Made by a program: the position numbers and the translations under genes. Below are positions 1 through 64,000 of a stretch of DNA of 64,000 nt, piece by piece (position 1 is the stretch's first letter; each line of letters starts with the position of its first letter). Where the stretch lies: the NCBI RefSeq assembly GCF_000425125.1, contig NZ_KE384308.1:54838-118837 (forward strand), in the 5' to 3' direction. The notes under the pieces were generated by a model, which did no database searches, was not told where the DNA came from, and saw only the letters and a program-made list of their open reading frames with translations. Source of the stretch: Paenibacillus taiwanensis DSM 18679 (GTDB lineage Bacteria > Bacillota > Bacilli > Paenibacillales > Paenibacillaceae).

Positions 1-405
1 CATTCCCAGTCGCTCCTGTTGCTCCGGTGGAACCCGTCGCCCCAGCATTCCCAGTCGCTCCTGTGGCTCCAGTAGAGCCCGTCGCCCCAGCACCCCCAGT
101 CGCTCCCGTTGCTCCGGTGGAACCCGTCGCCCCAGCATTCCCAGTCGCTCCCGTAGCTCCGGTGGAGCCCGTCGCCCCAGCATTCCCAGTCGCTCCTGTT
201 GCTCCGGTGGAACCCGTCGCCCCAGCATTCCCAGTCGCTCCTGTGGCTCCAGTAGAGCCCGTCGCCCCAGCACCCCCAGTCGCTCCCGTTGCTCCGGTGG
301 AACCCGTCGCCCCAGCATTCCCAGTCGCTCCCGTAGCTCCGGTGGAGCCCGTCGCCCCAGCATTCCCAGTCGCTCCTGTTGCTCCGGTGGAACCCGTCGC
401 CCCAA
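1..405. repeat. Tandem 45-bp coding repeat with perfect 180-bp higher-order duplication
   Basis: Units of 45 bp tile positions 1-405. Bases 1-180 and 181-360 are identical, and a third copy begins at 361 and diverges after ~44 bp. Each 180-bp unit holds four 45-bp variants that differ at silent or conservative positions. The 45-bp unit encodes five collagen triplets. This marks recent slippage or unequal recombination on top of an older 45-bp array. Confidence 0.95.
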
Positions 406-796
406 CATCTCCAGTCGCTCCTGTTGCTCCAGTAGAACCCGTCGCCCCAGTTGGTCCACTCGCAGGTCCAGTCGCTCCTGTTGCTCCCGTTGGTCCTGTT
501 AATACAGGAGCTGACAAAATGTTATTAAGTTTAGATTCTAAGAGCATCTCCGTTTTGAGGGCCATCTTTAATGTATTTTGTACACTATTATCGATTGATA
601 ACAGATCGCTAATCGTTGCTGGTATTGTTAATCCTGGTAAAGTACCAATCGCATATTGTATTTTTTCGGCTTCAGCGTTAATGACATGCCCGAGGCTAAG
701 TTCTTCTATGGCAATTGATGCTAACAATAAGTTTAATGCATCTTCTCTTGATAATGTGATAGTTGGTGTTATGTTTGGAAGATTTGCTTGCGACAT
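1..796 (-). CDS. Collagen-like repeat protein, exosporium/BclA type (partial, runs off left edge)
   Basis: The minus strand is open from an ATG at 796 to the window edge, preceded by AGGTGG six bases upstream. The first ~105 residues (starting [14 protein letters not shown]) form a helical preface rich in Leu, Ile, Asn and Ser. The rest is pure Gly-X-Thr/Ala collagen triplets in 15-residue blocks ([15 protein letters not shown]). Such preface-plus-collagen proteins are known on Bacillus and Paenibacillus spore surfaces, as exosporium hair-like filaments ending in a C-terminal globular domain, which lies outside the window. The 45-bp coding repeat is organised into 180-bp units, two of which are identical. 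An open frame on the opposite strand (27-836, Pro-Val-Ala repeats) is only its complement. The spore-surface role is inferred from family resemblance; no C-terminal trimerisation domain is visible. Confidence 0.85.
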
Positions 797-1047
797 ATTT
801 AACCACCTACCTCTACGTTTATATTATCTCTCGTAGATTTATCATATGTATTATTATTGGTTAAGTTCGAAATTATTACATATATCCACATTTATCTAAT
901 GGCATAAAATATTAATGATATATTAATGTTTAGTGACTTAAATTTCTCAGCTATAAATTTGGTAGCGTTGCCATCAAAGTCACCATAGTACTAGTTACCT
1001 CCTCTACTGTAATTGTAGTGATACATCGATTCACTGTACTTAGGGAT

Positions 1048-1266
1048 TTAAAAGAGCTGCTTGCTGAAATCAGGTATTGTTGTTTCACTATGCAGCGAAG
1101 GGTTGTAATTACCATTTTGATCAACAGCACGTAATTTAGATTGAGGTGGGTCAGGAACTAGTGGTATGCCAATGGGTGTAAGTTTCTGCATGGTATCAGT
1201 GATTCGGTCTTTCTCGCTAGCAGCCATAACAAATGAATTTATAACACAATGTAACTTGCGTGCCAT
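1048..1266 (-). CDS. Small hypothetical protein (72 aa)
   Basis: Open frame of 72 codons with ordinary codon use, reading MARKLHCVINSFVMAASEKD and ending in a short polar tail. There is no signal peptide or recognisable domain. An AGAGGT motif lies ~20 bases upstream of the ATG, farther than an ideal ribosome binding site. The same frame continues past the stop through further in-frame stops with Tyr/Gly-rich, coding-looking sequence, so this could be a decayed longer gene. It lies between the collagen-like gene and the flavoprotein, both separated by AT-rich spacers. I do not recognise a family. Confidence 0.4.
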   Translation of the reverse strand: MARKLHCVINSFVMAASEKDRITDTMQKLTPIGIPLVPDPPQSKLRAVDQNGNYNPSLHSETTIPDFSKQLF

Positions 1267-1448
1267 AGATGAGATAGTAATAGTAGTACCTCTAATAGCT
1301 TAAGGGAGTATAAATACAGGTAGTCAGCGTATATGTAAATAACGCATTCATCGATGTTGTTAGTTTCCAAGTAAAGTAAGTGATATATCTATACCTTGTT
1401 GACTGAAGAAAGAGAACAATAGGATTTGACCACATGACACTAACCTTT

Positions 1449-1483
1449 ATGTAAGTATCTGTACTAAAAGTGCATACTTACAT
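1449..1483. promoter_or_regulatory. 10-bp inverted repeat, candidate HxlR-family operator
   Basis: ATGTAAGTAT (1449-1458) and its exact complement ATACTTACAT (1474-1483) are separated by 15 bp and end ~57 bp before the flavoprotein start. GTAAGTA half-sites resemble those described for YodB/CatR-type HxlR regulators, and an HxlR gene lies just downstream. The regulatory link is inference. Confidence 0.5.
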
Positions 1484-1539
1484 ATATATAGTCTTCTCCG
1501 TATACTCAAGATGTAATAGTACAAAGGAGGAGAGAATTT

Positions 1540-2073
1540 ATGAAAACGCTAGTTATCGTCACACACCCTAGTATCGAAACATCTATCATTAATAAACGGT
1601 GGGTAGAAGAACTTAAAAAATATCCAGAAAAGTATACTGTACACGAACTGCATAAAGTGTACCCTGACGGAAACATCGAAGTTGAAAGGGAACAACAATT
1701 AATTGAAGCGCATCATAATCTTGTACTACAGTTTCCAATTTATTGGTCTAACAGCCCTCCTCTACTGAAAAAATGGCTTGATGATGTATTTGCTTATGGT
1801 TGGGCATATGGGTCAAATGGAGGCGATAAATTAAAAAATCGCAAAGCTGCTTTAGCTGTATCTGCGGGGATTAAGAAAGAAGATTATCGTGAAGAGGGAA
1901 AATATCAGTATACGCTCGCACAGTTATTATCTCCTTTTGAAACTTCTTTCCGCTACTGCAATGCAGACTATCGCTCGTTCTTTGCATTTTATGGAACGGA
2001 AAGTTTTGAGCCGCATACTGGCGAATTGGACAAAAGCGCACAAGACTATTTGAATTTTGTTGACAATTTGTAA
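1540..2073 (+). CDS. NAD(P)H-dependent oxidoreductase, flavodoxin-like fold (YwrO/MdaB/KefF type)
   Basis: This 177-aa cytosolic flavoprotein starts with the beta-strand and phosphate-binding loop of the Flavodoxin_2 family (MKTLVIVTHPSIETS). The typical LVLQFPIYWSNSPPLLKKWLDDV segment (about residues 62-84) shapes the FMN/FAD site, and AYGWAYG follows. Family members reduce quinones or nitro compounds with NAD(P)H and often respond to electrophile stress. An ideal AAAGGAGGAG ribosome binding site precedes the ATG. The upstream inverted repeat and the convergent HxlR gene suggest quinone- or thiol-stress control, as in the B. subtilis YodB/AzoR1 pairs. The substrate cannot be read from sequence. 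Confidence 0.85.
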   Translation: MKTLVIVTHPSIETSIINKRWVEELKKYPEKYTVHELHKVYPDGNIEVEREQQLIEAHHNLVLQFPIYWSNSPPLLKKWLDDVFAYGWAYGSNGGDKLKNRKAALAVSAGIKKEDYREEGKYQYTLAQLLSPFETSFRYCNADYRSFFAFYGTESFEPHTGELDKSAQDYLNFVDNL

Positions 2074-2097
2074 TAAGACAGATTGATCAGGCCACAA

Positions 2098-2133
2098 AAG
2101 GAAGTATATCCTGTTCAAGGAATACTTCTTTTT
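2098..2133. terminator. Rho-independent terminator between convergent genes
   Basis: GAAGTAT (2101-2107) pairs with ATACTTC (2122-2128) and TCCT with AGGA, around a 5-nt loop and one bulged A. A run of T follows on the plus strand and As precede, so it can serve both converging genes. Confidence 0.75.
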
Positions 2134-2155
2134 GCGTGTTTAAAAATACCAATAA

Positions 2156-2515
2156 CTACTGCTGCATATCCTCCTGCTTTGACCATCTGTTATTTTCACC
2201 CCACTCACACATCATGTTTAACAAGGGGATAAGTGTTTGCCCCCGTTCTGTTAATGAATATTCCACTTTTGGAGGGATTTGAGGAAATTCCTTACGATTA
2301 ATAAGCCCATCTGACTCCAGTTCCTTTAACATCATGCTAAGCGTTTTAAAAGAAATAATGCCAATACTTCGCTTCAGCTCATTATGCCGCATAACCTTAT
2401 TTTCAGCTAACCAATACAAAATGATCATTTTATATTTACCGCCTATTAAGGACAACGTATATCCAAAGCCGGTATTTTTTAATTCTACGCCAGTAGGAAC
2501 ACAGGTATTGCGCAC
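2156..2515 (-). CDS. HxlR-family winged-helix transcriptional regulator
   Basis: About 119 aa with the HxlR layout. A Cys near the N-terminus (RNTCVPTG) is followed by TLSLIGGKYKMIILYWL, the recognition helix region (LKRSIGIISFKTLSMMLKELESDGLI) and the wing ending VEYSLTERGQTLIPLL. Many HxlR proteins sense quinones, aldehydes or disulfide stress through that N-terminal Cys. I prefer the second GTG (2515), nine bases after AGGAGG. The upstream GTG at 2524 abuts the Shine-Dalgarno directly. The gene converges on the flavoprotein gene, so a local regulator-target pair is likely but not proven. Confidence 0.87.
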   Translation of the reverse strand: MRNTCVPTGVELKNTGFGYTLSLIGGKYKMIILYWLAENKVMRHNELKRSIGIISFKTLSMMLKELESDGLINRKEFPQIPPKVEYSLTERGQTLIPLLNMMCEWGENNRWSKQEDMQQ

Positions 2516-2652
2516 TAGTTCCACCCTCCTTTAAATAAATACATCCTATAAATAAGGTTAAGCTGCAAATGGTTTACATGTGATTCTCAGCTGTATGTTC
2601 AAACTTATGTAAAAGATGTGAGAAAGCATCGATGACAAACAAAAATGAACAA

Positions 2653-2687
2653 ACGACCGCTTCCCAGTACAAAACTAGGAAGCAGTC
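2653..2687 (-). terminator. Terminator after the ANT(4')-like gene
   Basis: On the minus strand CGAC-x-GCTTCC pairs with GGAAGC-x-GTCG, followed by a T-rich stretch (TTTGTTCATTTTTG). It lies ~70 bp past the stop at 2757. Confidence 0.7.
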
Positions 2688-2756
2688 GCAGCCTCAAAAA
2701 GTGTTATCGTTGACTATGTTCTATCATAAGCAATCATGCAGAGACATTACATACGA

Positions 2757-3527
2757 TCAAAATGGAATACGTTCTGTATGAATCACATATTGATGTTCAA
2801 TTGCCCAGGCTGTAAGACCGCTCCAAAAAGTTTCACAGGCTGCTACAATGTTCGCCGGATGTGACAACTCCCCAGACATTACTAGTCTTGCAACGTTGTC
2901 GTATCCTGCTGGACGATGAGGTAATTCCATAGATTCAGGCCATACGCTTGCCCCTGTGGAATATGTGTACTGATTGTGCAGTCCGATCAACATGGCTCCG
3001 TATTGGGCAAACTGCATGGCCAAGTACGGCAGATAGGTATAGGAACCGTTTGCCTGTGCATTTCTTAGCTTTCCGATAAATTCATACATTTCACCTACAA
3101 GAACCTCATTGATTGCCTTTGTGAAGTCTTCCTTTGTTGGCGATTGTGCCGCTTCTTTTAGTAGTGGAAAGAAATCATTTGGATCATAAAGAGAAAGCGG
3201 TGCAAAATAACAACCATGTGTCAGCGGCCAGTCACCTTCTACGGTGGAAGCTGCTTCCAACAGGACATTAGAACTAATTACGTTCACTTCAGCTTTCCAC
3301 GGTCCCGCAGACCATTCATGACTAAATTGTACGTCTTCACTGGATGCCGCTAGTACACAAAACATCTCCACGTCTGAAAATGGCCCGTCTGTCCCACGGG
3401 AGACAGATCCGTAGATCCCTATTGCACATATTTGCTCCTGATATGCTTCATGGAGTCTTGTCTCAATTGCCTGACAGGTTAAAAGTCTTTCGCTTCGCGA
3501 AATTTCTACAGGTCCATTGCTGTTCAT
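2757..3527 (-). CDS. Aminoglycoside 4'-O-nucleotidyltransferase, ANT(4')/KanNT-like
   Basis: The 256-aa protein matches the staphylococcal ANT(4') layout and length (253 aa). It has the nucleotidyltransferase core AIGIYGSVSRGTDGPFSDVEMFCV (about residues 36-59, metal-binding Asp pair in the SDVEM region), FSHEWSAGPWKAEVN, DWPLTHG, a C-terminal helical domain with AMLIGLHNQ and TGASV, and the conserved ERIPF tail. The family adenylylates the 4'-hydroxyl of kanamycin, neomycin or tobramycin. The start follows GGGAGAG with eight-base spacing. It is a single gene between terminators, with no transposon ends or plasmid genes seen, so it looks like an intrinsic chromosomal copy. The drug spectrum is not deducible. 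Confidence 0.88.
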   Translation of the reverse strand: MNSNGPVEISRSERLLTCQAIETRLHEAYQEQICAIGIYGSVSRGTDGPFSDVEMFCVLAASSEDVQFSHEWSAGPWKAEVNVISSNVLLEAASTVEGDWPLTHGCYFAPLSLYDPNDFFPLLKEAAQSPTKEDFTKAINEVLVGEMYEFIGKLRNAQANGSYTYLPYLAMQFAQYGAMLIGLHNQYTYSTGASVWPESMELPHRPAGYDNVARLVMSGELSHPANIVAACETFWSGLTAWAIEHQYVIHTERIPF

Positions 3528-3674
3528 TTGTATAACTCTCCCTTTGATTGATGTGAAGTGAGTGAATACAAACGGATGAATGGAGGATCACGAGCTTAAC
3601 GGGGAACTTGATCGGGATACATAAACACAACTCCCATCCATCATGTTTCTCGTATTTTACGATGGTCAGCCACT

Positions 3675-3721
3675 ATAAAACAAGCTGGCGCTATCCCTTA
3701 TAGGCGATAAAACCAGCTTTA
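3675..3721 (-). terminator. Terminator after the ABC-F gene
   Basis: AAGCTGG (3682-3688) and CCAGCTT (3713-3719) form the stem, with partial inner pairing. On the minus strand the stem is followed by GTTTTATA, just past the stop codon at 3731. Confidence 0.75.
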
Positions 3722-3730
3722 AGTGCATTT

Positions 3731-5287
3731 TTAGAAAACTTTTGTCGTCCAAGATTCGCAGTTCCATGTTTCAGTCACGATATCCCGATAAAATTCAGGC
3801 TCATGAGAAATAAGCAGAATGCTGCCTTTGTAAGCTTTGAGGGCACGCTTCAGCTCTTCCTTCGCATCAACATCGAGATGGTTCGTCGGCTCATCCAGTA
3901 CGAGCAAATTGGTTTCTCTGTTAATGAGCTTGCAGAGGCGAACTTTAGCCTTCTCCCCACCGCTCAGTACAGCAATTTTGCTCTCAATATGCTTCGTCGT
4001 AAGGCCACATTTTGCGAGCGCTGCACGTACCTCGAACTGGGAGAAGGAAGGGAACTCGTTCCAGATTTCTTCGATGCACGTGTTATAGTTCGTATCTTTT
4101 ATTTCTTGTTCAAAATAACCGATATCCAGATTGTCTCCGCGCTCAACAGCACCCGAGATCGCTGGAAGCTCACCTAGAATACTGCGCAGCAGCGTCGTCT
4201 TCCCGATTCCGTTCGCCCCAACAAAAGCAATCTTCTGGCCCCGCTCCATACGGAGATTCAAAGGTCTTGACAACGGTTCATCGTAACCAATGACGAGATC
4301 TTTTGTTTCAAATACGAGCTTGCTTGAAGCACGTGAATCCTTGAAATTGAACTGCGGCTGTGGCTTTTCCTTCGCTAGCTCAATGACTTCCATTTTATCG
4401 AGCTTCTTCTGTCTGGACATCGCCATGTTGCGTGTCGCTACACTTGCCTTGTTACGAGCAACGAAGTCTTTCAGATCAGAAATTTCCTGCTGCTGACGTT
4501 TATAAGCAGACTCCAGCTGCTGCTTCTTCATTTCATACACTTGCTGGAACTTATCATAATCACCAACGTAACGGTTCAGCTCTTGGTTTTCCATATGATA
4601 AATCAAGTTAATAACGTTGTTCAAAAATGGAATATCGTGCGAAATGAGAATAAAGGCGTTCTCATAAGCTTGCAAATAACGCTTTAGCCATTCGATATGT
4701 TGCTCATCGAGATAGTTAGTGGGCTCGTCCAATAATAAGATGTCCGGCTTTTCCAACAGCAGCTTTGCCAGCAGCACCTTGGTGCGTTGACCGCCACTCA
4801 GGTCATTTACGTCTTTGTCCAGACCAATATCATTCAGTCCGAGTCCACGAGCCGTTTCTTCGACTTTGGCATCAATCAGATAGAAGTCTTGATTCGTTAA
4901 CGTATCTTGAATTGTACCTACATCCTCTAGCAGCTTCTCCAGCTCTTCGGGCGTGACATCCCCCATCTTGCCGTACATGTCGTTCATTTCTTGTTCCAGG
5001 TCAAATAAATATTGGAAGGCACCTCTCAAAACATCACGGATCGTCAAGCCCTTGCTTAACACGGCGTGCTGATCCAGGTAACCAACCCGCATGCGCTTGG
5101 ACCATTCCACCTTGCCCTCATCAGGTTGCAGCTTCCCAGTAATAATATTCATAAATGTGGACTTGCCCTCGCCGTTGGCGCCAATTAATCCAATGTGCTC
5201 GCCCTTTAGCAAGCGGAAAGACACGTCCTTAAAGATTGCACGGTCTCCGAAGCCGTGACTTAGTCGTTCTACGTTTAATATGCTCAT
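3731..5287 (-). CDS. ABC-F family ATPase (YbiT/YkpA-like duplicated ATP-binding cassette)
   Basis: 518 aa with two ATP-binding cassettes and no membrane segment. The first has Walker A GANGEGKST (~residues 36-44), signature LSGGQRTKV and Walker B DILLLDEPTNYLD. The second has GANGIGKTT, LSGGEKAKV and LLVLDEPTNHLD. A charged linker rich in Lys/Gln (residues ~250-310) fits the P-site tRNA interaction motif region. ABC-F proteins act on the ribosome, as translation factors or antibiotic-protection proteins. YbiT/YkpA members are generally housekeeping-like. A sigma-A-type promoter lies ~40-65 bp upstream. The neighbouring ANT(4') gene is separated by a terminator, so co-function is not implied. 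Confidence 0.9.
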   Translation of the reverse strand: MSILNVERLSHGFGDRAIFKDVSFRLLKGEHIGLIGANGEGKSTFMNIITGKLQPDEGKVEWSKRMRVGYLDQHAVLSKGLTIRDVLRGAFQYLFDLEQEMNDMYGKMGDVTPEELEKLLEDVGTIQDTLTNQDFYLIDAKVEETARGLGLNDIGLDKDVNDLSGGQRTKVLLAKLLLEKPDILLLDEPTNYLDEQHIEWLKRYLQAYENAFILISHDIPFLNNVINLIYHMENQELNRYVGDYDKFQQVYEMKKQQLESAYKRQQQEISDLKDFVARNKASVATRNMAMSRQKKLDKMEVIELAKEKPQPQFNFKDSRASSKLVFETKDLVIGYDEPLSRPLNLRMERGQKIAFVGANGIGKTTLLRSILGELPAISGAVERGDNLDIGYFEQEIKDTNYNTCIEEIWNEFPSFSQFEVRAALAKCGLTTKHIESKIAVLSGGEKAKVRLCKLINRETNLLVLDEPTNHLDVDAKEELKRALKAYKGSILLISHEPEFYRDIVTETWNCESWTTKVF

Positions 5288-5323
5288 TCATGACACCTTT
5301 TCTTTTATACTTTGTACTAGAAC

Positions 5324-5353
5324 ATTATAAACGTTGGAGAGACTAGAACTCAA
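5324..5353 (-). promoter_or_regulatory. Sigma-A-like promoter of the ABC-F gene
   Basis: On the minus strand TTGAGT (5348-5353) and TATAAT (5324-5329) are 18 bp apart, placing the start of transcription ~30 nt before the ATG. The remaining interval up to 5683 holds no supportable gene. Confidence 0.6.
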
Positions 5354-5683
5354 TGCTTGCTTTGGCGATGACTGCGTTTATTTCGATTACTACGCACACT
5401 TTTCTATGTCCCGTATCTCTTGGACAATGCCTCCCCCTTTTTACCAATGCCTTATTTATAACGCTCAAACAACTGCCTTAAAATCCTATTTATCTTTGTC
5501 GAGAACAGCACTTGCACCGACCACATGATTAGATTTGCTTCCATATATGTTATTAAAAGTTAGGCTCTTTTCGTAGATATTGTTGCTTTACATATGACGA
5601 ATTTTTAGTTGTAGTAAAGTACATTTGAAACTAAAGGGTTACGTATTCGTATAAGATTTTATGAACTAGAAGGGGGTTGCAAA

Positions 5684-5839
5684 ATGGACTATACTGAAAT
5701 TTATAACGAGAAACTCATTGCCACAGTAAAAGAAAAATTGAATTCCATAGGTGAGATTAAAACGGTGAAGTTTTTAAGAAAAGAAACAGGTATGTCATTG
5801 ATTGAGGCAAAAAAATTTGTAGATGCTTTTAAAGCATAA
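5684..5839 (+). CDS. 51-aa mini-protein resembling the L7/L12 C-terminal domain
   Basis: A short gene with AGGGGG seven bases before the ATG, encoding MDYTEIYNEKLIATVKEKLN and then GEIKTVKFLRKETG-MSLIEAKKFVDAFKA. The second half follows the ribosomal protein L7/L12 C-terminal pattern (hydrophobic-Lys-x-hydrophobic-Arg-x-x-Thr-Gly-x-x-Leu-x-Glu-Ala-Lys-x-hydrophobic-Val-Asp), which forms the alpha/beta surface that L7/L12 uses to contact elongation factors. It is followed by a strong terminator, so it is probably monocistronic. Function is unknown. Small free-standing copies of this domain exist in Bacillales, but their role is not established. Confidence 0.7.
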   Translation: MDYTEIYNEKLIATVKEKLNSIGEIKTVKFLRKETGMSLIEAKKFVDAFKA

Positions 5840-5901
5840 GCATTACTTAGAGTAAATCACTATCCTGTGGCTCTTTTGTATGCACTTCTTAGCATTTCAC
5901 A

Positions 5902-5945
5902 GAAAAGGAACAGTTCTGTTCACATGAACAGACTGCTCCTTTTTT
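5902..5945. terminator. Bidirectional terminator
   Basis: AAGGA-CAGT-TCTGTTC pairs with GAACAGA-CTG-TCCTT around ACAT, with one bulge. It is flanked by an A run on the left and a T run on the right, so it can end both the mini-protein transcript and nagA. Confidence 0.85.
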
Positions 5946-5967
5946 AAGAAGTTGTTTCATAGCTTAA

Positions 5968-7113
5968 TTAGACCTGTTGTCCCCCAATCATTGTCCATAG
6001 TACTTCATATTTCTCATTGAGGAGAACAAAATCAGCATCATAGCCGACTTCAATTTTCCCTTTATGTGATAAATCTAAAATACGAGCAGGCGATGTTGAA
6101 GCCATTTGTACAGCATCTGTAAAGGATATTCCATTCTCTACGGTTAGTCGCAACGCTTCATTCATCGTTACCGTGCTCGATGCCAAAGTGCCGTCCGATA
6201 GTCTTGCAATTCCATCGGATACAGTGACATGGTGGCCGCCAAACCAATATTCGCCATCACCCATTCCCATCGCTTGCAGCGCATCTGTAATCAGCACCAT
6301 CCCTTCCGGTCCTTTGATGCGATGCATCAGGCGGATGATTGCAGGATGAAGATGGACTTCGTCAACAATCGCTTGCAGACTTACGTGCGGTTCCTCGAAT
6401 GCGGCAACGATCAGACCAGGGTCCCGGTGATGAATAGGTCTCATACCATTAAAGCAATGTGTCACATGACTCGCGCCTGCCCCAAATGCTTCCTTTGCTT
6501 CCTCATACGTGGCGTCAGAATGCGCAGCGGCAATTACAACTCCTTGCTCCTTCAAGTAAGAAATAAGCTCTAAACCACCCGGCAGTTCTGGCGCAATCGT
6601 CACCATTTTTATAAGCGAACCTGCTTCACGGAAAATAAGCTTCATTTCATCCAAGTCAGGATGACGAAGATACTTCTCATTTTGCATCCCTTTACGTCGC
6701 GGGTTCAAATAGGGTCCTTCCAAGTGAATGCCGGCGATCTTCGCCCCTCGCTCACGGCCGACCACCGATTTCACGCTGCGAATCATGTTCAGTAGATCAT
6801 CCATCGTGGAACTTACAGTTGTTGCTAAAAATGAAGTGCACCCAGTTGCAGCACACGTAAGAGATACCTCTTGAATGCTTTCTTCTGTGCCATCCATCAT
6901 ATCGTAGCCATTGGCTCCATGAATATGAACATCTATCATCCCGGGGATGAGCCACATCCCTTTACCATCTATCCGTTCATATTCCTCGTCGAATGGCAAA
7001 GTTTCTTGTGTCTCAATACGCTCTATCTTCCCATCTGTAACCCTAACTGTAGCGGAAGACAGGATTTGATGTGGGAGCAATACGTTAACGTGGTGAATGA
7101 TTTTGTTGTTCAT
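5968..7113 (-). CDS. nagA: N-acetylglucosamine-6-phosphate deacetylase
   Basis: 381 aa, the usual NagA length. It hydrolyses GlcNAc-6-P to GlcN-6-P plus acetate in amino-sugar and wall-recycling catabolism. The amidohydrolase metal motif DVHIHGANGYD gives His63/His65. HLEGPYLNP holds the metal-binding Glu132, VTHCFNGMRP supplies substrate-site residues, and LITDALQAMGMGDG holds the catalytic Asp. The ATG lies two bases after the stop of the upstream DeoR gene, with GGAGATGAATAG as ribosome binding site, so the two are cotranscribed. No nagB is in the window. Confidence 0.95.
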   Translation of the reverse strand: MNNKIIHHVNVLLPHQILSSATVRVTDGKIERIETQETLPFDEEYERIDGKGMWLIPGMIDVHIHGANGYDMMDGTEESIQEVSLTCAATGCTSFLATTVSSTMDDLLNMIRSVKSVVGRERGAKIAGIHLEGPYLNPRRKGMQNEKYLRHPDLDEMKLIFREAGSLIKMVTIAPELPGGLELISYLKEQGVVIAAAHSDATYEEAKEAFGAGASHVTHCFNGMRPIHHRDPGLIVAAFEEPHVSLQAIVDEVHLHPAIIRLMHRIKGPEGMVLITDALQAMGMGDGEYWFGGHHVTVSDGIARLSDGTLASSTVTMNEALRLTVENGISFTDAVQMASTSPARILDLSHKGKIEVGYDADFVLLNEKYEVLWTMIGGQQV

Positions 7114-7115
7114 CT

Positions 7116-7898
7116 CTATTCATCTCCATCCTTAGAATTAGGGATTGTACATTCAATCAGTGTAATATTTTTCTGATCTAATACTTCTCTCATCTCATTG
7201 GAAATAGACTGATCTGTCACGATAATATCCACGTAATCAAAGTCTAGCTTAAATCTTGACTTTGCCACGAATTTCGTATGATCCACCATGAGGATCACTT
7301 GATCTGACTGCTTGGCCATTTCCTTCTTCACTCGAACATCATCTTCATAGGGAAAATAGAGTCCGTCTTGCTGAATCGCTGTTGCTCCGATATACGCCTT
7401 ATCTGCACGAATTTCACCAATTTTATCGATAACAGAAGGACCATATAATAATCGGTTTTGGGTATGCAGATAGCCGCCAAGTACATAAATGCTCAAGTCA
7501 TCTCGTTTGGAGAGAATACTCACATTATCAATTGAATGTGTAACAGCGGTAATCTGCTTCGCCTGAATATGTTCCGCTACAAATTGGACAGTTGTTGATA
7601 CGTCCAAAAATACGGTCTCATGATCCTGAATCAGCTTAGCTCCAAGCTTGCCGATAGCGTCTTTACTGCCAGATTCCTCTATTAGACGATCCTGATAGGA
7701 TGACAGTTCCTTCTGAAGCGTGGGAAGGGCTACTCCACCATGCGTCCGAACGACGACTCCTTCTTGAACCAGTTTGACTATATCTCTTCGGGCTGTGTCT
7801 CTGGATACTTGGAATATCGAGCATATTTCTGCAACACTCATTGAATGATGTTGCTTTAAGTAATCAAGAATGTTTAATAATCTAGCTTCTTGAAACAA
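7116..7898 (-). CDS. DeoR/GlpR-family sugar-responsive repressor
   Basis: 260 aa. The N-terminal DeoR helix-turn-helix (LNILDYLKQHHSMSVAEICSIFQVSRDTARRDIVKLVQEGVVVRTHGG, residues ~8-57) is followed by the DeoR-C sensor domain with GSKDAIGKLGAKLI, FLDVSTTVQFVAEHI and a conserved YIGATAIQQDGLYF. DeoR-C domains bind phosphorylated sugars. Being directly upstream of nagA, the ligand may be GlcNAc-6-P or GlcN-6-P (inference). The only in-frame start near GAGGAGGTG is the TTG at 7898, 10-11 bases from GGAGG. Two identical AT-rich 14-mers lie upstream and may be its operators. Confidence 0.9.
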   Translation of the reverse strand: MFQEARLLNILDYLKQHHSMSVAEICSIFQVSRDTARRDIVKLVQEGVVVRTHGGVALPTLQKELSSYQDRLIEESGSKDAIGKLGAKLIQDHETVFLDVSTTVQFVAEHIQAKQITAVTHSIDNVSILSKRDDLSIYVLGGYLHTQNRLLYGPSVIDKIGEIRADKAYIGATAIQQDGLYFPYEDDVRVKKEMAKQSDQVILMVDHTKFVAKSRFKLDFDYVDIIVTDQSISNEMREVLDQKNITLIECTIPNSKDGDE

Positions 7899-7944
7899 AT
7901 GGGATGCACCTCCTCGTTAAGTGTGCTACTTAATATAATAAGTA

Positions 7945-7989
7945 TATATAAGTAATTAAATAATTACAATAAGCACTTATAAGTAATTA
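7945..7989. promoter_or_regulatory. Direct repeat TATAAGTAATTAAA x2, candidate operator of the DeoR-nagA operon
   Basis: Identical 14-mers at 7945-7958 and 7976-7989, 31 bp apart (three helical turns), lie 47-91 bp upstream of the TTG start. Spacing on one face of the helix fits cooperative repressor binding; the assignment is inference. Confidence 0.45.
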
Positions 7990-8044
7990 AACACTCTGAA
8001 TCGACATTATGATGCTCCCATCTGCATGACAACGACAAATAACT

Positions 8045-8092
8045 TCAGCAGCAATAACCTCAGCAGCTTGGAGGCGCTAAGGTTACTGCTGA
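8045..8092 (-). terminator. Imperfect inverted repeat downstream of the phosphatase gene
   Basis: TCAGCAG-(3 nt)-TAACCT pairs with AGGTTA-CTGCTGA across a ~19-nt loop. No T tract follows, so termination function is uncertain. Confidence 0.35.
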
Positions 8093-8121
8093 GTTCAAGG
8101 TAAGAGGCCAGCTTTCGTGTA

Positions 8122-10434
8122 TTAATTCACGGGAACTGGATTAACAGGCACTTCGATGTCTCCAACTGCTGCGTTAGTGCTGACGAGAACAGGCTCCGAA
8201 TTATTTCGAACACCGGCTGCCTTTATAACAAATTGATAGCTTTTGCTTGAATCAACGTTTTTTACTGTATATTTGTAGTCGCTTTGACCTGCAACTGCTG
8301 GAATATAAACACTCCAGTGTTTGTTCACTTTATCATCGTGCTCATAAATCCTGAATCCTCTGACAGATTCTGTCGCACTTGAGGGCGATTTCCATGAAAT
8401 AACGGCTGTGCCACCGCTTTCAACCTTGACTTTAGCTTGCTCCACCTTATTAGGCTTAATGTCAGTTCGTTTGATGCTGTACTCATCGTATTTCTTCACG
8501 CCTTCTCCTTTTGCCGCCGTATAGGACGTAAATTTGAGTATGTCATTTGTGATCGAGACATCGGTGAACATTTTTTTAAACGGCTGCGCATTAATAACGG
8601 CAAAATAATCGTTATACCCAGGATATTTCTCATAAAATTTCCCGCCAACAGAGTTTGTCATTAGATACACCGTTCCCTGAGGATTAACGACATTCCCTTG
8701 GGCATCTTTTGCGACGTTTTTAATCGGCTTATCGTTCAGCATTTGATAAGATCTCATATACATGTGGTCATGTGCTTCAAATACGATATCTATACCCATC
8801 TCATCAAACACAGGTATCAAGTATTTCTTATAAAATTGGATGCGACTGTCTTCCCACTGTCCTGCGTTGTCACCTGAGGAATACGGACCTTTATGAAAAG
8901 ATACGAATTTCCACTTCTTATCCGTTTTTGCGACTTGATTCCTCATCCAATCCAGTTGAGCATTAAATTCAGGATCTACCCATTCCAGTTCCCCTTTTTT
9001 ATTGAGTGCTCCTTCGAACTGGGAGTTAAATTGCATAAAGAGCGCATCCCCATATTCAAAAGCGTAAACAGAACCTTCATGAGTGCCTGTAACTACACTT
9101 TTTGGTAAATTGAAATGATTGTAAAAGTTGTTGTTGTCTGTTGTTTCATCACCATCGTAGTCTTTCACTTCATGTCCACCCAGCACGGGAACAAACGGAA
9201 CTTGAGCAAATTCTCGATGTGGAACGCCTAGAAACCATTGCCATTGAGTTTCCAAGTCCCCATTATCGACGAGATCTCCGGTTAAAATAAAAAACTTCGG
9301 ATCGCCAATATGGTCTATCGCTTTCCAGAATGTATCTTGCCACAGCTCAAAAGTAGATTTGCTAGAGCCTTGCGAGTCGGAGCCGACAACAAAGCGAAAA
9401 TCGGTATAATTCGCTTGATCGGTCGTAAATGAACCAATAGGACCCCAACCATCAGCATCACCGTTACCTACACGGTACTTATACGACGTACCTGGCTTGA
9501 GCTGATTAGCAATGACTTTATGGCTTGCAAATTTTTCTTTTTTCTTCGTAGATCGATCTCCTTTTACCATAAATGTCTCAACAATTGTGGAGCTTCCCGT
9601 ATACACTTTTGCTTTCGTTTCTGGGAATATATCATTTACTACGTCCGTGGCCTCAACAACTTGCACTTTTGTCCCTGTGACGTTTGTCGATGTGTACCAT
9701 GCAAAGGCTAAACTTGTTTTGGGGTCGCCGTTAAATGTCATATTTACTAGCTGGGGTGTTTTTTGAGAAATTAGCGTTTTGCGTTCACCTTTCACCACAA
9801 TATCTCTTATTCTGCTAGAGCCCGTGCTCCCGATTGAACTGCCTCCTGACACGCTCGTATTAGAGGTTAATATCCAGCGAACATATAAGCGCTCTTGATC
9901 ATTGGCTTCGTTAGGTAGTGCCGTATCTACTAGTGAAGCTGCGCTATTGTAATCGGTTCCAAGTAGAAGCGTACCTTTATTCACGTCTTTCCAATTTGTT
10001 GCATCTGTACTGATTTGGACTTTAAAATCTCGTGGCCCTGTTGAGGAGGATTTTTGTTGTGAGGATAACGTAATTTGTTCTAGCCCTTTAGTGGAAAGCG
10101 TGGCAACCCATGCTTTTTTGTCTTTACCATTGTTCCAGCCTTGATAACGAATACTTTTCTCAGTTTCATCCAAAGTAAACCCTTGTCTTGTACTACCCCC
10201 AATCTCTTGAACGATCGTGGAGGCATCTTTATAGAGTCCAGCTGTGGCATTAAACACTCCAGGGTCGTTTTTAATTCCCGTAAAATCCCACTTAGCTGCA
10301 ATTTCAGCAGCAGCCACCGCTGGCTGATCTTCCACTTCCTCCGCAAACGCTAACGGGTTGAATAACAACACAAACATTAACAACATGGCAACTGATCGAT
10401 AGCATTGCTTGTGCCAAGCATAATTAATTTGCAT
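8122..10434 (-). CDS. Secreted purple-acid-phosphatase-like metallophosphoesterase with fibronectin III domain
   Basis: 770 aa with a signal peptide (hydrophobic residues ~13-30, cleavage after AFA). A beta-rich N-terminal region resembles a discoidin-like module, followed by a PAP N-terminal fibronectin-like domain (~235-340) and a calcineurin-like metallophosphoesterase core (~345-600). Metal motifs visible are VVGSDSQG, LTGDLVDNGDLETQW, VLGGHE, SFHKGPY and FEAHDHMYMRS. The usual GNHE box reads GGHE, replacing the conserved metal-ligand Asn, so activity could be altered. A fibronectin type III-like domain follows (~660-755). Such enzymes hydrolyse phosphate esters outside the cell. The ATG follows GAGGAAAGTAGGG. 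Confidence 0.85.
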   Translation of the reverse strand: MQINYAWHKQCYRSVAMLLMFVLLFNPLAFAEEVEDQPAVAAAEIAAKWDFTGIKNDPGVFNATAGLYKDASTIVQEIGGSTRQGFTLDETEKSIRYQGWNNGKDKKAWVATLSTKGLEQITLSSQQKSSSTGPRDFKVQISTDATNWKDVNKGTLLLGTDYNSAASLVDTALPNEANDQERLYVRWILTSNTSVSGGSSIGSTGSSRIRDIVVKGERKTLISQKTPQLVNMTFNGDPKTSLAFAWYTSTNVTGTKVQVVEATDVVNDIFPETKAKVYTGSSTIVETFMVKGDRSTKKKEKFASHKVIANQLKPGTSYKYRVGNGDADGWGPIGSFTTDQANYTDFRFVVGSDSQGSSKSTFELWQDTFWKAIDHIGDPKFFILTGDLVDNGDLETQWQWFLGVPHREFAQVPFVPVLGGHEVKDYDGDETTDNNNFYNHFNLPKSVVTGTHEGSVYAFEYGDALFMQFNSQFEGALNKKGELEWVDPEFNAQLDWMRNQVAKTDKKWKFVSFHKGPYSSGDNAGQWEDSRIQFYKKYLIPVFDEMGIDIVFEAHDHMYMRSYQMLNDKPIKNVAKDAQGNVVNPQGTVYLMTNSVGGKFYEKYPGYNDYFAVINAQPFKKMFTDVSITNDILKFTSYTAAKGEGVKKYDEYSIKRTDIKPNKVEQAKVKVESGGTAVISWKSPSSATESVRGFRIYEHDDKVNKHWSVYIPAVAGQSDYKYTVKNVDSSKSYQFVIKAAGVRNNSEPVLVSTNAAVGDIEVPVNPVPVN

Positions 10435-10517
10435 TTTTTCCCTACTTTCCTCATAAAATATAAATTTTCATTCAAAGTGATGGTATCACACTATTATGTT
10501 ATGCCTAATCTATTTAC

Positions 10518-12443
10518 TTAAACTATAAATTTTAGATTAAGAAAAGCGGAATAATAACGAACAGTAAGAACCGCAAACACGAAGTAAACCAACGTATAGA
10601 TCGTCATGGCAATAGCTGCGGGAATGGAAATGTCTGATAACGTCAGCGCTGAGACTGTTTTTACGGCAAAGAAGGAATGTACAAGCCCGATTACAAGCGG
10701 TATTGCAAACACAAATAGCTGTTTGCGGATAATGCCACTTATCATTTCACGTTCCCCGAATCCGAGCTGCCGTAGAATCGTATAGCAATTCCTCTCCTGC
10801 TCCGCCTCTGCCATCTGTTTGAAATACAAGATGCTGCCTGTCGCGGTCATAAAAACAAGTCCAAGAAAGCCTGCAATAAAGAGGGTGAGTCCAAATTTTA
10901 GATGAGCGTCCTTATAATACGCGTAGAAACTCGGTCTATACTTGTCTGCTTTAATATATCTCTCATAGTAATCAGAAGCCGCTGCGCGATCACTCATAAG
11001 CGCAATCTGATAAGTATCAATATGAACAATTTCCTGTTCTGGAACAATAGGTATCAGCTGGCGAATATCTGCTAGCGTCGCCTCGGAGACGATCAATTGA
11101 CTGCCCTGCACGTTAAAGTTCATCATATAACGATTAATGCCTTCGCTCACATTTATTAGGGCGTAACCCCCGTATGTTCCCAAATAAGCTACCTGCGGAA
11201 AATTAAAATTTCGCTCCGTGCTTAATAGTTTCCTGAGGCCACTATACCAGATGGCCTCACCTTGCCCCGGTACAACAATATCGGCACCACTTGCTTGCAG
11301 TTGTTCTGCTGCAAGCAGCAATATGCTGTGTCTATCCTCCGTCCCTGTTCCAAATCTACCTGTTAGTCGAACAGCCTCAATTGGTTGATGTACAAATGTA
11401 AGGCCAGCCGACTCCAACTCAGCACGAAACGAATTTGCATCGTGCTCATTATTTTCAAAAATAAAATCGTATGGCAGCATAGCTCGAGCCTCACTCTCGG
11501 CTGAGTAGTAAAGCGAGTAAGCGATTGCTACCATTGTCAATGTCATGGCAGACAAAACCGTAATCAACGTAAGAGATAGCGCATTTGATTTCATCCGATG
11601 CATGATCGGTGCCAGTGATAAGCTGTTTTTCAATCCAAGCTGTCCATTCTTAATTCTACGAATCTGGTAGAACAGCCAACCAATCGTTACACGAAATACG
11701 AGATAAGTTCCCAGAATGATCGAGGCGAGAATGACCAGTATTTGTAATAGAAATGCTGGGCCGAGCGTTTGATTGGAGAGCAGGTAAGCCGCTACGATCA
11801 ATACAATTCCGAGCAGTCCCATCATAGAAGACAAAACTGCTCTAGGTCGCACTGGTTGATCGCCTTGACGTTCCCCCTCAAGCAGTTCTATAAGCGCAGT
11901 GAAGTAAACTTTGTACAACGTTTGTATTAGTGTAAGGGCGATGAGTATAGTAAACACAATGGCAGTTTGAATTGCTGCTGAGCTGGAGAATGAGATGGTG
12001 AGTACATTTTTACTATCAATCAGTTTTAATAGGATGAGTAAAAAAAGTCGTGACACAAGCGCGCCGCTCGTTATCCCGATGAATAGAGCCCCCATCCCAA
12101 GTAATACATTTTCCGTTATGAGCAGCAGCCCCACGCTCCTGCGGGTAAGGCCAACAAGCTGATATAATCCGATTTCCCTGCTGCGTCTCATCAGGAAGAC
12201 GTTGTTTGCATAGATCACGAAAATGATCATAATCGCAACGAGTAAAATGCCTGACACTTTAAGTAACAAAACGAACTCGATATCTTTGAAGGTAGCTGCC
12301 ATGATTAAAGAATCATTGGCCAAAGTAGCAAACACAAAATATAGGGCAGTACTCATCATAAACGCGAAAAAATATAGATAGTTATGTTTCATATTACTCC
12401 GCATACTACGGATGACCAGTTCACGCAGGGTCAACGTGGTCAC
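10518..12443 (-). CDS. Bce-type ABC transporter permease (FtsX-like, peptide antibiotic detoxification)
   Basis: 641 aa with the BceB-like layout. Four N-terminal membrane segments are followed by further pairs, and a ~200-residue extracellular domain (about residues 310-510) lies between segments near the middle and the final FtsX triplet. The N-terminal TLRELVIRSMRSNMKHNYLYFF is typical. The start is a GTG overlapping the ATPase gene by 23 bp. BceAB-type transporters remove bacitracin, lantibiotics or defensins from lipid II-cycle intermediates and also act as the sensor for their histidine kinase. The peptide recognised is not predictable. Confidence 0.9.
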   Translation of the reverse strand: MTTLTLRELVIRSMRSNMKHNYLYFFAFMMSTALYFVFATLANDSLIMAATFKDIEFVLLLKVSGILLVAIMIIFVIYANNVFLMRRSREIGLYQLVGLTRRSVGLLLITENVLLGMGALFIGITSGALVSRLFLLILLKLIDSKNVLTISFSSSAAIQTAIVFTILIALTLIQTLYKVYFTALIELLEGERQGDQPVRPRAVLSSMMGLLGIVLIVAAYLLSNQTLGPAFLLQILVILASIILGTYLVFRVTIGWLFYQIRRIKNGQLGLKNSLSLAPIMHRMKSNALSLTLITVLSAMTLTMVAIAYSLYYSAESEARAMLPYDFIFENNEHDANSFRAELESAGLTFVHQPIEAVRLTGRFGTGTEDRHSILLLAAEQLQASGADIVVPGQGEAIWYSGLRKLLSTERNFNFPQVAYLGTYGGYALINVSEGINRYMMNFNVQGSQLIVSEATLADIRQLIPIVPEQEIVHIDTYQIALMSDRAAASDYYERYIKADKYRPSFYAYYKDAHLKFGLTLFIAGFLGLVFMTATGSILYFKQMAEAEQERNCYTILRQLGFGEREMISGIIRKQLFVFAIPLVIGLVHSFFAVKTVSALTLSDISIPAAIAMTIYTLVYFVFAVLTVRYYSAFLNLKFIV

Positions 12444-13206
12444 CCCCGAGCACCGCCTGCACGTTCATAATCTCCGTGTAGAAAGTTTGTCGCGTTTTGC
12501 TGCCACGATATAATTCTGAATACACCATACCATCCTTCAAAAACACGACACGACTGCAATAACTCGATGCGATTGGATCATGAGTCACCATTAATATGGT
12601 AATGCTGCGCTGGCGATTGAGCTTCTCCATTATCTCTAATAGCGAGGTGGCAGCTCTCGAGTCTAGCGCACCTGTTGGCTCATCCGCAAATAGTAGAGCA
12701 GGTTCATGAATCAAAGCTCGTGCTGCAGATGTCCGCTGCCGCTGCCCGCCAGAAATTTCATGGGGGTATTTATGGGCAATTTCTAGGATGCCTAGATCGG
12801 ATGCTATTTGCTGAAATTTAGCCTCTACTTCTTTTTTCTTCATTTTACCAAGTGATATGGACAGTAGAATGTTTTCTTTCACCGTGAGCATGTCAAGCAA
12901 ATTGTAATCCTGAAAGATGAATCCAAGCTTATTACATCGGAAAGTGGAGCGTTCAGCGTCTTTCATAGTCGAGATGTCGACATCTTCGACTACTACTTTT
13001 CCCGCCGTCGCTTTATCCATTGTCGCCAGCACATTGATCAACGTCGACTTTCCCGACCCTGACGGTCCCATAATACCGACAAATTCGCCTTCCACGATAC
13101 GTAGATTGATACCCCTGAGTGCCTGCTGAACATTACCCTTGATACCATACGATTTTCGGAGTTGTTGCGCATGCAGCACAGTTTTTTTCATATCACTCTG
13201 AATCAT
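12421..13206 (-). CDS. Bce-type ABC transporter ATP-binding protein
   Basis: 261 aa. Walker [11 protein letters not shown]-loop FIFQDYNLLDMLTVKEN, signature ISGGQRQRT, Walker B LLFADEPTGALDS and H-loop MVTHDP place it in the MacB/BceA/LolD group. ATG 13206 sits eight bases after GGGGGG. The 3' end overlaps the permease start, so both are translationally coupled. With the kinase and regulator upstream in the same orientation it forms a complete four-gene Bce module. Confidence 0.93.
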   Translation of the reverse strand: MIQSDMKKTVLHAQQLRKSYGIKGNVQQALRGINLRIVEGEFVGIMGPSGSGKSTLINVLATMDKATAGKVVVEDVDISTMKDAERSTFRCNKLGFIFQDYNLLDMLTVKENILLSISLGKMKKKEVEAKFQQIASDLGILEIAHKYPHEISGGQRQRTSAARALIHEPALLFADEPTGALDSRAATSLLEIMEKLNRQRSITILMVTHDPIASSYCSRVVFLKDGMVYSELYRGSKTRQTFYTEIMNVQAVLGGDHVDPA

Positions 13207-13298
13207 TCGCGTTGCCCCCCACTCTGAATCAATATTGATTTAAGTGAACCAGGTCATTTAGACACATTGTCAGCCATATATTGTCGATCCCATAACTG

Positions 13299-14321
13299 TT
13301 ATGTCTGAACAGGTTCAAACAGATGATGTGAATAGAACGTCATTCCAATCTTTGTCCCTATGTGGAGATCCGACTGTACTGTTAAGGTAATACCGATTTT
13401 GAACGCAACAGCTTGTGCTAAATAGAGCCCCAATCCGGTTGCTGCATTTTGCAATCTTCCGTTTTCCCCCGTAAACCCTTTATCAAAAATTCGAGGCAGG
13501 TCATGGGCGGCAATACCCGGCCCTTCATCCTTGATTATTAGTTGGATATGTCCATCTGGCGTGACTGTAGTTGTGATCCATATTGTGCCACCTGTGTAGC
13601 TGTATTTAACCGCATTGGTCAGCAATTGCCGAATGATGAAACAGCACCATTTATGGTCTGTCGTAACCAAAGCCTCTTCTCCTTCAATCTCGACGGCTAT
13701 ATTTTTCTCCACACACCAGGGAGCCAGCTCGCGTATTTCCTGGAGAGCAAGCTGCTGAATCCCGATTTGTTCCAATCTATAATCTGACTCTAGCGATGAC
13801 AAACGTGAAATGTACAACTGTTGGTCAATGAGCAGATGAATGCGGAGCCATTCTGATTCAACTTTACGCAGCTCTGGATGGCTCCTATGCGTATCTATCA
13901 TCAATTTCATAGCAGTCAGCGGGGCTTTCACTTCATGTACCCAGGCGGCAATATAATCTTTTTCCATAGACTGGGCAGCATGGCTATCTGAAAGTTTACG
14001 TGAATACCAGCGACCCACTTCCTGCAAAAGCTGATTTGTAGCTTTTTCGTTGTAGTATTTAGGGGACGGCAACATTTCAATCCAATCTTCATCTATCTGT
14101 TGAGCTAGATTTGACATCATCCGCACATATTTCATTTCTTTTCCAAAGCGCCAACCTACAAACACTGTCATGGACAAAATAAGCATCAAGTTTAAATAAA
14201 GTATCGATTCAGTTCTGATCGTAATACCATGATCGATCCAAATGAGCAAATCGACGAATAACAAGGAAAGCAGAAAAAAAACAATCCAGCTCGTCCTGTC
14301 AGCCAAATATCGGATTAACAA
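13299..14321 (-). CDS. BceS-like intramembrane-sensing histidine kinase
   Basis: 340 aa with two closely spaced N-terminal membrane helices (~residues 12-30 and 37-55), almost no extracellular loop, and no HAMP or Cache domain. This is the hallmark of BceS kinases that are activated by the partner ABC permease. The phosphoacceptor His lies in AAWVHEVKAPLTAMKL (~residue 128). The ATP domain shows the N-box LLTNAVKYS, and IKDEGPGI and GLGLYLAQA. It starts with TTG, one base after the regulator's stop codon, with GGGGGAAG as ribosome binding site. Confidence 0.92.
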   Translation of the reverse strand: MLIRYLADRTSWIVFFLLSLLFVDLLIWIDHGITIRTESILYLNLMLILSMTVFVGWRFGKEMKYVRMMSNLAQQIDEDWIEMLPSPKYYNEKATNQLLQEVGRWYSRKLSDSHAAQSMEKDYIAAWVHEVKAPLTAMKLMIDTHRSHPELRKVESEWLRIHLLIDQQLYISRLSSLESDYRLEQIGIQQLALQEIRELAPWCVEKNIAVEIEGEEALVTTDHKWCCFIIRQLLTNAVKYSYTGGTIWITTTVTPDGHIQLIIKDEGPGIAAHDLPRIFDKGFTGENGRLQNAATGLGLYLAQAVAFKIGITLTVQSDLHIGTKIGMTFYSHHLFEPVQT

Positions 14322-14322
14322 G

Positions 14323-15030
14323 TTACTTCCCCCTTATTATCGTTGCCGCCATATAGCCAAGTCCTTTCTTCGTGACTATGGCATCCTCCAATTGGAACAC
14401 CGTTAGCTTTTGGCGCAGCCGAGTAATATTCGCAGTTAACGTATTGTCATTAACGAAACGTTCATCATCCCACAACTTGCGGATTAGTTCATCACGAGAT
14501 ATCACGGTATCCTTCGCCTTGACTAGCAATATGAGTATAAAGAACTCATTCTTAGTTAACACCACGTCCTGTCCATCTTTACGGATCAGCATTCGATTCA
14601 TATCGATTATGGAGCCATTCCATTCGATCAGATCGATCGCTTCCTCTCCATAAGCATAAGTTCGGCGAAGGATCGCTTGAATTTGGGCCAACAGTACATC
14701 CATATGAAACGGCTTTTGAATATAATCGTCAGCCCCCATATTCATCGCCATAATCATATCTAACGGATGATCACGCGATGATAGAAACAGAATCGGCACG
14801 TTTGACAACGCCCGAATCTCCCGACACCAATAAAAACCATCGTACATCGGGAGTTGGATATCAATGATGACCAGTTGAGGCTGCGCGTTAATAAAAGTGT
14901 GCATGACATCGTCATACCGCTCCGGTCCCATGACGTGAAACGACCATTGCTCCAGCCTCTCTTTTAAGGAGTTGAAAATAGCAGCATCGTCTTCTATAAT
15001 CAAAATGTTTAAATCCATAACGGTCATCAT
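14323..15030 (-). CDS. OmpR-family response regulator of the Bce-type module
   Basis: About 235 aa. The receiver begins DLNILIIEDDAAIFNSL with acidic pocket residues, the phospho-Asp lies in QLVIIDIQLPMYDG, and Lys in DYIQKPFH. A winged-helix DNA-binding domain follows (TKNEFFILILLVK, TANITRLRQKL). The best start is the ATG pair at 15030/15027 right after AGGAGGGG. The longer reading to 15078 would lack a ribosome binding site. It should activate the downstream transporter genes on kinase signalling. A Fur-box-like sequence lies 34 bp upstream. Confidence 0.9.
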   Translation of the reverse strand: MMTVMDLNILIIEDDAAIFNSLKERLEQWSFHVMGPERYDDVMHTFINAQPQLVIIDIQLPMYDGFYWCREIRALSNVPILFLSSRDHPLDMIMAMNMGADDYIQKPFHMDVLLAQIQAILRRTYAYGEEAIDLIEWNGSIIDMNRMLIRKDGQDVVLTKNEFFILILLVKAKDTVISRDELIRKLWDDERFVNDNTLTANITRLRQKLTVFQLEDAIVTKKGLGYMAATIIRGK

Positions 15031-15063
15031 CCCCTCCTGCGATTGTCGCGCTGATATAAATTT

Positions 15064-15082
15064 TATAATGATAATCATCCGC
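15064..15082. promoter_or_regulatory. Fur-box-like sequence upstream of the Bce-type regulator
   Basis: TATAATGATAATCATCCGC agrees at 15 of 19 positions with the classical Fur consensus by eye. Fur control of a peptide-detoxification module would be unusual, so this is a candidate only. Confidence 0.4.
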
Positions 15083-15192
15083 GGCTTTCTTTTATCATAT
15101 CATTCCAATTTCGTATTTAAAAAAGAACATCGCGACTGTATTCCAACACAAAAAGGAGAGGCAGCTGCGCCCCTCTCACTTATGTTTACTCC

Positions 15193-17301
15193 CTAGTTCG
15201 GAAGCAGCATCGTAAATAGCAGCGCTGCCAATTCCTGCTTGTTCAGAGCCCGCTGCGAGTCGTAGTCGATTGTGCCATTTGTTTCGATCACCTCCGGTCC
15301 ATGCAGCTTCCATTTCACAATAGAACTGACTGCTTCGACAGCCCATTTTGATGTTCCAGGCGCTAATGCAGCCGTAGCATCCGGCACTCGAATATCCGAT
15401 CCCGCCATTATGCGAAAAACTATAGCGGCTGCCTCTTCTCGGCGAATCGGACGGTCTGGTTCGAACAAGCCATCTTTTGTCCCATTCAACAGACCTGCCT
15501 CTGCAGCCCCTTGAATATCTTTTCGATACGGAGAGTGTTCAATATCCTTAAATGAAGACGGGTTGGTGGACTCAGAAATATTCCATATTGCGTTAAAAAC
15601 ATGAATGAAGTCTCCTCGAGTTATGGGCTGCATAGGATGAAACGGCTTAGACAGATCATCTGTTAAGAAACCGAGCGCTTTCAAGCCATGAATGTAACTG
15701 TTATAGGGATGATCAACCGATACGTCTGGGAAACCTTGCTGGTTCTCTGCCATTTTAGCAGCATAGCTGAATGGATTCGCATATTTGAGATAAACAATGC
15801 GGCCGTTTGCATCCATTTTGAACGCGAGCGGCTTCCCCTGTTCATCCACAAACAATAGATCATCAACCTGCTTCAGCTTTTTATTATGGCTGTAAGGATC
15901 ACTTACCATGAGTGCACCGTCGCCTGTAACTTCAACTTTGGTCATTAACTTAATTCTCAAGTCGGAATACAGGCCCTCGAACTTGGCAAGTGTGGCTTTG
16001 GAATGTGGTTGAAAGCCCATTCTTCCAAATACGGGTTTACGATCAGCATAATAATGATCCATAAAGGCGGCAAATAAATCTTTGCGCACATCTTGATTCG
16101 TGTTATAAGAGACGAAGACACCTGTTTTGCGCTCTGGCAGCAGCCACAGCAACGAGCTGAAACCAAGAATATCGCCGCCTTTGGAGATCACTTCTTCGCC
16201 GTTTGTACTGGACAGATCTACAGACGACTCAAAGCCGTATGTCATATCTGGCATCTCCGGGTGGATGGCGATGTGGTACGACGACATCGCCTTCACAGAT
16301 GGAGGCGACAAAATAACAGTACCATCAACAGCCCGGCCATCGTTGAGGAAAGCCCTCATAAATAACGCCATATCAGAGGCTGTCGATATCATACTGCCCT
16401 CTGGCCACTCGGTCGGCGACAAATCGTACGCCGGAATGGCGTTATTTCCCATGTCGTAAGATGTTACCATACGTCCGGCCAGATTTTTCGTTAGCTTAAA
16501 GCTGCTTGAAGTCATGCCAAGCGGTTGAAATAGATGCTTTTGCATATAGCTTCCAAAGGACTCTCCACTTACTTGCTGCACGATGTATCCTTGCAGCCTC
16601 GTGGCGAAATTATCATACATGTATGATGTTCCGGGCTCACGAACGACCGGCGGGAACTGCACGAAAATACTTTCTTTTAGTGAAATCGGCTTCTGAGAAG
16701 CATCTGTCAAATAGCTGGCATCTGCAGGTTCACGCACTTCAAATCCAGTCGTATGTGTTAACAGGTTCTCAATCGTGACGGGTGTACGGAATGGATTGGT
16801 TACTTTGTAACCATCCAGATACTTTTCAATATTGTCCTGAAGTGAAATCTTCCCCTGCTCGACGAGCTGCATAACGGCGGCTGCCGTGAACACTTTGGAT
16901 ACAGAAGCAATTCGAAAGGTCGATCGACTTGGGTCTACAGGCGACTTCGACCTTTGATCAGTCATACCGTAGCCCTTGGACACAAGCACCTTACCGTCTT
17001 GAACAACGGATACTGTAATAGCCCCTGCCTTTCGCTTGATGGCATCCTTTGCAAAAAAAGCGTCCAAAAACGCCTCAACCTCGCTGGCTTCAACTGGCCC
17101 ACTCGTGTAATTCATCAACGGCACATTATCTGTTAGAAGAAGGGCATTATGGACGTTGGAGGCCATCTGTTTGACGACGTCCGTTCGATTCGCTTCTCGC
17201 TGCTTCTGAGCGTACACACTTGTTTCTGCAGCGAGGCTGATCACCAGTACAGTGGTCAGTATACTAAGTACGCGTGGGATTTGATTTCGACGCATCTTCA
17301 A
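15193..17301 (-). CDS. Surface serine hydrolase (class C beta-lactamase fold) with C-terminal SLH repeats
   Basis: 702 aa with a signal peptide (residues ~8-31, cleavage near VYA-Q). The beta-lactamase/DD-peptidase domain (~80-450) shows S133-x-x-K136 in IASVSKVFTA, the YDN box in SYMYDNFATRLQGYIVQ and the KGG box in VISKGGDILGF. A linker region leads to SLH-type repeats (~515-700) with TRGDFIHVFNAIW, AAEAGLLNGTKDGLFEPDRPIRREEAAAIVFRI and RALNKQELAALLF. SLH repeats bind pyruvylated secondary wall polymer, so it is cell-surface attached. Such enzymes act as D-aminopeptidases, carboxypeptidases or esterases; the substrate is unknown. The TTG start follows AAGGAGAGG. Confidence 0.9.
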   Translation of the reverse strand: MKMRRNQIPRVLSILTTVLVISLAAETSVYAQKQREANRTDVVKQMASNVHNALLLTDNVPLMNYTSGPVEASEVEAFLDAFFAKDAIKRKAGAITVSVVQDGKVLVSKGYGMTDQRSKSPVDPSRSTFRIASVSKVFTAAAVMQLVEQGKISLQDNIEKYLDGYKVTNPFRTPVTIENLLTHTTGFEVREPADASYLTDASQKPISLKESIFVQFPPVVREPGTSYMYDNFATRLQGYIVQQVSGESFGSYMQKHLFQPLGMTSSSFKLTKNLAGRMVTSYDMGNNAIPAYDLSPTEWPEGSMISTASDMALFMRAFLNDGRAVDGTVILSPPSVKAMSSYHIAIHPEMPDMTYGFESSVDLSSTNGEEVISKGGDILGFSSLLWLLPERKTGVFVSYNTNQDVRKDLFAAFMDHYYADRKPVFGRMGFQPHSKATLAKFEGLYSDLRIKLMTKVEVTGDGALMVSDPYSHNKKLKQVDDLLFVDEQGKPLAFKMDANGRIVYLKYANPFSYAAKMAENQQGFPDVSVDHPYNSYIHGLKALGFLTDDLSKPFHPMQPITRGDFIHVFNAIWNISESTNPSSFKDIEHSPYRKDIQGAAEAGLLNGTKDGLFEPDRPIRREEAAAIVFRIMAGSDIRVPDATAALAPGTSKWAVEAVSSIVKWKLHGPEVIETNGTIDYDSQRALNKQELAALLFTMLLPN

Positions 17302-17545
17302 CTTAAATCCTCTCCTTAATTTCTAAAATTTGAACCCGGTATCCAACAACTTAATGCAAGAGCTACAGCTGCTAGTTAACTAGGATGTGTCGGAATATAT
17401 TCTATTTAGTGGCAGTTCTTATCCTCTTCTTGTACTTTTATTGTATTGTTTACATAGGCCATCGTCGCTCGATTAAGATGACAAGTAAGAGCGAAAATGT
17501 GACATTCTTATCACATTCGATAAACCTGATATCATAGTAGACAAT

Positions 17546-17585
17546 AAAAAATCACCAATCCCAATTACGGTTTTGGTGATTTCTA
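17546..17585. terminator. Bidirectional-looking terminator
   Basis: AATCACCAA (17550-17558) pairs with TTGGTGATT (17573-17581). The flanking A run on the left gives a T run on the minus strand, after the phosphotransferase gene. The rest of 17302-17632 holds nothing supportable. Confidence 0.8.
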
Positions 17586-17632
17586 TATGAATGAGTCTGC
17601 TGTTAGTGAGTCCTTTATTCGTTGCTGACAAG

Positions 17633-18610
17633 CTATACATTATAAAATATACGTTCACTAGCAAGAAAAGGAATACAGTAATTTGTACAGAGGCGAGGCA
17701 TTCGTTCTCGCATCCAGTCATGTAAAGACTCATTACCCATCTGAAAGGCGTAGAACCCAATGATGGAGACTAACATAAAGCCTTCGAGGAGAACGAGTTC
17801 ATCTGCATTCACACCCGGATGACCATAATATGCTTCGAGAAATACGTCTCTATGCTCAGAAGGAATCATCGAAGCCCCCATCGCAACGTCCAATAAATAA
17901 TAACCGGGTCCGAAAAAGCCAAAATCTATGAAGCATAACTCCCCTTCGGGAGTTACAATCATATTGCCCATTCCCAAATCACCGTGAACAAGTCCCCATC
18001 TATCCGAAGTATTCGCTTGGTTCTCTAACCGCGAGTTTATCAGTTTGACGCTTTCTTCAATGACAGAAACATCTGAAGATGTGAATAACCCTCGATCCAA
18101 ACCATGTTTGATAGTCCTTACCATCCCATTGTTGTAGGTAATCCCTTGACTGGGACGCTTCTCCAAGCCTTCAAAAGGATATTGACGAAAAAAAGAATGA
18201 AGTTCAGCAATTTGGGCGCCTAGCACCTTAACCATTTCCCGATTAGTGATGTCCTGCTTATTAAGATCTCTACCCTCCAGCCATGTCAGCATGGAACAAT
18301 TAAGCGTCTTTCCTTCATATTCGATCACCGTAATCAAGTCCCCTGCATCATTACGTAATGGCGACTGAACTATCAAGTCACTCCCATTTGACAATTTATC
18401 TAGCATTTCCAGCTCACCGAGCAGTCCCTCGTACGTATGCTGCAGTCCTGCCATACCTTCTTTAAATGGTTGATGAATGCGAAGCAAATAGGAGCTCCCG
18501 TCGGCAGCATCTATTCTATACGTTCTGTTCTCGTTGTGCCTCAGAAACGTAAATGCAGGTTTGCTTATGCCAAAGCTTCTTATAATCTCATTGAGTTTGT
18601 CATTTGTCAT
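17633..18610 (-). CDS. APH-fold phosphotransferase (aminoglycoside/homoserine/choline kinase-like)
   Basis: 325 aa from the ATG at 18610, which has AAAGGACG upstream; an upstream in-frame start at 18703 lacks a Shine-Dalgarno. The catalytic loop WGLVHGDLGMGNMIVTPEG (HxDxxxxN) and metal motif LCFIDFGFFGPGYYLLDVA (DxD-like) are conserved. The N-lobe has the ENRTYRIDAADGSSYLLRIHQP ATP-site strand pair. Members phosphorylate small hydroxylated metabolites or antibiotics; this one resembles the broad YcbJ/HSK2/YihE-like group rather than a known aminoglycoside kinase. It stands alone, ended by a clear terminator. Substrate unknown. Confidence 0.82.
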   Translation of the reverse strand: MTNDKLNEIIRSFGISKPAFTFLRHNENRTYRIDAADGSSYLLRIHQPFKEGMAGLQHTYEGLLGELEMLDKLSNGSDLIVQSPLRNDAGDLITVIEYEGKTLNCSMLTWLEGRDLNKQDITNREMVKVLGAQIAELHSFFRQYPFEGLEKRPSQGITYNNGMVRTIKHGLDRGLFTSSDVSVIEESVKLINSRLENQANTSDRWGLVHGDLGMGNMIVTPEGELCFIDFGFFGPGYYLLDVAMGASMIPSEHRDVFLEAYYGHPGVNADELVLLEGFMLVSIIGFYAFQMGNESLHDWMRERMPRLCTNYCIPFLASERIFYNV

Positions 18611-18810
18611 AATGCAAATCGTCCTTTCAGTGCGCATGCTAGTATTACTAACTACTCTACCAAAAATAACCTTGCGATGCACAGGGCTATTTCTGAATCT
18701 CATTTCAACGCTAGTTAGTAGGTGTAATAAGAGATTAGATAAGAAATTCTCAGAGAATATGCATTGAATAGAGGCTAATTATAAGTTAACATTCTCCATG
18801 CAACCTTTTT

Positions 18811-18829
18811 GAGAATGATAATCAATAAC
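18811..18829. promoter_or_regulatory. Fur box upstream of FeuA-like lipoprotein gene
   Basis: GAGAATGATAATCAATAAC matches the classical 19-bp Fur consensus at 16 of 19 positions by eye and lies 23 bp before the lipoprotein ATG, a position that would block transcription when iron is replete. Confidence 0.75.
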
Positions 18830-18851
18830 AATAATGTCTGGGGGAAATCAT

Positions 18852-19844
18852 ATGTTAAGAAAAAGAGGCAACCTTATTACGCTAATCTTAGCTGTCGTTG
18901 TTGCTATGAGTTTGACTGCTTGTAATACAACAAATTCAGTGAAGCAAGAATCAGTCGAACAAAAAAATACCGAAGGACAAGAAGGTACATCTGGCAAGCA
19001 AAACGAGCTAGAGACGCGAGTGATAAGTGGAGAATTTGGAGAAGTAACGATCCCCTCTCATCCCAAACGAGTGGCAGGAATCTATGTAGAGGACTATTTG
19101 AAAGCCTTGGGTGTAACTCCTGTTGTACAGTGGTACCATCCGAGCTGGGGCAAGCAAGACTATCTTCAGCTAGATGCTCCACCATTCGATATTACTGGCA
19201 GCATTGAAGCTCTGCTCGAGCAAAGTCCTGATCTCATTATTCTGGATGGCGGGGCTGATCAAGCCAAGTATGAGCAATATTCAAAAGTAGCTCCTACATA
19301 TCGCATAAAGGAAGAAGTGCTCGAAGACTCAACAGAAATTTTAAAATCTGTTGCTGATGCTCTAGGAATTCCGGAAAAGGCTGAAAAAGTTATAAAGGAA
19401 TATAGTCAAAAAGTTGAAGCAAGCAAAGCTAAATTACAGAAAGCTGTAGGTAAAGAGAAAGTGGCTGTTATTCGCTTAAACGTTGCAGACAAAAGTATGG
19501 CCCTCTTTGGAGTTAAAAACCGATATACAGGCGTTATTTATAAAGAGTTTGGGCTTGAACCTGTTCCAATGGCAGCTAATATGAAGGACTACCATGTTCT
19601 CATCTCTGAGGAAGTTATCCCTCAGCTTGAAGCTGATCATATCATTGTATTCCCCGCTAACGGAACTTGGGATGATGCTGGCAATCAGGAGGCTTATAAC
19701 AAGCTGAATGGGCCCTTATGGAAGAACATTCCGGCAATTAAGAACGGTAAGGTGTATAAGATGGAGCGCAGCCATTGGCAGTCAGGAGCCATTACAGCCA
19801 ATTCCATGAAACTAGATGACTTGCTCCGTTATATGGTAAAGTAA
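18852..19844 (+). CDS. FeuA-like iron-siderophore ABC substrate-binding lipoprotein
   Basis: 330 aa. The ATG at 18852 follows GGGGGAA; the upstream ATG at 18834 sits in the leader. The lipoprotein signal ends LTAC (Cys at ~24), followed by a low-complexity Gln/Glu linker and a class III periplasmic-binding fold (residues ~65-330) with HPKRVAGIYVEDYLKALGV, SPDLIILDGG and the long central helix EYSQKVEASKAKLQKAV. It would deliver Fe-siderophore (bacillibactin-type by homology to B. subtilis FeuA) to a permease and ATPase not present here. Its C-terminal half is paralogous to the sensor domain of the next gene. A Fur box precedes it and a terminator follows. Confidence 0.88.
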   Translation: MLRKRGNLITLILAVVVAMSLTACNTTNSVKQESVEQKNTEGQEGTSGKQNELETRVISGEFGEVTIPSHPKRVAGIYVEDYLKALGVTPVVQWYHPSWGKQDYLQLDAPPFDITGSIEALLEQSPDLIILDGGADQAKYEQYSKVAPTYRIKEEVLEDSTEILKSVADALGIPEKAEKVIKEYSQKVEASKAKLQKAVGKEKVAVIRLNVADKSMALFGVKNRYTGVIYKEFGLEPVPMAANMKDYHVLISEEVIPQLEADHIIVFPANGTWDDAGNQEAYNKLNGPLWKNIPAIKNGKVYKMERSHWQSGAITANSMKLDDLLRYMVK

Positions 19845-19871
19845 CCTATTGCCCTATTTAAAGATGGTGTT

Positions 19872-19917
19872 TAAAAAAGAAAGATTATCAACTTCAGTTG
19901 ATGAGCTTTCTTTTTTG
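19872..19917 (+). terminator. Terminator between the FeuA-like and Btr-like genes
   Basis: AAAGAAAG-(3)-ATCAAC pairs with GTTGAT-(2-3)-CTTTCTTT around TTCA, followed by a T run. It separates the two genes into independent transcripts. Confidence 0.8.
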
Positions 19918-19933
19918 CTTTACACTAGTATAA

Positions 19934-19952
19934 TTGAAAATAATTCTCAATC
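19934..19952. promoter_or_regulatory. Fur box upstream of Btr-like regulator
   Basis: TTGAAAATAATTCTCAATC contains the palindromic TTGA-AAT/ATT-TCAA pattern of Firmicute Fur boxes. It lies between the terminator and the GTG start. Confidence 0.65.
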
Positions 19953-19968
19953 AAAGAGGCGAGGAATA

Positions 19969-21567
19969 GTGAAGCACACACAGCAGTTGCCAACAGCAGA
20001 CGTTCTTTTTTACTCCCTTAATCAGATAGAACTGCTAAGCAGATCTGCTCACTTTAGTACATTACAAGAAGTTGTTCAGGATTGGACATTGATCATTATA
20101 ACGCAGGGGAACGGAATTCTATTCGCAGATGGAGCCCGGTTTCCGCTGAAAAAAGGAACGGGTTTTATACTTGTCCCAGGGACAGGCAGTGACATGCGCT
20201 GCGATGGAGAAGGACTTACTTTTTATAAGCTCAGCTTTGAAATGATTGGTAAGACTGAATCCGGATATGGCCGTATTCAGTCATCGATCGGCAACAGCTT
20301 GGTACAACATGGCATGGTTACCTTTCATCCCTTCTCCCATTGCGCCTTGCTGCTAGAATCTTTATATTTCAATCGCGGCGACAATGGGGACATACAACGA
20401 TTAACAAGTCATATCCGCTTTCAGGAGCTTCTGCTGCTTTGCCAGCAAAGTAGCGCGGAGAATCAGGACGCCTTGAAGCGAGCTGCCGTAGAGCGTTCCA
20501 TTGACTTCATCAATCATCACTACAATGAAGTGTTAACAGTAGATCAATTAGCTGCAATGGTGCAAATCAATCGCTCACGTTATACTCAGTTATTTAGGGA
20601 AATCACCGGACAACTACCACTTGACTATTTGAATGGTGTACGTATCGAGCGTGCCCAGCAATTGCTGCTGATGAGCGACGACCGGTTGCATGATATAGCA
20701 CAAACGGTGGGCTACAGCAACGAATACTATTTTAATAGAAGATTTAAGGGAACCGTAGGTGTTACTCCCGGTCAGTATCGTCGTACACATCAAGGTAATA
20801 TACGCGTGTTTGCCCCATTTCTTGAGGATTATTTGCTTGCTCTTGATATTATTCCAGTTGCCCAATATTCGCATGCTCAGTGGGGAAAGCAAGAATATTT
20901 AGGACTTCATCAAGTTCCTCATTTCGATATTTCGTCCGGGCATTGGGCTCAATTGTCTCAATATGAGCCCGATCTTATTTTGCTAGATGAAGGATATCGT
21001 CGTTGGAAGCTTGAGGATTGCCGCCATATTGCCCCACTATTTAAGCTTCCATGTATGGCGGAGGACTGGCGAGCAACGCTTAGAACAATAGCCTCTATTT
21101 TCGGCAAATCTGGCAAGGTAGACAAGGTAATTCAAAGTTATGAGCAAAAAGCCGCTGCCGCCCGTGAAATACTTCGAAGGTCTGTCTGCCAAGCAACTGT
21201 TGCTTGCCTCCGCATATCATCATGCGGAATTTATCTGTATGGAGGTCAACAGCTAGGTTATACAGGTGGTGTCCTTTATAAAGATTTGGGTCTCACACCT
21301 CACCCGCTTGTAGATAAGCTGACTGTTGGACAAAGACGAATATCCCTTACAGATGAATGGATCGCTCAGTTGGATGCAGATCACTTGTTTATTACGTTTG
21401 ATAAACGTGAAGGAGAAGGCAGAGAACTATTGGATACATCTTTGTGGAACCAACTTCCTGCTGTTCAGCAAGGGCATGTATATGAAGTTGATTTTATAGC
21501 CTGGATGAATTATGGTGTCTTGTCACACAAACGAAAAATCGATGATGTCTTGGCCGTATTAGCTTAA
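19969..21567 (+). CDS. Btr-like AraC-family activator fused to a siderophore-binding-protein domain
   Basis: 532 aa from the GTG at 19969, which has GAGGCGAGG just upstream; the open frame extends to 19849 but crosses the terminator and Fur box. It has an N-terminal cupin-like region (~1-135), an AraC DNA-binding domain with two helix-turn-helix motifs (~150-255: QLAAMVQINRSRYTQLFREITG and LHDIAQTVGYSNEYYFNRRFKGTVGVTPGQYRR), and a FeuA-like substrate-binding domain (~260-532) lacking signal peptide and lipobox. This is the domain order of B. subtilis Btr, a cytosolic activator that binds bacillibactin and turns on feuABC. Here the likely target is the adjacent FeuA-like gene and distant uptake genes. 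Confidence 0.9.
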   Translation: MKHTQQLPTADVLFYSLNQIELLSRSAHFSTLQEVVQDWTLIIITQGNGILFADGARFPLKKGTGFILVPGTGSDMRCDGEGLTFYKLSFEMIGKTESGYGRIQSSIGNSLVQHGMVTFHPFSHCALLLESLYFNRGDNGDIQRLTSHIRFQELLLLCQQSSAENQDALKRAAVERSIDFINHHYNEVLTVDQLAAMVQINRSRYTQLFREITGQLPLDYLNGVRIERAQQLLLMSDDRLHDIAQTVGYSNEYYFNRRFKGTVGVTPGQYRRTHQGNIRVFAPFLEDYLLALDIIPVAQYSHAQWGKQEYLGLHQVPHFDISSGHWAQLSQYEPDLILLDEGYRRWKLEDCRHIAPLFKLPCMAEDWRATLRTIASIFGKSGKVDKVIQSYEQKAAAAREILRRSVCQATVACLRISSCGIYLYGGQQLGYTGGVLYKDLGLTPHPLVDKLTVGQRRISLTDEWIAQLDADHLFITFDKREGEGRELLDTSLWNQLPAVQQGHVYEVDFIAWMNYGVLSHKRKIDDVLAVLA

Positions 21568-21578
21568 GTACCAATTTA

Positions 21579-21605
21579 AAGCCCGCTTCAACAGCGGGCT
21601 TACCG
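21579..21605 (+). terminator. Hairpin terminator after the Btr-like gene
   Basis: Perfect 9-bp stem AAGCCCGCT/AGCGGGCTT around TCAAC directly past the stop codon. The T tract is weak. Confidence 0.65.
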
Positions 21606-21782
21606 TTATCCCCGAACAATCACTTATCTCATTACGCCTCTCGTTCTAGCTATCAAATACATCCCAAGCACTCCCAAGCACAGATACGAAAGCGAACCTT
21701 ATCATTACTTAGAATTTTCAATATAGAATATGATCAGTATTGTCATGGTTATAAGAAGACTTCACAATATAGACACCAATAT

Positions 21783-21805
21783 ACTATAGGGGGGTATGGT
21801 ATAAT
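21783..21805 (+). promoter_or_regulatory. TATAGGGGGGTAT motif overlapping a TATAAT -10, possible CsoR-family operator
   Basis: A G6 tract flanked by TATA and TAT abuts a perfect TATAAT (21800-21805) ~45 bp before the DJ-1/PfpI gene. TATA-G-tract-TAT half-sites resemble operators of the CsoR/CstR/FrmR group, but the left half is poor. No csoR is in the window. Confidence 0.25.
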
Positions 21806-21849
21806 TGGGGCGTATTTGATTAAACATCATGCTTAAGGGAGAGATCATC

Positions 21850-22506
21850 ATGGAAATCGCAATCCTGCTTTACGATGGTATTACAGCCTTAGATGCAATT
21901 GGCCCATATGAAGTATTTGCTGCAACAATGAAATGTAACGTAAAATTTGTTGCCAAGCAAAAAGGATTCATCAAACTAGATTCAAAAATGGGTGGTTTGT
22001 ACGCCGATTACAGTTTCTCTGAGGTAAATTCAGTCGATATTCTAGTTGTTCCTGGCTGCAGCCCTCCTAACTATAAAACACCAATTCATGACGAAGAAAC
22101 ATTAAATTGGATTCGTAAAATACATGAAACGACAAAATGGACAACTTCGGTATGTACGGGCTCGCTCATCTTGAGCGCGGCAGGCTTATTGAATGGAGTA
22201 AACGCGACAACGCATTGGAGCTCCTTCAACCAGCTTTGTTCTCTTGGAGCCGTTCCAACAGACGAAAGAGTTGTTCGCCATGACAAAATGGTGACCGCAG
22301 CGGGTGTTTCATCCGGTATTGATATGGCACTCCAATTAGTATCTTGGGAATTCGGAGATGATCTGGGTAAAGGAGTCCAGTTGATCTTGGAATACGATCC
22401 TCAGCCACCATTCGATGCTGGCTCAACGAAGAAAGCACCCGCCCCATTGGTTGAACAGATAGGCGGATTGCTTCAAGAGTTTTCAAAGCGGGAGCCCAAT
22501 CTATAA
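21850..22506 (+). CDS. DJ-1/PfpI superfamily protein (isonitrile-hydratase-like)
   Basis: 218 aa from the ATG at 21850 behind AAGGGAGAG; an upstream ATG at 21829 lacks a ribosome binding site. The class I glutamine-amidotransferase-like fold shows the acidic residue in DAIGPYEVF and the nucleophile elbow TSVCTGSLILSAAGLL (Cys ~residue 100), followed by NATTHWSS. These motifs fit the isonitrile hydratase/ThiJ subgroup. The actual activity (isonitrile hydration, glyoxalase, deglycase-like) cannot be told from sequence. Monocistronic. Confidence 0.85.
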   Translation: MEIAILLYDGITALDAIGPYEVFAATMKCNVKFVAKQKGFIKLDSKMGGLYADYSFSEVNSVDILVVPGCSPPNYKTPIHDEETLNWIRKIHETTKWTTSVCTGSLILSAAGLLNGVNATTHWSSFNQLCSLGAVPTDERVVRHDKMVTAAGVSSGIDMALQLVSWEFGDDLGKGVQLILEYDPQPPFDAGSTKKAPAPLVEQIGGLLQEFSKREPNL

Positions 22507-22688
22507 GCCACAAAAGTATAGTCTCATTTTGTGGTATACACACTAATAGTAGCTAAATGTGGCTTAAGAAGGAGCGGATATCGTTCCTTCTATTTTCATT
22601 TACGGACTTCATTCCAATCCTCAATCGTGGTGGTTTTAATAATCGTATTCAGAGTGTAAACAATTTAGGCCCCTCGACTTCTTTATTT

Positions 22689-22716
22689 GGTTTACATAAT
22701 TATATTTATGATGACT
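22689..22716 (+). repeat. dif-like 28-bp site 1
   Basis: The left arm GGTTTACATAA matches the XerD half of B. subtilis dif (reverse orientation) at 10/11. The centre is TTATAT and the right arm TTATGATGACT. It is one of four co-oriented copies in the window, in the spacer before the germination operon. That spacer holds no gene. Confidence 0.5.
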
Positions 22717-22794
22717 AAATTGAGCGTGGATGAACTCTCTTCTTTTGGAGCAAATTAACACAAGGCTATCTGTAACTGTTGTAAGGAGGTTCAC

Positions 22795-23886
22795 ATGAGC
22801 GTATCCAAGTCGTCCGTTAGCTTTTTACAAGTGTGCATGATCTTACTGTTATCGACCGGCATGTTAAATCATGTCATTATCATCCCGCTTCTGTTACAGC
22901 AATCTGGCAGAGACGGATGGTTAAGCATTGTAATGGTCATGGCCCTTAGCTTGCTCTGGATTCCAGTCATTTTGTGGACCATAAAAAAGAAAGGCAAGCA
23001 AACTATATATGAATGGTTAAATGTAAAAACAGGCCCTTATGTGGCATGGATAGTCATCCTAATCCTTGTTACGTATTTGCTGACAGTTGCTTTTATCACT
23101 TTAAAGGATACTGCAAGTTGGACAACCGTATCGTATTTACCCCGTACCCCGCTATTCGTTATCGTAGTGTCGCTGGCATTTTTGTCCGCAGCCTGTGCTC
23201 TTGCAGGTATTCGATCGATTGCCATTTGTTCAGGTATGCTGCTGCCAGTCGTTATCATTTTAGGTTACTTTGTAATGGGAGCCAATATGCAGTATAAAAA
23301 CTATACGTTGATGTTTCCCGTCCTTGAGAATGGAACTCTTCCCGTCCTTCAAGGAATGATCTTTGGAGGCGCTGGCATGGTTGAACTCATTATGGTACTT
23401 TTTCTACAGCATCACATATCTACCAAGATTAACTTTTGGGGGCTGGCCATGTTAGCGATATTTCTAGGTGGGCTAACTATAGGCCCCTATATTGGGGCAA
23501 TCGCTAACTTTGGCCGGGACACCGCAGTCAGCTTGCGTTTCCCTACATTTGAGCAATGGAGATTGGTTACCGTCGGCAAGTACATTAATCATGTAGACTT
23601 TTTCTCCATTTTCCAATGGTTGTCTGGAGCGTTTATTCGTATATCGTTGGCCATGTTCTTGATTTATGATCTCCTACCTTGTCGGAGTAAAGGAGTCAAG
23701 GCTGCCGTATGCATAATATCTGTGCTGCTCTTGATTAGTGTAATACAGATTAGTATGAGTGACATGATGTTTCTTACATGGCTGCATGACTACTATTATC
23801 CTGTAGTTACTATTGGAGTGCTTGTATGCTCTGGGATCTTTGCACTTATTGCTTGCTTTGCCAACACACCTAAAAGGACTATTTGA
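22795..23886 (+). CDS. Spore germination receptor permease subunit (GerAB/GerKB type)
   Basis: 363 aa, about ten membrane helices, of the amino-acid/polyamine transporter-like endospore germination permease family. Features include the N-terminal FLQVCMILLLSTGMLNHVIIIP and later EQWRLVTVGKYINHVDFFSIFQW. GerAB subunits sit in the spore inner membrane and bind the germinant (often an amino acid) within the GerA-type complex. The start follows GTAAGGAGG. It is the first gene of an operon in B-A-C order; the next start is two bases past its stop. Confidence 0.92.
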   Translation: MSVSKSSVSFLQVCMILLLSTGMLNHVIIIPLLLQQSGRDGWLSIVMVMALSLLWIPVILWTIKKKGKQTIYEWLNVKTGPYVAWIVILILVTYLLTVAFITLKDTASWTTVSYLPRTPLFVIVVSLAFLSAACALAGIRSIAICSGMLLPVVIILGYFVMGANMQYKNYTLMFPVLENGTLPVLQGMIFGGAGMVELIMVLFLQHHISTKINFWGLAMLAIFLGGLTIGPYIGAIANFGRDTAVSLRFPTFEQWRLVTVGKYINHVDFFSIFQWLSGAFIRISLAMFLIYDLLPCRSKGVKAAVCIISVLLLISVIQISMSDMMFLTWLHDYYYPVVTIGVLVCSGIFALIACFANTPKRTI

Positions 23887-23887
23887 C

Positions 23888-25396
23888 ATGAATGAGAATC
23901 CAACAAATGTACCCAGTGACAGATTGCCGAATCAAGTAAACGAATTAACACCATTAACTATACAGGCCCTAAAGCAACACCTTTTAACATGCTCAGACAT
24001 CCATTTCCACACGTGCAAGTACAAAACTATGCATGAGGAAATAGAGGTGGTGTTTGCGTGGTGTGAAGGAATGGCTGACTTGCAGCAATTTAATCAGTAC
24101 ATCATACCAAGGTTCAGAGATATTCTACAGTCGGTAAAAGAGGTATCTCATTTAGACGACCATTCAAGCCTGTCATTGATTCCATTAGCTTCATCCTCTG
24201 GGTTGTTACAAGCAGAAGCACGTTTATTCGATGGCCACCTTTTGGTGTGCTTCCCTGAGGATGAGTGTTACTATTCAATTGATATTGCCAAGCCGCCTAA
24301 TCGGGCCCCAGAGGAATCAAGTACAGAAATCTCGATCAAAGGACCAAAGGATGGCTTTACAGAAAGCCTTACGACTAATATTGCACTAGTTCGCAAACGA
24401 ATGAAGTCCGACAGCTTGAAGGTCGAAAGTCTTACGATAGGCAGACGCACACATACTGACGTTGCATTACTATACATTAAAGATATCGCAAATCCTGAAT
24501 TAGTCGCCGATGTCAGACAACGGCTTAATCGTCTAGACATTGATGCACTGATTAGCAGCTCGCAGTTAGGTGATGCGATTGGCGATTCTCAGTATGCTCT
24601 GTTCCCTCTGCTTGACTACATTGGCAGGCCTGATCATGTCATTCAATCACTTGTCAGAGGACGCTTTATTATTATGGTAGATACGACCCCTATGGCGCTG
24701 ATCGGTCCAGCTGACCTGATGTTAGTACTAAAATCACCTGAGGATGCGCACTTTCCGTATTACTTCGTTACGTTCCAACGCATGCTGCGACTGGTAGGGC
24801 TATTTGTATCTATATTTGTCCCAGGTTTCTGGATCGCGCTAATCGCCTTTAATGTAGAGCAGCTCCCCCTGCCCCTGCTCGCTACCGTCACCAATGCCAG
24901 ATCAGGATTACCCTTCTCTGCATCCATGGAGCTAGTCTTAATGCTGGGACTATTTGAGATTTTTAGAGAAGCCGGTGTTAGACTGCCCAAAGCCGTTGGC
25001 CAGACTGTAGCTGTTGTCGGTGGTCTTATCGTAGGCGACGCTTCCATAAGGGCGGGGCTTGGCTCCCCGACAACCTTAGTTGTAGCTGCCGTCACTGCAG
25101 TTGCAACCTTTACTTTGGTGAATCAGTCATTAAGCGGAACGGTGAGCGTAATCAGACTTGGGGTTGTCGTCTTGTCCTCATTTCTTGGGATGTATGGATT
25201 CTTTATTGCTATGCTGGCTATATTGCTGTATTTATCAACACTGGAGTCCTTTGGCATTCCATACTTGGCTCCGTTATCTCCACCTTCCTTACACGATATT
25301 GCCAAGTCCCTGATTGAGCTGCCCTCTAAATGGAAAAATAGACGACCGGAATATATTTTTCCGCTAGATAAAACACGGGAAGGAGATAAGGGATAA
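23888..25396 (+). CDS. Spore germination receptor GerA/GerKA-type subunit
   Basis: 502 aa from the ATG at 23888 (AAAGGA upstream, one base after the previous stop), not the open frame's earlier codons. The N-terminal cytoplasmic region holds the GerA ligand/oligomer domain. It is followed by the very conserved FRIIMVDTTPMALIGPADL-like stretch (RGRFIIMVDTTPMALIGP), VKSPEDAHFPYYFVTFQRMLR and four to five membrane helices (~300-460). GerA-type A subunits assemble as pentameric ion channels opened by germinant. The stop codon overlaps the next gene's ATG (TAATG). Confidence 0.95.
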   Translation: MNENPTNVPSDRLPNQVNELTPLTIQALKQHLLTCSDIHFHTCKYKTMHEEIEVVFAWCEGMADLQQFNQYIIPRFRDILQSVKEVSHLDDHSSLSLIPLASSSGLLQAEARLFDGHLLVCFPEDECYYSIDIAKPPNRAPEESSTEISIKGPKDGFTESLTTNIALVRKRMKSDSLKVESLTIGRRTHTDVALLYIKDIANPELVADVRQRLNRLDIDALISSSQLGDAIGDSQYALFPLLDYIGRPDHVIQSLVRGRFIIMVDTTPMALIGPADLMLVLKSPEDAHFPYYFVTFQRMLRLVGLFVSIFVPGFWIALIAFNVEQLPLPLLATVTNARSGLPFSASMELVLMLGLFEIFREAGVRLPKAVGQTVAVVGGLIVGDASIRAGLGSPTTLVVAAVTAVATFTLVNQSLSGTVSVIRLGVVVLSSFLGMYGFFIAMLAILLYLSTLESFGIPYLAPLSPPSLHDIAKSLIELPSKWKNRRPEYIFPLDKTREGDKG

Positions 25397-26559
25397 TGAA
25401 TGCGCGTATACCGATTCGATTGCTGCGGGTTGGAAGTTTACTCTTGCTGCTGCTTAGTTTGAGCGGATGCTGGGATTATAAAAATGTGCAGGATAACAAC
25501 TATGTCACAGCTATTGGTATTGATTTTCAAAATGATAAATACATTGTGTATACGCAATCCCTTGATTTCTCTAATGTAGCCAAGCAAGAAGGTGTTAAGC
25601 CTAAAGATAAAGTACCCGTGTGGCTAGGGCGCGGGGAAGGTGTAACGTTAGACGCAGCGATCAATAATATATATAATTCATCACAACTGCCTATTATTTG
25701 GGAGCATACGACTGCCATTGTGTTTCACGAACGCGTATTATCACAAAATATGAAAAGCATGATGGATACGATGCTCCGTTATCATGAAATCAGATATTCA
25801 CCTTGGGTATTTGGTACGCATGTTTCACTTAAGGAGTTGTTTGCAGTCAATAACACTTTTAACTTGGCACCTATCAATTCCCTGCTCCATAATCCGATGG
25901 ACATGTACGAGCAGCAAGCCTACATCAAGCCTATATCGCTGCGTGAAATGTTAATCGAACTTGTAGAACCTGGAGCAACCTTACTCCTGCCCTCATTGTC
26001 CACTAATAACAAACAGTGGTTCAAAGATGTTAAACCTAATGAACAGTATGAAATGGATGGTATATTTGTCATTGAAGACAACACGTATAAAGGATGGTAT
26101 GCCAAACAGGACAGTCTGGGCTTAAGATGGACGAACTCCAGTGCAGCACGAACGGCATTGGCAATTGGTAGAAATAATAACAAACACGAGGTCTTATTAA
26201 CGATGGAAACATCGAGATGGGACATTCATGTGCATACCTATGGAAACACGCTCTCCTATAACATCAAAGCTAACATTACCGGCAGTGTTGATGAAATGTT
26301 GGCGCCACTGTCAGAGTCTGAAATTCAGGAACTTGCAGAAGCTAAAGTGAAGGCGGAGATTAAGCACACGTTCAAGGTGGGATTGGATCATAATGCGGAT
26401 TTATATGGTTTGCACCAGTATGTATATCGCCAACAGGTAATGTACTGGAAACGCAAGGATAACGGTAAAAACATTAAACTTTCACCTGATGATTTGGACA
26501 ATATTCGGATCAATGTCAAGCTTGTTCACGCTGGGATGTCAAAATTAAAACAAAAATAG
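25396..26559 (+). CDS. Germination receptor lipoprotein (GerAC/GerKC type)
   Basis: 387 aa. The signal ends LSLSGCWDYKNVQD, with the Ger(x)C lipobox Cys and the family's CWD motif, then AIGIDFQNDKYIVYTQSLDF. The C-terminal Ger(x)C domain follows (~200-385), including EKNIEL-like EIQELAEAKVKAEIKHTF and AGLDHNADLYGL. The lipoprotein anchors to the outer leaflet of the spore inner membrane and completes the B-A-C receptor operon. The ATG overlaps the upstream stop by one base and has AAGGAGATAAGG. Confidence 0.94.
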   Translation: MNARIPIRLLRVGSLLLLLLSLSGCWDYKNVQDNNYVTAIGIDFQNDKYIVYTQSLDFSNVAKQEGVKPKDKVPVWLGRGEGVTLDAAINNIYNSSQLPIIWEHTTAIVFHERVLSQNMKSMMDTMLRYHEIRYSPWVFGTHVSLKELFAVNNTFNLAPINSLLHNPMDMYEQQAYIKPISLREMLIELVEPGATLLLPSLSTNNKQWFKDVKPNEQYEMDGIFVIEDNTYKGWYAKQDSLGLRWTNSSAARTALAIGRNNNKHEVLLTMETSRWDIHVHTYGNTLSYNIKANITGSVDEMLAPLSESEIQELAEAKVKAEIKHTFKVGLDHNADLYGLHQYVYRQQVMYWKRKDNGKNIKLSPDDLDNIRINVKLVHAGMSKLKQK

Positions 26560-26752
26560 GTGTTGTTCTAGCTAATCGTCAGGGCTGATGCTTGTCCATC
26601 TAATACCATACATGAGTAGTCAGAAAATATAATAACACGTGCATCATTTCCCGCTGCTTATTTCCCAGGCAAGCGCAATAATCGCTAGAAATCAAGTGCA
26701 TCAGACAGAATGCACGATCATTCTACGACAGCAGTCGCTTTACCAAAATACA

Positions 26753-26782
26753 GGAAGAACCAAGTCGTAACTTGGCTCTTCC
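26753..26782. other. Strong 13-bp stem-loop between convergent genes
   Basis: GGAAGAACCAAGT and ACTTGGCTCTTCC pair over 13 bp with one mismatch around CGTA. No T run follows on either strand, so it is not a standard terminator. The rest of 26560-26883 shows nothing. Confidence 0.6.
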
Positions 26783-26883
26783 GATGGTCTCTTCGTTGGA
26801 AATCAGATGTGTATTTCCCGAAAATGCTATTTAAGAGGCATGCGCTTGCCCAGCCACTTCATTTGATTTGATAACGTCGTGTA

Positions 26884-28560
26884 CTACTTTTTCGCTTCAC
26901 GAGCGATGTAAAACGTCACACGGTCGCCCTTTTTCACGGCTGTTCCTGCTGCTGGTTCTTGCTTAAACACTTTACCTGCTTCCTGACCTTCCGCATTTTC
27001 TTTGACAAAGCTGTATTTCATACCTGCCCCCAATGCCGCCTTCTCTGCTTCAGCTTGCGTCAAGCCGACCAAATTAGGTGCTGATCCACTTGGTGTCGTT
27101 GGTTGTGTCGTATTACTATTTGGATCTGTTGGTGCTGTCGGTTCCGCTGGTGCCGTTGGATCAGTCGTGGCTGGTGGTGTAGTCGTTCCAGGGTTGGTGC
27201 CTGGGTTAGTTGTCCCATTGGTTCCCCCCTCTGTTGGCTGATCAGTCCCCGCACCTGTACTCGGATTTGTTATACTTGGATCTGTTGTTTGCCCTTGATT
27301 TGGCTGCTGTACGCTGCCTTCCCCATTACCATTGCTGCTCGCATCAGTGTCTCCACTCTCTGACGAACCACCTTGATTGGTAGTGCCTGGATCTACTTGT
27401 CCTGTTGTGGAGTCTGATCCTGTAGATGATCCATTATCTGTAGAAGAACTATCCCCGTTAGCATTTTGATTCGGTTCAGTGGTTTCTTCTTTTGGTTGCT
27501 CAGTATCAATTGGCGTTGTTCCCGCTGTTTCAGATTGGGCAGCTGTATCGTTAGATTTGCTTAAAGAATTAGCCCAAATAATTGCCCCACCAAGCAAACT
27601 GACAAATAGTATACAGCCTGCAATAATGAGTGGTGTTTTTAATTTCCGCTTAGGAGCCTGCTGCACACGTTTATCAGGCTGTGCCCGTTCTCGAACGAGT
27701 GTTCTTGGTCGTTCTTCCTCTTTTACCGCCTTATAGGTTGTCTCCGGCGTCGGAGGCTCATTGTACACCGTCGCGTCTGCTGCATAAGTATCAGTCGTGG
27801 CCGACGACAATGACTCGTAAGCAGGTGGCTGCGGTGTTTGCACCTCATACTGGGCATAACTATCTGTGATTGGCAAATTGGGCTGATTCAAAATTTCGGT
27901 AATCGTCGTCATATAACCAAGCACGGACTCATCGTCTTGGTATACCCGTCTAGCCAATGTCAATACCGATTGGCGTTGAGCAGGCAGTTCGTGCTTTAGA
28001 GCCGACTGCATTCTGCTTACATAGATGTCGTATTGGCGTGGTGCCAACGCATGAAGCGTACACAATTGGTAAAGTAGTTGAGATAAGCCTGACGTGCCTG
28101 TTCGACTGCTTCTTGCTTCGTTCCAGTAATTCATGACGAGTAATTCATTTTGATCTGTAATCCAAAGGTTATCAAAGCTCACAGAGAAAGCCGACGTTCC
28201 TAGTCGACCACCCTCCTGAAGCCGTTGACCTGCTAGGAAAACAATCTGGAGTGCTGTCTGCAAAGGCACTGCATGCTTCTCTGCATATTGATACAAAGGC
28301 ATCCCTTTGTACGCATTAAATACCATAAAAGTATTAGAACCATCTGTACCTGCATTTAACAACTGGAAGAAGGAGCCGCTTGTTGACTGAGCCCATTCAG
28401 CTGTAAGCTCTCTAAAGGAATCCTCGGTTGTCGTTGTGCTTAACAATAAAAATATTTCTCTCTGCAGGGATGTATCCTGAGCACGGTACCACGTTCCGTC
28501 ATCTGATTGCATTATCGTTTGTACTAATTCATATCTGCCATCGATCATTTGATTATTCAT
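26884..28560 (-). CDS. Membrane-anchored pseudokinase-like protein with one PASTA domain
   Basis: 558 aa. Residues ~6-230 follow the start of a Hanks-type kinase (DGRYELVQTIMQSDDGTWYRAQD, compare PrkC). The Gly-rich loop is lost, the VAIK lysine strand reads REIFLLL, and no HRD or DFG motif is found, so catalysis is unlikely. A proline-rich juxtamembrane region (~240-308) is followed by one membrane helix (~309-331), a ~150-residue Thr/Asn/Gly/Pro linker and a C-terminal PASTA domain (~495-558). PASTA domains bind muropeptides or lipid II. Topology implies a cytoplasmic pseudokinase and extracellular PASTA, possibly a wall-sensing scaffold. The start lies at the end of a divergent-looking spacer. 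Confidence 0.8.
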   Translation of the reverse strand: MNNQMIDGRYELVQTIMQSDDGTWYRAQDTSLQREIFLLLSTTTTEDSFRELTAEWAQSTSGSFFQLLNAGTDGSNTFMVFNAYKGMPLYQYAEKHAVPLQTALQIVFLAGQRLQEGGRLGTSAFSVSFDNLWITDQNELLVMNYWNEARSSRTGTSGLSQLLYQLCTLHALAPRQYDIYVSRMQSALKHELPAQRQSVLTLARRVYQDDESVLGYMTTITEILNQPNLPITDSYAQYEVQTPQPPAYESLSSATTDTYAADATVYNEPPTPETTYKAVKEEERPRTLVRERAQPDKRVQQAPKRKLKTPLIIAGCILFVSLLGGAIIWANSLSKSNDTAAQSETAGTTPIDTEQPKEETTEPNQNANGDSSSTDNGSSTGSDSTTGQVDPGTTNQGGSSESGDTDASSNGNGEGSVQQPNQGQTTDPSITNPSTGAGTDQPTEGGTNGTTNPGTNPGTTTPPATTDPTAPAEPTAPTDPNSNTTQPTTPSGSAPNLVGLTQAEAEKAALGAGMKYSFVKENAEGQEAGKVFKQEPAAGTAVKKGDRVTFYIAREAKK

Positions 28561-28848
28561 GTTTGTCCTCTACTTTCTTGCTTCATTATTTCTAGGAGCA
28601 ATATACTATGTATGTATATTATTAACCATACGTAAACAAAACTCAAAAGTTGCCCTAAGCTCCTATTTATTAATAATACTCCCGTTTACTAAGGTTTCAA
28701 TGCTATTCTGTCATTTCCTATATATTGCTACAATTGGGATGTTAGATTTCTTGTCGGACACAAGCTTCGTCTTATTTTATTATCGAATAGCTTTTGTGCT
28801 ACACTGTAGGTACTCCTATAAGCAAACGTTGGAAGGACGTGTTTCATA

Positions 28849-29772
28849 ATGCAATATCGTGTGTTGGGCAAAACAGGAATGAAAGTATCGGTAATCGGTA
28901 TGGGGACATGGCAATATGGCGGTGAATGGGGTCATGATTATACACAAACCGAAGTGGATCGTATTTTGAATCAGGCGAAAGAGGTTGGCATTAACTTCAT
29001 AGACACAGCCGAATGTTATGGTGATCATTTGTCAGAGTCATTAATTGGTGGTTACTTGACGCAACATAATCGTGAGGATTGGATTGTGGCAACTAAGTTC
29101 GGTCATCAGTTCCACTCGCACATGAATCGAACAGACAAGTTTGGCGCTAGTGATGTTCTGCAACAATTGGATAGATCATTAACAGCATTAAATACAGAAT
29201 ACATAGATTTATATCAATTCCATTCCGGGAATGATGAGGCTTTTAACGATGATGAACTGTGGACCATGCTTGATAAGCAAGTCCAGGCAGGTAAAATAAG
29301 ACATATTGGATTATCACTAAACAAGAGCAACAGTATGCATCAGACTGTAAACGCAGCAGAGATTGGAGCAAGCGTCATTCAGGTCGTCTATAATCGGCTG
29401 GATCGCCGTCCAGAGCAAGATGTATTTCCTGCCTGCGAAGCAAACCAGTTGGGTGTTCTGGCACGTGTCCCGCTTGCGAGTGGATTTTTGACAGGAAAGT
29501 ATAAAGCAGGTATGAAATTCGGTGAAAATGATGTCCGTGCGCGCCATAACGGAGTAGAGCTGGATGAAACGTTAAAGCAGGTTGAACTGATTCAACGTAA
29601 TGAAGTGCCGCATGATGTCGACATAGCACAGTGGGCTTTGGCATGGTGTTTACGCCACCCTGCCGTAACAAGTGTTATTCCTGGCTGCAAAGATGAGACC
29701 CAAGTTATTCGTAATGCGCAAGCTGTCGAACTATTGGAATCAACTCATCCCTTGGTGTGGAGTGCAGACTAA
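28849..29772 (+). CDS. Aldo/keto reductase
   Basis: 307 aa TIM-barrel NADPH-dependent oxidoreductase. The motifs MKVSVIGMGTWQYGG, FIDTAECYGDHLSESLIG (catalytic Asp and Tyr), VATKFGHQ (Lys), IDLYQFHSG (His), and the C-terminal cofactor segment SVIPGCKDETQVIRNAQA are all present. It belongs to the general-stress YhdN/AKR11-12-like group by overall look. It starts with ATG behind GGAAGGACG and ends at a stem-loop. The physiological substrate is unknown. Confidence 0.92.
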   Translation: MQYRVLGKTGMKVSVIGMGTWQYGGEWGHDYTQTEVDRILNQAKEVGINFIDTAECYGDHLSESLIGGYLTQHNREDWIVATKFGHQFHSHMNRTDKFGASDVLQQLDRSLTALNTEYIDLYQFHSGNDEAFNDDELWTMLDKQVQAGKIRHIGLSLNKSNSMHQTVNAAEIGASVIQVVYNRLDRRPEQDVFPACEANQLGVLARVPLASGFLTGKYKAGMKFGENDVRARHNGVELDETLKQVELIQRNEVPHDVDIAQWALAWCLRHPAVTSVIPGCKDETQVIRNAQAVELLESTHPLVWSAD

Positions 29773-29822
29773 GCTCGTATGCCCTTCTTAATGGATGCAA
29801 TGTCATCGTAATGAGCGAATAA

Positions 29823-29857
29823 AGAGCAGACTAATTTAAGTTAGTTTGCTCTCTTCT
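29823..29857 (+). terminator. Terminator after the aldo/keto reductase
   Basis: AGAGCAGACTAA and TTAGTTTGCTCT form a 12-bp stem with one mismatch around TTTAAG, followed by a pyrimidine-rich tail. Confidence 0.7.
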
Positions 29858-29891
29858 CTCTGTGTGAATATTATATGACCTGCATTATGTA

Positions 29892-29919
29892 GGTTTACAT
29901 AATTATATTTATGTTTTTC
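29892..29919 (+). repeat. dif-like 28-bp site 2
   Basis: Arm GGTTTACATAA, centre TTATAT (identical to site 1 through the first 22 bp), right arm TTATGTTTTTC. An extra TTATGT six bases to the left gives a second palindrome with ACATAA. It lies between two converging gene ends. Confidence 0.5.
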
Positions 29920-29985
29920 AAAAGTGCCAGGATAGTAGGGATAAGGATAGCTTTAGTAAATACCCTCTGCATTACATGCAAAAGG

Positions 29986-30423
29986 TTATTTACTACTCTT
30001 ATTGGCTGCTGGAGGTTTCCAATCACACGGTTGATCTTGACATGCGCCTGCGGGAACGATGATACGACGAGAAGCAATATAATCATACAGTTTCTCGCCT
30101 AAGCCGATCCAGCGGCTAATAACTAGCACGGGCCAAAATATCCATAAGATCGGAATCGCTTTAGAAATAACGATAACAGCATCAATCCCACGATGTAAGC
30201 GGTTCGATTCAACCTCTCTAACGTGCATCCTCTGCTCCAACTCAAGTAATGGAATATGTTTCACACTGGATTGGTTAACTGCGATTTCATCTCGAATCGA
30301 TTGAAACTGGAGCACATGAAAGGAATCGATTGCGATTAACCGCTTACGAATGCCTGTGCATAGTGGACACCAACTGTCATACCATACTTCCAAGTGCTTG
30401 CGTTTGCGGGCGTCGAACATCAT
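29986..30423 (-). CDS. DCC-family thiol-disulfide oxidoreductase-like protein (DUF393)
   Basis: 145 aa. The hallmark is the N-terminal strand and CxxC of the DCC family, VWYDSWCPLCTGIRKRL, followed by family elements such as LQFQSIRDE and a hydrophobic C-terminal stretch PILWIFWPVLVISRWIG. Usual family members read DGxCPxC, so the Asp-Ser-Trp variant is slightly divergent. The C-terminus adds a Cys pair (GACQDQPCDW) not typical of the family. Role unknown; a thioredoxin-like fold is predicted for the family. Confidence 0.85.
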   Translation of the reverse strand: MMFDARKRKHLEVWYDSWCPLCTGIRKRLIAIDSFHVLQFQSIRDEIAVNQSSVKHIPLLELEQRMHVREVESNRLHRGIDAVIVISKAIPILWIFWPVLVISRWIGLGEKLYDYIASRRIIVPAGACQDQPCDWKPPAANKSSK

Positions 30424-30546
30424 ATTCCCCCCTCTTTACTACAATTGTTTCCTTTATCGTACATCATATTCTATTTTGAAGGATTTAGGAAGTATGCACC
30501 CCATCAACAGCATGATGACCTCTTATCTTAAAATAGAAGGACAAAC

Positions 30547-30573
30547 AAAAACCCCCGTATATGGTCGGAGGTT
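30547..30573 (-). terminator. Terminator after the Cys-rich mini-protein gene
   Basis: On the minus strand AACCTCCG pairs with CGGGGGTT (one G-U pair) and is followed by TTTTTG, ~110 nt downstream of the stop at 30682. Confidence 0.65.
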
Positions 30574-30681
30574 CAACAGCAACAGATATCCAATTCTTCA
30601 AACGGTGTGTTCAAATGATGAGCAAATTTCCATTTCAACATGTTACTTTTTTCACAATCTTACGTATAAAAAATAGATTCT

Positions 30682-30876
30682 TTATGCGTAATACGCTGCT
30701 AGCATCTCGCGTGTTTCATTTTGTTTCGTATCTACGTCCACTTGATGATAGTTTGTCCAGCATTGCTTGCACTCTTCCTCTGTTGTGCATAAATGTTTGT
30801 CATCACAGTTGTAACATAATTGTAGGAAGTACTGAGTGACCTTGTTTGTATCTTCAAATGTTTTAAATGTTCTCAT
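30682..30876 (-). CDS. Cys-rich 64-aa mini-protein under an FNR/CRP-like site
   Basis: The start ATG at 30876 has AGAGGAG eight bases upstream; an in-frame GTG at 30885 overlaps the Shine-Dalgarno. The protein carries five Cys as C21-x2-C24-x5-C30-x5-C36-x2-C39, within LCYNCDDKHLCTTEEECKQCW. This resembles a small metal- or FeS-binding knuckle. There is no signal peptide or membrane helix. Upstream, TGTGA-N6-TCACA is centred ~41.5 bp before the start of transcription expected from an extended -10 (TGATATAGT). That is the classical position for an activating FNR/CRP-family protein, so oxygen-limited expression is plausible. No known family recognised. Confidence 0.7.
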   Translation of the reverse strand: MRTFKTFEDTNKVTQYFLQLCYNCDDKHLCTTEEECKQCWTNYHQVDVDTKQNETREMLAAYYA

Positions 30877-30905
30877 TGTAATCACTCCTCTTATTTGATG
30901 TCTTT

Positions 30906-30914
30906 ACTATATCA
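30906..30914 (-). promoter_or_regulatory. Extended -10 promoter of the Cys-rich mini-protein
   Basis: On the minus strand TGA-TATAGT forms an extended -10, with a poor -35, as expected for an activator-dependent promoter. Transcription would begin near 30899. Confidence 0.5.
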
Positions 30915-30932
30915 CAAATTTACGGCATATAA

Positions 30933-30948
30933 TGTGATTAATTTCACA
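30933..30948. promoter_or_regulatory. FNR/CRP-family binding site TGTGATTAATTTCACA
   Basis: Perfect TGTGA-N6-TCACA palindrome, the B. subtilis Fnr consensus form. It is centred 64 bp upstream of the mini-protein ATG. Confidence 0.65.
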
Positions 30949-30951
30949 TAA

Positions 30952-31010
30952 TAAAAAAATAAATAGAAGAAGCCACTTCTCATCTCTTGATGAGCAGCAG
31001 CTTCTTCTCA
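30952..31010 (-). terminator. Terminator after the stalk-domain protein
   Basis: On the minus strand AGAAGAAGC and CTCATC arms pair with GATGAG and GCTTCTTCT, followed by CTATTTATTTTTTT. It is strong and ends just before the FNR-like site. Confidence 0.8.
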
Positions 31011-31019
31011 TTAGCTCGA

Positions 31020-32783
31020 TTACAATGTTAATCCCATTAGTCTAAGCGCATTCAATATTTTCAAATGAGCCAACGATCTTCCATCCGTGGAATACGTGGA
31101 TAGATCCCCGAATGCGTGTCGTAAATTATTTATACTTTGTAGCTGTTCATCCGTGTTAATATACTGAAATGTTATAAGTCTTTCCCTCAGTTTCTCAACA
31201 GGATCAACATATTGTGTATTCATTTCCTCAATTAATGCATGCTGCTCTTCCCATGACAAATGCTCAAAGTATTGAGCATTTCCGTGCTTACTGACATATT
31301 CTTGTTTAAAATTTTTCAGCAAGGTCAAATATTGTTGCTCCCACTCTTTAAATTTTGGCATTTCTTTCTGAATGTTAGCTTGGAATTCCGTTTTATCTTG
31401 CTCCTCCGTTAGTTGTGCTGCGGCTTCATCCAGCTTCTTGTTAATTTTGACGATTAAATTATCCACCTTTAAGCCGGATGACTTAGCTAGATTCGCGAGC
31501 ATTAGCGCATCGGTATATGAGCGCTTGTCATAGGTAATCTCAGCTGCTGCCTTGTATTGTTGCGGGTTATATGCAATCAATAATGCCAAGGATTTATCGA
31601 TATCATAAAGCGCCGCGAATCGCTCTCTGAAATCATCCCCATTAAATAATGTTTTGACCATCCAATACATACGTTTATCTAACTTATATAAGGTGTTGGC
31701 AACAGACTCTGCCTCTTCTTTCATTTGAATCGAGCCTGTATATGCTGACAAGTCATTTAAATGAACAGCTAATTTCCCTAAAATTTTAGGATCGTTAAAG
31801 CTTCCTTTCTGTCTGTACATATCCTTCAAAGCTTTAATCCAGTTGTTAACGGCTGTATCATGAGACTTACTGACATTGCGGAGTTCAGCTTCCGCTTTTG
31901 TCAAAGCGGCTTTTTTATTGTTTATATTTTTTTGTTGAGCAGCACTTGCTGCACCAAAATAATAAATACTCACTGGCCGGCCATACATATCATGGCCTGT
32001 CCCCGCTTTTATATAGTAGTGATATCCACCAGTATAGTAGTTATTCGTTATTTTTGATCGATCAGGATTTTGTACGATAATGTTACCCTCGGATAATAAT
32101 TCGGCATAAACATGACTGCTTTGAGCCTCTGTCGTTCCCCACAACTGAACTTTATTTGGACTAACTATAGACCCTCGAACAAAATAAAGATTTTGATTTT
32201 TAGCCTGTTCGAATGCATCAAACGCTTTTGAGTACTTTGCATACGCACGATCATACGGTGCCCGTACTTTATTATACGCGTTATCGTAAACCACTTCATT
32301 TGGCAGTTCATATGGAATTAGATTATCGTTAAAATCATTTTTGAAGGAAATAGAGGTTTCGAACAGAGTTGTAGCTAGACTCAAAGGGACGCTCACTTGT
32401 CCTTCAATCGCTTCACTCGGTGTGTTAATCGTCTTTTCAGTGTTGTCCATTTTTACCGTTTTGGACCCAACTGATAGTTGATACACATGATTGTCATCCT
32501 TGAAGGTGATGACTTTGCCAGCCTTATCATATGAAAAGCTCAAATCAAATAGTTTAGCAAAGCTCTGAGCCGTCATATACCATACTTTATTCGTCTCAGA
32601 CCATTTTAACACTCCATCCATGTAACCTCGCTTCCCATTCCATTCCGCTACACGATACTCATAGATGGACAGTGTTCCTTTTGAGTTTGTGCTGACTGCT
32701 GCACTTGCTTGTCCTGTAGCACCAATACTTGATATCAGGATCGATATTGCCAGCATCAAAGTCCATAACCGTGATTTTTTCAA
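31020..32783 (-). CDS. Secreted protein with copper-amine-oxidase-N-like stalk domain
   Basis: 587 aa from a TTG at 32783 behind GGAGGGG; the ATG at 32813 has no ribosome binding site. The signal peptide (~2-28) ends ASA-A. The next ~130 residues resemble the stalk domain of copper amine oxidase N-terminal (PF07833-like) proteins, common on Paenibacillus surfaces: WYMTAQSFAKLFDLSFSYDKAGKVITF and VSVPLSLATTLF. The remaining ~430 residues are mainly charged helix-forming sequence (coiled-coil-like, Lys/Glu/Ala-rich) without recognised catalytic motifs. Monocistronic, with a strong terminator. Likely an extracellular or wall-associated structural protein. Confidence 0.75.
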   Translation of the reverse strand: MKKSRLWTLMLAISILISSIGATGQASAAVSTNSKGTLSIYEYRVAEWNGKRGYMDGVLKWSETNKVWYMTAQSFAKLFDLSFSYDKAGKVITFKDDNHVYQLSVGSKTVKMDNTEKTINTPSEAIEGQVSVPLSLATTLFETSISFKNDFNDNLIPYELPNEVVYDNAYNKVRAPYDRAYAKYSKAFDAFEQAKNQNLYFVRGSIVSPNKVQLWGTTEAQSSHVYAELLSEGNIIVQNPDRSKITNNYYTGGYHYYIKAGTGHDMYGRPVSIYYFGAASAAQQKNINNKKAALTKAEAELRNVSKSHDTAVNNWIKALKDMYRQKGSFNDPKILGKLAVHLNDLSAYTGSIQMKEEAESVANTLYKLDKRMYWMVKTLFNGDDFRERFAALYDIDKSLALLIAYNPQQYKAAAEITYDKRSYTDALMLANLAKSSGLKVDNLIVKINKKLDEAAAQLTEEQDKTEFQANIQKEMPKFKEWEQQYLTLLKNFKQEYVSKHGNAQYFEHLSWEEQHALIEEMNTQYVDPVEKLRERLITFQYINTDEQLQSINNLRHAFGDLSTYSTDGRSLAHLKILNALRLMGLTL

Positions 32784-32882
32784 ATTTACCCCTCCGTTAA
32801 TATGTATGTACAACTAGGAATTGTTTCCTATCAATTTTACCATGTTTACAATTTGAGAGGAGTTAATGATTGGAAGACAAGC

Positions 32883-32912
32883 AAAAAAAGCCTCTCCAAG
32901 AGGAGAGACTTC
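32883..32912 (-). terminator. Terminator after lrgB-like gene
   Basis: On the minus strand the CTCTCC/GGAGAG stem around TCTT, extended by AG/CT, is followed by seven Ts. Confidence 0.85.
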
Positions 32913-32943
32913 AACAAATTAACACAATTAAATATACAGGTTG

Positions 32944-33633
32944 TTATATAATTAAGAACAAGACAGCAAACAATGCTGACGTAATTACACCCATTAGCCC
33001 CATTGCCAACCCACTAAACGTTCCTTGCTTTTCAGAATCAGCCAAGCATTTAGCTGTTCCAAAGCCATGAGCGGCTGTCCCAAGAGCAATTCCTAACGAT
33101 ACCTCATCTCGTATACCTAACTTCCGCAGAAAGGCTGTACCTACAAGTGCCCCAACAATGCCCGTAAATACCGTAAAGACAGCAGCCAACTCAGGAACAG
33201 CGCCAAGTGACTTGGCAATTTCAACTGCAATTGGAGAACTGACCGATTTGGGCAGCATACTCATTGCTATATCTTTGCCTCCGCTAAAAGAGAACATAAT
33301 GGCAGATACGCTTGCTACCCCGACTATAGAGCCGCACGTTATCGACAACATGACCGCACGAAATTGTTCTTTAATGTGCTGACGGTGTTTATAAATCGGT
33401 ACACCTAGAGCAATTGTAGCCGGTCCAAGCAGCAATGACAATAGATCTGCCCCTTCTTTGTATTGCTGAAGCGGCAAACCGCTAATTAACAAAAACGATA
33501 TGAGAACACCGGCGCTTACAATCATCGGATGCATCCATTGGATACGCTGCTGTAGTGCGCGTGCTGCGACGTATACTACAACCGTAATCGTTAAGCCAAA
33601 CCAAATTTTTTGGAACAAGTCTGCTGCATTCAT
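32944..33633 (-). CDS. LrgB/CidB-family membrane protein
   Basis: 229 aa, seven or so membrane helices. The LrgB family signatures include LLGPATIALGVPIYKHRQ, LPKSVSSPIAVEIAKSLGAVPELAAVFTVFTGIVGA and ALGTAAHGFGTAKCLADSEKQGTFSGLAMGLMG. LrgAB/CidAB proteins modulate murein hydrolase activity and lysis, and related LrgAB (PftAB) in B. subtilis moves pyruvate. The ATG overlaps the stop of the LrgA-like gene by four bases (ATGA), so they are translationally coupled. Confidence 0.93.
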   Translation of the reverse strand: MNAADLFQKIWFGLTITVVVYVAARALQQRIQWMHPMIVSAGVLISFLLISGLPLQQYKEGADLLSLLLGPATIALGVPIYKHRQHIKEQFRAVMLSITCGSIVGVASVSAIMFSFSGGKDIAMSMLPKSVSSPIAVEIAKSLGAVPELAAVFTVFTGIVGALVGTAFLRKLGIRDEVSLGIALGTAAHGFGTAKCLADSEKQGTFSGLAMGLMGVITSALFAVLFLII

Positions 33634-34019
33634 GCTGCTTCCCCCTTACCAAGCTTGTTGGTTACAGGCTCATTATGATCTGTTGATTGCAGCTTCTTGG
33701 CAACGAGGCCTGTCACGTACAGTACCGCCAAAGTGCTGCCGCCGATGCCCACAAATATGCTGAACCAATGGGCTTGAAGCACGGGGAAAAATGCAATAAT
33801 ACCTACTACATAAGGAATAAAAAATAAGAGCATATGTTTTAGAAGGTATTGAGCTGATCGTTCAACCCACTCTAATCGGATGACCTTTAAGCTAAGCGCT
33901 GCCAGAAATAATACGAGCCCAAGCACATTCCCTGGCAACGGAATATGCAACGTATTGTGCAGCCATACACCTGCCAAATTAAATCCGACCAAAATTGCGA
34001 ACCCTAATAGCCCTTCCAT
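33630..34019 (-). CDS. LrgA/CidA-family holin-like protein
   Basis: 129 aa with four membrane helices. The conserved LHIPLPGNVLGLVLFLAAL and LLKHMLLFFIPYVVGIIAF segments identify the CidA/LrgA family. The C-terminus is cytoplasmic and charged. The start follows GAAGGTGATTATAC. It is the first gene of the lrgAB pair. The function (holin-like regulation or pyruvate transport) cannot be separated from sequence. Confidence 0.93.
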   Translation of the reverse strand: MEGLLGFAILVGFNLAGVWLHNTLHIPLPGNVLGLVLFLAALSLKVIRLEWVERSAQYLLKHMLLFFIPYVVGIIAFFPVLQAHWFSIFVGIGGSTLAVLYVTGLVAKKLQSTDHNEPVTNKLGKGEAA

Positions 34020-34227
34020 GTATAATCACCTTCTGCAAGTTATTATCTAAGCTGTATTTCAACATCATTCAATTGAGAAGTAAGTTATCAGCCATCAGCT
34101 AGCGTAAAAAGTTGCGCTAATCGCTATGTCAACCCTGTCTTCATTACTTATTGTAGCACCATCTGTCCCCCGCTCCTACTAGCGAGAAGCGTCGTAATCA
34201 TGAGATGGAAGCGGTTTTTTCCATGCT

Positions 34228-34257
34228 AAAGGCCCGGAACCGTGTTTCCGAGCCTTT
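34228..34257 (-). terminator. Strong hairpin downstream of mprF
   Basis: AAAGGC and CGGAA arms pair with TTCCG and GCCTTT. It lies 45 bp past the mprF stop; the T tract is weak. The rest of 34020-34301 shows nothing else. Confidence 0.6.
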
Positions 34258-34301
34258 AAGTGGTATTTTCATGTTTTTTCATTATAGTTTTCAAAACAGC
34301 C

Positions 34302-36899
34302 TTACTTTTTACGTGTTCGTTCGATTTCCAACAAACTTCGCCTATGGGTTCGCTGAAGCCAACGCGTATATCTCCACATTAACGTATTAAGTGACATTCG
34401 CTTCGGAAATGCCACATACTGCGACTCCCATTCTTGTTCACTCCAGGTCTGCCAGCGATAACGCTGGTTGTAGAGCAAAAATTGACCGCGCAATCTTCGG
34501 TACATGGCGATGGCAGAACGCTCCGTCCATGAATAAGGTGCAAGAGACGTCTCAACGTGTGCGAGCGGAATAAAGCCCGTTTCTAGTACGACTCCTTTAT
34601 GGCGTGCCCATGTATACAAAGTATGAAGCAAGTGATGATCTCCATTCGTTACTTCGCTTGGTTCATACTGCTTCGCCATACTAGTGCAGCGCATATCCTC
34701 AATTACGAGCCGCCCATTATCCGTGTCAAGCAAAACGATCGCATAACCTGTCCATGTGTCATGTGAAGCAGGCTGCAATACAAATAAATAATGTGAGCCA
34801 TTCATCAAATGTAAGGCACGTGTAAAGCCTTGTACATATTCTGCGTTTACATTTGACCATTTAGCTATGCTGGCTAGCAGATGATTTTGTACAGATTGGT
34901 CCAACGGAAAGTCATACCGCTCTACATGACTTCCATCAGGAACTTGTTCTGTGATCGTACCTTCCATTCGGAGGAGCGCACGCTCTCCAATTTTGAAAAA
35001 GTCGTTGCCATAGTCGTGCAGAAGTGGCATCCACTCCGAATTGACTTGCGTAAATACGACTTCATATCCGAAACGGTCAGCTTGTGCATACAATTGCTGC
35101 ATCACTCTGGCTCGATACTTGGCATCTATTTGTGGTAAGCCAAGCACGAGCACTCGCCTACCTCGGATTACAATAGGCAGTTGCATGCCGGGAATGTCTG
35201 TTTCGTACATTCGTTTATAAGGTACATGCTCATAGATCCAACCGTTAGGCACAGACTGAAAATAATGGCGATCATAATACGACCATTCACGCCCAAACGG
35301 CTCACGATTATGGTGTTCAAATGCTGCCCAACCAATACTATACAGACAAACAAATACAATACCAGCTGTAACGATGGAAATGGCCCATTCGTCTTGTGAC
35401 AGCAAATAACTGCCAAACTCGATTGAATCGTGCAGGGAACTGAACACCTTGCCAATCATCAAGTACATCCATACGACGATGAGCATAAATAACGTGCTTA
35501 CAATAGTTGCAGCTTTCGTAATGGGATACCGCAGTCTTGTGAACTGGCTGCGCAGTAAAAAGACAAACAAAAGCATACCAAGCAGCCACAATGTATGTCG
35601 AATGCTTGTTCCCAACAAAAACGTAGCAGTCGTACTTATAAGTAACGCAATTAATGTAATATAATAGGCGCGCAGCGTTCTTTCGAATAGCCCTTTTAAC
35701 ATCATCAATATAAGGAAAGCAGACCCGATAATCATACCGTTTACAATCGGATAAGCACTTTGAGAATTTAGCCACGGTATACGGACAAACGATTGTCCTA
35801 GCTCAGGTGTTGTAACACCGTACGCCAGCAGAAAGATAGACGTCATAAACAATAAAATAGTGATAGACCAAGCAGATAAACTCATCCAGACGGAGCGTTG
35901 TATAAACCAGAATATACTTCCCGATTCAATGTAAGAGCTGAATTTGGGATGATCCTCCCATTTTCTCACGGCCACCCCGCCAAATTCAAATGCAGCAAAG
36001 ATGAGGCCTAATCCAAAAGGTATAAAATAATAAATAATACGGAATAACAGCAAGCCTGTAAATACCAAATGATCTTCAACGCCAAGTGCTTGCATCCCTA
36101 TGAGATAAGTAATATCAAATGTACCAAATCCACCGGGAACCATACTGATAATGCCAGCCACAGCACTAACGGTATAGATACCGATTACTTGTATGTAACT
36201 TACAGGGACGTTTAAGCACACTAATATTGCGTAAGCAACTGTCCCCGCTGCCAACCATTCTATAAACGACACTAGCGTATAACCAAATGTCAACCCTACA
36301 TTGGCATGGTGCCGTCCTTTCCAACGTGATAGCAGCAGATATGTCGGAAAAAAAAGGGCAATCCCGATCAGCACGATCCACAGCCAGCCCTTGGCATTTA
36401 GCAGCTCTTGTGCCGGAAATACGCCGATAATAACAAGAATAGATAGCAAGGATAGGCCACTGATCATCGAGGGGGCCATCCAGGCAATGGCCAGCAGCAA
36501 GCGAGACCTATCTTTAGACACTGATCGATAAAGTACGGTTCGAACCCCAACACCTGCCACTCCGCCAAAGCCAAAAATACCGTTAAATGTGTTGGCTATC
36601 CAAGACACACGAAAAATTTTACTCCATCTCATCTTGGCTCTAATTGAGCGCAGCAGCAGCACATCATAGAAAAACATCGTAGAAACCGCTAAAATGCCTA
36701 ATATCATAAGCCCAGTAAAGTTCTCGCTCGACAACAAGCGAACGGCTTTTAACGACTCCGAGATGGAAAACCGAGACAGCTCTTTCTTACCTTGGACAAT
36801 AACAAATAAAATAACAGCCAACGGAAATCCGATCTTAAAAGATTTTACGAGCCAACGTTGGCGGAATAGCGCTTGAAGCTTTGACTTCATTGCCTTCAT
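34302..36899 (-). CDS. mprF: Phosphatidylglycerol lysyltransferase/flippase, MprF family
   Basis: 865 aa from ATG 36899 behind AAAGGAGGAG. About fourteen membrane helices (residues ~20-520) include the flippase region with GIFGFGGVAGVGVRTVLYR and SMVPGGFGTFDITYLIG. They are followed by a cytosolic GNAT-like synthase domain (~560-850; PNGWIYEHVPYKRMYETDIPGMQLPIVIRGRRVLVLGLPQ, VQGFTRALHLMN). MprF transfers an aminoacyl group from tRNA to phosphatidylglycerol and flips the product, lowering negative surface charge and giving cationic peptide resistance. The C-terminal domain is divergent from S. aureus MprF, so the transferred amino acid (Lys or Ala) is uncertain. Confidence 0.85.
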   Translation of the reverse strand: MKAMKSKLQALFRQRWLVKSFKIGFPLAVILFVIVQGKKELSRFSISESLKAVRLLSSENFTGLMILGILAVSTMFFYDVLLLRSIRAKMRWSKIFRVSWIANTFNGIFGFGGVAGVGVRTVLYRSVSKDRSRLLLAIAWMAPSMISGLSLLSILVIIGVFPAQELLNAKGWLWIVLIGIALFFPTYLLLSRWKGRHHANVGLTFGYTLVSFIEWLAAGTVAYAILVCLNVPVSYIQVIGIYTVSAVAGIISMVPGGFGTFDITYLIGMQALGVEDHLVFTGLLLFRIIYYFIPFGLGLIFAAFEFGGVAVRKWEDHPKFSSYIESGSIFWFIQRSVWMSLSAWSITILLFMTSIFLLAYGVTTPELGQSFVRIPWLNSQSAYPIVNGMIIGSAFLILMMLKGLFERTLRAYYITLIALLISTTATFLLGTSIRHTLWLLGMLLFVFLLRSQFTRLRYPITKAATIVSTLFMLIVVWMYLMIGKVFSSLHDSIEFGSYLLSQDEWAISIVTAGIVFVCLYSIGWAAFEHHNREPFGREWSYYDRHYFQSVPNGWIYEHVPYKRMYETDIPGMQLPIVIRGRRVLVLGLPQIDAKYRARVMQQLYAQADRFGYEVVFTQVNSEWMPLLHDYGNDFFKIGERALLRMEGTITEQVPDGSHVERYDFPLDQSVQNHLLASIAKWSNVNAEYVQGFTRALHLMNGSHYLFVLQPASHDTWTGYAIVLLDTDNGRLVIEDMRCTSMAKQYEPSEVTNGDHHLLHTLYTWARHKGVVLETGFIPLAHVETSLAPYSWTERSAIAMYRRLRGQFLLYNQRYRWQTWSEQEWESQYVAFPKRMSLNTLMWRYTRWLQRTHRRSLLEIERTRKK

Positions 36900-37001
36900 A
36901 CGCACTCCTCCTTTGGTGAAGCAATAGCCAGTCATTTCTATTGTATTATATAGTTTGGGAACGTTTTGCGTCAGTTATTCATATCACGTCGTCTTTATCC
37001 G

Positions 37002-37943
37002 CTACATCCATGCAGCCAAACGAGACATGGCTTCTTCTTTCTGCTTATCATTGACGTGCGTGTATACTGTTGTGGTTTGAATAGAAGCATGTCCCAACAT
37101 TTCCTGGACCGTTCGGATATCGGTGCCACTACGCACGAGCATGGTCGCGAACGAATGCCGCAGCTTATGACAGGAATACGATCTGCCCTTTCCTGCATAT
37201 TTGTTTTGTCCGTCATTCCATGGCATTTGTTCAAATATAAGACTGGCGATAGCTTGAATGTTCCGGATCGAGAGTCTACGTCCCTTCTGAGAAATAAATA
37301 ACGCATCCTCGCCAGCTCGCCAGGGCTGCAATCGTTCTAGCAGCGATAGTTCAAGCTGCTGTACAACTGGCTCAGGCAGCGGAACGGTTCGCCACTTGCG
37401 GCCTTTACCTAACACCTCAATGGTACGACGTTCGCGGTGATAGTCGGAAAGATTAAGTCTATGTACTTCACCGACACGTAAGCCTCCATATGCCATCAGC
37501 ATTAGAATCGCTATGTTACGGTTGCGATATTTGCCGTCTACTCCTTGAATGAGCTCTCTAATTTGAGGTGGCTCCAAATATACAGGAGCACGTTGTGACT
37601 CCGTTTTCGACTTTTTGACTTGCAGCGCTGGATTTACGTCTGTGATCTCTAATTCATTTAACGAGCGATAAAAACTGATAAGCGCACAATGTTTGCGATT
37701 GCGTGTTGAATCACTGACACCTGTAGATTTAAGTTGTGCCAAATAGGACAATACTTGCAAATTTTTAACGTCTGTTACTGGTTTGCCGTTTAATGTTTTG
37801 AGAAATTGATGCACATCTCCAATATAATTTCGCTGTGTATATGCGGTGTAACCGGCATTTGTCATCCACAGACGAAATGCCATAAGTGATTCTTCATATT
37901 TGTCCTCGATTTCTATTCGATTCCAAACGGTAGCGGTCATCAA
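37002..37943 (-). CDS. Tyrosine recombinase/integrase (XerC/XerD-like, 313 aa)
   Basis: An N-terminal SAM-like arm-binding domain (~20-105, TQRNYIGDVHQFLKTL) is followed by the catalytic domain. All catalytic residues are visible: Arg in AYGGLRVGEV (~residue 155), Lys in LGKGRKWRTVPLP, His-x-x-Arg in CHKLRHSFATML, His in LGHASIQTTT and Tyr in TVYTHV. It starts with ATG behind AAAGGAG. It is complete and stands alone, without phage or ICE genes nearby. A 34-bp loxP-geometry palindrome lies 61-94 bp upstream of its start. It is distinct from the XerS-like gene at 49.7 kb, so it may be housekeeping XerC/D-like or an orphan integrase. Confidence 0.9.
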   Translation of the reverse strand: MMTATVWNRIEIEDKYEESLMAFRLWMTNAGYTAYTQRNYIGDVHQFLKTLNGKPVTDVKNLQVLSYLAQLKSTGVSDSTRNRKHCALISFYRSLNELEITDVNPALQVKKSKTESQRAPVYLEPPQIRELIQGVDGKYRNRNIAILMLMAYGGLRVGEVHRLNLSDYHRERRTIEVLGKGRKWRTVPLPEPVVQQLELSLLERLQPWRAGEDALFISQKGRRLSIRNIQAIASLIFEQMPWNDGQNKYAGKGRSYSCHKLRHSFATMLVRSGTDIRTVQEMLGHASIQTTTVYTHVNDKQKEEAMSRLAAWM

Positions 37944-38003
37944 GAGAATCTCCTTTCCTATCCTGCCATTTCAGCGGCATTTATCGCAAATGGTGCGTAT
38001 AAA

Positions 38004-38037
38004 ATAACTGCGTATAATCATTATTATACGCAGTTTA
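38004..38037. repeat. loxP-geometry palindrome (13-8-13) upstream of the recombinase gene
   Basis: Left arm ATAACTGCGTATA, spacer ATCATTAT, right arm TATACGCAGTTTA. The core is a perfect 13-bp inverted repeat around CATT (38006-38035). The left arm differs from a loxP arm at one position. A third half-site TGCGTATAA lies at 37994-38002. No T run follows, so it is not a standard terminator. It could be a recombination site or an operator. Confidence 0.7.
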
Positions 38038-38139
38038 CGTTTAATGACGCAAATATTGAGCTTCGTTAATAGAATTACACAAGCTTTTGCGGTATTTCGG
38101 GTGTAGTTTTCAGGTGTGATCTTTTACACAATTTAATTC

Positions 38140-38167
38140 TTGACCCCTCTTTCTGTTTCGTTATAAT
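38140..38167 (+). promoter_or_regulatory. Sigma-A promoter with long leader toward the LPMO gene
   Basis: TTGACC (38140-38145) and TATAAT (38162-38167) are 16 bp apart. The next recognisable gene begins at 38726, implying a ~550-nt leader. I find no riboswitch consensus in it. A 37-codon open frame (38501-38614) lacks a good ribosome binding site. The interval 37944-38725 otherwise holds only the palindrome. Confidence 0.6.
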
Positions 38168-38725
38168 AGAATTAACTCAACTTCCACTCCATTATTTGCC
38201 TTTTGTATTTTCCAGCACGCCTTATCCGATTTACCATCACAACTAGACAAGCCTCCACGTAATGTAAGGTATACACCTTTTAACTCTCATCTTTTCACTT
38301 TTTCAATGATTCCAATGAAGAGGTCATCAGTACGTGTACAATTCTCACAATTAACGGTTACCTATGCTGCAGATGATCATCACCTAGAGTAGAGCAAGCA
38401 ATTGTTGTGTTTGTGCGTTTGAGTTGTAAACGCTGTCAATTGAAGGGTGATGTAGTCTTTATATTTAACCGTTTAACTTTTGCGGAGAGATGCACGTGTA
38501 ATGGAGGAACAACATAACTCAGGTTCAGTTGTTTATGACATGAGGAATAATGCTGTCATGATGAGATTAGCGCTTATATTCTATCATGTACCACGCAGGC
38601 AAGAAGGAAGTTGAGGAATAGCAGAAGCCGGAGGTGAGCTTTTAGACGTTACAAGTTGTTTACACAGGAATAACACGCGAAGCATGTTATACACCTAATC
38701 TACCCACACTAGGAGGTTCCAATTA

Positions 38726-39766
38726 ATGAATTCATATCGTCTATCGTTACCGAAACTATCTCCACTTGCAGCAGTTGTTATTATGGCATTACTGCTGGCA
38801 GCATGTTCTTTTGTATTTGCAAGTAAAGCCTCTGCACATGGTTACATTGAATCTCCGGCAGGCCGCGCATTACAATGCAAGCAAGGCACTAACACAAACT
38901 GTGGCGCCATCCAGTATGAGCCACAAAGTATTGAAGCGCCAGGGAACTTCCCTGTTGGCGGTCCTGCTGACGGCCAGATTACAGGTGGCGGCATTTACCC
39001 TGAATTGTATGAGCAAACGACTACACGTTGGAACAAAGTAAACTTGAACGGTGGAACAAACACGTTCACTTGGAAGCTGACAGCTAACCATGCAACAAGA
39101 GAATGGAAATATTATATTACGAAGGCAAATTGGAATCCAAACCAAGCTTTAAAACGTTCCGATTTGGAGCTGTTCTGCCAAATTAATGACGGCGGTGCAA
39201 AACCACCTACTTCCGTCAGCCATCAATGCAACGTTCCAACAGATCGCAGTGGCTACCATCTCATTCTTGGCGTATGGGAAATTGCAGATACACCTAATGC
39301 ATTCTATCAAGTAATTGATGTAAACTTAACGAATGGAACTGGTACACAGCTGCCTTCAGTTCCAGCGAATGTTGTGTCACCTGCACAAACAGTAAGCAGC
39401 ATTCAATTAACTTGGTCTGCTTCTACTGCTTCAGCTGGTATTCAAAATTATGAAATTTATCGTAATGGTAACTTAGTAGGAACTTCGACAACAACTTCTT
39501 ATAACGATACCGGTTTAACAGCAAACACCACATATGTATACACCATTAAAGCAGTTGATACGGCTGGTAACAAGTCTGCTGCCTCTGTCGCTCTTTCTAA
39601 GAAGACATTAACGGATGGTGGCACTGCGTACCCAGCTTGGAATGCAGGAACTGTGTACTTGGCTGGCGACAAAGTAAGCTACAACGGCGCTAACTATGAA
39701 GCGCGCTGGTGGACGCTAGGCGAAACACCGAGCAGTTCTTCTGCTGTTTGGAAATCTATTAACTAA
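38726..39766 (+). CDS. Chitin-active lytic polysaccharide monooxygenase (AA10) with FnIII and CBM5/12
   Basis: 346 aa. The signal peptide ends [19 protein letters not shown], so the mature protein begins with the copper-ligating His required for the histidine brace. The AA10 domain spans ~38-205 and includes the second His region [19 protein letters not shown] and [24 protein letters not shown] fibronectin III linker (~212-300) and a C-terminal chitin-binding CBM5/12 follow ([35 protein letters not shown]). AA10 enzymes oxidatively cleave chitin outside the cell. AGGAGG lies nine bases before the ATG. Confidence 0.95.
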
Positions 39767-39778
39767 GTCTCAAGCAAG

Positions 39779-39809
39779 AAGGACTTGCCAATTGGCAAGT
39801 CCTTTTTTT
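39779..39809 (+). terminator. Terminator after the LPMO gene
   Basis: Perfect 11-bp stem AAGGACTTGCC/GGCAAGTCCTT around AATT, then seven Ts. Confidence 0.95.
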
Positions 39810-39902
39810 ACTTGAGATATAACCTGAGCAAGCAAAGCTTAGAAACTCCACATCAGCTATATCGTTAATGATCTCTCCCAAAGCTGCTAACGCTTAATAG
39901 CT

Positions 39903-40820
39903 TTATGAATCCAGCATTAATACACCATGACCTTCCACTGTCCGCTTGAAGCCAAGCGGCTCCGTTCGTGCCTTTAACTGCTCATAAATTTCCTGTACAC
40001 TAATGGTTCTTCCAAGCTCACGTTCAAGTTCATTAATAATGAGTGCTGCTGCACCTGTAACATGAGGAACTGCCATAGAGGTTCCTGACATGACCGCATA
40101 CTTCCCATCGATCCAGGTAGACAAAATCTCATTACCTGGCGCTACCAGATCTACCGTATCGTTAGTATTCGTAAATGGTGCCATATTTAACTCAATATCA
40201 ATAGCACCAACACATAAAGTTTCGGGATAGGCGCCCGGATAACTAATTTCTATCGTATCCCCGCAATTGTCTCCCTCATTGCCAGCAGAACAGATGATAG
40301 CAATGCCAGCAGACACCGCACGTTTAATAGCTTCGTGCAAGGCTACGTTATGGTGTGCCGAGCCGAGTGACATGGAAATAACACGTACTCGCTGCGTACC
40401 CTTTCTCCAAGCGATGGCGTAATCCAGAGCAGCTACAACCTGTTGAATTTGTGCCAATCCATCTGAGCCTATTACTTTCAAAATGAGTAAATCTGCTTCA
40501 GGAGCAACTCCTGCTACACCATAATTGTCCAAATTGGCGGCTATTGTTCCTGCAATATGAGTGCCATGTCCACTTGTATCTGTGTAATCCTCCACGCCAC
40601 CGTCTTGCGTAAAATTCCTTCCTGAAACAATTCTGCCAGACAGATCCGGATGATCGACCTGACAGCCAGAATCGAGAATCGCAATGACGATTCCGTCCCC
40701 CCGCTGACTTTCTTCCCATACATCAGGCGCTGATATTAACGATACGCCAGGTGGAATCTCCTGTTTATTGTTCGTAATATCTACAATCCGCACAGGAGGC
40801 AAAAACATATGTAGATCCAT
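39903..40820 (-). CDS. Subtilisin-like intracellular serine protease (S8, IspA-like)
   Basis: 305 aa without signal peptide. The catalytic triad is visible: Asp in VIAILDSGCQVDHPDL, His in DTSGHGTHIAGTIA and Ser in SGTSMAVPHVTGAAAL, with the oxyanion Asn in ICSAGNEGDN. A short N-terminal extension (~25 residues, with FLPPVRIVD and IPPGV) is in the place of the inhibitory propeptide of intracellular subtilisins, although the classical LIPY motif is not exact. These enzymes degrade cytosolic proteins in stationary phase. The start follows AAGGGGTAATAGAG. It is monocistronic. Confidence 0.9.
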   Translation of the reverse strand: MDLHMFLPPVRIVDITNNKQEIPPGVSLISAPDVWEESQRGDGIVIAILDSGCQVDHPDLSGRIVSGRNFTQDGGVEDYTDTSGHGTHIAGTIAANLDNYGVAGVAPEADLLILKVIGSDGLAQIQQVVAALDYAIAWRKGTQRVRVISMSLGSAHHNVALHEAIKRAVSAGIAIICSAGNEGDNCGDTIEISYPGAYPETLCVGAIDIELNMAPFTNTNDTVDLVAPGNEILSTWIDGKYAVMSGTSMAVPHVTGAAALIINELERELGRTISVQEIYEQLKARTEPLGFKRTVEGHGVLMLDS

Positions 40821-41047
40821 CTCTATTACCCCTTACTGCTAAATCTAGCTAGTTACTCAAGCCTTTAAGCTACGCTAAAGACGACGAGCACTCACTTTTT
40901 AAACAAACGCTATAGGCTACGAGTAAACTTTGAATTGGAGTAACCTATCAAATCCGAAACATGACTTAAATAAACCAAATGTTATCATACCATTATTTGC
41001 TATATGAATGCCAGAAGCAGCATGTGTATTTATTTTCTCAACATAAC

Positions 41048-41073
41048 AAAAAAAGCCAAGCATTATGCTCGAC
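41048..41073 (-). terminator. Terminator after glpX
   Basis: On the minus strand GTCGAGCA pairs with TGCTTGGC around TAA with G-U pairs, then seven Ts. Confidence 0.8.
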
Positions 41074-41091
41074 TTCTCCGTAACGGTTTGT

Positions 41092-42066
41092 TTAGTTCAT
41101 TCCTGCCGCATATTTTAACTTTACTGGCATGTTGTGCACACACCGAATATATCGAATGGTTCCCGTACCCGCTCGCATAATGACCGAATGTGTTTCAACC
41201 CGTTGACCTGGCAAATGACGTACTCCGTTTAACAAGTCGCTATTGGTTATCCCCGTCGCCGCAAAAATAACATCCCCCGAACCTACAAGGTCTTTCATCG
41301 TGAGTAGGGCGTCCGGATTTGGAATACCCATTTTTAAGCAGCGCGCATATTGTTGTTCGTTTTCCACCATAAGTCGGCCTTGCAGCTCGCCACCGAGACA
41401 TCTCAAAGCTGCTGCTGCCAGTACACCCTCCGGCGCACCTCCTGAACCGACATACATATCCACACCACATTCAGGGATTGCTGATACAATGGCACCAGAT
41501 ACATCACCATGATCGAGTAGTTTGATCCGAACACCATTGTTTCTTAATGCCTGTACTAGGTCGCTATGCCGCTCACGCTGCAAAATCATAACTGTCAGGT
41601 CCTCCACAGATTTACCCAGTGCGTATGCTGCTTTTTCCAGTGTCACCTCAATAGGATCATCCAAGCTAACGTGTCCGGCAAGCGCAGGGCCAACTGCGAG
41701 CTTCCGCATATACATATCCGGTGCATGCAAAAACTGTCCCTTCTCCGCGATAGCAATAACCGACATTCCATTATTTAACCCGTTTGCGACAACTTCGGTG
41801 CCTTCTAATGGATCTACCGCGACATCCACCTCCGGCCCTAAGCGGCTGCCTACCTTTTCACCGATGTAAAGCATCGGGGCTTCATCCATTTCTCCTTCAC
41901 CAATGACGACGGTGCCATCAATCGGAACCGAGTCGAACATTTCGCGAATTGCACTTGTAGCAGCATGGTCTGCGCTATGCTTGTCACCCCGTCCTATCCA
42001 TGAGGCTGAAGCTAGGGCACCGGCCTCCGTAACACGCGCGATTTCCAGAGCTAGTTGACGATCCAT
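41092..42066 (-). CDS. glpX: Class II fructose-1,6-bisphosphatase
   Basis: 324 aa. GlpX signatures include IGRGDKHSADHAATSAIREMF, GTVVIGEGEMDEAPMLYIGE, the metal-binding DVAVDPLEGTEVVANG and VGSGGAPEGVLAAAALRCLGG. The enzyme removes the 1-phosphate of fructose-1,6-bisphosphate, the committed step of gluconeogenesis. It is last in the ccpN-PPDK regulatory protein-glpX run and follows the previous gene by 23 bp, with GAGGAGGGAG as ribosome binding site. The location beside gapB and ppdK supports a gluconeogenic rather than glycerol-operon role. Confidence 0.95.
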   Translation of the reverse strand: MDRQLALEIARVTEAGALASASWIGRGDKHSADHAATSAIREMFDSVPIDGTVVIGEGEMDEAPMLYIGEKVGSRLGPEVDVAVDPLEGTEVVANGLNNGMSVIAIAEKGQFLHAPDMYMRKLAVGPALAGHVSLDDPIEVTLEKAAYALGKSVEDLTVMILQRERHSDLVQALRNNGVRIKLLDHGDVSGAIVSAIPECGVDMYVGSGGAPEGVLAAAALRCLGGELQGRLMVENEQQYARCLKMGIPNPDALLTMKDLVGSGDVIFAATGITNSDLLNGVRHLPGQRVETHSVIMRAGTGTIRYIRCVHNMPVKLKYAAGMN

Positions 42067-42089
42067 CTCCAGCTCCCTCCTCTTTTCTC

Positions 42090-42893
42090 TTATGATATAA
42101 AATCCATTACGATGCCAGCCGTTTCTTCAATCGCCTTGTCTGTAATATCAATGACTGGACAACCTAAACGATCAAATAATGAGCGAGCATATTCCAGTTC
42201 CTCCACAATACGCTCTAGCGACGCATATCGCACTAATACAGGAAGTCCCATTGACTTTAACCTTTCAGAGCGAATTTTGAGGAGGTGCTCAGCGTTCATC
42301 GTTAAACCGATTATTTTATTAGAGGAAATACGGTATAAATGCTCCGGCGGTTGAATTTCAGGAACTACAGGGTAATTCACCACCTTTTTACCTTTATGCG
42401 CAAGAAATACACTTAATGGTGTCTTGGACGTTCTGGATACACCAAGCAACACGATGTCCGCCTTAAGTATGGCGTTAAGATCCTTGCCATCGTCACACTT
42501 GACGGCAAACTCAACCGCTTCCACCCGTTGAAAATAATCATCATCCAACCGATGGAGCAGTCCTGGCATACGTTTGGGCTGATCAGCAAAAGTGTCCACA
42601 AAAGCTTGGATCATAGGCCCCATTACGTCCACAGCACGAACATGCAATCGAATGGCATGCTCCTTAATTGATGCCCGTAATTCAGGTTGAACGAGTGTAT
42701 AGGCCACAAATCCGCCTGATTGTGCAACCTCTTCCATTACGATACCTAACTCTTCTTCATTACGTACATTCATATGGCGTTTAATTTTAATTTGTGGTGC
42801 TTCGAACTGACGAATGGCAGCTCGCACTACCGCTTCCGCTGTCTCTCCTACAGAATCGGATACTACCGTAATCGTATATGACGCCTTGCCCAT
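42090..42893 (-). CDS. Pyruvate, phosphate dikinase regulatory protein (bifunctional kinase/phosphorylase, DUF299)
   Basis: 267 aa. It starts SYTITVVSDSVGETAEAVVRAAIRQF and carries the P-loop-like GVSRTSKTPLSVFLAHKGKKVVNYP and the family's LHRLDDDYFQRVEAVEFAVKCDDG. These proteins inactivate PPDK by ADP-dependent phosphorylation of a Thr near the catalytic His and reactivate it by phosphorolysis. In B. subtilis the homologue YqfL is cotranscribed with ccpN and affects CcpN activity. Here it lies between ccpN and glpX and ~0.8 kb from ppdK, its expected substrate gene. The ATG follows GGGAGGAC. Confidence 0.93.
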   Translation of the reverse strand: MGKASYTITVVSDSVGETAEAVVRAAIRQFEAPQIKIKRHMNVRNEEELGIVMEEVAQSGGFVAYTLVQPELRASIKEHAIRLHVRAVDVMGPMIQAFVDTFADQPKRMPGLLHRLDDDYFQRVEAVEFAVKCDDGKDLNAILKADIVLLGVSRTSKTPLSVFLAHKGKKVVNYPVVPEIQPPEHLYRISSNKIIGLTMNAEHLLKIRSERLKSMGLPVLVRYASLERIVEELEYARSLFDRLGCPVIDITDKAIEETAGIVMDFIS

Positions 42894-42911
42894 ACACTTC
42901 TGTCCTCCCGC

Positions 42912-43565
42912 TTACTCCTGCTCTACTTTATCGAGCAGCAGCTTGATGATTGTTGTCTTCGTAATCCGGCCAACGACGCTACAGTCCGCTTCTGACGCAC
43001 CATCCGGGCAAGAAACAACCGGCAAGCTATCAACCTGATGGTGGATCATCCTGCGTGCTGCTTCCAATACAGATTGTTCCGGCGTAATCGTCACAATATT
43101 TGGCTGTCGGGTCATCACCATGCTGACCGGCATGGAGGATGCATTGGGGTTACCCAACGTCACTTTGAGCAAATCTTTACGGGAAATAACACCCGCAAGC
43201 TTCCCCTCTTCGTCTGTCACGATCAAACTCCCTATATTCTCCAAAAACAAGGTGACTACTGCATCTTGTACAGTTGTCTTTACATCGACCACAATAGGCA
43301 TGCCTTGAACTTGCCCGACCTTCATATCACGCAGAACGTAGCCATCAGACTCTTTTTTCTCCGCTTTCTCGCCGAGAAAATAGCCCACCTTTGGCTTGGC
43401 CGCGATATAATCCAGCATCACGAGTAAGGAAAGGTCCGCACGAATCGTTGGTCTACTGATGGTCAGCATCTCAGCTATTTGTTCCCCTGTAATGGGGGCA
43501 TGTTTTTTAACGATCTTAATGATCTCTAATTGTCGTGCTGTTAGTTCGATGTTGTATCCCTCCAC
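42912..43565 (-). CDS. ccpN: CcpN-type HTH-CBS repressor of gluconeogenic genes
   Basis: 217 aa. An N-terminal winged helix (IELTARQLEIIKIVKKHAPITGEQIAEMLTISRPTIRADLSLLVMLDYI) is followed by two CBS domains (~85-215) that in B. subtilis CcpN bind ATP/ADP. CcpN represses gapB, pckA and the SR1 RNA under glycolytic conditions. The start is weakly defined. The in-frame GTG at 43565 has no clear upstream Shine-Dalgarno, while a GGAGGG just inside could serve a downstream non-AUG start near ATC-Glu-Leu, matching the N-terminus of B. subtilis CcpN. Confidence 0.9.
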   Translation of the reverse strand: MEGYNIELTARQLEIIKIVKKHAPITGEQIAEMLTISRPTIRADLSLLVMLDYIAAKPKVGYFLGEKAEKKESDGYVLRDMKVGQVQGMPIVVDVKTTVQDAVVTLFLENIGSLIVTDEEGKLAGVISRKDLLKVTLGNPNASSMPVSMVMTRQPNIVTITPEQSVLEAARRMIHHQVDSLPVVSCPDGASEADCSVVGRITKTTIIKLLLDKVEQE

Positions 43566-43628
43566 TTCATGCTATATCTATCTGTTAAAGAAGAGGCACG
43601 GACTTATGAGCTACTTCTTTATGACAAG

Positions 43629-43658
43629 ATTATAGCATTCCGGATGGGATATTCGTAA
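43629..43658 (-). promoter_or_regulatory. Promoter of ccpN-regulatory protein-glpX
   Basis: On the minus strand TTACGA (43653-43658) and TATAAT (43629-43634) are 18 bp apart. The -35 overlaps the nested inverted repeat. Confidence 0.5.
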
Positions 43659-43698
43659 CTCTCGATCTGCGCGAGTTAGCGAACATAACACCATCCGG
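43640..43698. other. Nested inverted repeats between ppdK and ccpN
   Basis: Outer 8-bp arms CCGGATGG (43640-43647) and CCATCCGG (43691-43698) enclose inner arms TTCGTAACTC (43652-43661) and GAGTTA-g-CGAA (43673-43683). The RNA would fold as two stacked helices. No T tract follows on either strand. It overlaps the ccpN -35 region. Confidence 0.6.
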
Positions 43699-43727
43699 CT
43701 GCATGTACAGTACATTTACATACCCAT

Positions 43728-46403
43728 TTAGACCGCTTGTTCTTGAAGTGTCATTTCCCACTGCATCCGTATATGGGCCTGAGCTGCCGCAATGCGAGCA
43801 ACTGGAAGTCTATATGGCGAGCAGCTTATATAATCCAATCCGACACGTTGACAGAACATAATAGACTCCACATCACCGCCGTGTTCTCCACAAATACTCG
43901 TGGTCAGCAAAGGATTTCGGGAACGGCCTTGGATGACGGCCATCTCAATCAGCTTGCCTACCCCTTCAGTATCTAATACTTGAAATGGATTGTGCGGAAG
44001 CAGCTTATTCTCTACATAATGGGTTAAAAATTTGCCTTCAGCATCATCTCGGCTGTACCCAAATGTCATCTGGGTTAAGTCGTTAGTACCAAAGGAGAAA
44101 AAGTCCGCAGACCGTGCAATCTCACCTGCTGTCAGAGCAGCACGAGGCACTTCAATCATCGTACCTACCTTATATGGACAGTTTCTTCTTTCATGTCCTA
44201 ACACTTGTTCTGCCACCTGATCAACTAATTTCCGCAGCAGATGTAATTCATTGACATGCCCTACCAGTGGAATCATAACTTGTGGCTGCACCGTGACCCC
44301 GTCACATAAACAGCGGAGGGCTGCTTGAAAAATCGCTTCGATTTGCATTTCATATATTTCAGGGAACATAATACCTAATCTACATCCGCGTTGACCTAGC
44401 ATTGGATTCGTTTCCTGCAATTCGCGGACTCTTCTGATCATCCGTTCTAACTCAGCACGTTCAGCATGGATATCGCTCTCTGAAGTGCGCATTAGCGCTA
44501 AACGCGTTGTCAATTCCTCCACATTCGGCAAAAATTCATGCAGTGGTGGATCAAGCAAGCGAATCGTGACGGGGAAGCCATCCATTTCTCGAAACATTTC
44601 TTCAAAATCATACCGCTGCATAGGCAACAATCGGTTTAACGCCACTTGCCGATCAATTTCCTTCTCGGCTAAAATCATCTGCTGCACAATCGGAACACGC
44701 ATTGGAGATAAGAACATATGCTCAGTCCGACACAATCCGATGCCCTCTGCTCCAAACTCCCGCGCTTTACGCGCATCTAGCGGGGAATCCGCATTTGCCA
44801 TTACCTTCAGGGAACGAATCTGATCTGCCCATTCCAGCATGAGCAGCAGCTCTGGGAAAATGTCCGCTTCTTTTAGCTCCAATTGACCGGGAATAACTTG
44901 ACCGCTGCCACCATCAAGCGTAAGCCAGTCACCTTCTCGAATAACGATATCGTTGGCGATAAGCTGCTGCTGTTCTTCGTCTATTTTTAGAACTTCACAA
45001 CCGCACACGCAAGGTTTGCCCATACCACGGGCAACCACTGCTGCATGGCTTGTCATGCCTCCACGGAGCGTTAAAATACCTTCAGCAGCGATAACACCGT
45101 GAATATCTTCTGGTGTCGTTTCGAGACGTACGAGAATGACGTCTTTGCCCGCGCGTTTCCATTCTTCAGCAGTGTCTGCATCAAATACGGCTTGCCCACA
45201 TGCCGCGCCTGGAGAAGCGGGCAGCCCCGTTGCGATCACAACGTGATCAGCAGTAGCTTGCAGGGAACGATGCAATAAATGGTTCAAATGCTGTACATCA
45301 ATACGCATCAAAGCTTCATCTTTTGTTATCATGCCTTCATTGACGAGGTCAACAGCCACCTTAAGCGCCGCCCTTGCATTACGCTTTGCACTTCGTGTTT
45401 GCAAGAAATACAGTTTTTCATCTTCTATAGTAAATTCAATATCTTGAATGTCTCTATAATGTTTTTCAAGCTGTGCCGCACAGGAGGATAGCTCTGCATA
45501 AACTTCGGGTAGTGCATCCTGTAGAGCTGCAATCGGTATTGGTGTTCTCGTACCACCGACAACATCTTCACCTTGTGCATTCATTAAAAATTCACCAAAC
45601 AAAACCTTTTCCCCTGTAGAGGGATTACGAGTAAACAGCACGCCTGTGCCGCTATTGCTCCCCCTATTGCCAAATACCATCGCTTGCACGTTTACGGCCG
45701 TTCCCTGATCATCTGGAATGAGATGAACTTTACGATATACTTTCGCCCTTGGACTCGACCAGGATAAAAATACAGCTTCGATTGCGCCTTGCAATTGCTC
45801 CCTTACATTTTGCGGAAATGATTTATTCGTGCGCTGCTCAATCAGTCGTTTGAATTTATGAACAAGTGTAACCAACGATTGCTCTGTCAATTGCTGATCG
45901 TCTTTACATTGCTGGAGTTGCTTCTCCTCTTGCAGCACACGTTCAAAATGAATGGCCTCGATATCGTAAACAACCGAGCCGTACATTTGGATAAGACGGC
46001 GATAACAGTCGTAAGCGAATCTCCGGTTGTTGGTTTGCTGTGCCAATCCTTCTACTGTCGCGTCGTTTAATCCTAAGTTCAAAATGGTATCCATCATACC
46101 AGGCATGGACGTGACTGAACCAGAGCGTACCGATACGAGCAGAGGACAGTCTGTACCACCGAACACTCGATTCTGTTCCTTTTCCAGTTCAGCAAGTGCA
46201 AGCTCGATCTCATCCCGTAACCCCGAGGGTAGCTGGCGGCTGTTGTTGTAATAATGTCTGCATACGTCTGTTGTGATGGTGAAACCTGGCGGAACAGGAA
46301 GTCCCGCCTTTGTCATTTCTGCAAGGTGAGCGCCTTTTCCACCCAGAAGTTCTATATGTTCTTTACCGCCATTTTGGAATGAGCTCACTCTCGATACTGT
46401 CAA
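43728..46403 (-). CDS. ppdK: Pyruvate, phosphate dikinase
   Basis: 891 aa, close to the usual ~880. The N-terminal nucleotide-binding domain (LLGGKGAHLAEMTKAGLPVPPGFTI) is followed by the swivelling domain with the phosphorylated His in LRGGMTSHAAVVARGMGKPCVCG (Thr and Ser beside it are regulatory positions), and the PEP/pyruvate TIM barrel with GIGLCRTEHMF, MLGQRGCRLG and the catalytic Cys region SICGEHGGD. It interconverts pyruvate+ATP+Pi and PEP+AMP+PPi. It begins with TTG at 46403, overlapping the stop of the SR1P-like gene (TTGA), with GAGGGGAG upstream, so translation is coupled. Confidence 0.95.
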   Translation of the reverse strand: MTVSRVSSFQNGGKEHIELLGGKGAHLAEMTKAGLPVPPGFTITTDVCRHYYNNSRQLPSGLRDEIELALAELEKEQNRVFGGTDCPLLVSVRSGSVTSMPGMMDTILNLGLNDATVEGLAQQTNNRRFAYDCYRRLIQMYGSVVYDIEAIHFERVLQEEKQLQQCKDDQQLTEQSLVTLVHKFKRLIEQRTNKSFPQNVREQLQGAIEAVFLSWSSPRAKVYRKVHLIPDDQGTAVNVQAMVFGNRGSNSGTGVLFTRNPSTGEKVLFGEFLMNAQGEDVVGGTRTPIPIAALQDALPEVYAELSSCAAQLEKHYRDIQDIEFTIEDEKLYFLQTRSAKRNARAALKVAVDLVNEGMITKDEALMRIDVQHLNHLLHRSLQATADHVVIATGLPASPGAACGQAVFDADTAEEWKRAGKDVILVRLETTPEDIHGVIAAEGILTLRGGMTSHAAVVARGMGKPCVCGCEVLKIDEEQQQLIANDIVIREGDWLTLDGGSGQVIPGQLELKEADIFPELLLMLEWADQIRSLKVMANADSPLDARKAREFGAEGIGLCRTEHMFLSPMRVPIVQQMILAEKEIDRQVALNRLLPMQRYDFEEMFREMDGFPVTIRLLDPPLHEFLPNVEELTTRLALMRTSESDIHAERAELERMIRRVRELQETNPMLGQRGCRLGIMFPEIYEMQIEAIFQAALRCLCDGVTVQPQVMIPLVGHVNELHLLRKLVDQVAEQVLGHERRNCPYKVGTMIEVPRAALTAGEIARSADFFSFGTNDLTQMTFGYSRDDAEGKFLTHYVENKLLPHNPFQVLDTEGVGKLIEMAVIQGRSRNPLLTTSICGEHGGDVESIMFCQRVGLDYISCSPYRLPVARIAAAQAHIRMQWEMTLQEQAV

Positions 46404-46579
46404 GCCGAAGCACTCCCCTCTTGTTTACGACAAGCTTCTTTTTCACATACCATATATTTCGTCTTCACACTATTAGTAGGCAATGTATCGATGATGTCGT
46501 CGCAATGCCGACAAATTATCGTTCCCAGATCATTCTGTCTCACATAATCAGAAATTAATTCATTGATTTGGTCCCGCAC
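46400..46579 (-). CDS. SR1P-like GapA-binding small protein (59 aa)
   Basis: A short gene hidden between gapB and ppdK. The GTG start (46577-46579) has AAGGGGGAA seven bases upstream and overlaps the end of gapB by 25 bp; the TGA overlaps the ppdK TTG. An N-terminal helix-like extension (VRDQINELISDYVRQNDL) is followed by GTIICRHCDDIIDTLPTNS and VKTKYMVCEKEAC. This aligns without gaps to my recollection of B. subtilis SR1P (GTI-x-C-x2-C, then 16 residues to the V-x-T-x-Y-x2-C block). SR1P is a small peptide that binds GapA. In B. subtilis its RNA is repressed by CcpN. Adjacency to a gap gene strengthens the call. The 18-residue extension is unusual. Confidence 0.75.
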   Translation of the reverse strand: MRDQINELISDYVRQNDLGTIICRHCDDIIDTLPTNSVKTKYMVCEKEACRKQEGSASA

Positions 46580-47598
46580 AATAATTCCCCCTTTTCATTT
46601 TGGACGAACATATACTTTACAAAATCAGTTACACGGCATGCATAAGCCCATTCGTTGTCGTACCAGGCCAATAGTTTAGCTTGCTGTCCCGCGGTCTGAA
46701 TCGATAAACCATCTATAATTGCAGATTTGTTATTGCCAATGTAATCGGAAGATACAAGGGGTTCTTCGCTGTATGCTACAAAAGGCCCCAAACCTTCTTG
46801 AATCGCATTTGTAAATGCGCGCCGAATGTCCTCTTTTGTTATTTCGCAATGCAATTGTACAGTAAGATCAACCAAGGAAACATTTTGCACCGGCACTCGC
46901 AATGAGATACCTTGAATGCTCTCCGCCAGATGCGGAAGAATGTCCTTTAGTGCCTTGCCTACGCCTGTTGATGTCGGAATAATGGAGCTTCCGCACGCTC
47001 TTGCTCTGCGCCAGTCTGAGTGGGCATTGTCAAGATGCTTCTGGTCATTCGTATAAGCATGAACTGTCGTCATCCATCCCGACTGTACGCCAAATTCCTG
47101 ATCCAATACTTGCAAAAGTGGTGCTAAGCAATTAGTCGTACACGATGCAGTGGAAATGAGCGCGTGATGTTCGGGGTCGTAAGTATGTTCATTGACTCCC
47201 ATCACAATCGTGCAATCCAGTTCTTTTCCCGGTGCCGTTACAACTACCCGCTTAGCACCTGACTGGAGATGTTTTGATGCTTCTGAACGGCTTTTAAATT
47301 TGCCTGTTGCATCAACCACAACGTCGATTCCATACGTTTGCCAAGGCAGCAACTCCGGGTTACGTTCATTAACAATAGGAATTCGGTGTCCGCGAATCAT
47401 GATGGAATGATCATCAAACTTAATGTCCTCGCCCCACCGCCCGTGAATCGAATCATACTTTAATAGATGTGCTAATTGATCGGGTGAACATGAAGAATTA
47501 ATAAGGCCGATAGAAGTCCCATCTCCATGAATAAACATGCTGCGTATAACCAACCTGCCAATTCTTCCCGTTCCGCTGACACCGAGTCGTTTATGCAT
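46555..47598 (-). CDS. gapB: Gluconeogenic glyceraldehyde-3-phosphate dehydrogenase (GapB type)
   Basis: 347 aa. Rossmann motif VSGTGRIGRLVIRS, catalytic STASCTTNCLAPL (Cys ~155), MTTVHAYTNDQKHLDNAHSDWRRARA and C-terminal AWYDNEWAYACRV. After the second strand it reads GLINSSCSPDQLAHLLKYDSIHGRW, like B. subtilis GapB (INAS), and lacks the Asp of NAD-specific GapA, which suggests NADP preference and a gluconeogenic direction. ATG follows AAAGGAGG. It leads the gapB-SR1P-like-ppdK operon and is a predicted CcpN target. The nucleotide preference is inferred. Confidence 0.92.
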   Translation of the reverse strand: MHKRLGVSGTGRIGRLVIRSMFIHGDGTSIGLINSSCSPDQLAHLLKYDSIHGRWGEDIKFDDHSIMIRGHRIPIVNERNPELLPWQTYGIDVVVDATGKFKSRSEASKHLQSGAKRVVVTAPGKELDCTIVMGVNEHTYDPEHHALISTASCTTNCLAPLLQVLDQEFGVQSGWMTTVHAYTNDQKHLDNAHSDWRRARACGSSIIPTSTGVGKALKDILPHLAESIQGISLRVPVQNVSLVDLTVQLHCEITKEDIRRAFTNAIQEGLGPFVAYSEEPLVSSDYIGNNKSAIIDGLSIQTAGQQAKLLAWYDNEWAYACRVTDFVKYMFVQNEKGELLCGTKSMN

Positions 47599-47666
47599 AT
47601 ATTGTTAGAACCTCCTTTGCTCTGTTTATATATTACGTCATATTTAACGACATTTCAATAAGTAAT

Positions 47667-47713
47667 ACACACTATTTAATAATTTATTTTCGCTTACATG
47701 CGATAAAGTGTGT
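47667..47713. promoter_or_regulatory. Inverted repeat ACACACT/AGTGTGT in the gapB upstream region
   Basis: Perfect 7-bp arms (47667-47673 and 47707-47713) extend with near matches and lie 70-115 bp upstream of gapB. Nearer the gene the minus strand reads TATGACGTAAT, agreeing at 9 of 11 positions with the published CcpN consensus form TRTGHYATAYW as I recall it. The operator role is inference. Confidence 0.35.
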
Positions 47714-47906
47714 GTTATAGAAATTCAAACGATTATATAGTACACATTATATATAAATGAAATCGATTACATGCCAACATTCCAAAAAGTTTAATCTCAA
47801 CTGAATGAGTTGGGTTATACAATAGCCAAGATACATAAGACAAACCTTTCTACACATAAAGTAAGGTAAATAGTTCTGCCACAATATGAAATGGAGGAAG
47901 CAGCTT

Positions 47907-48167
47907 ATGCCCTTGCCCTGGAAAAAAAGAAATGATGAATTTGTTGTCATTATCGTGCCTGTATCTGCGATTAAACAAATGATTATGATTGACTTTATAG
48001 GTAGCTCTGCCTTATTTATCATCATAAAGAAGACGATGTACTCTGATCCAGCCGCTTTTGTCGGCAGCTGGTTATTTCCCCCTTTGGTCAAATTTATTTT
48101 AAAAAGGATAGATGCTCAACACCTGCACACAGCAAAAAGGAGACGGCTTATATCCGTCCCCTCTTAG
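47907..48167 (+). CDS. Small hydrophobic hypothetical protein (86 aa)
   Basis: The ATG at 47907 has an excellent GGAGGAAG six bases upstream. The protein begins MPLPWKKRNDEFVVIIVPVS, has one or two hydrophobic stretches (~13-45 and ~58-66) and a basic tail, like a small membrane protein. The 3' end overlaps the terminator of the opposing MATE gene, so transcripts from both strands share 30 bp. No family recognised. The strong ribosome binding site is the main support. Confidence 0.45.
   Translation: MPLPWKKRNDEFVVIIVPVSAIKQMIMIDFIGSSALFIIIKKTMYSDPAAFVGSWLFPPLVKFILKRIDAQHLHTAKRRRLISVPS
48134..48162 (-). terminator. Terminator after the MATE gene
   Basis: On the minus strand AGGGGACGG pairs with CCGTCTCCT around ATATAAG, followed by TTTTTG. 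Confidence 0.8.
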
Positions 48168-48194
48168 GCTGCTTCATACTCTATTTAATGCTAT

Positions 48195-49556
48195 TTAATT
48201 CCCTAATAGTCCTCGTTTAGCACGCCGTTCAATAACGCCGAGACGAACATACAACCCAACCGCCCCGAATGCCAATCCCGTAATTAATCCAATCCAATAA
48301 CCATAAGCACCTAGAGATGTCCAAGCTGAGAGCGCGAACCCGATAGGCAAGCCAATGACCCAATAAGAGACAAAGGCAACGATAAATACGATGTTAACAT
48401 CTTTATAACCACGCAACGTTCCTTGAACAGGAGCTGCTATCGCATCTGACAGTTGGAAAAAGATTGCATACATCAAAAAAGTTTCGGTCATCGCCTTGAC
48501 TGTGGAATCATTAGTGTACATAGCCGCTACATTAGAATGGAATATAACTAGGAATACCGCACAAAGTCCAGCAAGTCCAATGGCTGAAAAGACACCTAAT
48601 CTAGCATACTGCTTGGCATCCTCATATCGTTTGGCCCCTACTTCAAAGCCGATCATAATCGTTAATGACATCGCAATGCTGAGGGGGAGCATGTACAATA
48701 AAGATGCAAAGTTTAATGCTGATTGATGGGAAGCAATCGTAACTGTATCGTATCCGCTCATCAATAGCGTGACCATTGAAAATACACTGACTTCAAAGAA
48801 AATCGACAAGCCGATTGGCAAACCAATGCGGAGCACTTCCTTCCATTGCGCAAGAGATACTTTCTCTAATCGTCGAAACATGCCCAAATCCTGCATCATC
48901 GTGTTACGCTTCATAAATAGAATAGCCACACTTAAAATGATGATATACGTAATTGCTGTAGCAAATCCAGAGCCAACGCCACCCAATCTTGGCATCCCAA
49001 ACTTCCCGAAAATAAAAACATAGTTCAACATAACGTTAATCGGAAAAGACAACAGCGTAATAAACATTGTGACACGAGTGAGACCAAGTCCATCAATAGT
49101 CGCACGTAAAACTGTATAAATAAATACGGGAATAACACCGATACCGATAGCACTTAGGAACTGCTTAGCGACACGGCTTACCTCTGGCTCAAGTTTCATT
49201 CGATCAATCAGAGGATCCACAGCAAAAAAACCTATGATTATAACACCAATACCTATTAAAATCGATAAGTAAGCAGCTTGAATAACGCTTGATGCGATTT
49301 TGTCACGCTGCTTTGCTCCCACATATTGGGCCACTATTGGGGTAACCGCTAGAAATATGCCGCTTAGTCCTGTATATATTGGAACCCAATAACTCGTAGC
49401 AATGGCGACACCTGCCAAGTTCTCCTTATTAAAATGACCAGACATGACTGTATCAAAGAAAGTCATAAGCTGCAATGCAACTTGAGTCACAAATATAGGA
49501 AGTAAAATATAAAGCAACTGCTGGAATTTCTGTTTCTTCGAGTACGTTTGTTTCAT
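48195..49556 (-). CDS. MATE-family multidrug/Na+ efflux transporter
   Basis: 453 aa with twelve membrane helices and the MatE duplicated fold: the first half begins LLYILLPIFVTQVALQLMTFFDTVMSGHF and the second VLRIGLPIGLSIFFEVSVFSMVTLL. This places it in the NorM-like subgroup. These transporters export cationic drugs or metabolites against Na+ or H+ gradients. It is monocistronic, with a terminator directly after it. Substrates are not predictable. Confidence 0.93.
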   Translation of the reverse strand: MKQTYSKKQKFQQLLYILLPIFVTQVALQLMTFFDTVMSGHFNKENLAGVAIATSYWVPIYTGLSGIFLAVTPIVAQYVGAKQRDKIASSVIQAAYLSILIGIGVIIIGFFAVDPLIDRMKLEPEVSRVAKQFLSAIGIGVIPVFIYTVLRATIDGLGLTRVTMFITLLSFPINVMLNYVFIFGKFGMPRLGGVGSGFATAITYIIILSVAILFMKRNTMMQDLGMFRRLEKVSLAQWKEVLRIGLPIGLSIFFEVSVFSMVTLLMSGYDTVTIASHQSALNFASLLYMLPLSIAMSLTIMIGFEVGAKRYEDAKQYARLGVFSAIGLAGLCAVFLVIFHSNVAAMYTNDSTVKAMTETFLMYAIFFQLSDAIAAPVQGTLRGYKDVNIVFIVAFVSYWVIGLPIGFALSAWTSLGAYGYWIGLITGLAFGAVGLYVRLGVIERRAKRGLLGN

Positions 49557-49699
49557 GACATGCTTCGCAACCTCTCATCGTAATCTGACTGTACTAAGTG
49601 TATACGTTACATCTGGAAAAGGAAACCGTCAAACCTTTTTTGATATGGTAAAATGAAGAGAAGCAATACATGATAAGTAGATAAAGGAGTAAGCTGAAG

Positions 49700-50770
49700 A
49701 TGACGATTCAGAAACAAAAAGACCGTGCACTCTTGGAACAGAAGCTTCCAACGATGCCTTGGTATATTCAACAATATATGGAGTACAAGCTGCCTGACTT
49801 ATCCCCTTCTACTTTGCTCGAATACATACGTGATTATGAGATTTTTCTAGGATGGCTAATTTCCGAAGGGATTAGTGAAGGGCCTTTGCTGAAAGATGTT
49901 ACTTTGCTGCAACTGGAGACGTTGCGAATGGACCACATTACGGCTTATCGGATTTACTTAACCACCTATAAAAATCAAAAGAACAGCCGTATTACGATAT
50001 CTCGTAAGCTGTCCTCAATGAGATCGTTATTTCACTACTTAAGCCAGATAGCGGAGGATGAGCATTTGTACCCTCTGCTGAAACGTAACGTAATGGCGAA
50101 GATTGAGATTAAACGGGTCCATAAGCCTAAAGATAGCGCTGCAAAGTTAAAAGGAAAGCTATTGGAGGAAGAAGAAATTGAGGCGTTTATACACTATATA
50201 CGTGAAGGTTATGCTGCAGATGTTGCATCAAACAAGCAAGCATTGTATGCACACCAGTTAAATGCAGCACGAGATGCTGCAATCGCCAGCTTGATCTTAA
50301 ACTCAGGGCTGCGTGTCAGTGAAGTAGTGAATTTGAATATCGACGACGTTGACATGAATCATAAGCTGATCTATGTTTTCCGTAAAGGTCATAATGATGA
50401 GACTTTTAAGACCCCAGTCTATTATCGGGAACGGGCTAAAGATCATCTTGAAGTATACCTGCAACTGCGTAATACCCGTTATCATGCGCCGAAGCGAGAA
50501 AAGGCTTTGTTTCTGGCCATTAAAAATGGGGAGCAAGAAGGCAACCGGATGACCAAGCGGGCTATGCAGCAAATGGTGCTCAAATACGCGAAGCGGTTCG
50601 GCAAGCCTGCCTTGACAATTCATAAGTTACGCCACTCATTTGCTACTGACTATTATTTGCAAAATGATATTTATAAGACTAAAGAACAGCTAGGACATGC
50701 ATCAACTGAAACAACTGAAATCTATGCGCATTTGACAGACAAAACAATGTCTGAAGCGATCGATCGGTAG
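49700..50770 (+). CDS. XerS-like tyrosine recombinase
   Basis: 356 aa, the same length as streptococcal XerS, with its characteristic N-terminus (LPTMPWYIQQYMEYKLPDLSPSTLLEYIRDYEIFLGWL) and NVMAKIEIKR linker. The catalytic residues are Arg in LNSGLRVSEVVNL, Lys in FRKGHNDETFKTP, His-x-x-Arg in IHKLRHSFAT, His in LGHAST and Tyr in TEIYAHLT. XerS works alone in Streptococcus to resolve chromosome dimers at difSL, next to its gene. A dif-like site lies ~140 bp past the stop here. Many Bacillales carry XerS-like paralogues beside XerC/XerD, so the function here may differ. ATG follows AAAGGAG. Confidence 0.85.
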   Translation: MTIQKQKDRALLEQKLPTMPWYIQQYMEYKLPDLSPSTLLEYIRDYEIFLGWLISEGISEGPLLKDVTLLQLETLRMDHITAYRIYLTTYKNQKNSRITISRKLSSMRSLFHYLSQIAEDEHLYPLLKRNVMAKIEIKRVHKPKDSAAKLKGKLLEEEEIEAFIHYIREGYAADVASNKQALYAHQLNAARDAAIASLILNSGLRVSEVVNLNIDDVDMNHKLIYVFRKGHNDETFKTPVYYRERAKDHLEVYLQLRNTRYHAPKREKALFLAIKNGEQEGNRMTKRAMQQMVLKYAKRFGKPALTIHKLRHSFATDYYLQNDIYKTKEQLGHASTETTEIYAHLTDKTMSEAIDR

Positions 50771-50911
50771 CTAATAGCTAGTTTTATCTATATAGCACAT
50801 CGTGTAGAGCTTAACGCTGCTCAACCATAAGGACGTTGTTCTCCCCTATTACGTCAGGCCAGTTCATTTACTGGCCTATATGTGGAATTACAGGAACCTC
50901 ATTTTTATATT

Positions 50912-50939
50912 AGTTTACATAATTAATATTATGTCATTT
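50912..50939 (+). repeat. dif-like 28-bp site 3, beside the XerS-like gene
   Basis: Arm AGTTTACATAA (11/11 to the B. subtilis XerD half-site in reverse orientation), centre TTAATA, right arm TTATGTCATTT. ACATAAT and ATTATGT form a palindrome. It lies between two converging gene ends. Confidence 0.55.
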
Positions 50940-50947
50940 TATTTTTG

Positions 50948-50992
50948 CGTATAAAAAATGCGCTATTCTGATAAACAGATCAGCGCATTTTT
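50948..50992. terminator. Bidirectional terminator between convergent genes
   Basis: AAAAATGCGC pairs with GCGCATTTTT, with inner CTGAT/ATCAG around AAACAG. A and T runs flank both sides. Confidence 0.85.
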
Positions 50993-51012
50993 ACAATTAT
51001 ACGTAAAGTCAG

Positions 51013-51753
51013 CTACCTTCGTCCACGCCTCGTAATACCACCTTTACCTATTCGGGTTCGGGGTGGTTTTGACTTCTTAATGGTAGGTGACTTGGAATCG
51101 TATTTCGATCCCTTGTCTTTGTCTCGTGTGATGGAGCCCTTCGAAGAAGGCGTACGGTTAAATATATTCCCCCCACTGCCCACAGTCGAGTCTTGATTGG
51201 AGCCACGGCGGAAGATAGAACCCTTTCGCTCTACCGTAATAGGAGGCGCCTTTTTCTTGTCTTCTTGCGTAGGTGCTCGATACGGTTTAGATGGGGCATA
51301 TTGCCGTTGTTGTGTATATCCTCGGTATTTGCCCAATCCACTTAATGAATCAAACAATGTATCTACGATCTTGTACTGAATATACATCTCCAGGAAGCTT
51401 CGATCGTAATTTTTCTGTACGTATTCTTTGGAATCTACCTCGATCAGCGTATCTTCCGGATTTTCTGTGTCTCGCTGAAGCTGTATGACCTCATCCGGAT
51501 AAACAAGGAACATTCGCTCCTTATCTTCTTTAGAGATTTGCTCCGGCTTCCTCTTATCAGCAAGTGCAGTGGCAACCGCAGGAACCTCTACTCCAGCTGC
51601 GCGGTAAACATAGGAACTGCTGTTGCCCTCTTTTGTTACCGATTCCAGGGGATACGTTTCTGAAATATCCATCTGTCCGCATGCCGTCAATAGGGGAACA
51701 ATAAAGGTGACGACTAGCAGCCATTTGAGCCAATAAAGAGATTTATTATTCAT
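51013..51753 (-). CDS. DUF4247 lipoprotein
   Basis: 246 aa. The signal peptide ends PLLTACGQ (lipobox). The DUF4247 core (~40-135) includes VPAVATALADKRKPEQISKED, ERMFLVYPDEVIQLQRDTENPEDTLIEVDSKEYVQKNYDRSFLEMY. The C-terminal ~110 residues are Lys/Arg/Gly/Ser-rich and disordered-looking. It is last in the pspA-DUF350-DUF4178-DUF4247 operon, so a surface component of an envelope-stress system is likely. Molecular function unknown. Confidence 0.85.
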   Translation of the reverse strand: MNNKSLYWLKWLLVVTFIVPLLTACGQMDISETYPLESVTKEGNSSSYVYRAAGVEVPAVATALADKRKPEQISKEDKERMFLVYPDEVIQLQRDTENPEDTLIEVDSKEYVQKNYDRSFLEMYIQYKIVDTLFDSLSGLGKYRGYTQQRQYAPSKPYRAPTQEDKKKAPPITVERKGSIFRRGSNQDSTVGSGGNIFNRTPSSKGSITRDKDKGSKYDSKSPTIKKSKPPRTRIGKGGITRRGRR

Positions 51754-51764
51754 GTCAGCCCCGA

Positions 51765-52271
51765 TTAAGACTGACGGATGACACGAACGTCAGCAGGTAT
51801 TACAGATTCACCCTCATATAACTGAAAGCGTCCATCCTGCCACTCAATTCGAAGCCGTTTCCGATTGTCCGATTGATACTCCCATACGTACTGCTCCCCA
51901 GGTACGCCAAACGGTGTCTGGCCTTGAACCTGCACGAGGCCGTTATACTGATCTTCCATGTAATACCAGACGCCATCCAGTTCGATCTCGCTGGGTACTT
52001 CGTCAACTGCATCTAGTCGTCCGTCAATCGCTTCATATAAGTTATAATTCCATTGCTCTCGTTTCTCTACTTGCAGGTACTGAATACGCGCACCATCACG
52101 CAGCGTGAGCCAAATCGTCGAACGTGCTTTCCATTCCGTCCGCCCTATGATTTCATAAGTCATAAGGGATACTTCACATACATCACCTGGCTGCAAACTC
52201 ATCGGTGTCTTCTCGGGCTTGACCGGTTCCGGTTTCTCCATGAGCTTGCGCACCCTTTTCCATAATCCCAT
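51765..52271 (-). CDS. DUF4178 protein
   Basis: 168 aa, cytosolic, beta-rich. The DUF4178 signature begins LQPGDVCEVSLMTYEIIGRTEWK and continues WLTLRDGARIQYLQVEKREQWNYNLYEAI. A linker with several Pro/Lys residues precedes it. DUF4178 proteins are repeatedly encoded beside PspA, DUF350 and related envelope-stress genes. The gene lies 11 bp upstream of the DUF4247 gene, with AAAGGAG before its own ATG. Function unknown. Confidence 0.85.
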   Translation of the reverse strand: MGLWKRVRKLMEKPEPVKPEKTPMSLQPGDVCEVSLMTYEIIGRTEWKARSTIWLTLRDGARIQYLQVEKREQWNYNLYEAIDGRLDAVDEVPSEIELDGVWYYMEDQYNGLVQVQGQTPFGVPGEQYVWEYQSDNRKRLRIEWQDGRFQLYEGESVIPADVRVIRQS

Positions 52272-52320
52272 GTGCAGTTGCTCCTTTCATTGCACCCCTA
52301 AAAGGGAACATTTCACTCTG

Positions 52321-52740
52321 TTACAGACAAGCTGCGATAATAAATGCTCCAACTACGTGCAAGGAGCCGGCCAATAACGCATGGGACATCATCCCGTCCT
52401 TTGTGCCCGCTTCCAAATTAAGATTAAATGCAACTCGAAGCACGATTCGAACAATGGCCTCAATCAGGAGCAGCATAATAAAGGAAACTACAGACATCAA
52501 AAGCGCCTCGCCCAAGCTGTAAGCGACTTTTATCGATGAAGATAAAATGAAGCCTTGCGCAAACAACTTCATAATAAAGCGAGTCGTTACCGCTACGTTA
52601 CCGTTTTTCATTTCTTGTATATCATTATATTTCGTGAATATAGCATCAATGCACATCAGAATAAATAACAGGACTACACCTGTTCCGGTCCATAGTGCCA
52701 TAGCCTGAATATTCTGAAAGCTTACATTAAGGATGTCCAA
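52321..52740 (-). CDS. DUF350 membrane protein
   Basis: 139 aa with four membrane helices (~15-35, 50-72, 80-105, 115-138). It matches the DUF350 layout of short helical hairpins, with the conserved ARFIMKLFAQGFILSSSIKVAYSLGEALL-like centre. The start is TTG at 52740 behind GAGGAGG. It sits between pspA and the DUF4178 gene. Role unknown, presumably in the membrane-stress complex. Confidence 0.83.
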   Translation of the reverse strand: MDILNVSFQNIQAMALWTGTGVVLLFILMCIDAIFTKYNDIQEMKNGNVAVTTRFIMKLFAQGFILSSSIKVAYSLGEALLMSVVSFIMLLLIEAIVRIVLRVAFNLNLEAGTKDGMMSHALLAGSLHVVGAFIIAACL

Positions 52741-52777
52741 GCTTTCTCCTCCTCTATTTCATTGCGGACATATTGGC

Positions 52778-52814
52778 GAACGAAGACGCTTGCGGTCAGC
52801 AAGCGTCTTCGTTC
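52778..52814 (-). terminator. Perfect 15-bp stem-loop between pspA and the DUF350 gene
   Basis: GAACGAAGACGCTTG (52778-52792) and its exact complement (52800-52814) enclose a 7-nt loop. No T tract follows, so partial termination, processing or 3'-end protection of pspA mRNA is more likely than full termination. Confidence 0.65.
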
Positions 52815-52834
52815 AGCAGGGCTGTTAAAATCAA

Positions 52835-53524
52835 TTAGCTGCTCGAGCCATCGGATTTCTGCTGTTCCATCTTCTTAATAATAGCAGCGAGTTCATCTTC
52901 AACCTGTTGATTTTTGCCAAGTTGAGCGAATTCATCGTCCAAAGAACGGGCATTGCCGCTCAGTTCATTGCTAGCATCTGCTTGCGCTTCCATTTGGAGC
53001 ATTTTGTCTTCCATACGCTTCAAGCCGGACATTGCCGTATCTGAACTGAAACCAGCCATTGCTTTGTTGATTTCATTTTGTGCTTTAGCAGCATTGTAGC
53101 GTGCAACGAGTGTTTCACGCTTATTTTTCATGTCTGTGTACTGCTTACGCATCTCCTCGAGCTTGCCACGAAGGTTGTCTGCTGCTACTTTGTTCTGATC
53201 ATAACTTGTTTTGAACTCGGTCATCTTCTGCTCAGCGGACTTCTTCTCTTCTAGCGCTCGGCGAGCCAAATCAAGGTTACCTGCACCTACAGCAAGATGA
53301 GCCTGTTCCTCACGCTTCTTAACGAGAGCTTCTTGCTCCTCATATTGCTGCTTAAAGCGCTTCTCAATAGCGATCTGTTGAGCAACAGCACGCTCTGCTT
53401 CTTCCAAATCTTCTTGCATATCACGAAGATATTGGTCCGTCATTTTAATCGGGTCTTCGGCTTTCTCAATCAAAGCAAATACATTCGACATCGTAACATC
53501 TCTTAATCGTTTAAATAGGGACAT
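52835..53524 (-). CDS. pspA: PspA/IM30-family membrane-stress protein
   Basis: 229 aa, almost entirely alpha-helical coiled coil. The N-terminus MSLFKRLRDVTMSNVFALIEKAEDPIKMTDQYLRDMQEDLEEAE is the PspA amphipathic helix and hairpin start. PspA/Vipp1 proteins form ESCRT-III-like assemblies on damaged membranes. First gene of a four-gene operon, with GAGGAGG before the ATG. The strong hairpin after it may let PspA be made in excess over its membrane partners. Confidence 0.93.
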   Translation of the reverse strand: MSLFKRLRDVTMSNVFALIEKAEDPIKMTDQYLRDMQEDLEEAERAVAQQIAIEKRFKQQYEEQEALVKKREEQAHLAVGAGNLDLARRALEEKKSAEQKMTEFKTSYDQNKVAADNLRGKLEEMRKQYTDMKNKRETLVARYNAAKAQNEINKAMAGFSSDTAMSGLKRMEDKMLQMEAQADASNELSGNARSLDDEFAQLGKNQQVEDELAAIIKKMEQQKSDGSSS

Positions 53525-53627
53525 GGTGTATGGTTCCTCCTCAAGGTTAGCTTCATTAACTTAATGATAATCTATACGTGGAAAGTTATGATCCGTTTCA
53601 TCCTTTATGCTGAAAAGATATAACATA

Positions 53628-53652
53628 AACAGGCCGGAAGTTCCGACCTGTT
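53628..53652 (-). terminator. Terminator after the LpdD-like gene
   Basis: AACAGG-x-CGGAA pairs with TTCCG-x-CCTGTT. On the minus strand TTATGTTATATCTTTT follows. Confidence 0.7.
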
Positions 53653-53660
53653 CCTTTATC

Positions 53661-54017
53661 TTATTCTGTATGATGTAACGCTTCACGCAGCAATCGCCAA
53701 CATTCATCTACGACGATCTGAATTTGTCCTGCTGTCAGTTGATCATAATGTACGCCCGCTGCAACGGTTACATTACCATTTAGTGCAGCAGCAGCTTCCA
53801 AAGCCATCGGAGCAGTCATTATATGCTCCTTATGCCCGGGTACTTGAAGTGTATCCACGTTCCAGCCCGACGCTGCTTCCGACGTTTGGTATGCAACCGA
53901 TACCGCTCCAATATGATGATGCTCCAGTATTTCTCCACCTGTGAGGGTAATGAGCCAATCTCTGCCCATTCGTTCTATTCGACATTGTATCGAGTTAGCA
54001 GGTATCATCCATGCCAT
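53661..54017 (-). CDS. LpdD-like protein (prenylated-flavin chaperone family)
   Basis: 118 aa from the ATG at 54017, one base after the pyrD stop. An upstream start inside pyrD is unlikely. Features are MGRDWLITLTGGEILEHHHIGAVSVAY, LQVPGHKEHIMTAPMALEAAAAL and VTVAAGVHYDQLTAGQIQIVVDEC. These match the pattern I associate with LpdD, the small accessory subunit named from gallate decarboxylase LpdBCD, annotated as a prenylated-FMN chaperone. No UbiD-like decarboxylase is in the window, so its partner here is unknown. Its coupling to the flavoenzyme pyrD is notable. Confidence 0.55.
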   Translation of the reverse strand: MAWMIPANSIQCRIERMGRDWLITLTGGEILEHHHIGAVSVAYQTSEAASGWNVDTLQVPGHKEHIMTAPMALEAAAALNGNVTVAAGVHYDQLTAGQIQIVVDECWRLLREALHHTE

Positions 54018-54018
54018 C

Positions 54019-54951
54019 TTATATGATGCCCCTAATCTCGTCCAAACTATTAATGTTCTCGAGTTCCATAAAGCTTTGGATGCCTGCAATCAATTCTTCT
54101 CCAGCACGTAGGTTCATGAAGTTATAAGTTCCAATCTGTACGACCGAAGCACCAGCCATAATAAACTCAATGACGTCTGACGCTGATGCAATACCACCCA
54201 TACCCATTACAGGAATAGTTACTTCCTTTGCCACCTGATGAACCATACGAAGTGCAATTGGCTTGATTGCGGGTCCAGACAGCCCTGCATACATATTATT
54301 AAAGACACTTTTACGTTGATAAATGTCGATCTTCATTGCCGAAAATGTATTAACTAAGGAGACACACTCGGCGCCTTCCTCTTGACACATGACAGACATG
54401 TCCACAATATTTTCAGCATTTGGTGACAGCTTCACCGCAAGCGGAAGTGATGTGACTTGACGAACTTCGCGAATCACTTCACGTGCAATATTCGTCTTTA
54501 CACCAAAAGCTATGCCGCCCTCTTTCACGTTAGGACAAGAAATGTTAAGTTCGATCATGTCTACAGCCTTACGATTTTGCTTGCGCCGTTCCTCGGCATC
54601 ACTTGTTATTTTGAGTGCGCCTAGCACATATTCTTCAATGTTACTTCCACCCAGATTTGCAATCTTAACAGGCTCAATCGTTTCCCAGTACAACATTTCT
54701 TCATTTAGAAATGCATCTACTCCCGGGTTCTCCAAGCCGACACTATTAAGCATACCGCCTGATGTTTCAAATACACGCGCTCCTGTATTCCCTGTACGCG
54801 GATGCAGCGTTAAGCCTTTGCAAGAGATGCCGCCCAATCGATTAATATCATACAATTTGGCATATTCTTTTCCGAAACCAAATGTTCCAGATGCCATTAC
54901 AATCGGATTATTAAAATGAATACCTGCTACATTACAAGCTAAGCTCCGCAT
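54019..54951 (-). CDS. pyrD: Dihydroorotate dehydrogenase, class 1B catalytic subunit
   Basis: 310 aa from ATG 54951 behind AGGAGGT. The start overlaps the pyrK 3' end by 20 bp. The FMN TIM barrel shows [45 protein letters not shown] with the class 1 catalytic Cys, [21 protein letters not shown] and [30 protein letters not shown]. It oxidises dihydroorotate to orotate in pyrimidine synthesis and passes electrons to NAD+ via PyrK. No other pyr genes are nearby, so this pair lies outside the usual pyr operon. Confidence 0.95.
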
Positions 54952-55639
54952 GCCATTCCACCTCCTTTGCCAAAAATACAGGTCCATCCGAACAAACCTT
55001 TTTGTTTCTGTCCTTGTTCATGACTGAACACACATAACATGCGCCGATTCCGCATGCCATTCGTTTCTCAAAAGATACATACACCTTGGTATCGGTATGC
55101 TCCATCATAATGGCAACTGCCTTCATCATGCCTAGTGGACCACATACAAGTACGTTGTCATACTTGGATAAGTCTAAATCCTCTAGCAGATTGCCGTTTA
55201 CCTTCACATAAACTTCATTTGCATATGGCTCGTAAGCCTCGGTCAGATACGACTGTCCTCTAAATCCGAGATAAATATCAGGCTTGTCCAATTGCTTCGC
55301 TGTGTACAGCAATGGTGCGATACCAATTCCCCCGCCGATTAATGCTGTTCTCCCTGTAACTTCAGGAAAACCGTTGCCCAATGGGCCTTCCAATTGAATT
55401 TGGTCACCTGCACGCAAAGCAGCGAACATGCGAGTACCTTCACCTGCAACCTTGTACAAAAATTGGATGCAGTCTGGTTCAATGTTGCAAATACTAATTG
55501 GCCGTGATAAAAGCGGCGCCTGATTCCACGAACGGAGCATGTAGAATTGTCCCATACGCGCAGTGAATCGCCCTTCTACCGTCATCAGGTAAATGCCTTC
55601 TGAGATGCATTCGTTAGATACAATTGTATGCACAGTCAT
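54932..55639 (-). CDS. pyrK: Dihydroorotate dehydrogenase electron-transfer subunit
   Basis: 235 aa. FAD domain with SRPISICN, a nucleotide site [22 protein letters not shown] and a [2Fe-2S] cluster motif [21 protein letters not shown] (Cys-x4-Cys-x2-Cys-x11-Cys). It transfers electrons from PyrD FMN to NAD+. Two starts are possible. ATG 55639 lies one base from AGGAG, while GTG 55633, six bases on, has ideal seven-base spacing and may be the true start. It overlaps pyrD. Confidence 0.93.
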
Positions 55640-55862
55640 ACTCCTTTTCGAGGTTTAACAACTATACTATGTCATTATCCCTTCTACGCGACCGTGACAG
55701 AGATCACATCTCATTTGAGGTTTTCTTGATGTTTGCGAAAATTTTCAGAATATTAGAAACTTCTGCTAATCGGCGAGATAAATGGTTACCCTTTACAAGC
55801 ATATTTCCATATGTCGCAGGACATAACAATTACATCTACTACAAGCGGAGAGGGGGATCGAA

Positions 55863-56975
55863 ATGCGTCGATTATGCACAACCGCTGTCTTATCCTTTCT
55901 GATTGTAAGCTGTGGCTGCGGGATGCATGGATCTAAAGCAGGTTATCCATTACCAAACATCCCTGAGCAAACTTCCAATCACAGCAGTTCCACATTTGCA
56001 ACACCTGCCGAAGTGCGATCAAACAGCACGATGCATAACGGGGCAACCTGGCCAACACGCTCACCAGTGGTGAAGGATACACAAAAGCAAAACCTACAGA
56101 ACCCGAAGGAAAAAGAAAGCCAAAAATTTAAATTCTCTTTTCGAACACAACGTCAAGAGCAGCAGCTTAACCAAATGAAACATTATCGCAGCAGTGTGCA
56201 GCACACACAAAAGCAAAAGCAACTGCAAACCAAACAAAATCAACAACAGCAGCAAAAGGCACGTTCAGCTGTAAGTAATCAAAAACAGTATACAGCTCAG
56301 CGGAAGTTGTCTATTGCCCAACTGAGAGCCCGTTATCCACATATTTTTAAGCTTAGAGCCAGTAATCAGGACAAAAAGATTGCCTTAACGTTTGACGATG
56401 TGCCTGATAACCGTGTCACCCCGCTAGTGCTTGACATATTACGCGATGAAGGTGTTCAGGCGACATTCTTTTTAGTAGGTTACCGTGCCAAGCAGCATCC
56501 TGCGCTCGTGAAACGTATTGTCGCTGAAGGACACGTGATCGGCAATCACACGTTCAGCCATCCACTTCTAACGAGATCAAGTACAGAAGCGTTTATTAGT
56601 CAGCTCAAGAAGACGGAAGCTATCGTAGAGGGGATAGTCGGTTATAAACCGCGCTTTTTCCGTCCGCCATTTGGCGAAATTTCGGAACAGCAGCTGCAAT
56701 GGGCAGGTGATAACGGCTATATGGTCGTGAATTGGGACGTTGACTCCAATGATTGGCGGGGTATCCCTTCCACTGTAATGGAACGGAACATTTTAAATGA
56801 AGTATCTTCTGGTTCTATTGTGCTACAGCACGCGGGCGGAAGTGGAATGAACGGGTATTTACAAAACACAGTCAAAGCACTCCCCAAAATTATTAAAAAG
56901 CTGCGTGCTGAGAAATATAACTTTGTAACCGTTCCTGAACTGTTTCATGATCAAAAGGAGAAGAAAGAACGGTAG
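55863..56975 (+). CDS. Lipoprotein polysaccharide deacetylase (NodB fold)
   Basis: 370 aa. The lipoprotein signal is short (LIVSC at ~residues 13-17). A long, Gln/Lys/Ser-rich disordered linker (~25-155) leads to the NodB domain (~170-360) with the metal-binding Asp motif ALTFDDVPDN, GNHTFSHPLL (HxxxH), RPPFGE and LQHAGG. These enzymes remove N-acetyl groups from peptidoglycan or chitin-like polymers. GAGAGGGGGATC precedes the ATG. The linker likely lets the anchored domain reach the wall. Confidence 0.92.
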   Translation: MRRLCTTAVLSFLIVSCGCGMHGSKAGYPLPNIPEQTSNHSSSTFATPAEVRSNSTMHNGATWPTRSPVVKDTQKQNLQNPKEKESQKFKFSFRTQRQEQQLNQMKHYRSSVQHTQKQKQLQTKQNQQQQQKARSAVSNQKQYTAQRKLSIAQLRARYPHIFKLRASNQDKKIALTFDDVPDNRVTPLVLDILRDEGVQATFFLVGYRAKQHPALVKRIVAEGHVIGNHTFSHPLLTRSSTEAFISQLKKTEAIVEGIVGYKPRFFRPPFGEISEQQLQWAGDNGYMVVNWDVDSNDWRGIPSTVMERNILNEVSSGSIVLQHAGGSGMNGYLQNTVKALPKIIKKLRAEKYNFVTVPELFHDQKEKKER

Positions 56976-57009
56976 ATGATGTCAGATGGCACACCTGCTG
57001 TAAACATAT

Positions 57010-57051
57010 AAAAACGGCTGATGTCCTTATCCAGGTACATCAGCCGTTTTT
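57010..57051. terminator. Bidirectional terminator between convergent genes
   Basis: AAAAACGGCTGATGT pairs perfectly with ACATCAGCCGTTTTT around a 12-nt loop. Confidence 0.92.
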
Positions 57052-57056
57052 ATTCC

Positions 57057-57818
57057 TTATTTTAATACATATACCTGTATATTTTGTACGCCGAACGTAC
57101 TGCCTGTTTTTTGACTAACAGGAACAAACAAGTCGATCCGACTGCCATTCACCGCGCCTCCAATATCAGACGCCGTTGCGACATATCCACCTTGCGGCAA
57201 ATGTTTAAACTGATAACCTGTAACAAACAATTTTGTGCCAAGCGGAATTACTTTAGGATCTACAGCAACAGTTCCTAATTTTAAAGGTTTACCAAAATAG
57301 TCAACTGCGCCCCATTTCCCGTTTTCACTTGGATGTGCTGTATATGCAGTAGCTTTCACATTTATCTTCTTCTTATACTTTATGTCACGTCCAGCAACAG
57401 TAACTACATTACTAGGTACTGGAGTAGCTACGCTTTGCGCCTTTTTCGCTGCTGGCTTGGCTGGAGCTGGTTTGTCAGCTGCAGGAACTTCTTCAGCCTT
57501 TGTTTTAGTTGGCTGCTTATCAGCAGGTTGGGCTGTATCGGCCTTTGGAGACGGAATCGATGCAATTTCGACTTTCGCAGCCTTACTCTTCATCACGTCC
57601 GGAATTTGAATTTCCAAGCCGCCATATATATTTTTTGGCTTGATCGTCGGATTAGCTGCTAATAGTGCTTCCAATCCAACTTTGTACTTCTTTGATATAG
57701 AATAGAAAGTATCGCCTTCTACTGCTATATAAGGTGTAGCATACGCAGGGATAATATGGAACATAGTAACAAGTCCAAGCATAACTCCTGCAATTTTCAG
57801 GGTCATTCGTTTCTTCAT
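57057..57818 (-). CDS. LysM-3D domain cell-wall protein (YocH/lytic-transglycosylase-like)
   Basis: 253 aa. Signal peptide (cleavage near AYA-T). One LysM domain (IAVEGDTFYSISKKYKVGLEALLAANPTIKPKNIYGGLEIQIP), an Ala/Pro/Lys linker (~78-140) and a C-terminal 3D domain (~150-253) with TAYTAHPSENGKWG, AVDPKVIPLGTKLFVTGY and ATASDIGGAVNGSRIDLFV, including the three Asp that name the family. The 3D domain resembles MltA-type transglycosylase beta barrels. Expression is under a c-di-AMP riboswitch, linking wall turnover to osmotic signalling. ATG follows AAGGAGG. Confidence 0.93.
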   Translation of the reverse strand: MKKRMTLKIAGVMLGLVTMFHIIPAYATPYIAVEGDTFYSISKKYKVGLEALLAANPTIKPKNIYGGLEIQIPDVMKSKAAKVEIASIPSPKADTAQPADKQPTKTKAEEVPAADKPAPAKPAAKKAQSVATPVPSNVVTVAGRDIKYKKKINVKATAYTAHPSENGKWGAVDYFGKPLKLGTVAVDPKVIPLGTKLFVTGYQFKHLPQGGYVATASDIGGAVNGSRIDLFVPVSQKTGSTFGVQNIQVYVLK

Positions 57819-57841
57819 TATGTGTACCTCCTTAGTATAAA

Positions 57842-58000
57842 GCCTGCGGGGTTAGTTGTCGGATTCGGGTTAAGGAGTACCCTACTCATCATGGGTTGTT
57901 GCCAACCATTAATGTGATTCACCCCGAGATAGTTAAACTGGTGTATGCCAGTTCAACGACCGGTAAATCATCCCCCGTACATTACTTGTCTCGGCTCGGA
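57842..58000 (-). promoter_or_regulatory. ydaO/yuaA c-di-AMP riboswitch
   Basis: The minus-strand leader of the LysM-3D gene contains the conserved ydaO blocks in order: a 5' stem starting near CCGAGCCGAG, GGGGGATGATTTACC, GGGGTGAATCAC, then AGTAGGGTACTCC, TTAACCCGAATCCG and the closing ACAACTAACCCCG. c-di-AMP binding turns these genes off. Expected target classes are cell-wall hydrolases and potassium or osmolyte transporters, in agreement with the downstream gene. A TATGAT -10-like motif lies just upstream of the aptamer. Between 58001 and 58203 nothing else is supported. Confidence 0.92.
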
Positions 58001-58203
58001 AAGAATCATATCACAATTTTGTAACCTGTGCGCAGGTAGATTATGACATGAACGGCAAACCGTTGGCCCCCAAAGGGTTCAGCATATCATTTTTTTATTG
58101 AAGGATGACAAAAACGTCATTATTTAAAATATTGAGCCACAAAAACACCATACTTATATCAAAAAAAGTACCCGCCATCGCGAGTACTTTTAGGTTCATA
58201 TTT

Positions 58204-58231
58204 GGTTTACATAATACATTATATGTTACAC
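58204..58231 (+). repeat. dif-like 28-bp site 4
   Basis: Arm GGTTTACATAA, centre TACATT, more divergent right arm ATATGTTACAC. It lies ~30 bp past the end of the ABC ATPase gene and is co-oriented with the other three. Confidence 0.4.
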
Positions 58232-58262
58232 AATGACACCAGCTCACTAACCTTTACTTTAA

Positions 58263-58985
58263 TTACAATACACGACTTAAAAAGTCTCGTGTCCGTGCAT
58301 GCTGTGGATTTGCAAAAAACGTATCAGGAGTTCCTTGCTCCACAATATTCCCGCCGTCCATAAATATGATACGGTCCCCTACCTCGCGTGCAAATCCCAT
58401 TTCATGTGTCACAATGACCATCGTCATCCCGTCAGCGGCAAGCGACTTCATAACCTCTAACACTTCACCTACCATCTCAGGATCTAAAGCAGAGGTAGGT
58501 TCATCAAACAGCATAACGTGCGGCTGCATCGCTAACGCACGTGCAATGGCAATCCGCTGCTTCTGACCTCCAGATAACTGTGCTGGGAAAGCACTCGCTT
58601 TATCTTTTAGGCCAACTTTATCAAGCAATTCGTATGCTATCGTTTCGGCCGCTTTCTTGTCCATCTTTTTTACTTTAATTGGTGAAATGGTAATGTTGTT
58701 AAGAATCGACATGTGTGGGAATAAATTAAAGGATTGAAAAACCATCCCCATTTTTTCGCGTGTCGTATTAATATCATGTTTTTTGTCGTTAATGATTTCA
58801 CCCTCAAAGCGTATTTCACCCTTCGTTGGTGTCTCCAGCAAATTCAGACAGCGCAGCAGTGTACTTTTACCCGAACCACTCGGCCCGATGACCACAACAA
58901 CTTCGCCCGCGTTAATTTCTAGGTCTATACCTTTCAAAATGTTTAACTGGCCGTACGACTTGTGTAAGTTTGTTATGTTAATCAT
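58263..58985 (-). CDS. Polar amino-acid ABC transporter ATP-binding protein (GlnQ/TcyC-like)
   Basis: 240 aa, the full length for GlnQ-type ATPases. Walker [11 protein letters not shown]-loop [13 protein letters not shown], signature [16 protein letters not shown], Walker [21 protein letters not shown] and H-loop [22 protein letters not shown] are intact. The start overlaps the end of the permease gene by 8 bp. It powers import of a polar amino acid by the following two components. Confidence 0.95.
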
Positions 58986-59631
58986 TGTACTTAAACTTCC
59001 TTTCCATCAATCCGACCATTTTGGATAGTGTAAACGTCATAATAAAATAACACAGTGCACAGCCTAACAGCGGCCCCATAGATGCGTATGTTGTGTTACG
59101 AATAACTTCGGTTTGGAACATCAGATCTGCAATACCGATAAAAGTAACAATGGAAGATTCTTTTATGATCGTAATAAATTCGTTACCAATCGCAGGCATT
59201 ACATTCCGTAATGCTTGCGGTAACACGATATATCGCATCGTCATCGACTTGGTCATTCCTAAAGAACGGGCAGCCTCCACTTGTCCTTGATTCACACCTT
59301 GAATACCTGCACGGAAAATTTCGGCCAAATAAGCTGCACTGTTCAAGGCAACGGCAATGGCTCCGGAAGTAAACTTGGGTAAGTCAACTCCATACTCCGA
59401 AAGTCCAAAATAAATAATAAATAATTGCACAAGTAGTGGCGTTCCCCGAAATACTTCAACATAAGTGGCTGAGAACCATCTTAATGGGGCAATTGCTGAG
59501 CGCCGCATCAGGACGAGAAGTAATCCCAGTATAAATCCAATTAGAATTGCGGATATAGATAACAGGATCGTCATGCCCATTCCTGATAAATAAGTCGTTT
59601 TAAAATCCCATAGTGCTTGAAACATGTTCAT
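58978..59631 (-). CDS. Polar amino-acid ABC transporter permease
   Basis: 217 aa with about five membrane helices. The family start is [31 protein letters not shown], and the EAA loop that docks the ATPase is [35 protein letters not shown]. HisM/GlnP family. It is separated from the upstream binding-protein gene by a terminator-like hairpin that should lower its expression relative to the binding protein. Confidence 0.95.
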
Positions 59632-59676
59632 GCTAAACCGTGCCCCTTCCTACATCTTCCTATAGGTGTTCTAACG

Positions 59677-59700
59677 AAAAAGCGCGGCTTTACGCCGCAC
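59677..59700 (-). terminator. Intercistronic attenuator between binding-protein and permease genes
   Basis: On the minus strand GTGCGGC/GCCGCGC-type stem around GTAAA is followed by TTTTTCG. Such partial terminators commonly set binding-protein excess in importer operons. Confidence 0.75.
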
Positions 59701-59727
59701 CTGTCGCTTGCTTATTTACGCCATCGC

Positions 59728-60543
59728 TTACTTGGCCTCATCTGCGGCAGCATCTGCCAATGCATTAGCTTCTGTAATAAACTTATCAAGTGAACCGTCT
59801 GCTTGCAGACGTGCAATTGTTTTGTCGATAGCTTCTTTCAGCTTTACACTTTCTTTGCCCATACCTGCAACATAACCTTCACTTGCGGGCTTGAGCACTA
59901 CAGGTGAAAGTGCTACCTTTGTATTGTTAGTTGCATAAGCTTGTGCAACTGGTTTCTCTACTAATATTGCATCTACACGCTTGGTTTCTAGTGATAGAAC
60001 AAGATCGTTTACCTTCACCAGCATATCCTGCTTAGCGTCTGGAATTTGTGTGGCTACATCCTCAAATGTGGAGCCTTTTTGCACACCAATTTTCAGACCC
60101 TTCAGATCTTCAGGTGAGTTAAACTTGTCCTTGTCTTCTGCACGGACTAGAACACCCGCTTCAGCCTTATACACGGTACTTGAGAATAACATGACTTCTG
60201 CACGCTTTGGCGTAGCATCCATGCCAGCCATCCCGAAATCGACTTTGCTAGAAGAAACGGCTTGCAGAACAGAATCAAACTTCATATCTTCAATTACTAA
60301 TTCTGCGCCGAGATCTTTAGCGATCTCCTTAGCGATCATAATATCGTATCCAACAATCTCGTCCTTGCCGTCTGCATTCTTCTTGTGAAATTCAAACGGT
60401 GGATAGTCTGCGCTCGTCCCAAGCACTATCTTCTTTTCTTTTATAACTTTATCATACGCATCTTCTTTTGCACCGCAGCCTACAACAAGAGCCATAAGCA
60501 ACATACATGCTGTTACTAATTGAAATGTCTTCATCTTATTCAT
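59728..60543 (-). CDS. Polar amino-acid ABC transporter substrate-binding lipoprotein
   Basis: 271 aa. Lipobox ALVVGC, then the SBP_bac_3 fold: IVLGTSADYPPFEFHKKNADGKDEIVGYDIMIAKEIAKDLGAELVIEDMKFDSVLQAV, DFGMAGMDATPKRAEVMLFS and LKIGVQKGSTFE. The YPPFEF and Arg-containing TPKRAE elements bind the ligand's amino and carboxylate groups in this family. The specific amino acid (glutamine, arginine, cystine and others) is not assignable. First gene of the operon; a promoter lies ~60-90 bp upstream. Confidence 0.95.
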   Translation of the reverse strand: MNKMKTFQLVTACMLLMALVVGCGAKEDAYDKVIKEKKIVLGTSADYPPFEFHKKNADGKDEIVGYDIMIAKEIAKDLGAELVIEDMKFDSVLQAVSSSKVDFGMAGMDATPKRAEVMLFSSTVYKAEAGVLVRAEDKDKFNSPEDLKGLKIGVQKGSTFEDVATQIPDAKQDMLVKVNDLVLSLETKRVDAILVEKPVAQAYATNNTKVALSPVVLKPASEGYVAGMGKESVKLKEAIDKTIARLQADGSLDKFITEANALADAAADEAK

Positions 60544-60602
60544 CTTAAATTCCCCACTTTATCTGAATGTAAGTACAATTGCTTGTCTCGTGGACTGACA
60601 CA

Positions 60603-60631
60603 AGTATACACAAAGTTGCATACTTATACAA
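60603..60631 (-). promoter_or_regulatory. Sigma-A promoter of the amino-acid importer operon
   Basis: On the minus strand TTGTAT (60626-60631) and TATACT (60603-60608) are 17 bp apart. No T-box or known riboswitch motif was seen in the short leader. The interval 60650-61050 shows no supportable gene. Confidence 0.6.
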
Positions 60632-61055
60632 TAGTTTTTTTGTTTTCATCCGCTATTGCTCATGCTTAGGATGCCGATAATCCGGTAATTATATAACATC
60701 GGTCAAAGAAGCTTGATACGGATGTATATGTTCATCCACAGACGATATATGCCCGATTACCAAGAGATAGGTCATATAAACAGAAGCTATCATAGTTTTA
60801 ATTTTGACTCATTTACCATTATAAGGTATTAATTAGATCTCTAATTTAGGGCCGCAGCAACGAGTAGATATATAACATCAACGGCAGGCACGAACATAAC
60901 TGCATGTTTATGTGTAGTTACACAAACGAAGCATCTGCAATACATTTTTCCATTGGAGAGAATACGTGTCGGAATCATAATAGTGGCGCAATCAGCGTAA
61001 GGTTTCGAATGAAAGGCAGAAGGAGTGGTCATGGGTCAACTGGAAGACAAGCAAT

Positions 61056-61095
61056 AGAGCACAGCCATCAGATATCGACGTCGCTACTGTGCTCT
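61056..61095 (-). terminator. Hairpin downstream of the sensor kinase gene
   Basis: AGAGCACAG (61056-61064) pairs with CTGTGCTCT (61087-61095), with an inner self-complementary CGACGTCG. The T tract is weak. Confidence 0.5.
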
Positions 61096-61110
61096 ACTGT
61101 TATCTGTCCA

Positions 61111-62955
61111 TTAACTATTCGTGTCAGGAGCGGGATAAATAAGAGGAAGCGATATAGAGATTACAGTTTTCCCTGGTTGGGAGCTTATATGTAAGCTGCC
61201 ATGATGACGCTGCACAATGCTGTAACAGATGGCCAAGCCTAGTCCGGTCCCGTTCACCTTCGTTGTCATAAATGGTGTGCCAGCAATAGATAAGATAGAG
61301 GGATCAAATCCTGGGCCTTCATCTTCAATTTCCAACACTACTGCGTCATCTTCAGTACGTGTTCTAATTTGCAGCACTTTATTTGCTTCCATCGCCTCCA
61401 GTCCATTGCGGATCACATTGTGCAGGAGCTGTCTAATTTCTTTTTCATCCAGCATAACGGATGGCAACGGTTGCAATTCCATCACAATATGCTGACAATT
61501 GGCCGTTGCGGACGCCTGAACGAGCGGGTAAATTTGTTCAATAATATGATTTAAGGATTGCGGGGTAAAATGAGCTAATTTGTTCTGTGCCAGCGTTAAA
61601 TATTCCGTAATAATCGTATTAGCTCTAATAATTTCATCCATCATCGTGTCAAAATAAACATGCTCTGCTGCATGCTCTGGCTTATTACGAAGCAGTTGCA
61701 AAAAGCCGCGTACAGTAGTTAGTGGATTGCGGATTTCATGACTGATCGCCGCCGCCATCTCCCCTACAACTTTCAAAGCGCTCATTCGTTTCATTTCCTG
61801 TTCTAACTTCACATGATGTCGCAGTGTTTCCAGCATTTGATTCATATGCTTTTCTAATTGCATCCACTCATTTTTCGTTTGAATATGGACAGTGCCACTA
61901 AAATCTCCGATTGCAATTCGCTGCGACGCCTGCACCAGTTCTTTTAAGGGTTTTGTAATAAGTCTTTTTACCCACAAATGAACTAATACGTAGACTGTAA
62001 TGACCAATATCGCAAAGGTTGCTAATGATATAAGCAATACACGCGCCAGCACTTGGTCAATGACGGATGTAGGCAGCATAATTAACGCTGTCCAGTTAGG
62101 TTCCGTAATCGGCATCGCAAAAATAATAACATTCTTGTCTTTGTAGCTAGCATTTACCATCTGCGCCTTATTCAGCTTAATTTCTTGGACAAGATTGCTA
62201 ACGTCCGTATCAAAAGGATAGTTAAGGTCATGTAATTTAACCTTTCGGTCCGGATTGTACAATACATCGCCCTGCTGAGATATCAATAACGTTTCACTGT
62301 TAGGATAAAAACTAAGTCGTGTAGATAGCGTGTGTAGGTCATTAAAACGGATATCGATGCCTGCAACGCCTCTAACCTTATGCTGCTTATCATAAACAGG
62401 CGTACTTAGGGATAACATGGGAATTCGTAAATGAGGATCCAGATATGGAGACGTGATATAGGTTGCGCCTGTCTTCACTGCACCGTGATAGTAGTCAAAC
62501 ATTGGATTATCTCTAAAAATGGGGAGCGAATCGTCAGTATGTGACGGACTGTAATAGCTGCGAAGTTGGTGATTCTCATTATATCCATATCGTGAAGTGA
62601 ACTTACCTTGTTGTTTGTAGTCAGATTGAGCGGTGAACCAATAACCAAATACTAGTGAATTGGGCTGCTCTGCAAACATTCGGGTAGCGTGGTTAATATT
62701 GCCCAGAGGATCGTCCGAATTGTAAATGCCATTAATAACACGTGCAAACGTCTCGACCATCGTTTTTTGCTGTCGAATCGCAGCATCTACTTCATGCGCA
62801 GCCATCTGAGCTTGACTGAGTAAACTTTGATTAATTTGGTCCTGAATGATTGAACGAATCGCATCATAGGATAACGCAAATATAAAGGACAATGCGATCG
62901 TTACCGTTATGACGATTCGAACAACCATCTGCGTATGAATAGTTCGTCGTCTCAT
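61111..62955 (-). CDS. Cache-domain sensor histidine kinase
   Basis: 614 aa. A first membrane helix (~10-32) is followed by a ~260-residue extracellular dCache domain (SPYLDPHLRIPMLSLSTPVYDKQHKVRGVAGIDIRF is the characteristic strand-helix), a second helix (~300-325), a HAMP linker (~330-380) and a HisKA core with phosphoacceptor His in AAAISHEIRNPLTTVRGFLQLL. The ATPase domain has HNVIRNGLEAM, VLEIEDEGPGFDP and GTGLGLAICYSIVQRHHG. The kinase core resembles sporulation kinases (KinA-E class). dCache domains sense small ligands. The tethered receiver gene lies 31 bp upstream, so both are probably one operon. Confidence 0.92.
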   Translation of the reverse strand: MRRRTIHTQMVVRIVITVTIALSFIFALSYDAIRSIIQDQINQSLLSQAQMAAHEVDAAIRQQKTMVETFARVINGIYNSDDPLGNINHATRMFAEQPNSLVFGYWFTAQSDYKQQGKFTSRYGYNENHQLRSYYSPSHTDDSLPIFRDNPMFDYYHGAVKTGATYITSPYLDPHLRIPMLSLSTPVYDKQHKVRGVAGIDIRFNDLHTLSTRLSFYPNSETLLISQQGDVLYNPDRKVKLHDLNYPFDTDVSNLVQEIKLNKAQMVNASYKDKNVIIFAMPITEPNWTALIMLPTSVIDQVLARVLLISLATFAILVITVYVLVHLWVKRLITKPLKELVQASQRIAIGDFSGTVHIQTKNEWMQLEKHMNQMLETLRHHVKLEQEMKRMSALKVVGEMAAAISHEIRNPLTTVRGFLQLLRNKPEHAAEHVYFDTMMDEIIRANTIITEYLTLAQNKLAHFTPQSLNHIIEQIYPLVQASATANCQHIVMELQPLPSVMLDEKEIRQLLHNVIRNGLEAMEANKVLQIRTRTEDDAVVLEIEDEGPGFDPSILSIAGTPFMTTKVNGTGLGLAICYSIVQRHHGSLHISSQPGKTVISISLPLIYPAPDTNS

Positions 62956-62986
62956 AACATCCTCCGACTACGTAATAAAGGTACAA

Positions 62987-63526
62987 TTAAAGTCTTGATG
63001 CAACAAAGGAACTTAATTCATCAATATCAAATGGCTTAGAGAAATAACCGATTGCTCCTGCAGATTTAGCAGATTCGATCCGATTAACATCACTGAAGGC
63101 AGACATCATAATAATCTGAAGCTCAGGACGCATAGCCCTAAACTTATGGAGTAAGTCCATCCCGTTCATATCTGGCAGCTTAACATCCATCAATACGACC
63201 GCAAAGGATTGTTCCCGAATGAATTCAACCGCTTCCTGACCTGAATAAGCACTTACAATATGTGCTTTCATGGAACCAAAGGCTTCGCAGAGCAGCGTCT
63301 GAATAGACGACTGATCATCTACGATAAGCACAGCGGGCAGCCCAGCAGTCCCGTGCACCTTCTCGCTGCCTTGTTCTGAGGCAGTGATTAAGTGGTTAAT
63401 GTTCCTTAATTGCAGTTGTTCCATGTCACCAAGACGACTTTGCTCCCTTTTACGATATACTCTAAAGATGATATACACAAGAAATGGAGTCGCAGCCATG
63501 CATACTGAAAAAATGAGTGCTTTCAT
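62987..63526 (-). CDS. Membrane-tethered Spo0F-like response regulator
   Basis: 179 aa from the ATG at 63526 behind AGAGGGGCAG; the open frame upstream to 63562 lacks a ribosome binding site. An N-terminal membrane helix (~3-21, LIFSVCMAATPFLVYIIF) is followed by a basic stop-transfer (RVYRKREQSR), a ~40-residue linker and a receiver domain (~63-179). The receiver has VLIVDDQSS (acidic pair), phospho-Asp in FAVVLMDVKLPDMNGM, Thr/Ser in IIMMSAFSD, and Lys in GYFSKPFDIDELSSF. The KPFDIDE ending is a Spo0F hallmark. There is no output domain. A receiver held at the membrane next to a sporulation-type kinase is unusual. Confidence 0.85.
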   Translation of the reverse strand: MKALIFSVCMAATPFLVYIIFRVYRKREQSRLGDMEQLQLRNINHLITASEQGSEKVHGTAGLPAVLIVDDQSSIQTLLCEAFGSMKAHIVSAYSGQEAVEFIREQSFAVVLMDVKLPDMNGMDLLHKFRAMRPELQIIMMSAFSDVNRIESAKSAGAIGYFSKPFDIDELSSFVASRL

Positions 63527-63699
63527 CGATCTGCCCCTCTTCTGACTGACACCGGTGATCATAAATCGCCACTAATCGACCAGTATATTATTAATCGACA
63601 ACAGATTCCGACACATTCTTTATTATATTATGAATTTTTAATAGATGATACCGAATCTTAACATATTTTTAAATTTAACAGTGAAAAAGTAATAAAGAA

Positions 63700-63749
63700 G
63701 GACGTGATTGGTGCCCGCTTAAAGTAACCACGGCTTCCAACACACGTCC
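63700..63749 (-). terminator. Possible terminator after the polyprenyl synthetase gene
   Basis: GGACGTG (63700-63706) pairs with CACGTCC (63743-63749). On the minus strand a T-rich stretch (TTCTTTATTACTTTTT) follows. The loop is long. No gene is supported in 63563-63857. Confidence 0.4.
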
Positions 63750-63857
63750 GACGTATCGTAACAGATGAATAGATTAAAATGGGTTACGTTACCGTTCCCT
63801 CCACTGTGAGCATTACTACTAAAGTTCACTAAATATACTGCTCTAACATACAGTCTG

Positions 63858-64000
63858 CTAACGGTCTCTGTTCACAAAATAATGCAATAAGTGCTTCAAA
63901 AACGGAATACGGCGTGGAATTTCTTCTAACGCTTCTATTGCTAGGCAGTAATGTTCCCACATCGCTTTGCGGGCACCATCTGGACCAAGTATAGTTACAA
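63858..64000 (-). CDS. Polyprenyl synthetase family protein, C-terminal end (partial)
   Basis: The minus strand is open from the edge to a TAG at 63858-63860 and encodes LGPDGARKAMWEHYCLAIEALEEIP followed by FLKHLLHYFVNRDR. This matches the C-terminus of trans-isoprenyl diphosphate synthases (farnesyl or heptaprenyl type), where a Gly-x-x-x-Ala-Arg helix leads to a final hydrophobic helix ending in Arg-Asp-Arg/His. The catalytic Asp-rich motifs lie outside the window, so chain length cannot be judged. Confidence 0.6.
   Translation of the reverse strand, partial: VTILGPDGARKAMWEHYCLAIEALEEIPRRIPFLKHLLHYFVNRDR

Follow-up and report, generated by a model that had tools for sequence, protein, structure and literature searches.

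SR1 of Bacillus subtilis is a dual-function small RNA: it base-pairs with the ahrC and kinA mRNAs, and it encodes SR1P, a peptide that raises the GapA-RNase J1 interaction and steers GapA to RNase J. The sr1 gene, which we take to lie between the pdh genes and the convergent speA, is a locus separate from both gapB and pckA. SR1P is reported to bind GapA, with K332 of GapA decisive for binding, and SR1 to be repressed by CcpN (PMC8152036); CcpN also represses gapB and pckA (PMC7028823). Another small protein of B. subtilis, SR7P, binds enolase and adapts this glycolytic enzyme to RNA decay, and its homologues are reported from Bacillus only (PMC8152036). SR1P and SR7P are alike in adapting a glycolytic enzyme to RNA decay and differ in their partners. 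The SR1 RNA itself is reported only from Bacillus and Geobacillus (PMC8501984).

Here we analyse a window of 64,000 nucleotides from Paenibacillus taiwanensis DSM 18679 (order Paenibacillales, class Bacilli), in which an SR1P-family gene sits at the junction of two gluconeogenic genes (Table 1). It shares with SR1P of B. subtilis (PF13790) the core and the cysteine pattern, a tie to CcpN and gluconeogenesis, and the company of a GapA with a K332-type end; however, it lies between gapB and ppdK, overlapping its neighbours, rather than beside speA. Similarly, the window resembles B. subtilis gapB and pckA, both targets of CcpN, in combining a GapB-type enzyme, a CcpN-like regulator and an operator-like box, but differs in that SR1P and ppdK come after gapB.

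Table 1. Features of the SR1P locus (window coordinates).
Feature	Coordinates	Strand	Description and evidence
SR1P-family gene	46400..46579	-	59 codons, GTG start, TGA stop; Pfam PF13790, selection, conserved start
SR1P core, residues 19-54	46418..46525	-	CxxC, V, YxxC, C; cysteines C23, C26, C45, C50
N-terminal extension, 18 residues	46526..46579	-	predicted helix, residues 2-15; relatives' starts, AlphaFold2 model
SR1P ribosome-binding site AAAAGGGGG	46587..46595	-	in gapB coding end; read directly
gapB, second (GapB-type) glyceraldehyde-3-phosphate dehydrogenase (GAPDH)	46555..47598	-	profile matches; 45% identity to the genome's other GAPDH
ppdK, pyruvate phosphate dikinase (PPDK)	43728..46403	-	TIGR01828, 1308.7 bits; TTG start
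ccpN-like regulator	42912..43565	-	NF053704, 247 bits, just below curated cut-off 260
PPDK/PEP synthase regulatory protein (kinase-pyrophosphorylase family)	42090..42893	-	NF003742, PF03618
glpX-type fructose-1,6-bisphosphatase	41092..42066	-	PF03320, 444 bits
Putative gapB promoter TTGAAA-17-TAATAT	47630..47658	-	consensus scan, 9/12
CcpN-like box AAATATGACGTAATATA	47629..47645	-	overlaps gapB -10 region; profile score 11.2 vs null 95% 10.2

The original prediction of an SR1P-family gene at this position is borne out by the HMM search: the frame matches Pfam PF13790 with E=1.3e-7 and 32.1 bits against a curated cut-off of 26, and residues 19-54 align to profile positions 2-37 over equal lengths, in keeping with the ungapped match that had been claimed. 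The core motif G-x-[IVL]-x-C-x2-C ... V ... Y-x2-C is present. Across 118 SR1P sequences the cysteines C23 and C26 never vary, while Y42, C45 and C50 are each conserved in at least 90%, and all 31 order sequences of A2 match SR1P at E <=0.01. The window gene is the sole SR1P match in its own genome, both with Pfam and with our custom profile A1; a search of the frame against NCBIfam returned sub-threshold noise and nothing over cut-off. An AlphaFold2 model (pLDDT 85.6) consists of a helix, three strands and a second helix, and we suspect that the four conserved cysteines form a zinc site. Fold searches for a solved relative of the same fold, such as a Zn(Cys)4 ribbon protein, yielded none that was significant (Foldseek E 0.79 or worse); Fur/PerR/Zur proteins, which bind metal, and ribosomal proteins made up most of the top rows.

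SR1P of B. subtilis begins at the core and has 39 amino acids. The window protein instead carries an 18-residue extension, which is usual in the order and which the Pfam family does not demand. Judging from the start sites of relatives, this extension is real, since the next two relatives of the window organism after the nearest one (G016 and G017) have an ATG with AGGAGGT precisely at the position of the window GTG. The extension measures 18 residues in loci L082 and L084 and 19 in L093 and L095, all four ATG-initiated, in agreement with the predicted length. Elsewhere in the order, with start codons outside the window picked by a script favouring ATG and Shine-Dalgarno matches, SR1P mostly starts some 8 to 18 codons ahead of the core, and just 2 codons ahead in L094. 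The window gene has the start context AAAAGGGGG-N7-GTG. The Shine-Dalgarno sequence had been called ideal; the site is there, although the adjective slightly overstates it, AAAGGGGG being one mismatch away from AAAGGAGG. Both L082 and L084 carry AGGAGGT at the corresponding position.

The substitution pattern indicates that the amino-acid sequence of SR1P is under strong purifying selection. Compared with the nearest relative (G003, locus L069), the gene has nine nucleotide differences, all of them third-position and synonymous (dS ~0.30, or 0.37 when the gapB overlap is excluded); in the remaining two frames of that strand, 8/9 and 9/9 of the changed codons would alter the amino acid. For G016 and G017, dN is 0.09-0.12 and dS exceeds 1.6, near or past saturation. 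Conservation of the frame among relatives, on which the original prediction depended, is thus seen both in these substitutions and in the ATG that G016 and G017 place at the same point.

The predicted overlaps with both neighbouring genes are likewise present. The GTG of SR1P sits 25 nt inside the gapB end, and its 3' end (TGA, 46402-46400) and the ppdK start (TTG at 46403) share the 4 nt TTGA. In 16 of the 17 other gapB-SR1P loci the SR1P start predicted by our script overlaps gapB by 22-59 nt (22 nt in seven loci, 25 nt in five), L091 with its 77-nt gap being the single one without an overlap. The 4-nt overlap with ppdK is found likewise in L069, L082 and L084, and TTGA or ATGA overlaps at the SR1P stop also occur in L076, L092, L096 and L100.

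We next consider the distribution of SR1P. Pfam found it in 36 of 60 relatives (own genome included) and in 145 of 398 genomes of the class. Profile A1, run on the same 60 relatives, raised the first count to 40: the Pfam model had missed SR1P in G026, G031, G048 and G056 as well as several second copies, so genes may also have been overlooked among the class genomes counted as SR1P-negative. Neighbourhoods were compiled in the order for 40 of the 41 Pfam matches outside the own genome (G013:C92 left out) and in the class for one locus per genus (80 of 82 positive genera). Among the 40 order loci, 16 are gapB-SR1P-ppdK, one is gapB-SR1P-pckA, five are SR1P-pckA, ten lie in a glpX/ccpN neighbourhood (<=1.5 kb from glpX or <=2.6 kb from ccpN) and eight fall elsewhere, so that 32/40 adjoin gapB/ppdK, pckA or glpX/ccpN. 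None of the 40 adjoins convergent speA. The 80 loci of the wider class comprise 55 beside convergent speA, which fits the location that we assume for SR1, 3 near pdhD and 22 others; none of them adjoins gapB, pckA or ccpN. In the sampled loci one arrangement belongs to the window's order and the other to the remainder of the class; the gapB-ppdK context recurs in five families of the order (f1, f6, f8, f9 and f10).

SR1P also goes together with GapB-type genes, defined by at least 50% identity to the window GapB, and with CcpN. A GapB-type gene occurs in 33 of the 60 relatives, own genome included, and all 33 are SR1P-positive; seven genomes (G002, G010, G034, G036, G037, G040 and G048) have SR1P without GapB, and 20 have neither (Fisher 2e-10, kinship ignored). 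By comparison of coordinates by eye, SR1P lies immediately downstream of 25 of the 35 GapB genes. CcpN (E <=1e-40) was detected in 143 of the 145 class genomes that are SR1P-positive by Pfam, the exceptions lacking a full match being G100 and G120, versus 195 of the 253 others (Fisher 1e-10, kinship again ignored). The ccpN gene that had been placed next door in the window is indeed there as a CcpN-like gene, just short of the family cut-off (Table 1).

CcpN-like boxes were scored with a profile that was seeded with TRTGHYATAYW, which we take to be the CcpN operator consensus, and was refined using the 80 loci from the class; an unseeded word search upstream of the same 80 SR1P genes found TGTGACAT, GTGACATA and TGTCATA enriched. 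Upstream of gapB, 14 of 18 regions, the window among them, hold a box above the 95% shuffle point, and so do 12 of 20 further regions, one box being common to four near relatives among the 12; the remaining 4/18 and 8/20 gapB upstream regions have no over-threshold box. SR1P is nearby in 18 of the 20 further regions, with none detected for L307 and L317. An over-threshold box occurs at one of the five SR1P-pckA loci, and the profile scan found none at the stand-alone SR1P genes of G002 and G010. The window's own box scores barely over the null threshold. The promoter scan as a whole returned 13 sites versus 12.3 in shuffled sequence, and the scan itself is therefore no evidence for the putative gapB promoter. 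An Rfam search of window positions 42000-50000 gave no match (SR1 may be absent from Rfam). Taken across the order, these data support a link of SR1P to CcpN-type regulation and gluconeogenesis.

The reading we favour, and consider likely, places SR1P in a gluconeogenic operon repressed by CcpN, where it would be translated together with its neighbours; its target is probably GapA, as it is in B. subtilis. SR1P would be encoded within an mRNA operon, as the middle gene of co-transcribed gapB-SR1P-ppdK, and not by a stand-alone small RNA; the promoter region of this operon would contain a CcpN-like operator, with the ccpN-like and PPDK regulator genes lying just downstream. Glucose would turn the operon off and gluconeogenesis would turn it on, and SR1P would therefore be made when GapB and PPDK are. 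Because the genes overlap, we infer that ribosomes finishing gapB may re-start on SR1P and those finishing SR1P may re-start on ppdK. The peptide would then most likely bind the C-terminal helix of the idle glycolytic GapA and steer GapA to RNase J.

The window organism has the parts for the known SR1P mechanism, since its genome encodes an RNase J family protein and a GapA with a K332-type end. This GapA ends in IAKKGL, aligned with IASKGL of 1gd1 (K332), the C-terminus of GapB is different, and the gapA gene (L182) is preceded by a cggR-like gene and followed by pgk, both recognised by eye. Inspected by eye, GapA of 20 sampled SR1P-positive genomes ends in KGL in 19 cases and in RGL in one (G052). 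In a second set of 20 proteins 14 end in KGL, 13 from genomes that are SR1P-negative by A1 too and one from the A1-positive G048; the remaining six are divergent GAPDHs without KGL, from five SR1P-negative genomes and the SR1P-positive G025. The K332-type end therefore does not single out genomes with SR1P and was rejected as a marker for them: all 13 GapA-type proteins sampled from SR1P-negative genomes end in KGL as well.

An alternative that we regard as unlikely is that SR1P binds GapB, PPDK or PckA instead of GapA, as a small subunit or adaptor. Gluconeogenic enzyme genes recur as its neighbours, and G025, which has two SR1P copies, has no KGL-ended GAPDH, and hence no known SR1P-binding end, among those examined. 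Moreover, SR1P and an enzyme are encoded in one frame without an intervening stop in three species, the enzyme being PPDK in two and PckA in one. At L223, from Paenibacillus rigui, the frame that comes after gapB has 548 aa and matches both Pfam SR1P (5.4e-10) and PEPCK (4.7e-228). In two genomes of one genus, G474 (L327) and G479 (L369), gapB is followed by a stop-free SR1P-PPDK frame of 944 and 939 codons, respectively, from stop to stop, inspected over its whole length at both loci; the SR1P part is detected by A1 with E 4.6e-11 and 9.3e-12, although Pfam at E 0.01 does not report that of L327, and the two linkers differ in sequence. These natural fusions hint at a direct physical link of SR1P to GapB or PPDK. 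Bare enzyme could still be made from some of them, as L223 contains an internal GTG with upstream AGGAAAGGA that could initiate PckA and G479 (L338/L369) an internal ATG with AAGGAG upstream; no internal start with a ribosome-binding site was seen in the fused frame of G474.

The fusions are also rare. The SR1P-PPDK junction search covered 392 genomes of the order, and the matches listed pointed to junctions interrupted by a stop; in G476, G022 and G455 SR1P and PPDK are in the same frame with one TAG separating them. When the regions upstream of ppdK were scanned at 32 loci (28 genomes, chosen from search matches with G479 added), SR1P was found at 24 (weakly at L367, E 0.0013) and not at the other 8, and G479 was the only fusion among these 28 genomes. 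Three further candidates were rejected: in G004 (L073) a TAA separates SR1P from pckA, and in L315 and L316 the frames are separate. Against a fixed gluconeogenic partner there is also the variety of SR1P neighbours (ppdK, pckA, ccpN or none), and the 7/40 SR1P-positive relatives without a GapB-type gene weaken GapB as the sole partner.

Could the SR1P frame instead act mainly in cis, its translation retaining ribosomes and setting the PPDK level while the peptide matters little? The gapB overlaps in 16/17 loci and the several 4-nt overlaps with the next gene would suit such a role. However, the strong selection on the amino-acid sequence, the conservation of the cysteines and Y42, and the retention of SR1P outside the gapB/ppdK context all speak for the peptide, and we consider a cis role very improbable. 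That the frame is open by accident and resembles SR1P by accident, as the short length, the rarer start codon and the lack of an NCBIfam match over cut-off might suggest, is refuted by the substitution pattern and has practically no likelihood left given the Pfam score, the conserved gene contexts and the GapB association.

Beyond the favoured operon reading, a broader and rather doubtful scenario may be entertained: SR1P could at root belong with the gluconeogenic enzymes. In one branch of the Bacilli it would be co-translated with GapB, PPDK or PckA, sometimes as part of one polypeptide, and would couple these enzymes to GapA and RNA decay. Bacillus SR1 would then be the same gene freed from the operon, its base-pairing role having come later.

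Since the family is already in Pfam, membership of the window gene in SR1P is not new. Within the literature searched, the gapB-ppdK context, its recurrence in five families of the order and the fusions appear to be new; among the papers listed, the search found nothing on SR1P in Paenibacillus, on an SR1P-GapB operon or on SR1P fusions, but it did not extend to the 2012, 2016 and 2017 papers on SR1P, so that an earlier mention is possible. The presence of the peptide in another order of the Bacilli, away from the usual neighbours of the RNA, amounts to a natural experiment that splits the job of the peptide from that of the RNA. Finally, the lineages with GapA alone, with GapB and with fusions provide ready material for asking what SR1P binds.

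Two SR1P genes stand isolated, at loci L093 and L095, in genomes that are devoid of GapB (G002 and G010, respectively). Both belong to the subfamily of the window's SR1P, with ~53% identity, and a search for a CcpN-like box 5' of these two stand-alone genes found none. At three loci (L307, L317 and L318) pckA lies directly 3' of gapB and SR1P was not detected between them, with L317 and L318 holding the second gapB copies of genomes G013 and G018. Among the SR1P-negative genomes, four from family f1 (G023, G024, G030 and G035) and one from family f6 (G041) encode a divergent GAPDH without the KGL end, i.e. the C-terminus that holds the K332-type lysine in GapA. In genus g6, every genome among those listed for the CcpN search is without a CcpN match.

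We also observed additional SR1P and SR1P-like frames (see table below). The tandem genes of G633 are non-identical and lie immediately 5' of ccpN. The weak frame of G839, which is similar to the window SR1P at its end, is missing the first cysteine of the CxxC motif and is perhaps a decaying copy.

Features located in the compared loci
Feature	Locus (genome)	Coordinates	Strand	Remarks
Tandem SR1P genes	L332 (G633)	3167-3033 and 2787-2662	minus	
Weak SR1P-like frame	L367 (G839)	1609-1821 (reverse-complement coordinates)	minus	E 0.0013; near ppdK
Short frame between SR1P and ccpN	L086	4589-5530		counterparts in L087-L090 and L099

At the six loci that carry the short frame, the same cluster also includes ppdK. 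Sequence comparison showed that some copies of this frame are ~25% identical to the C-terminal part of PPDK; a Pfam search with the submitted stretch of the frame returned zero matches.

Finally, in the 220 nt 5' of SR1P across the class-wide loci (L101-L180), AGCGCTT/CGCTTTCA words, which resemble CcpA cre sites, are enriched alongside the CcpN-like words.
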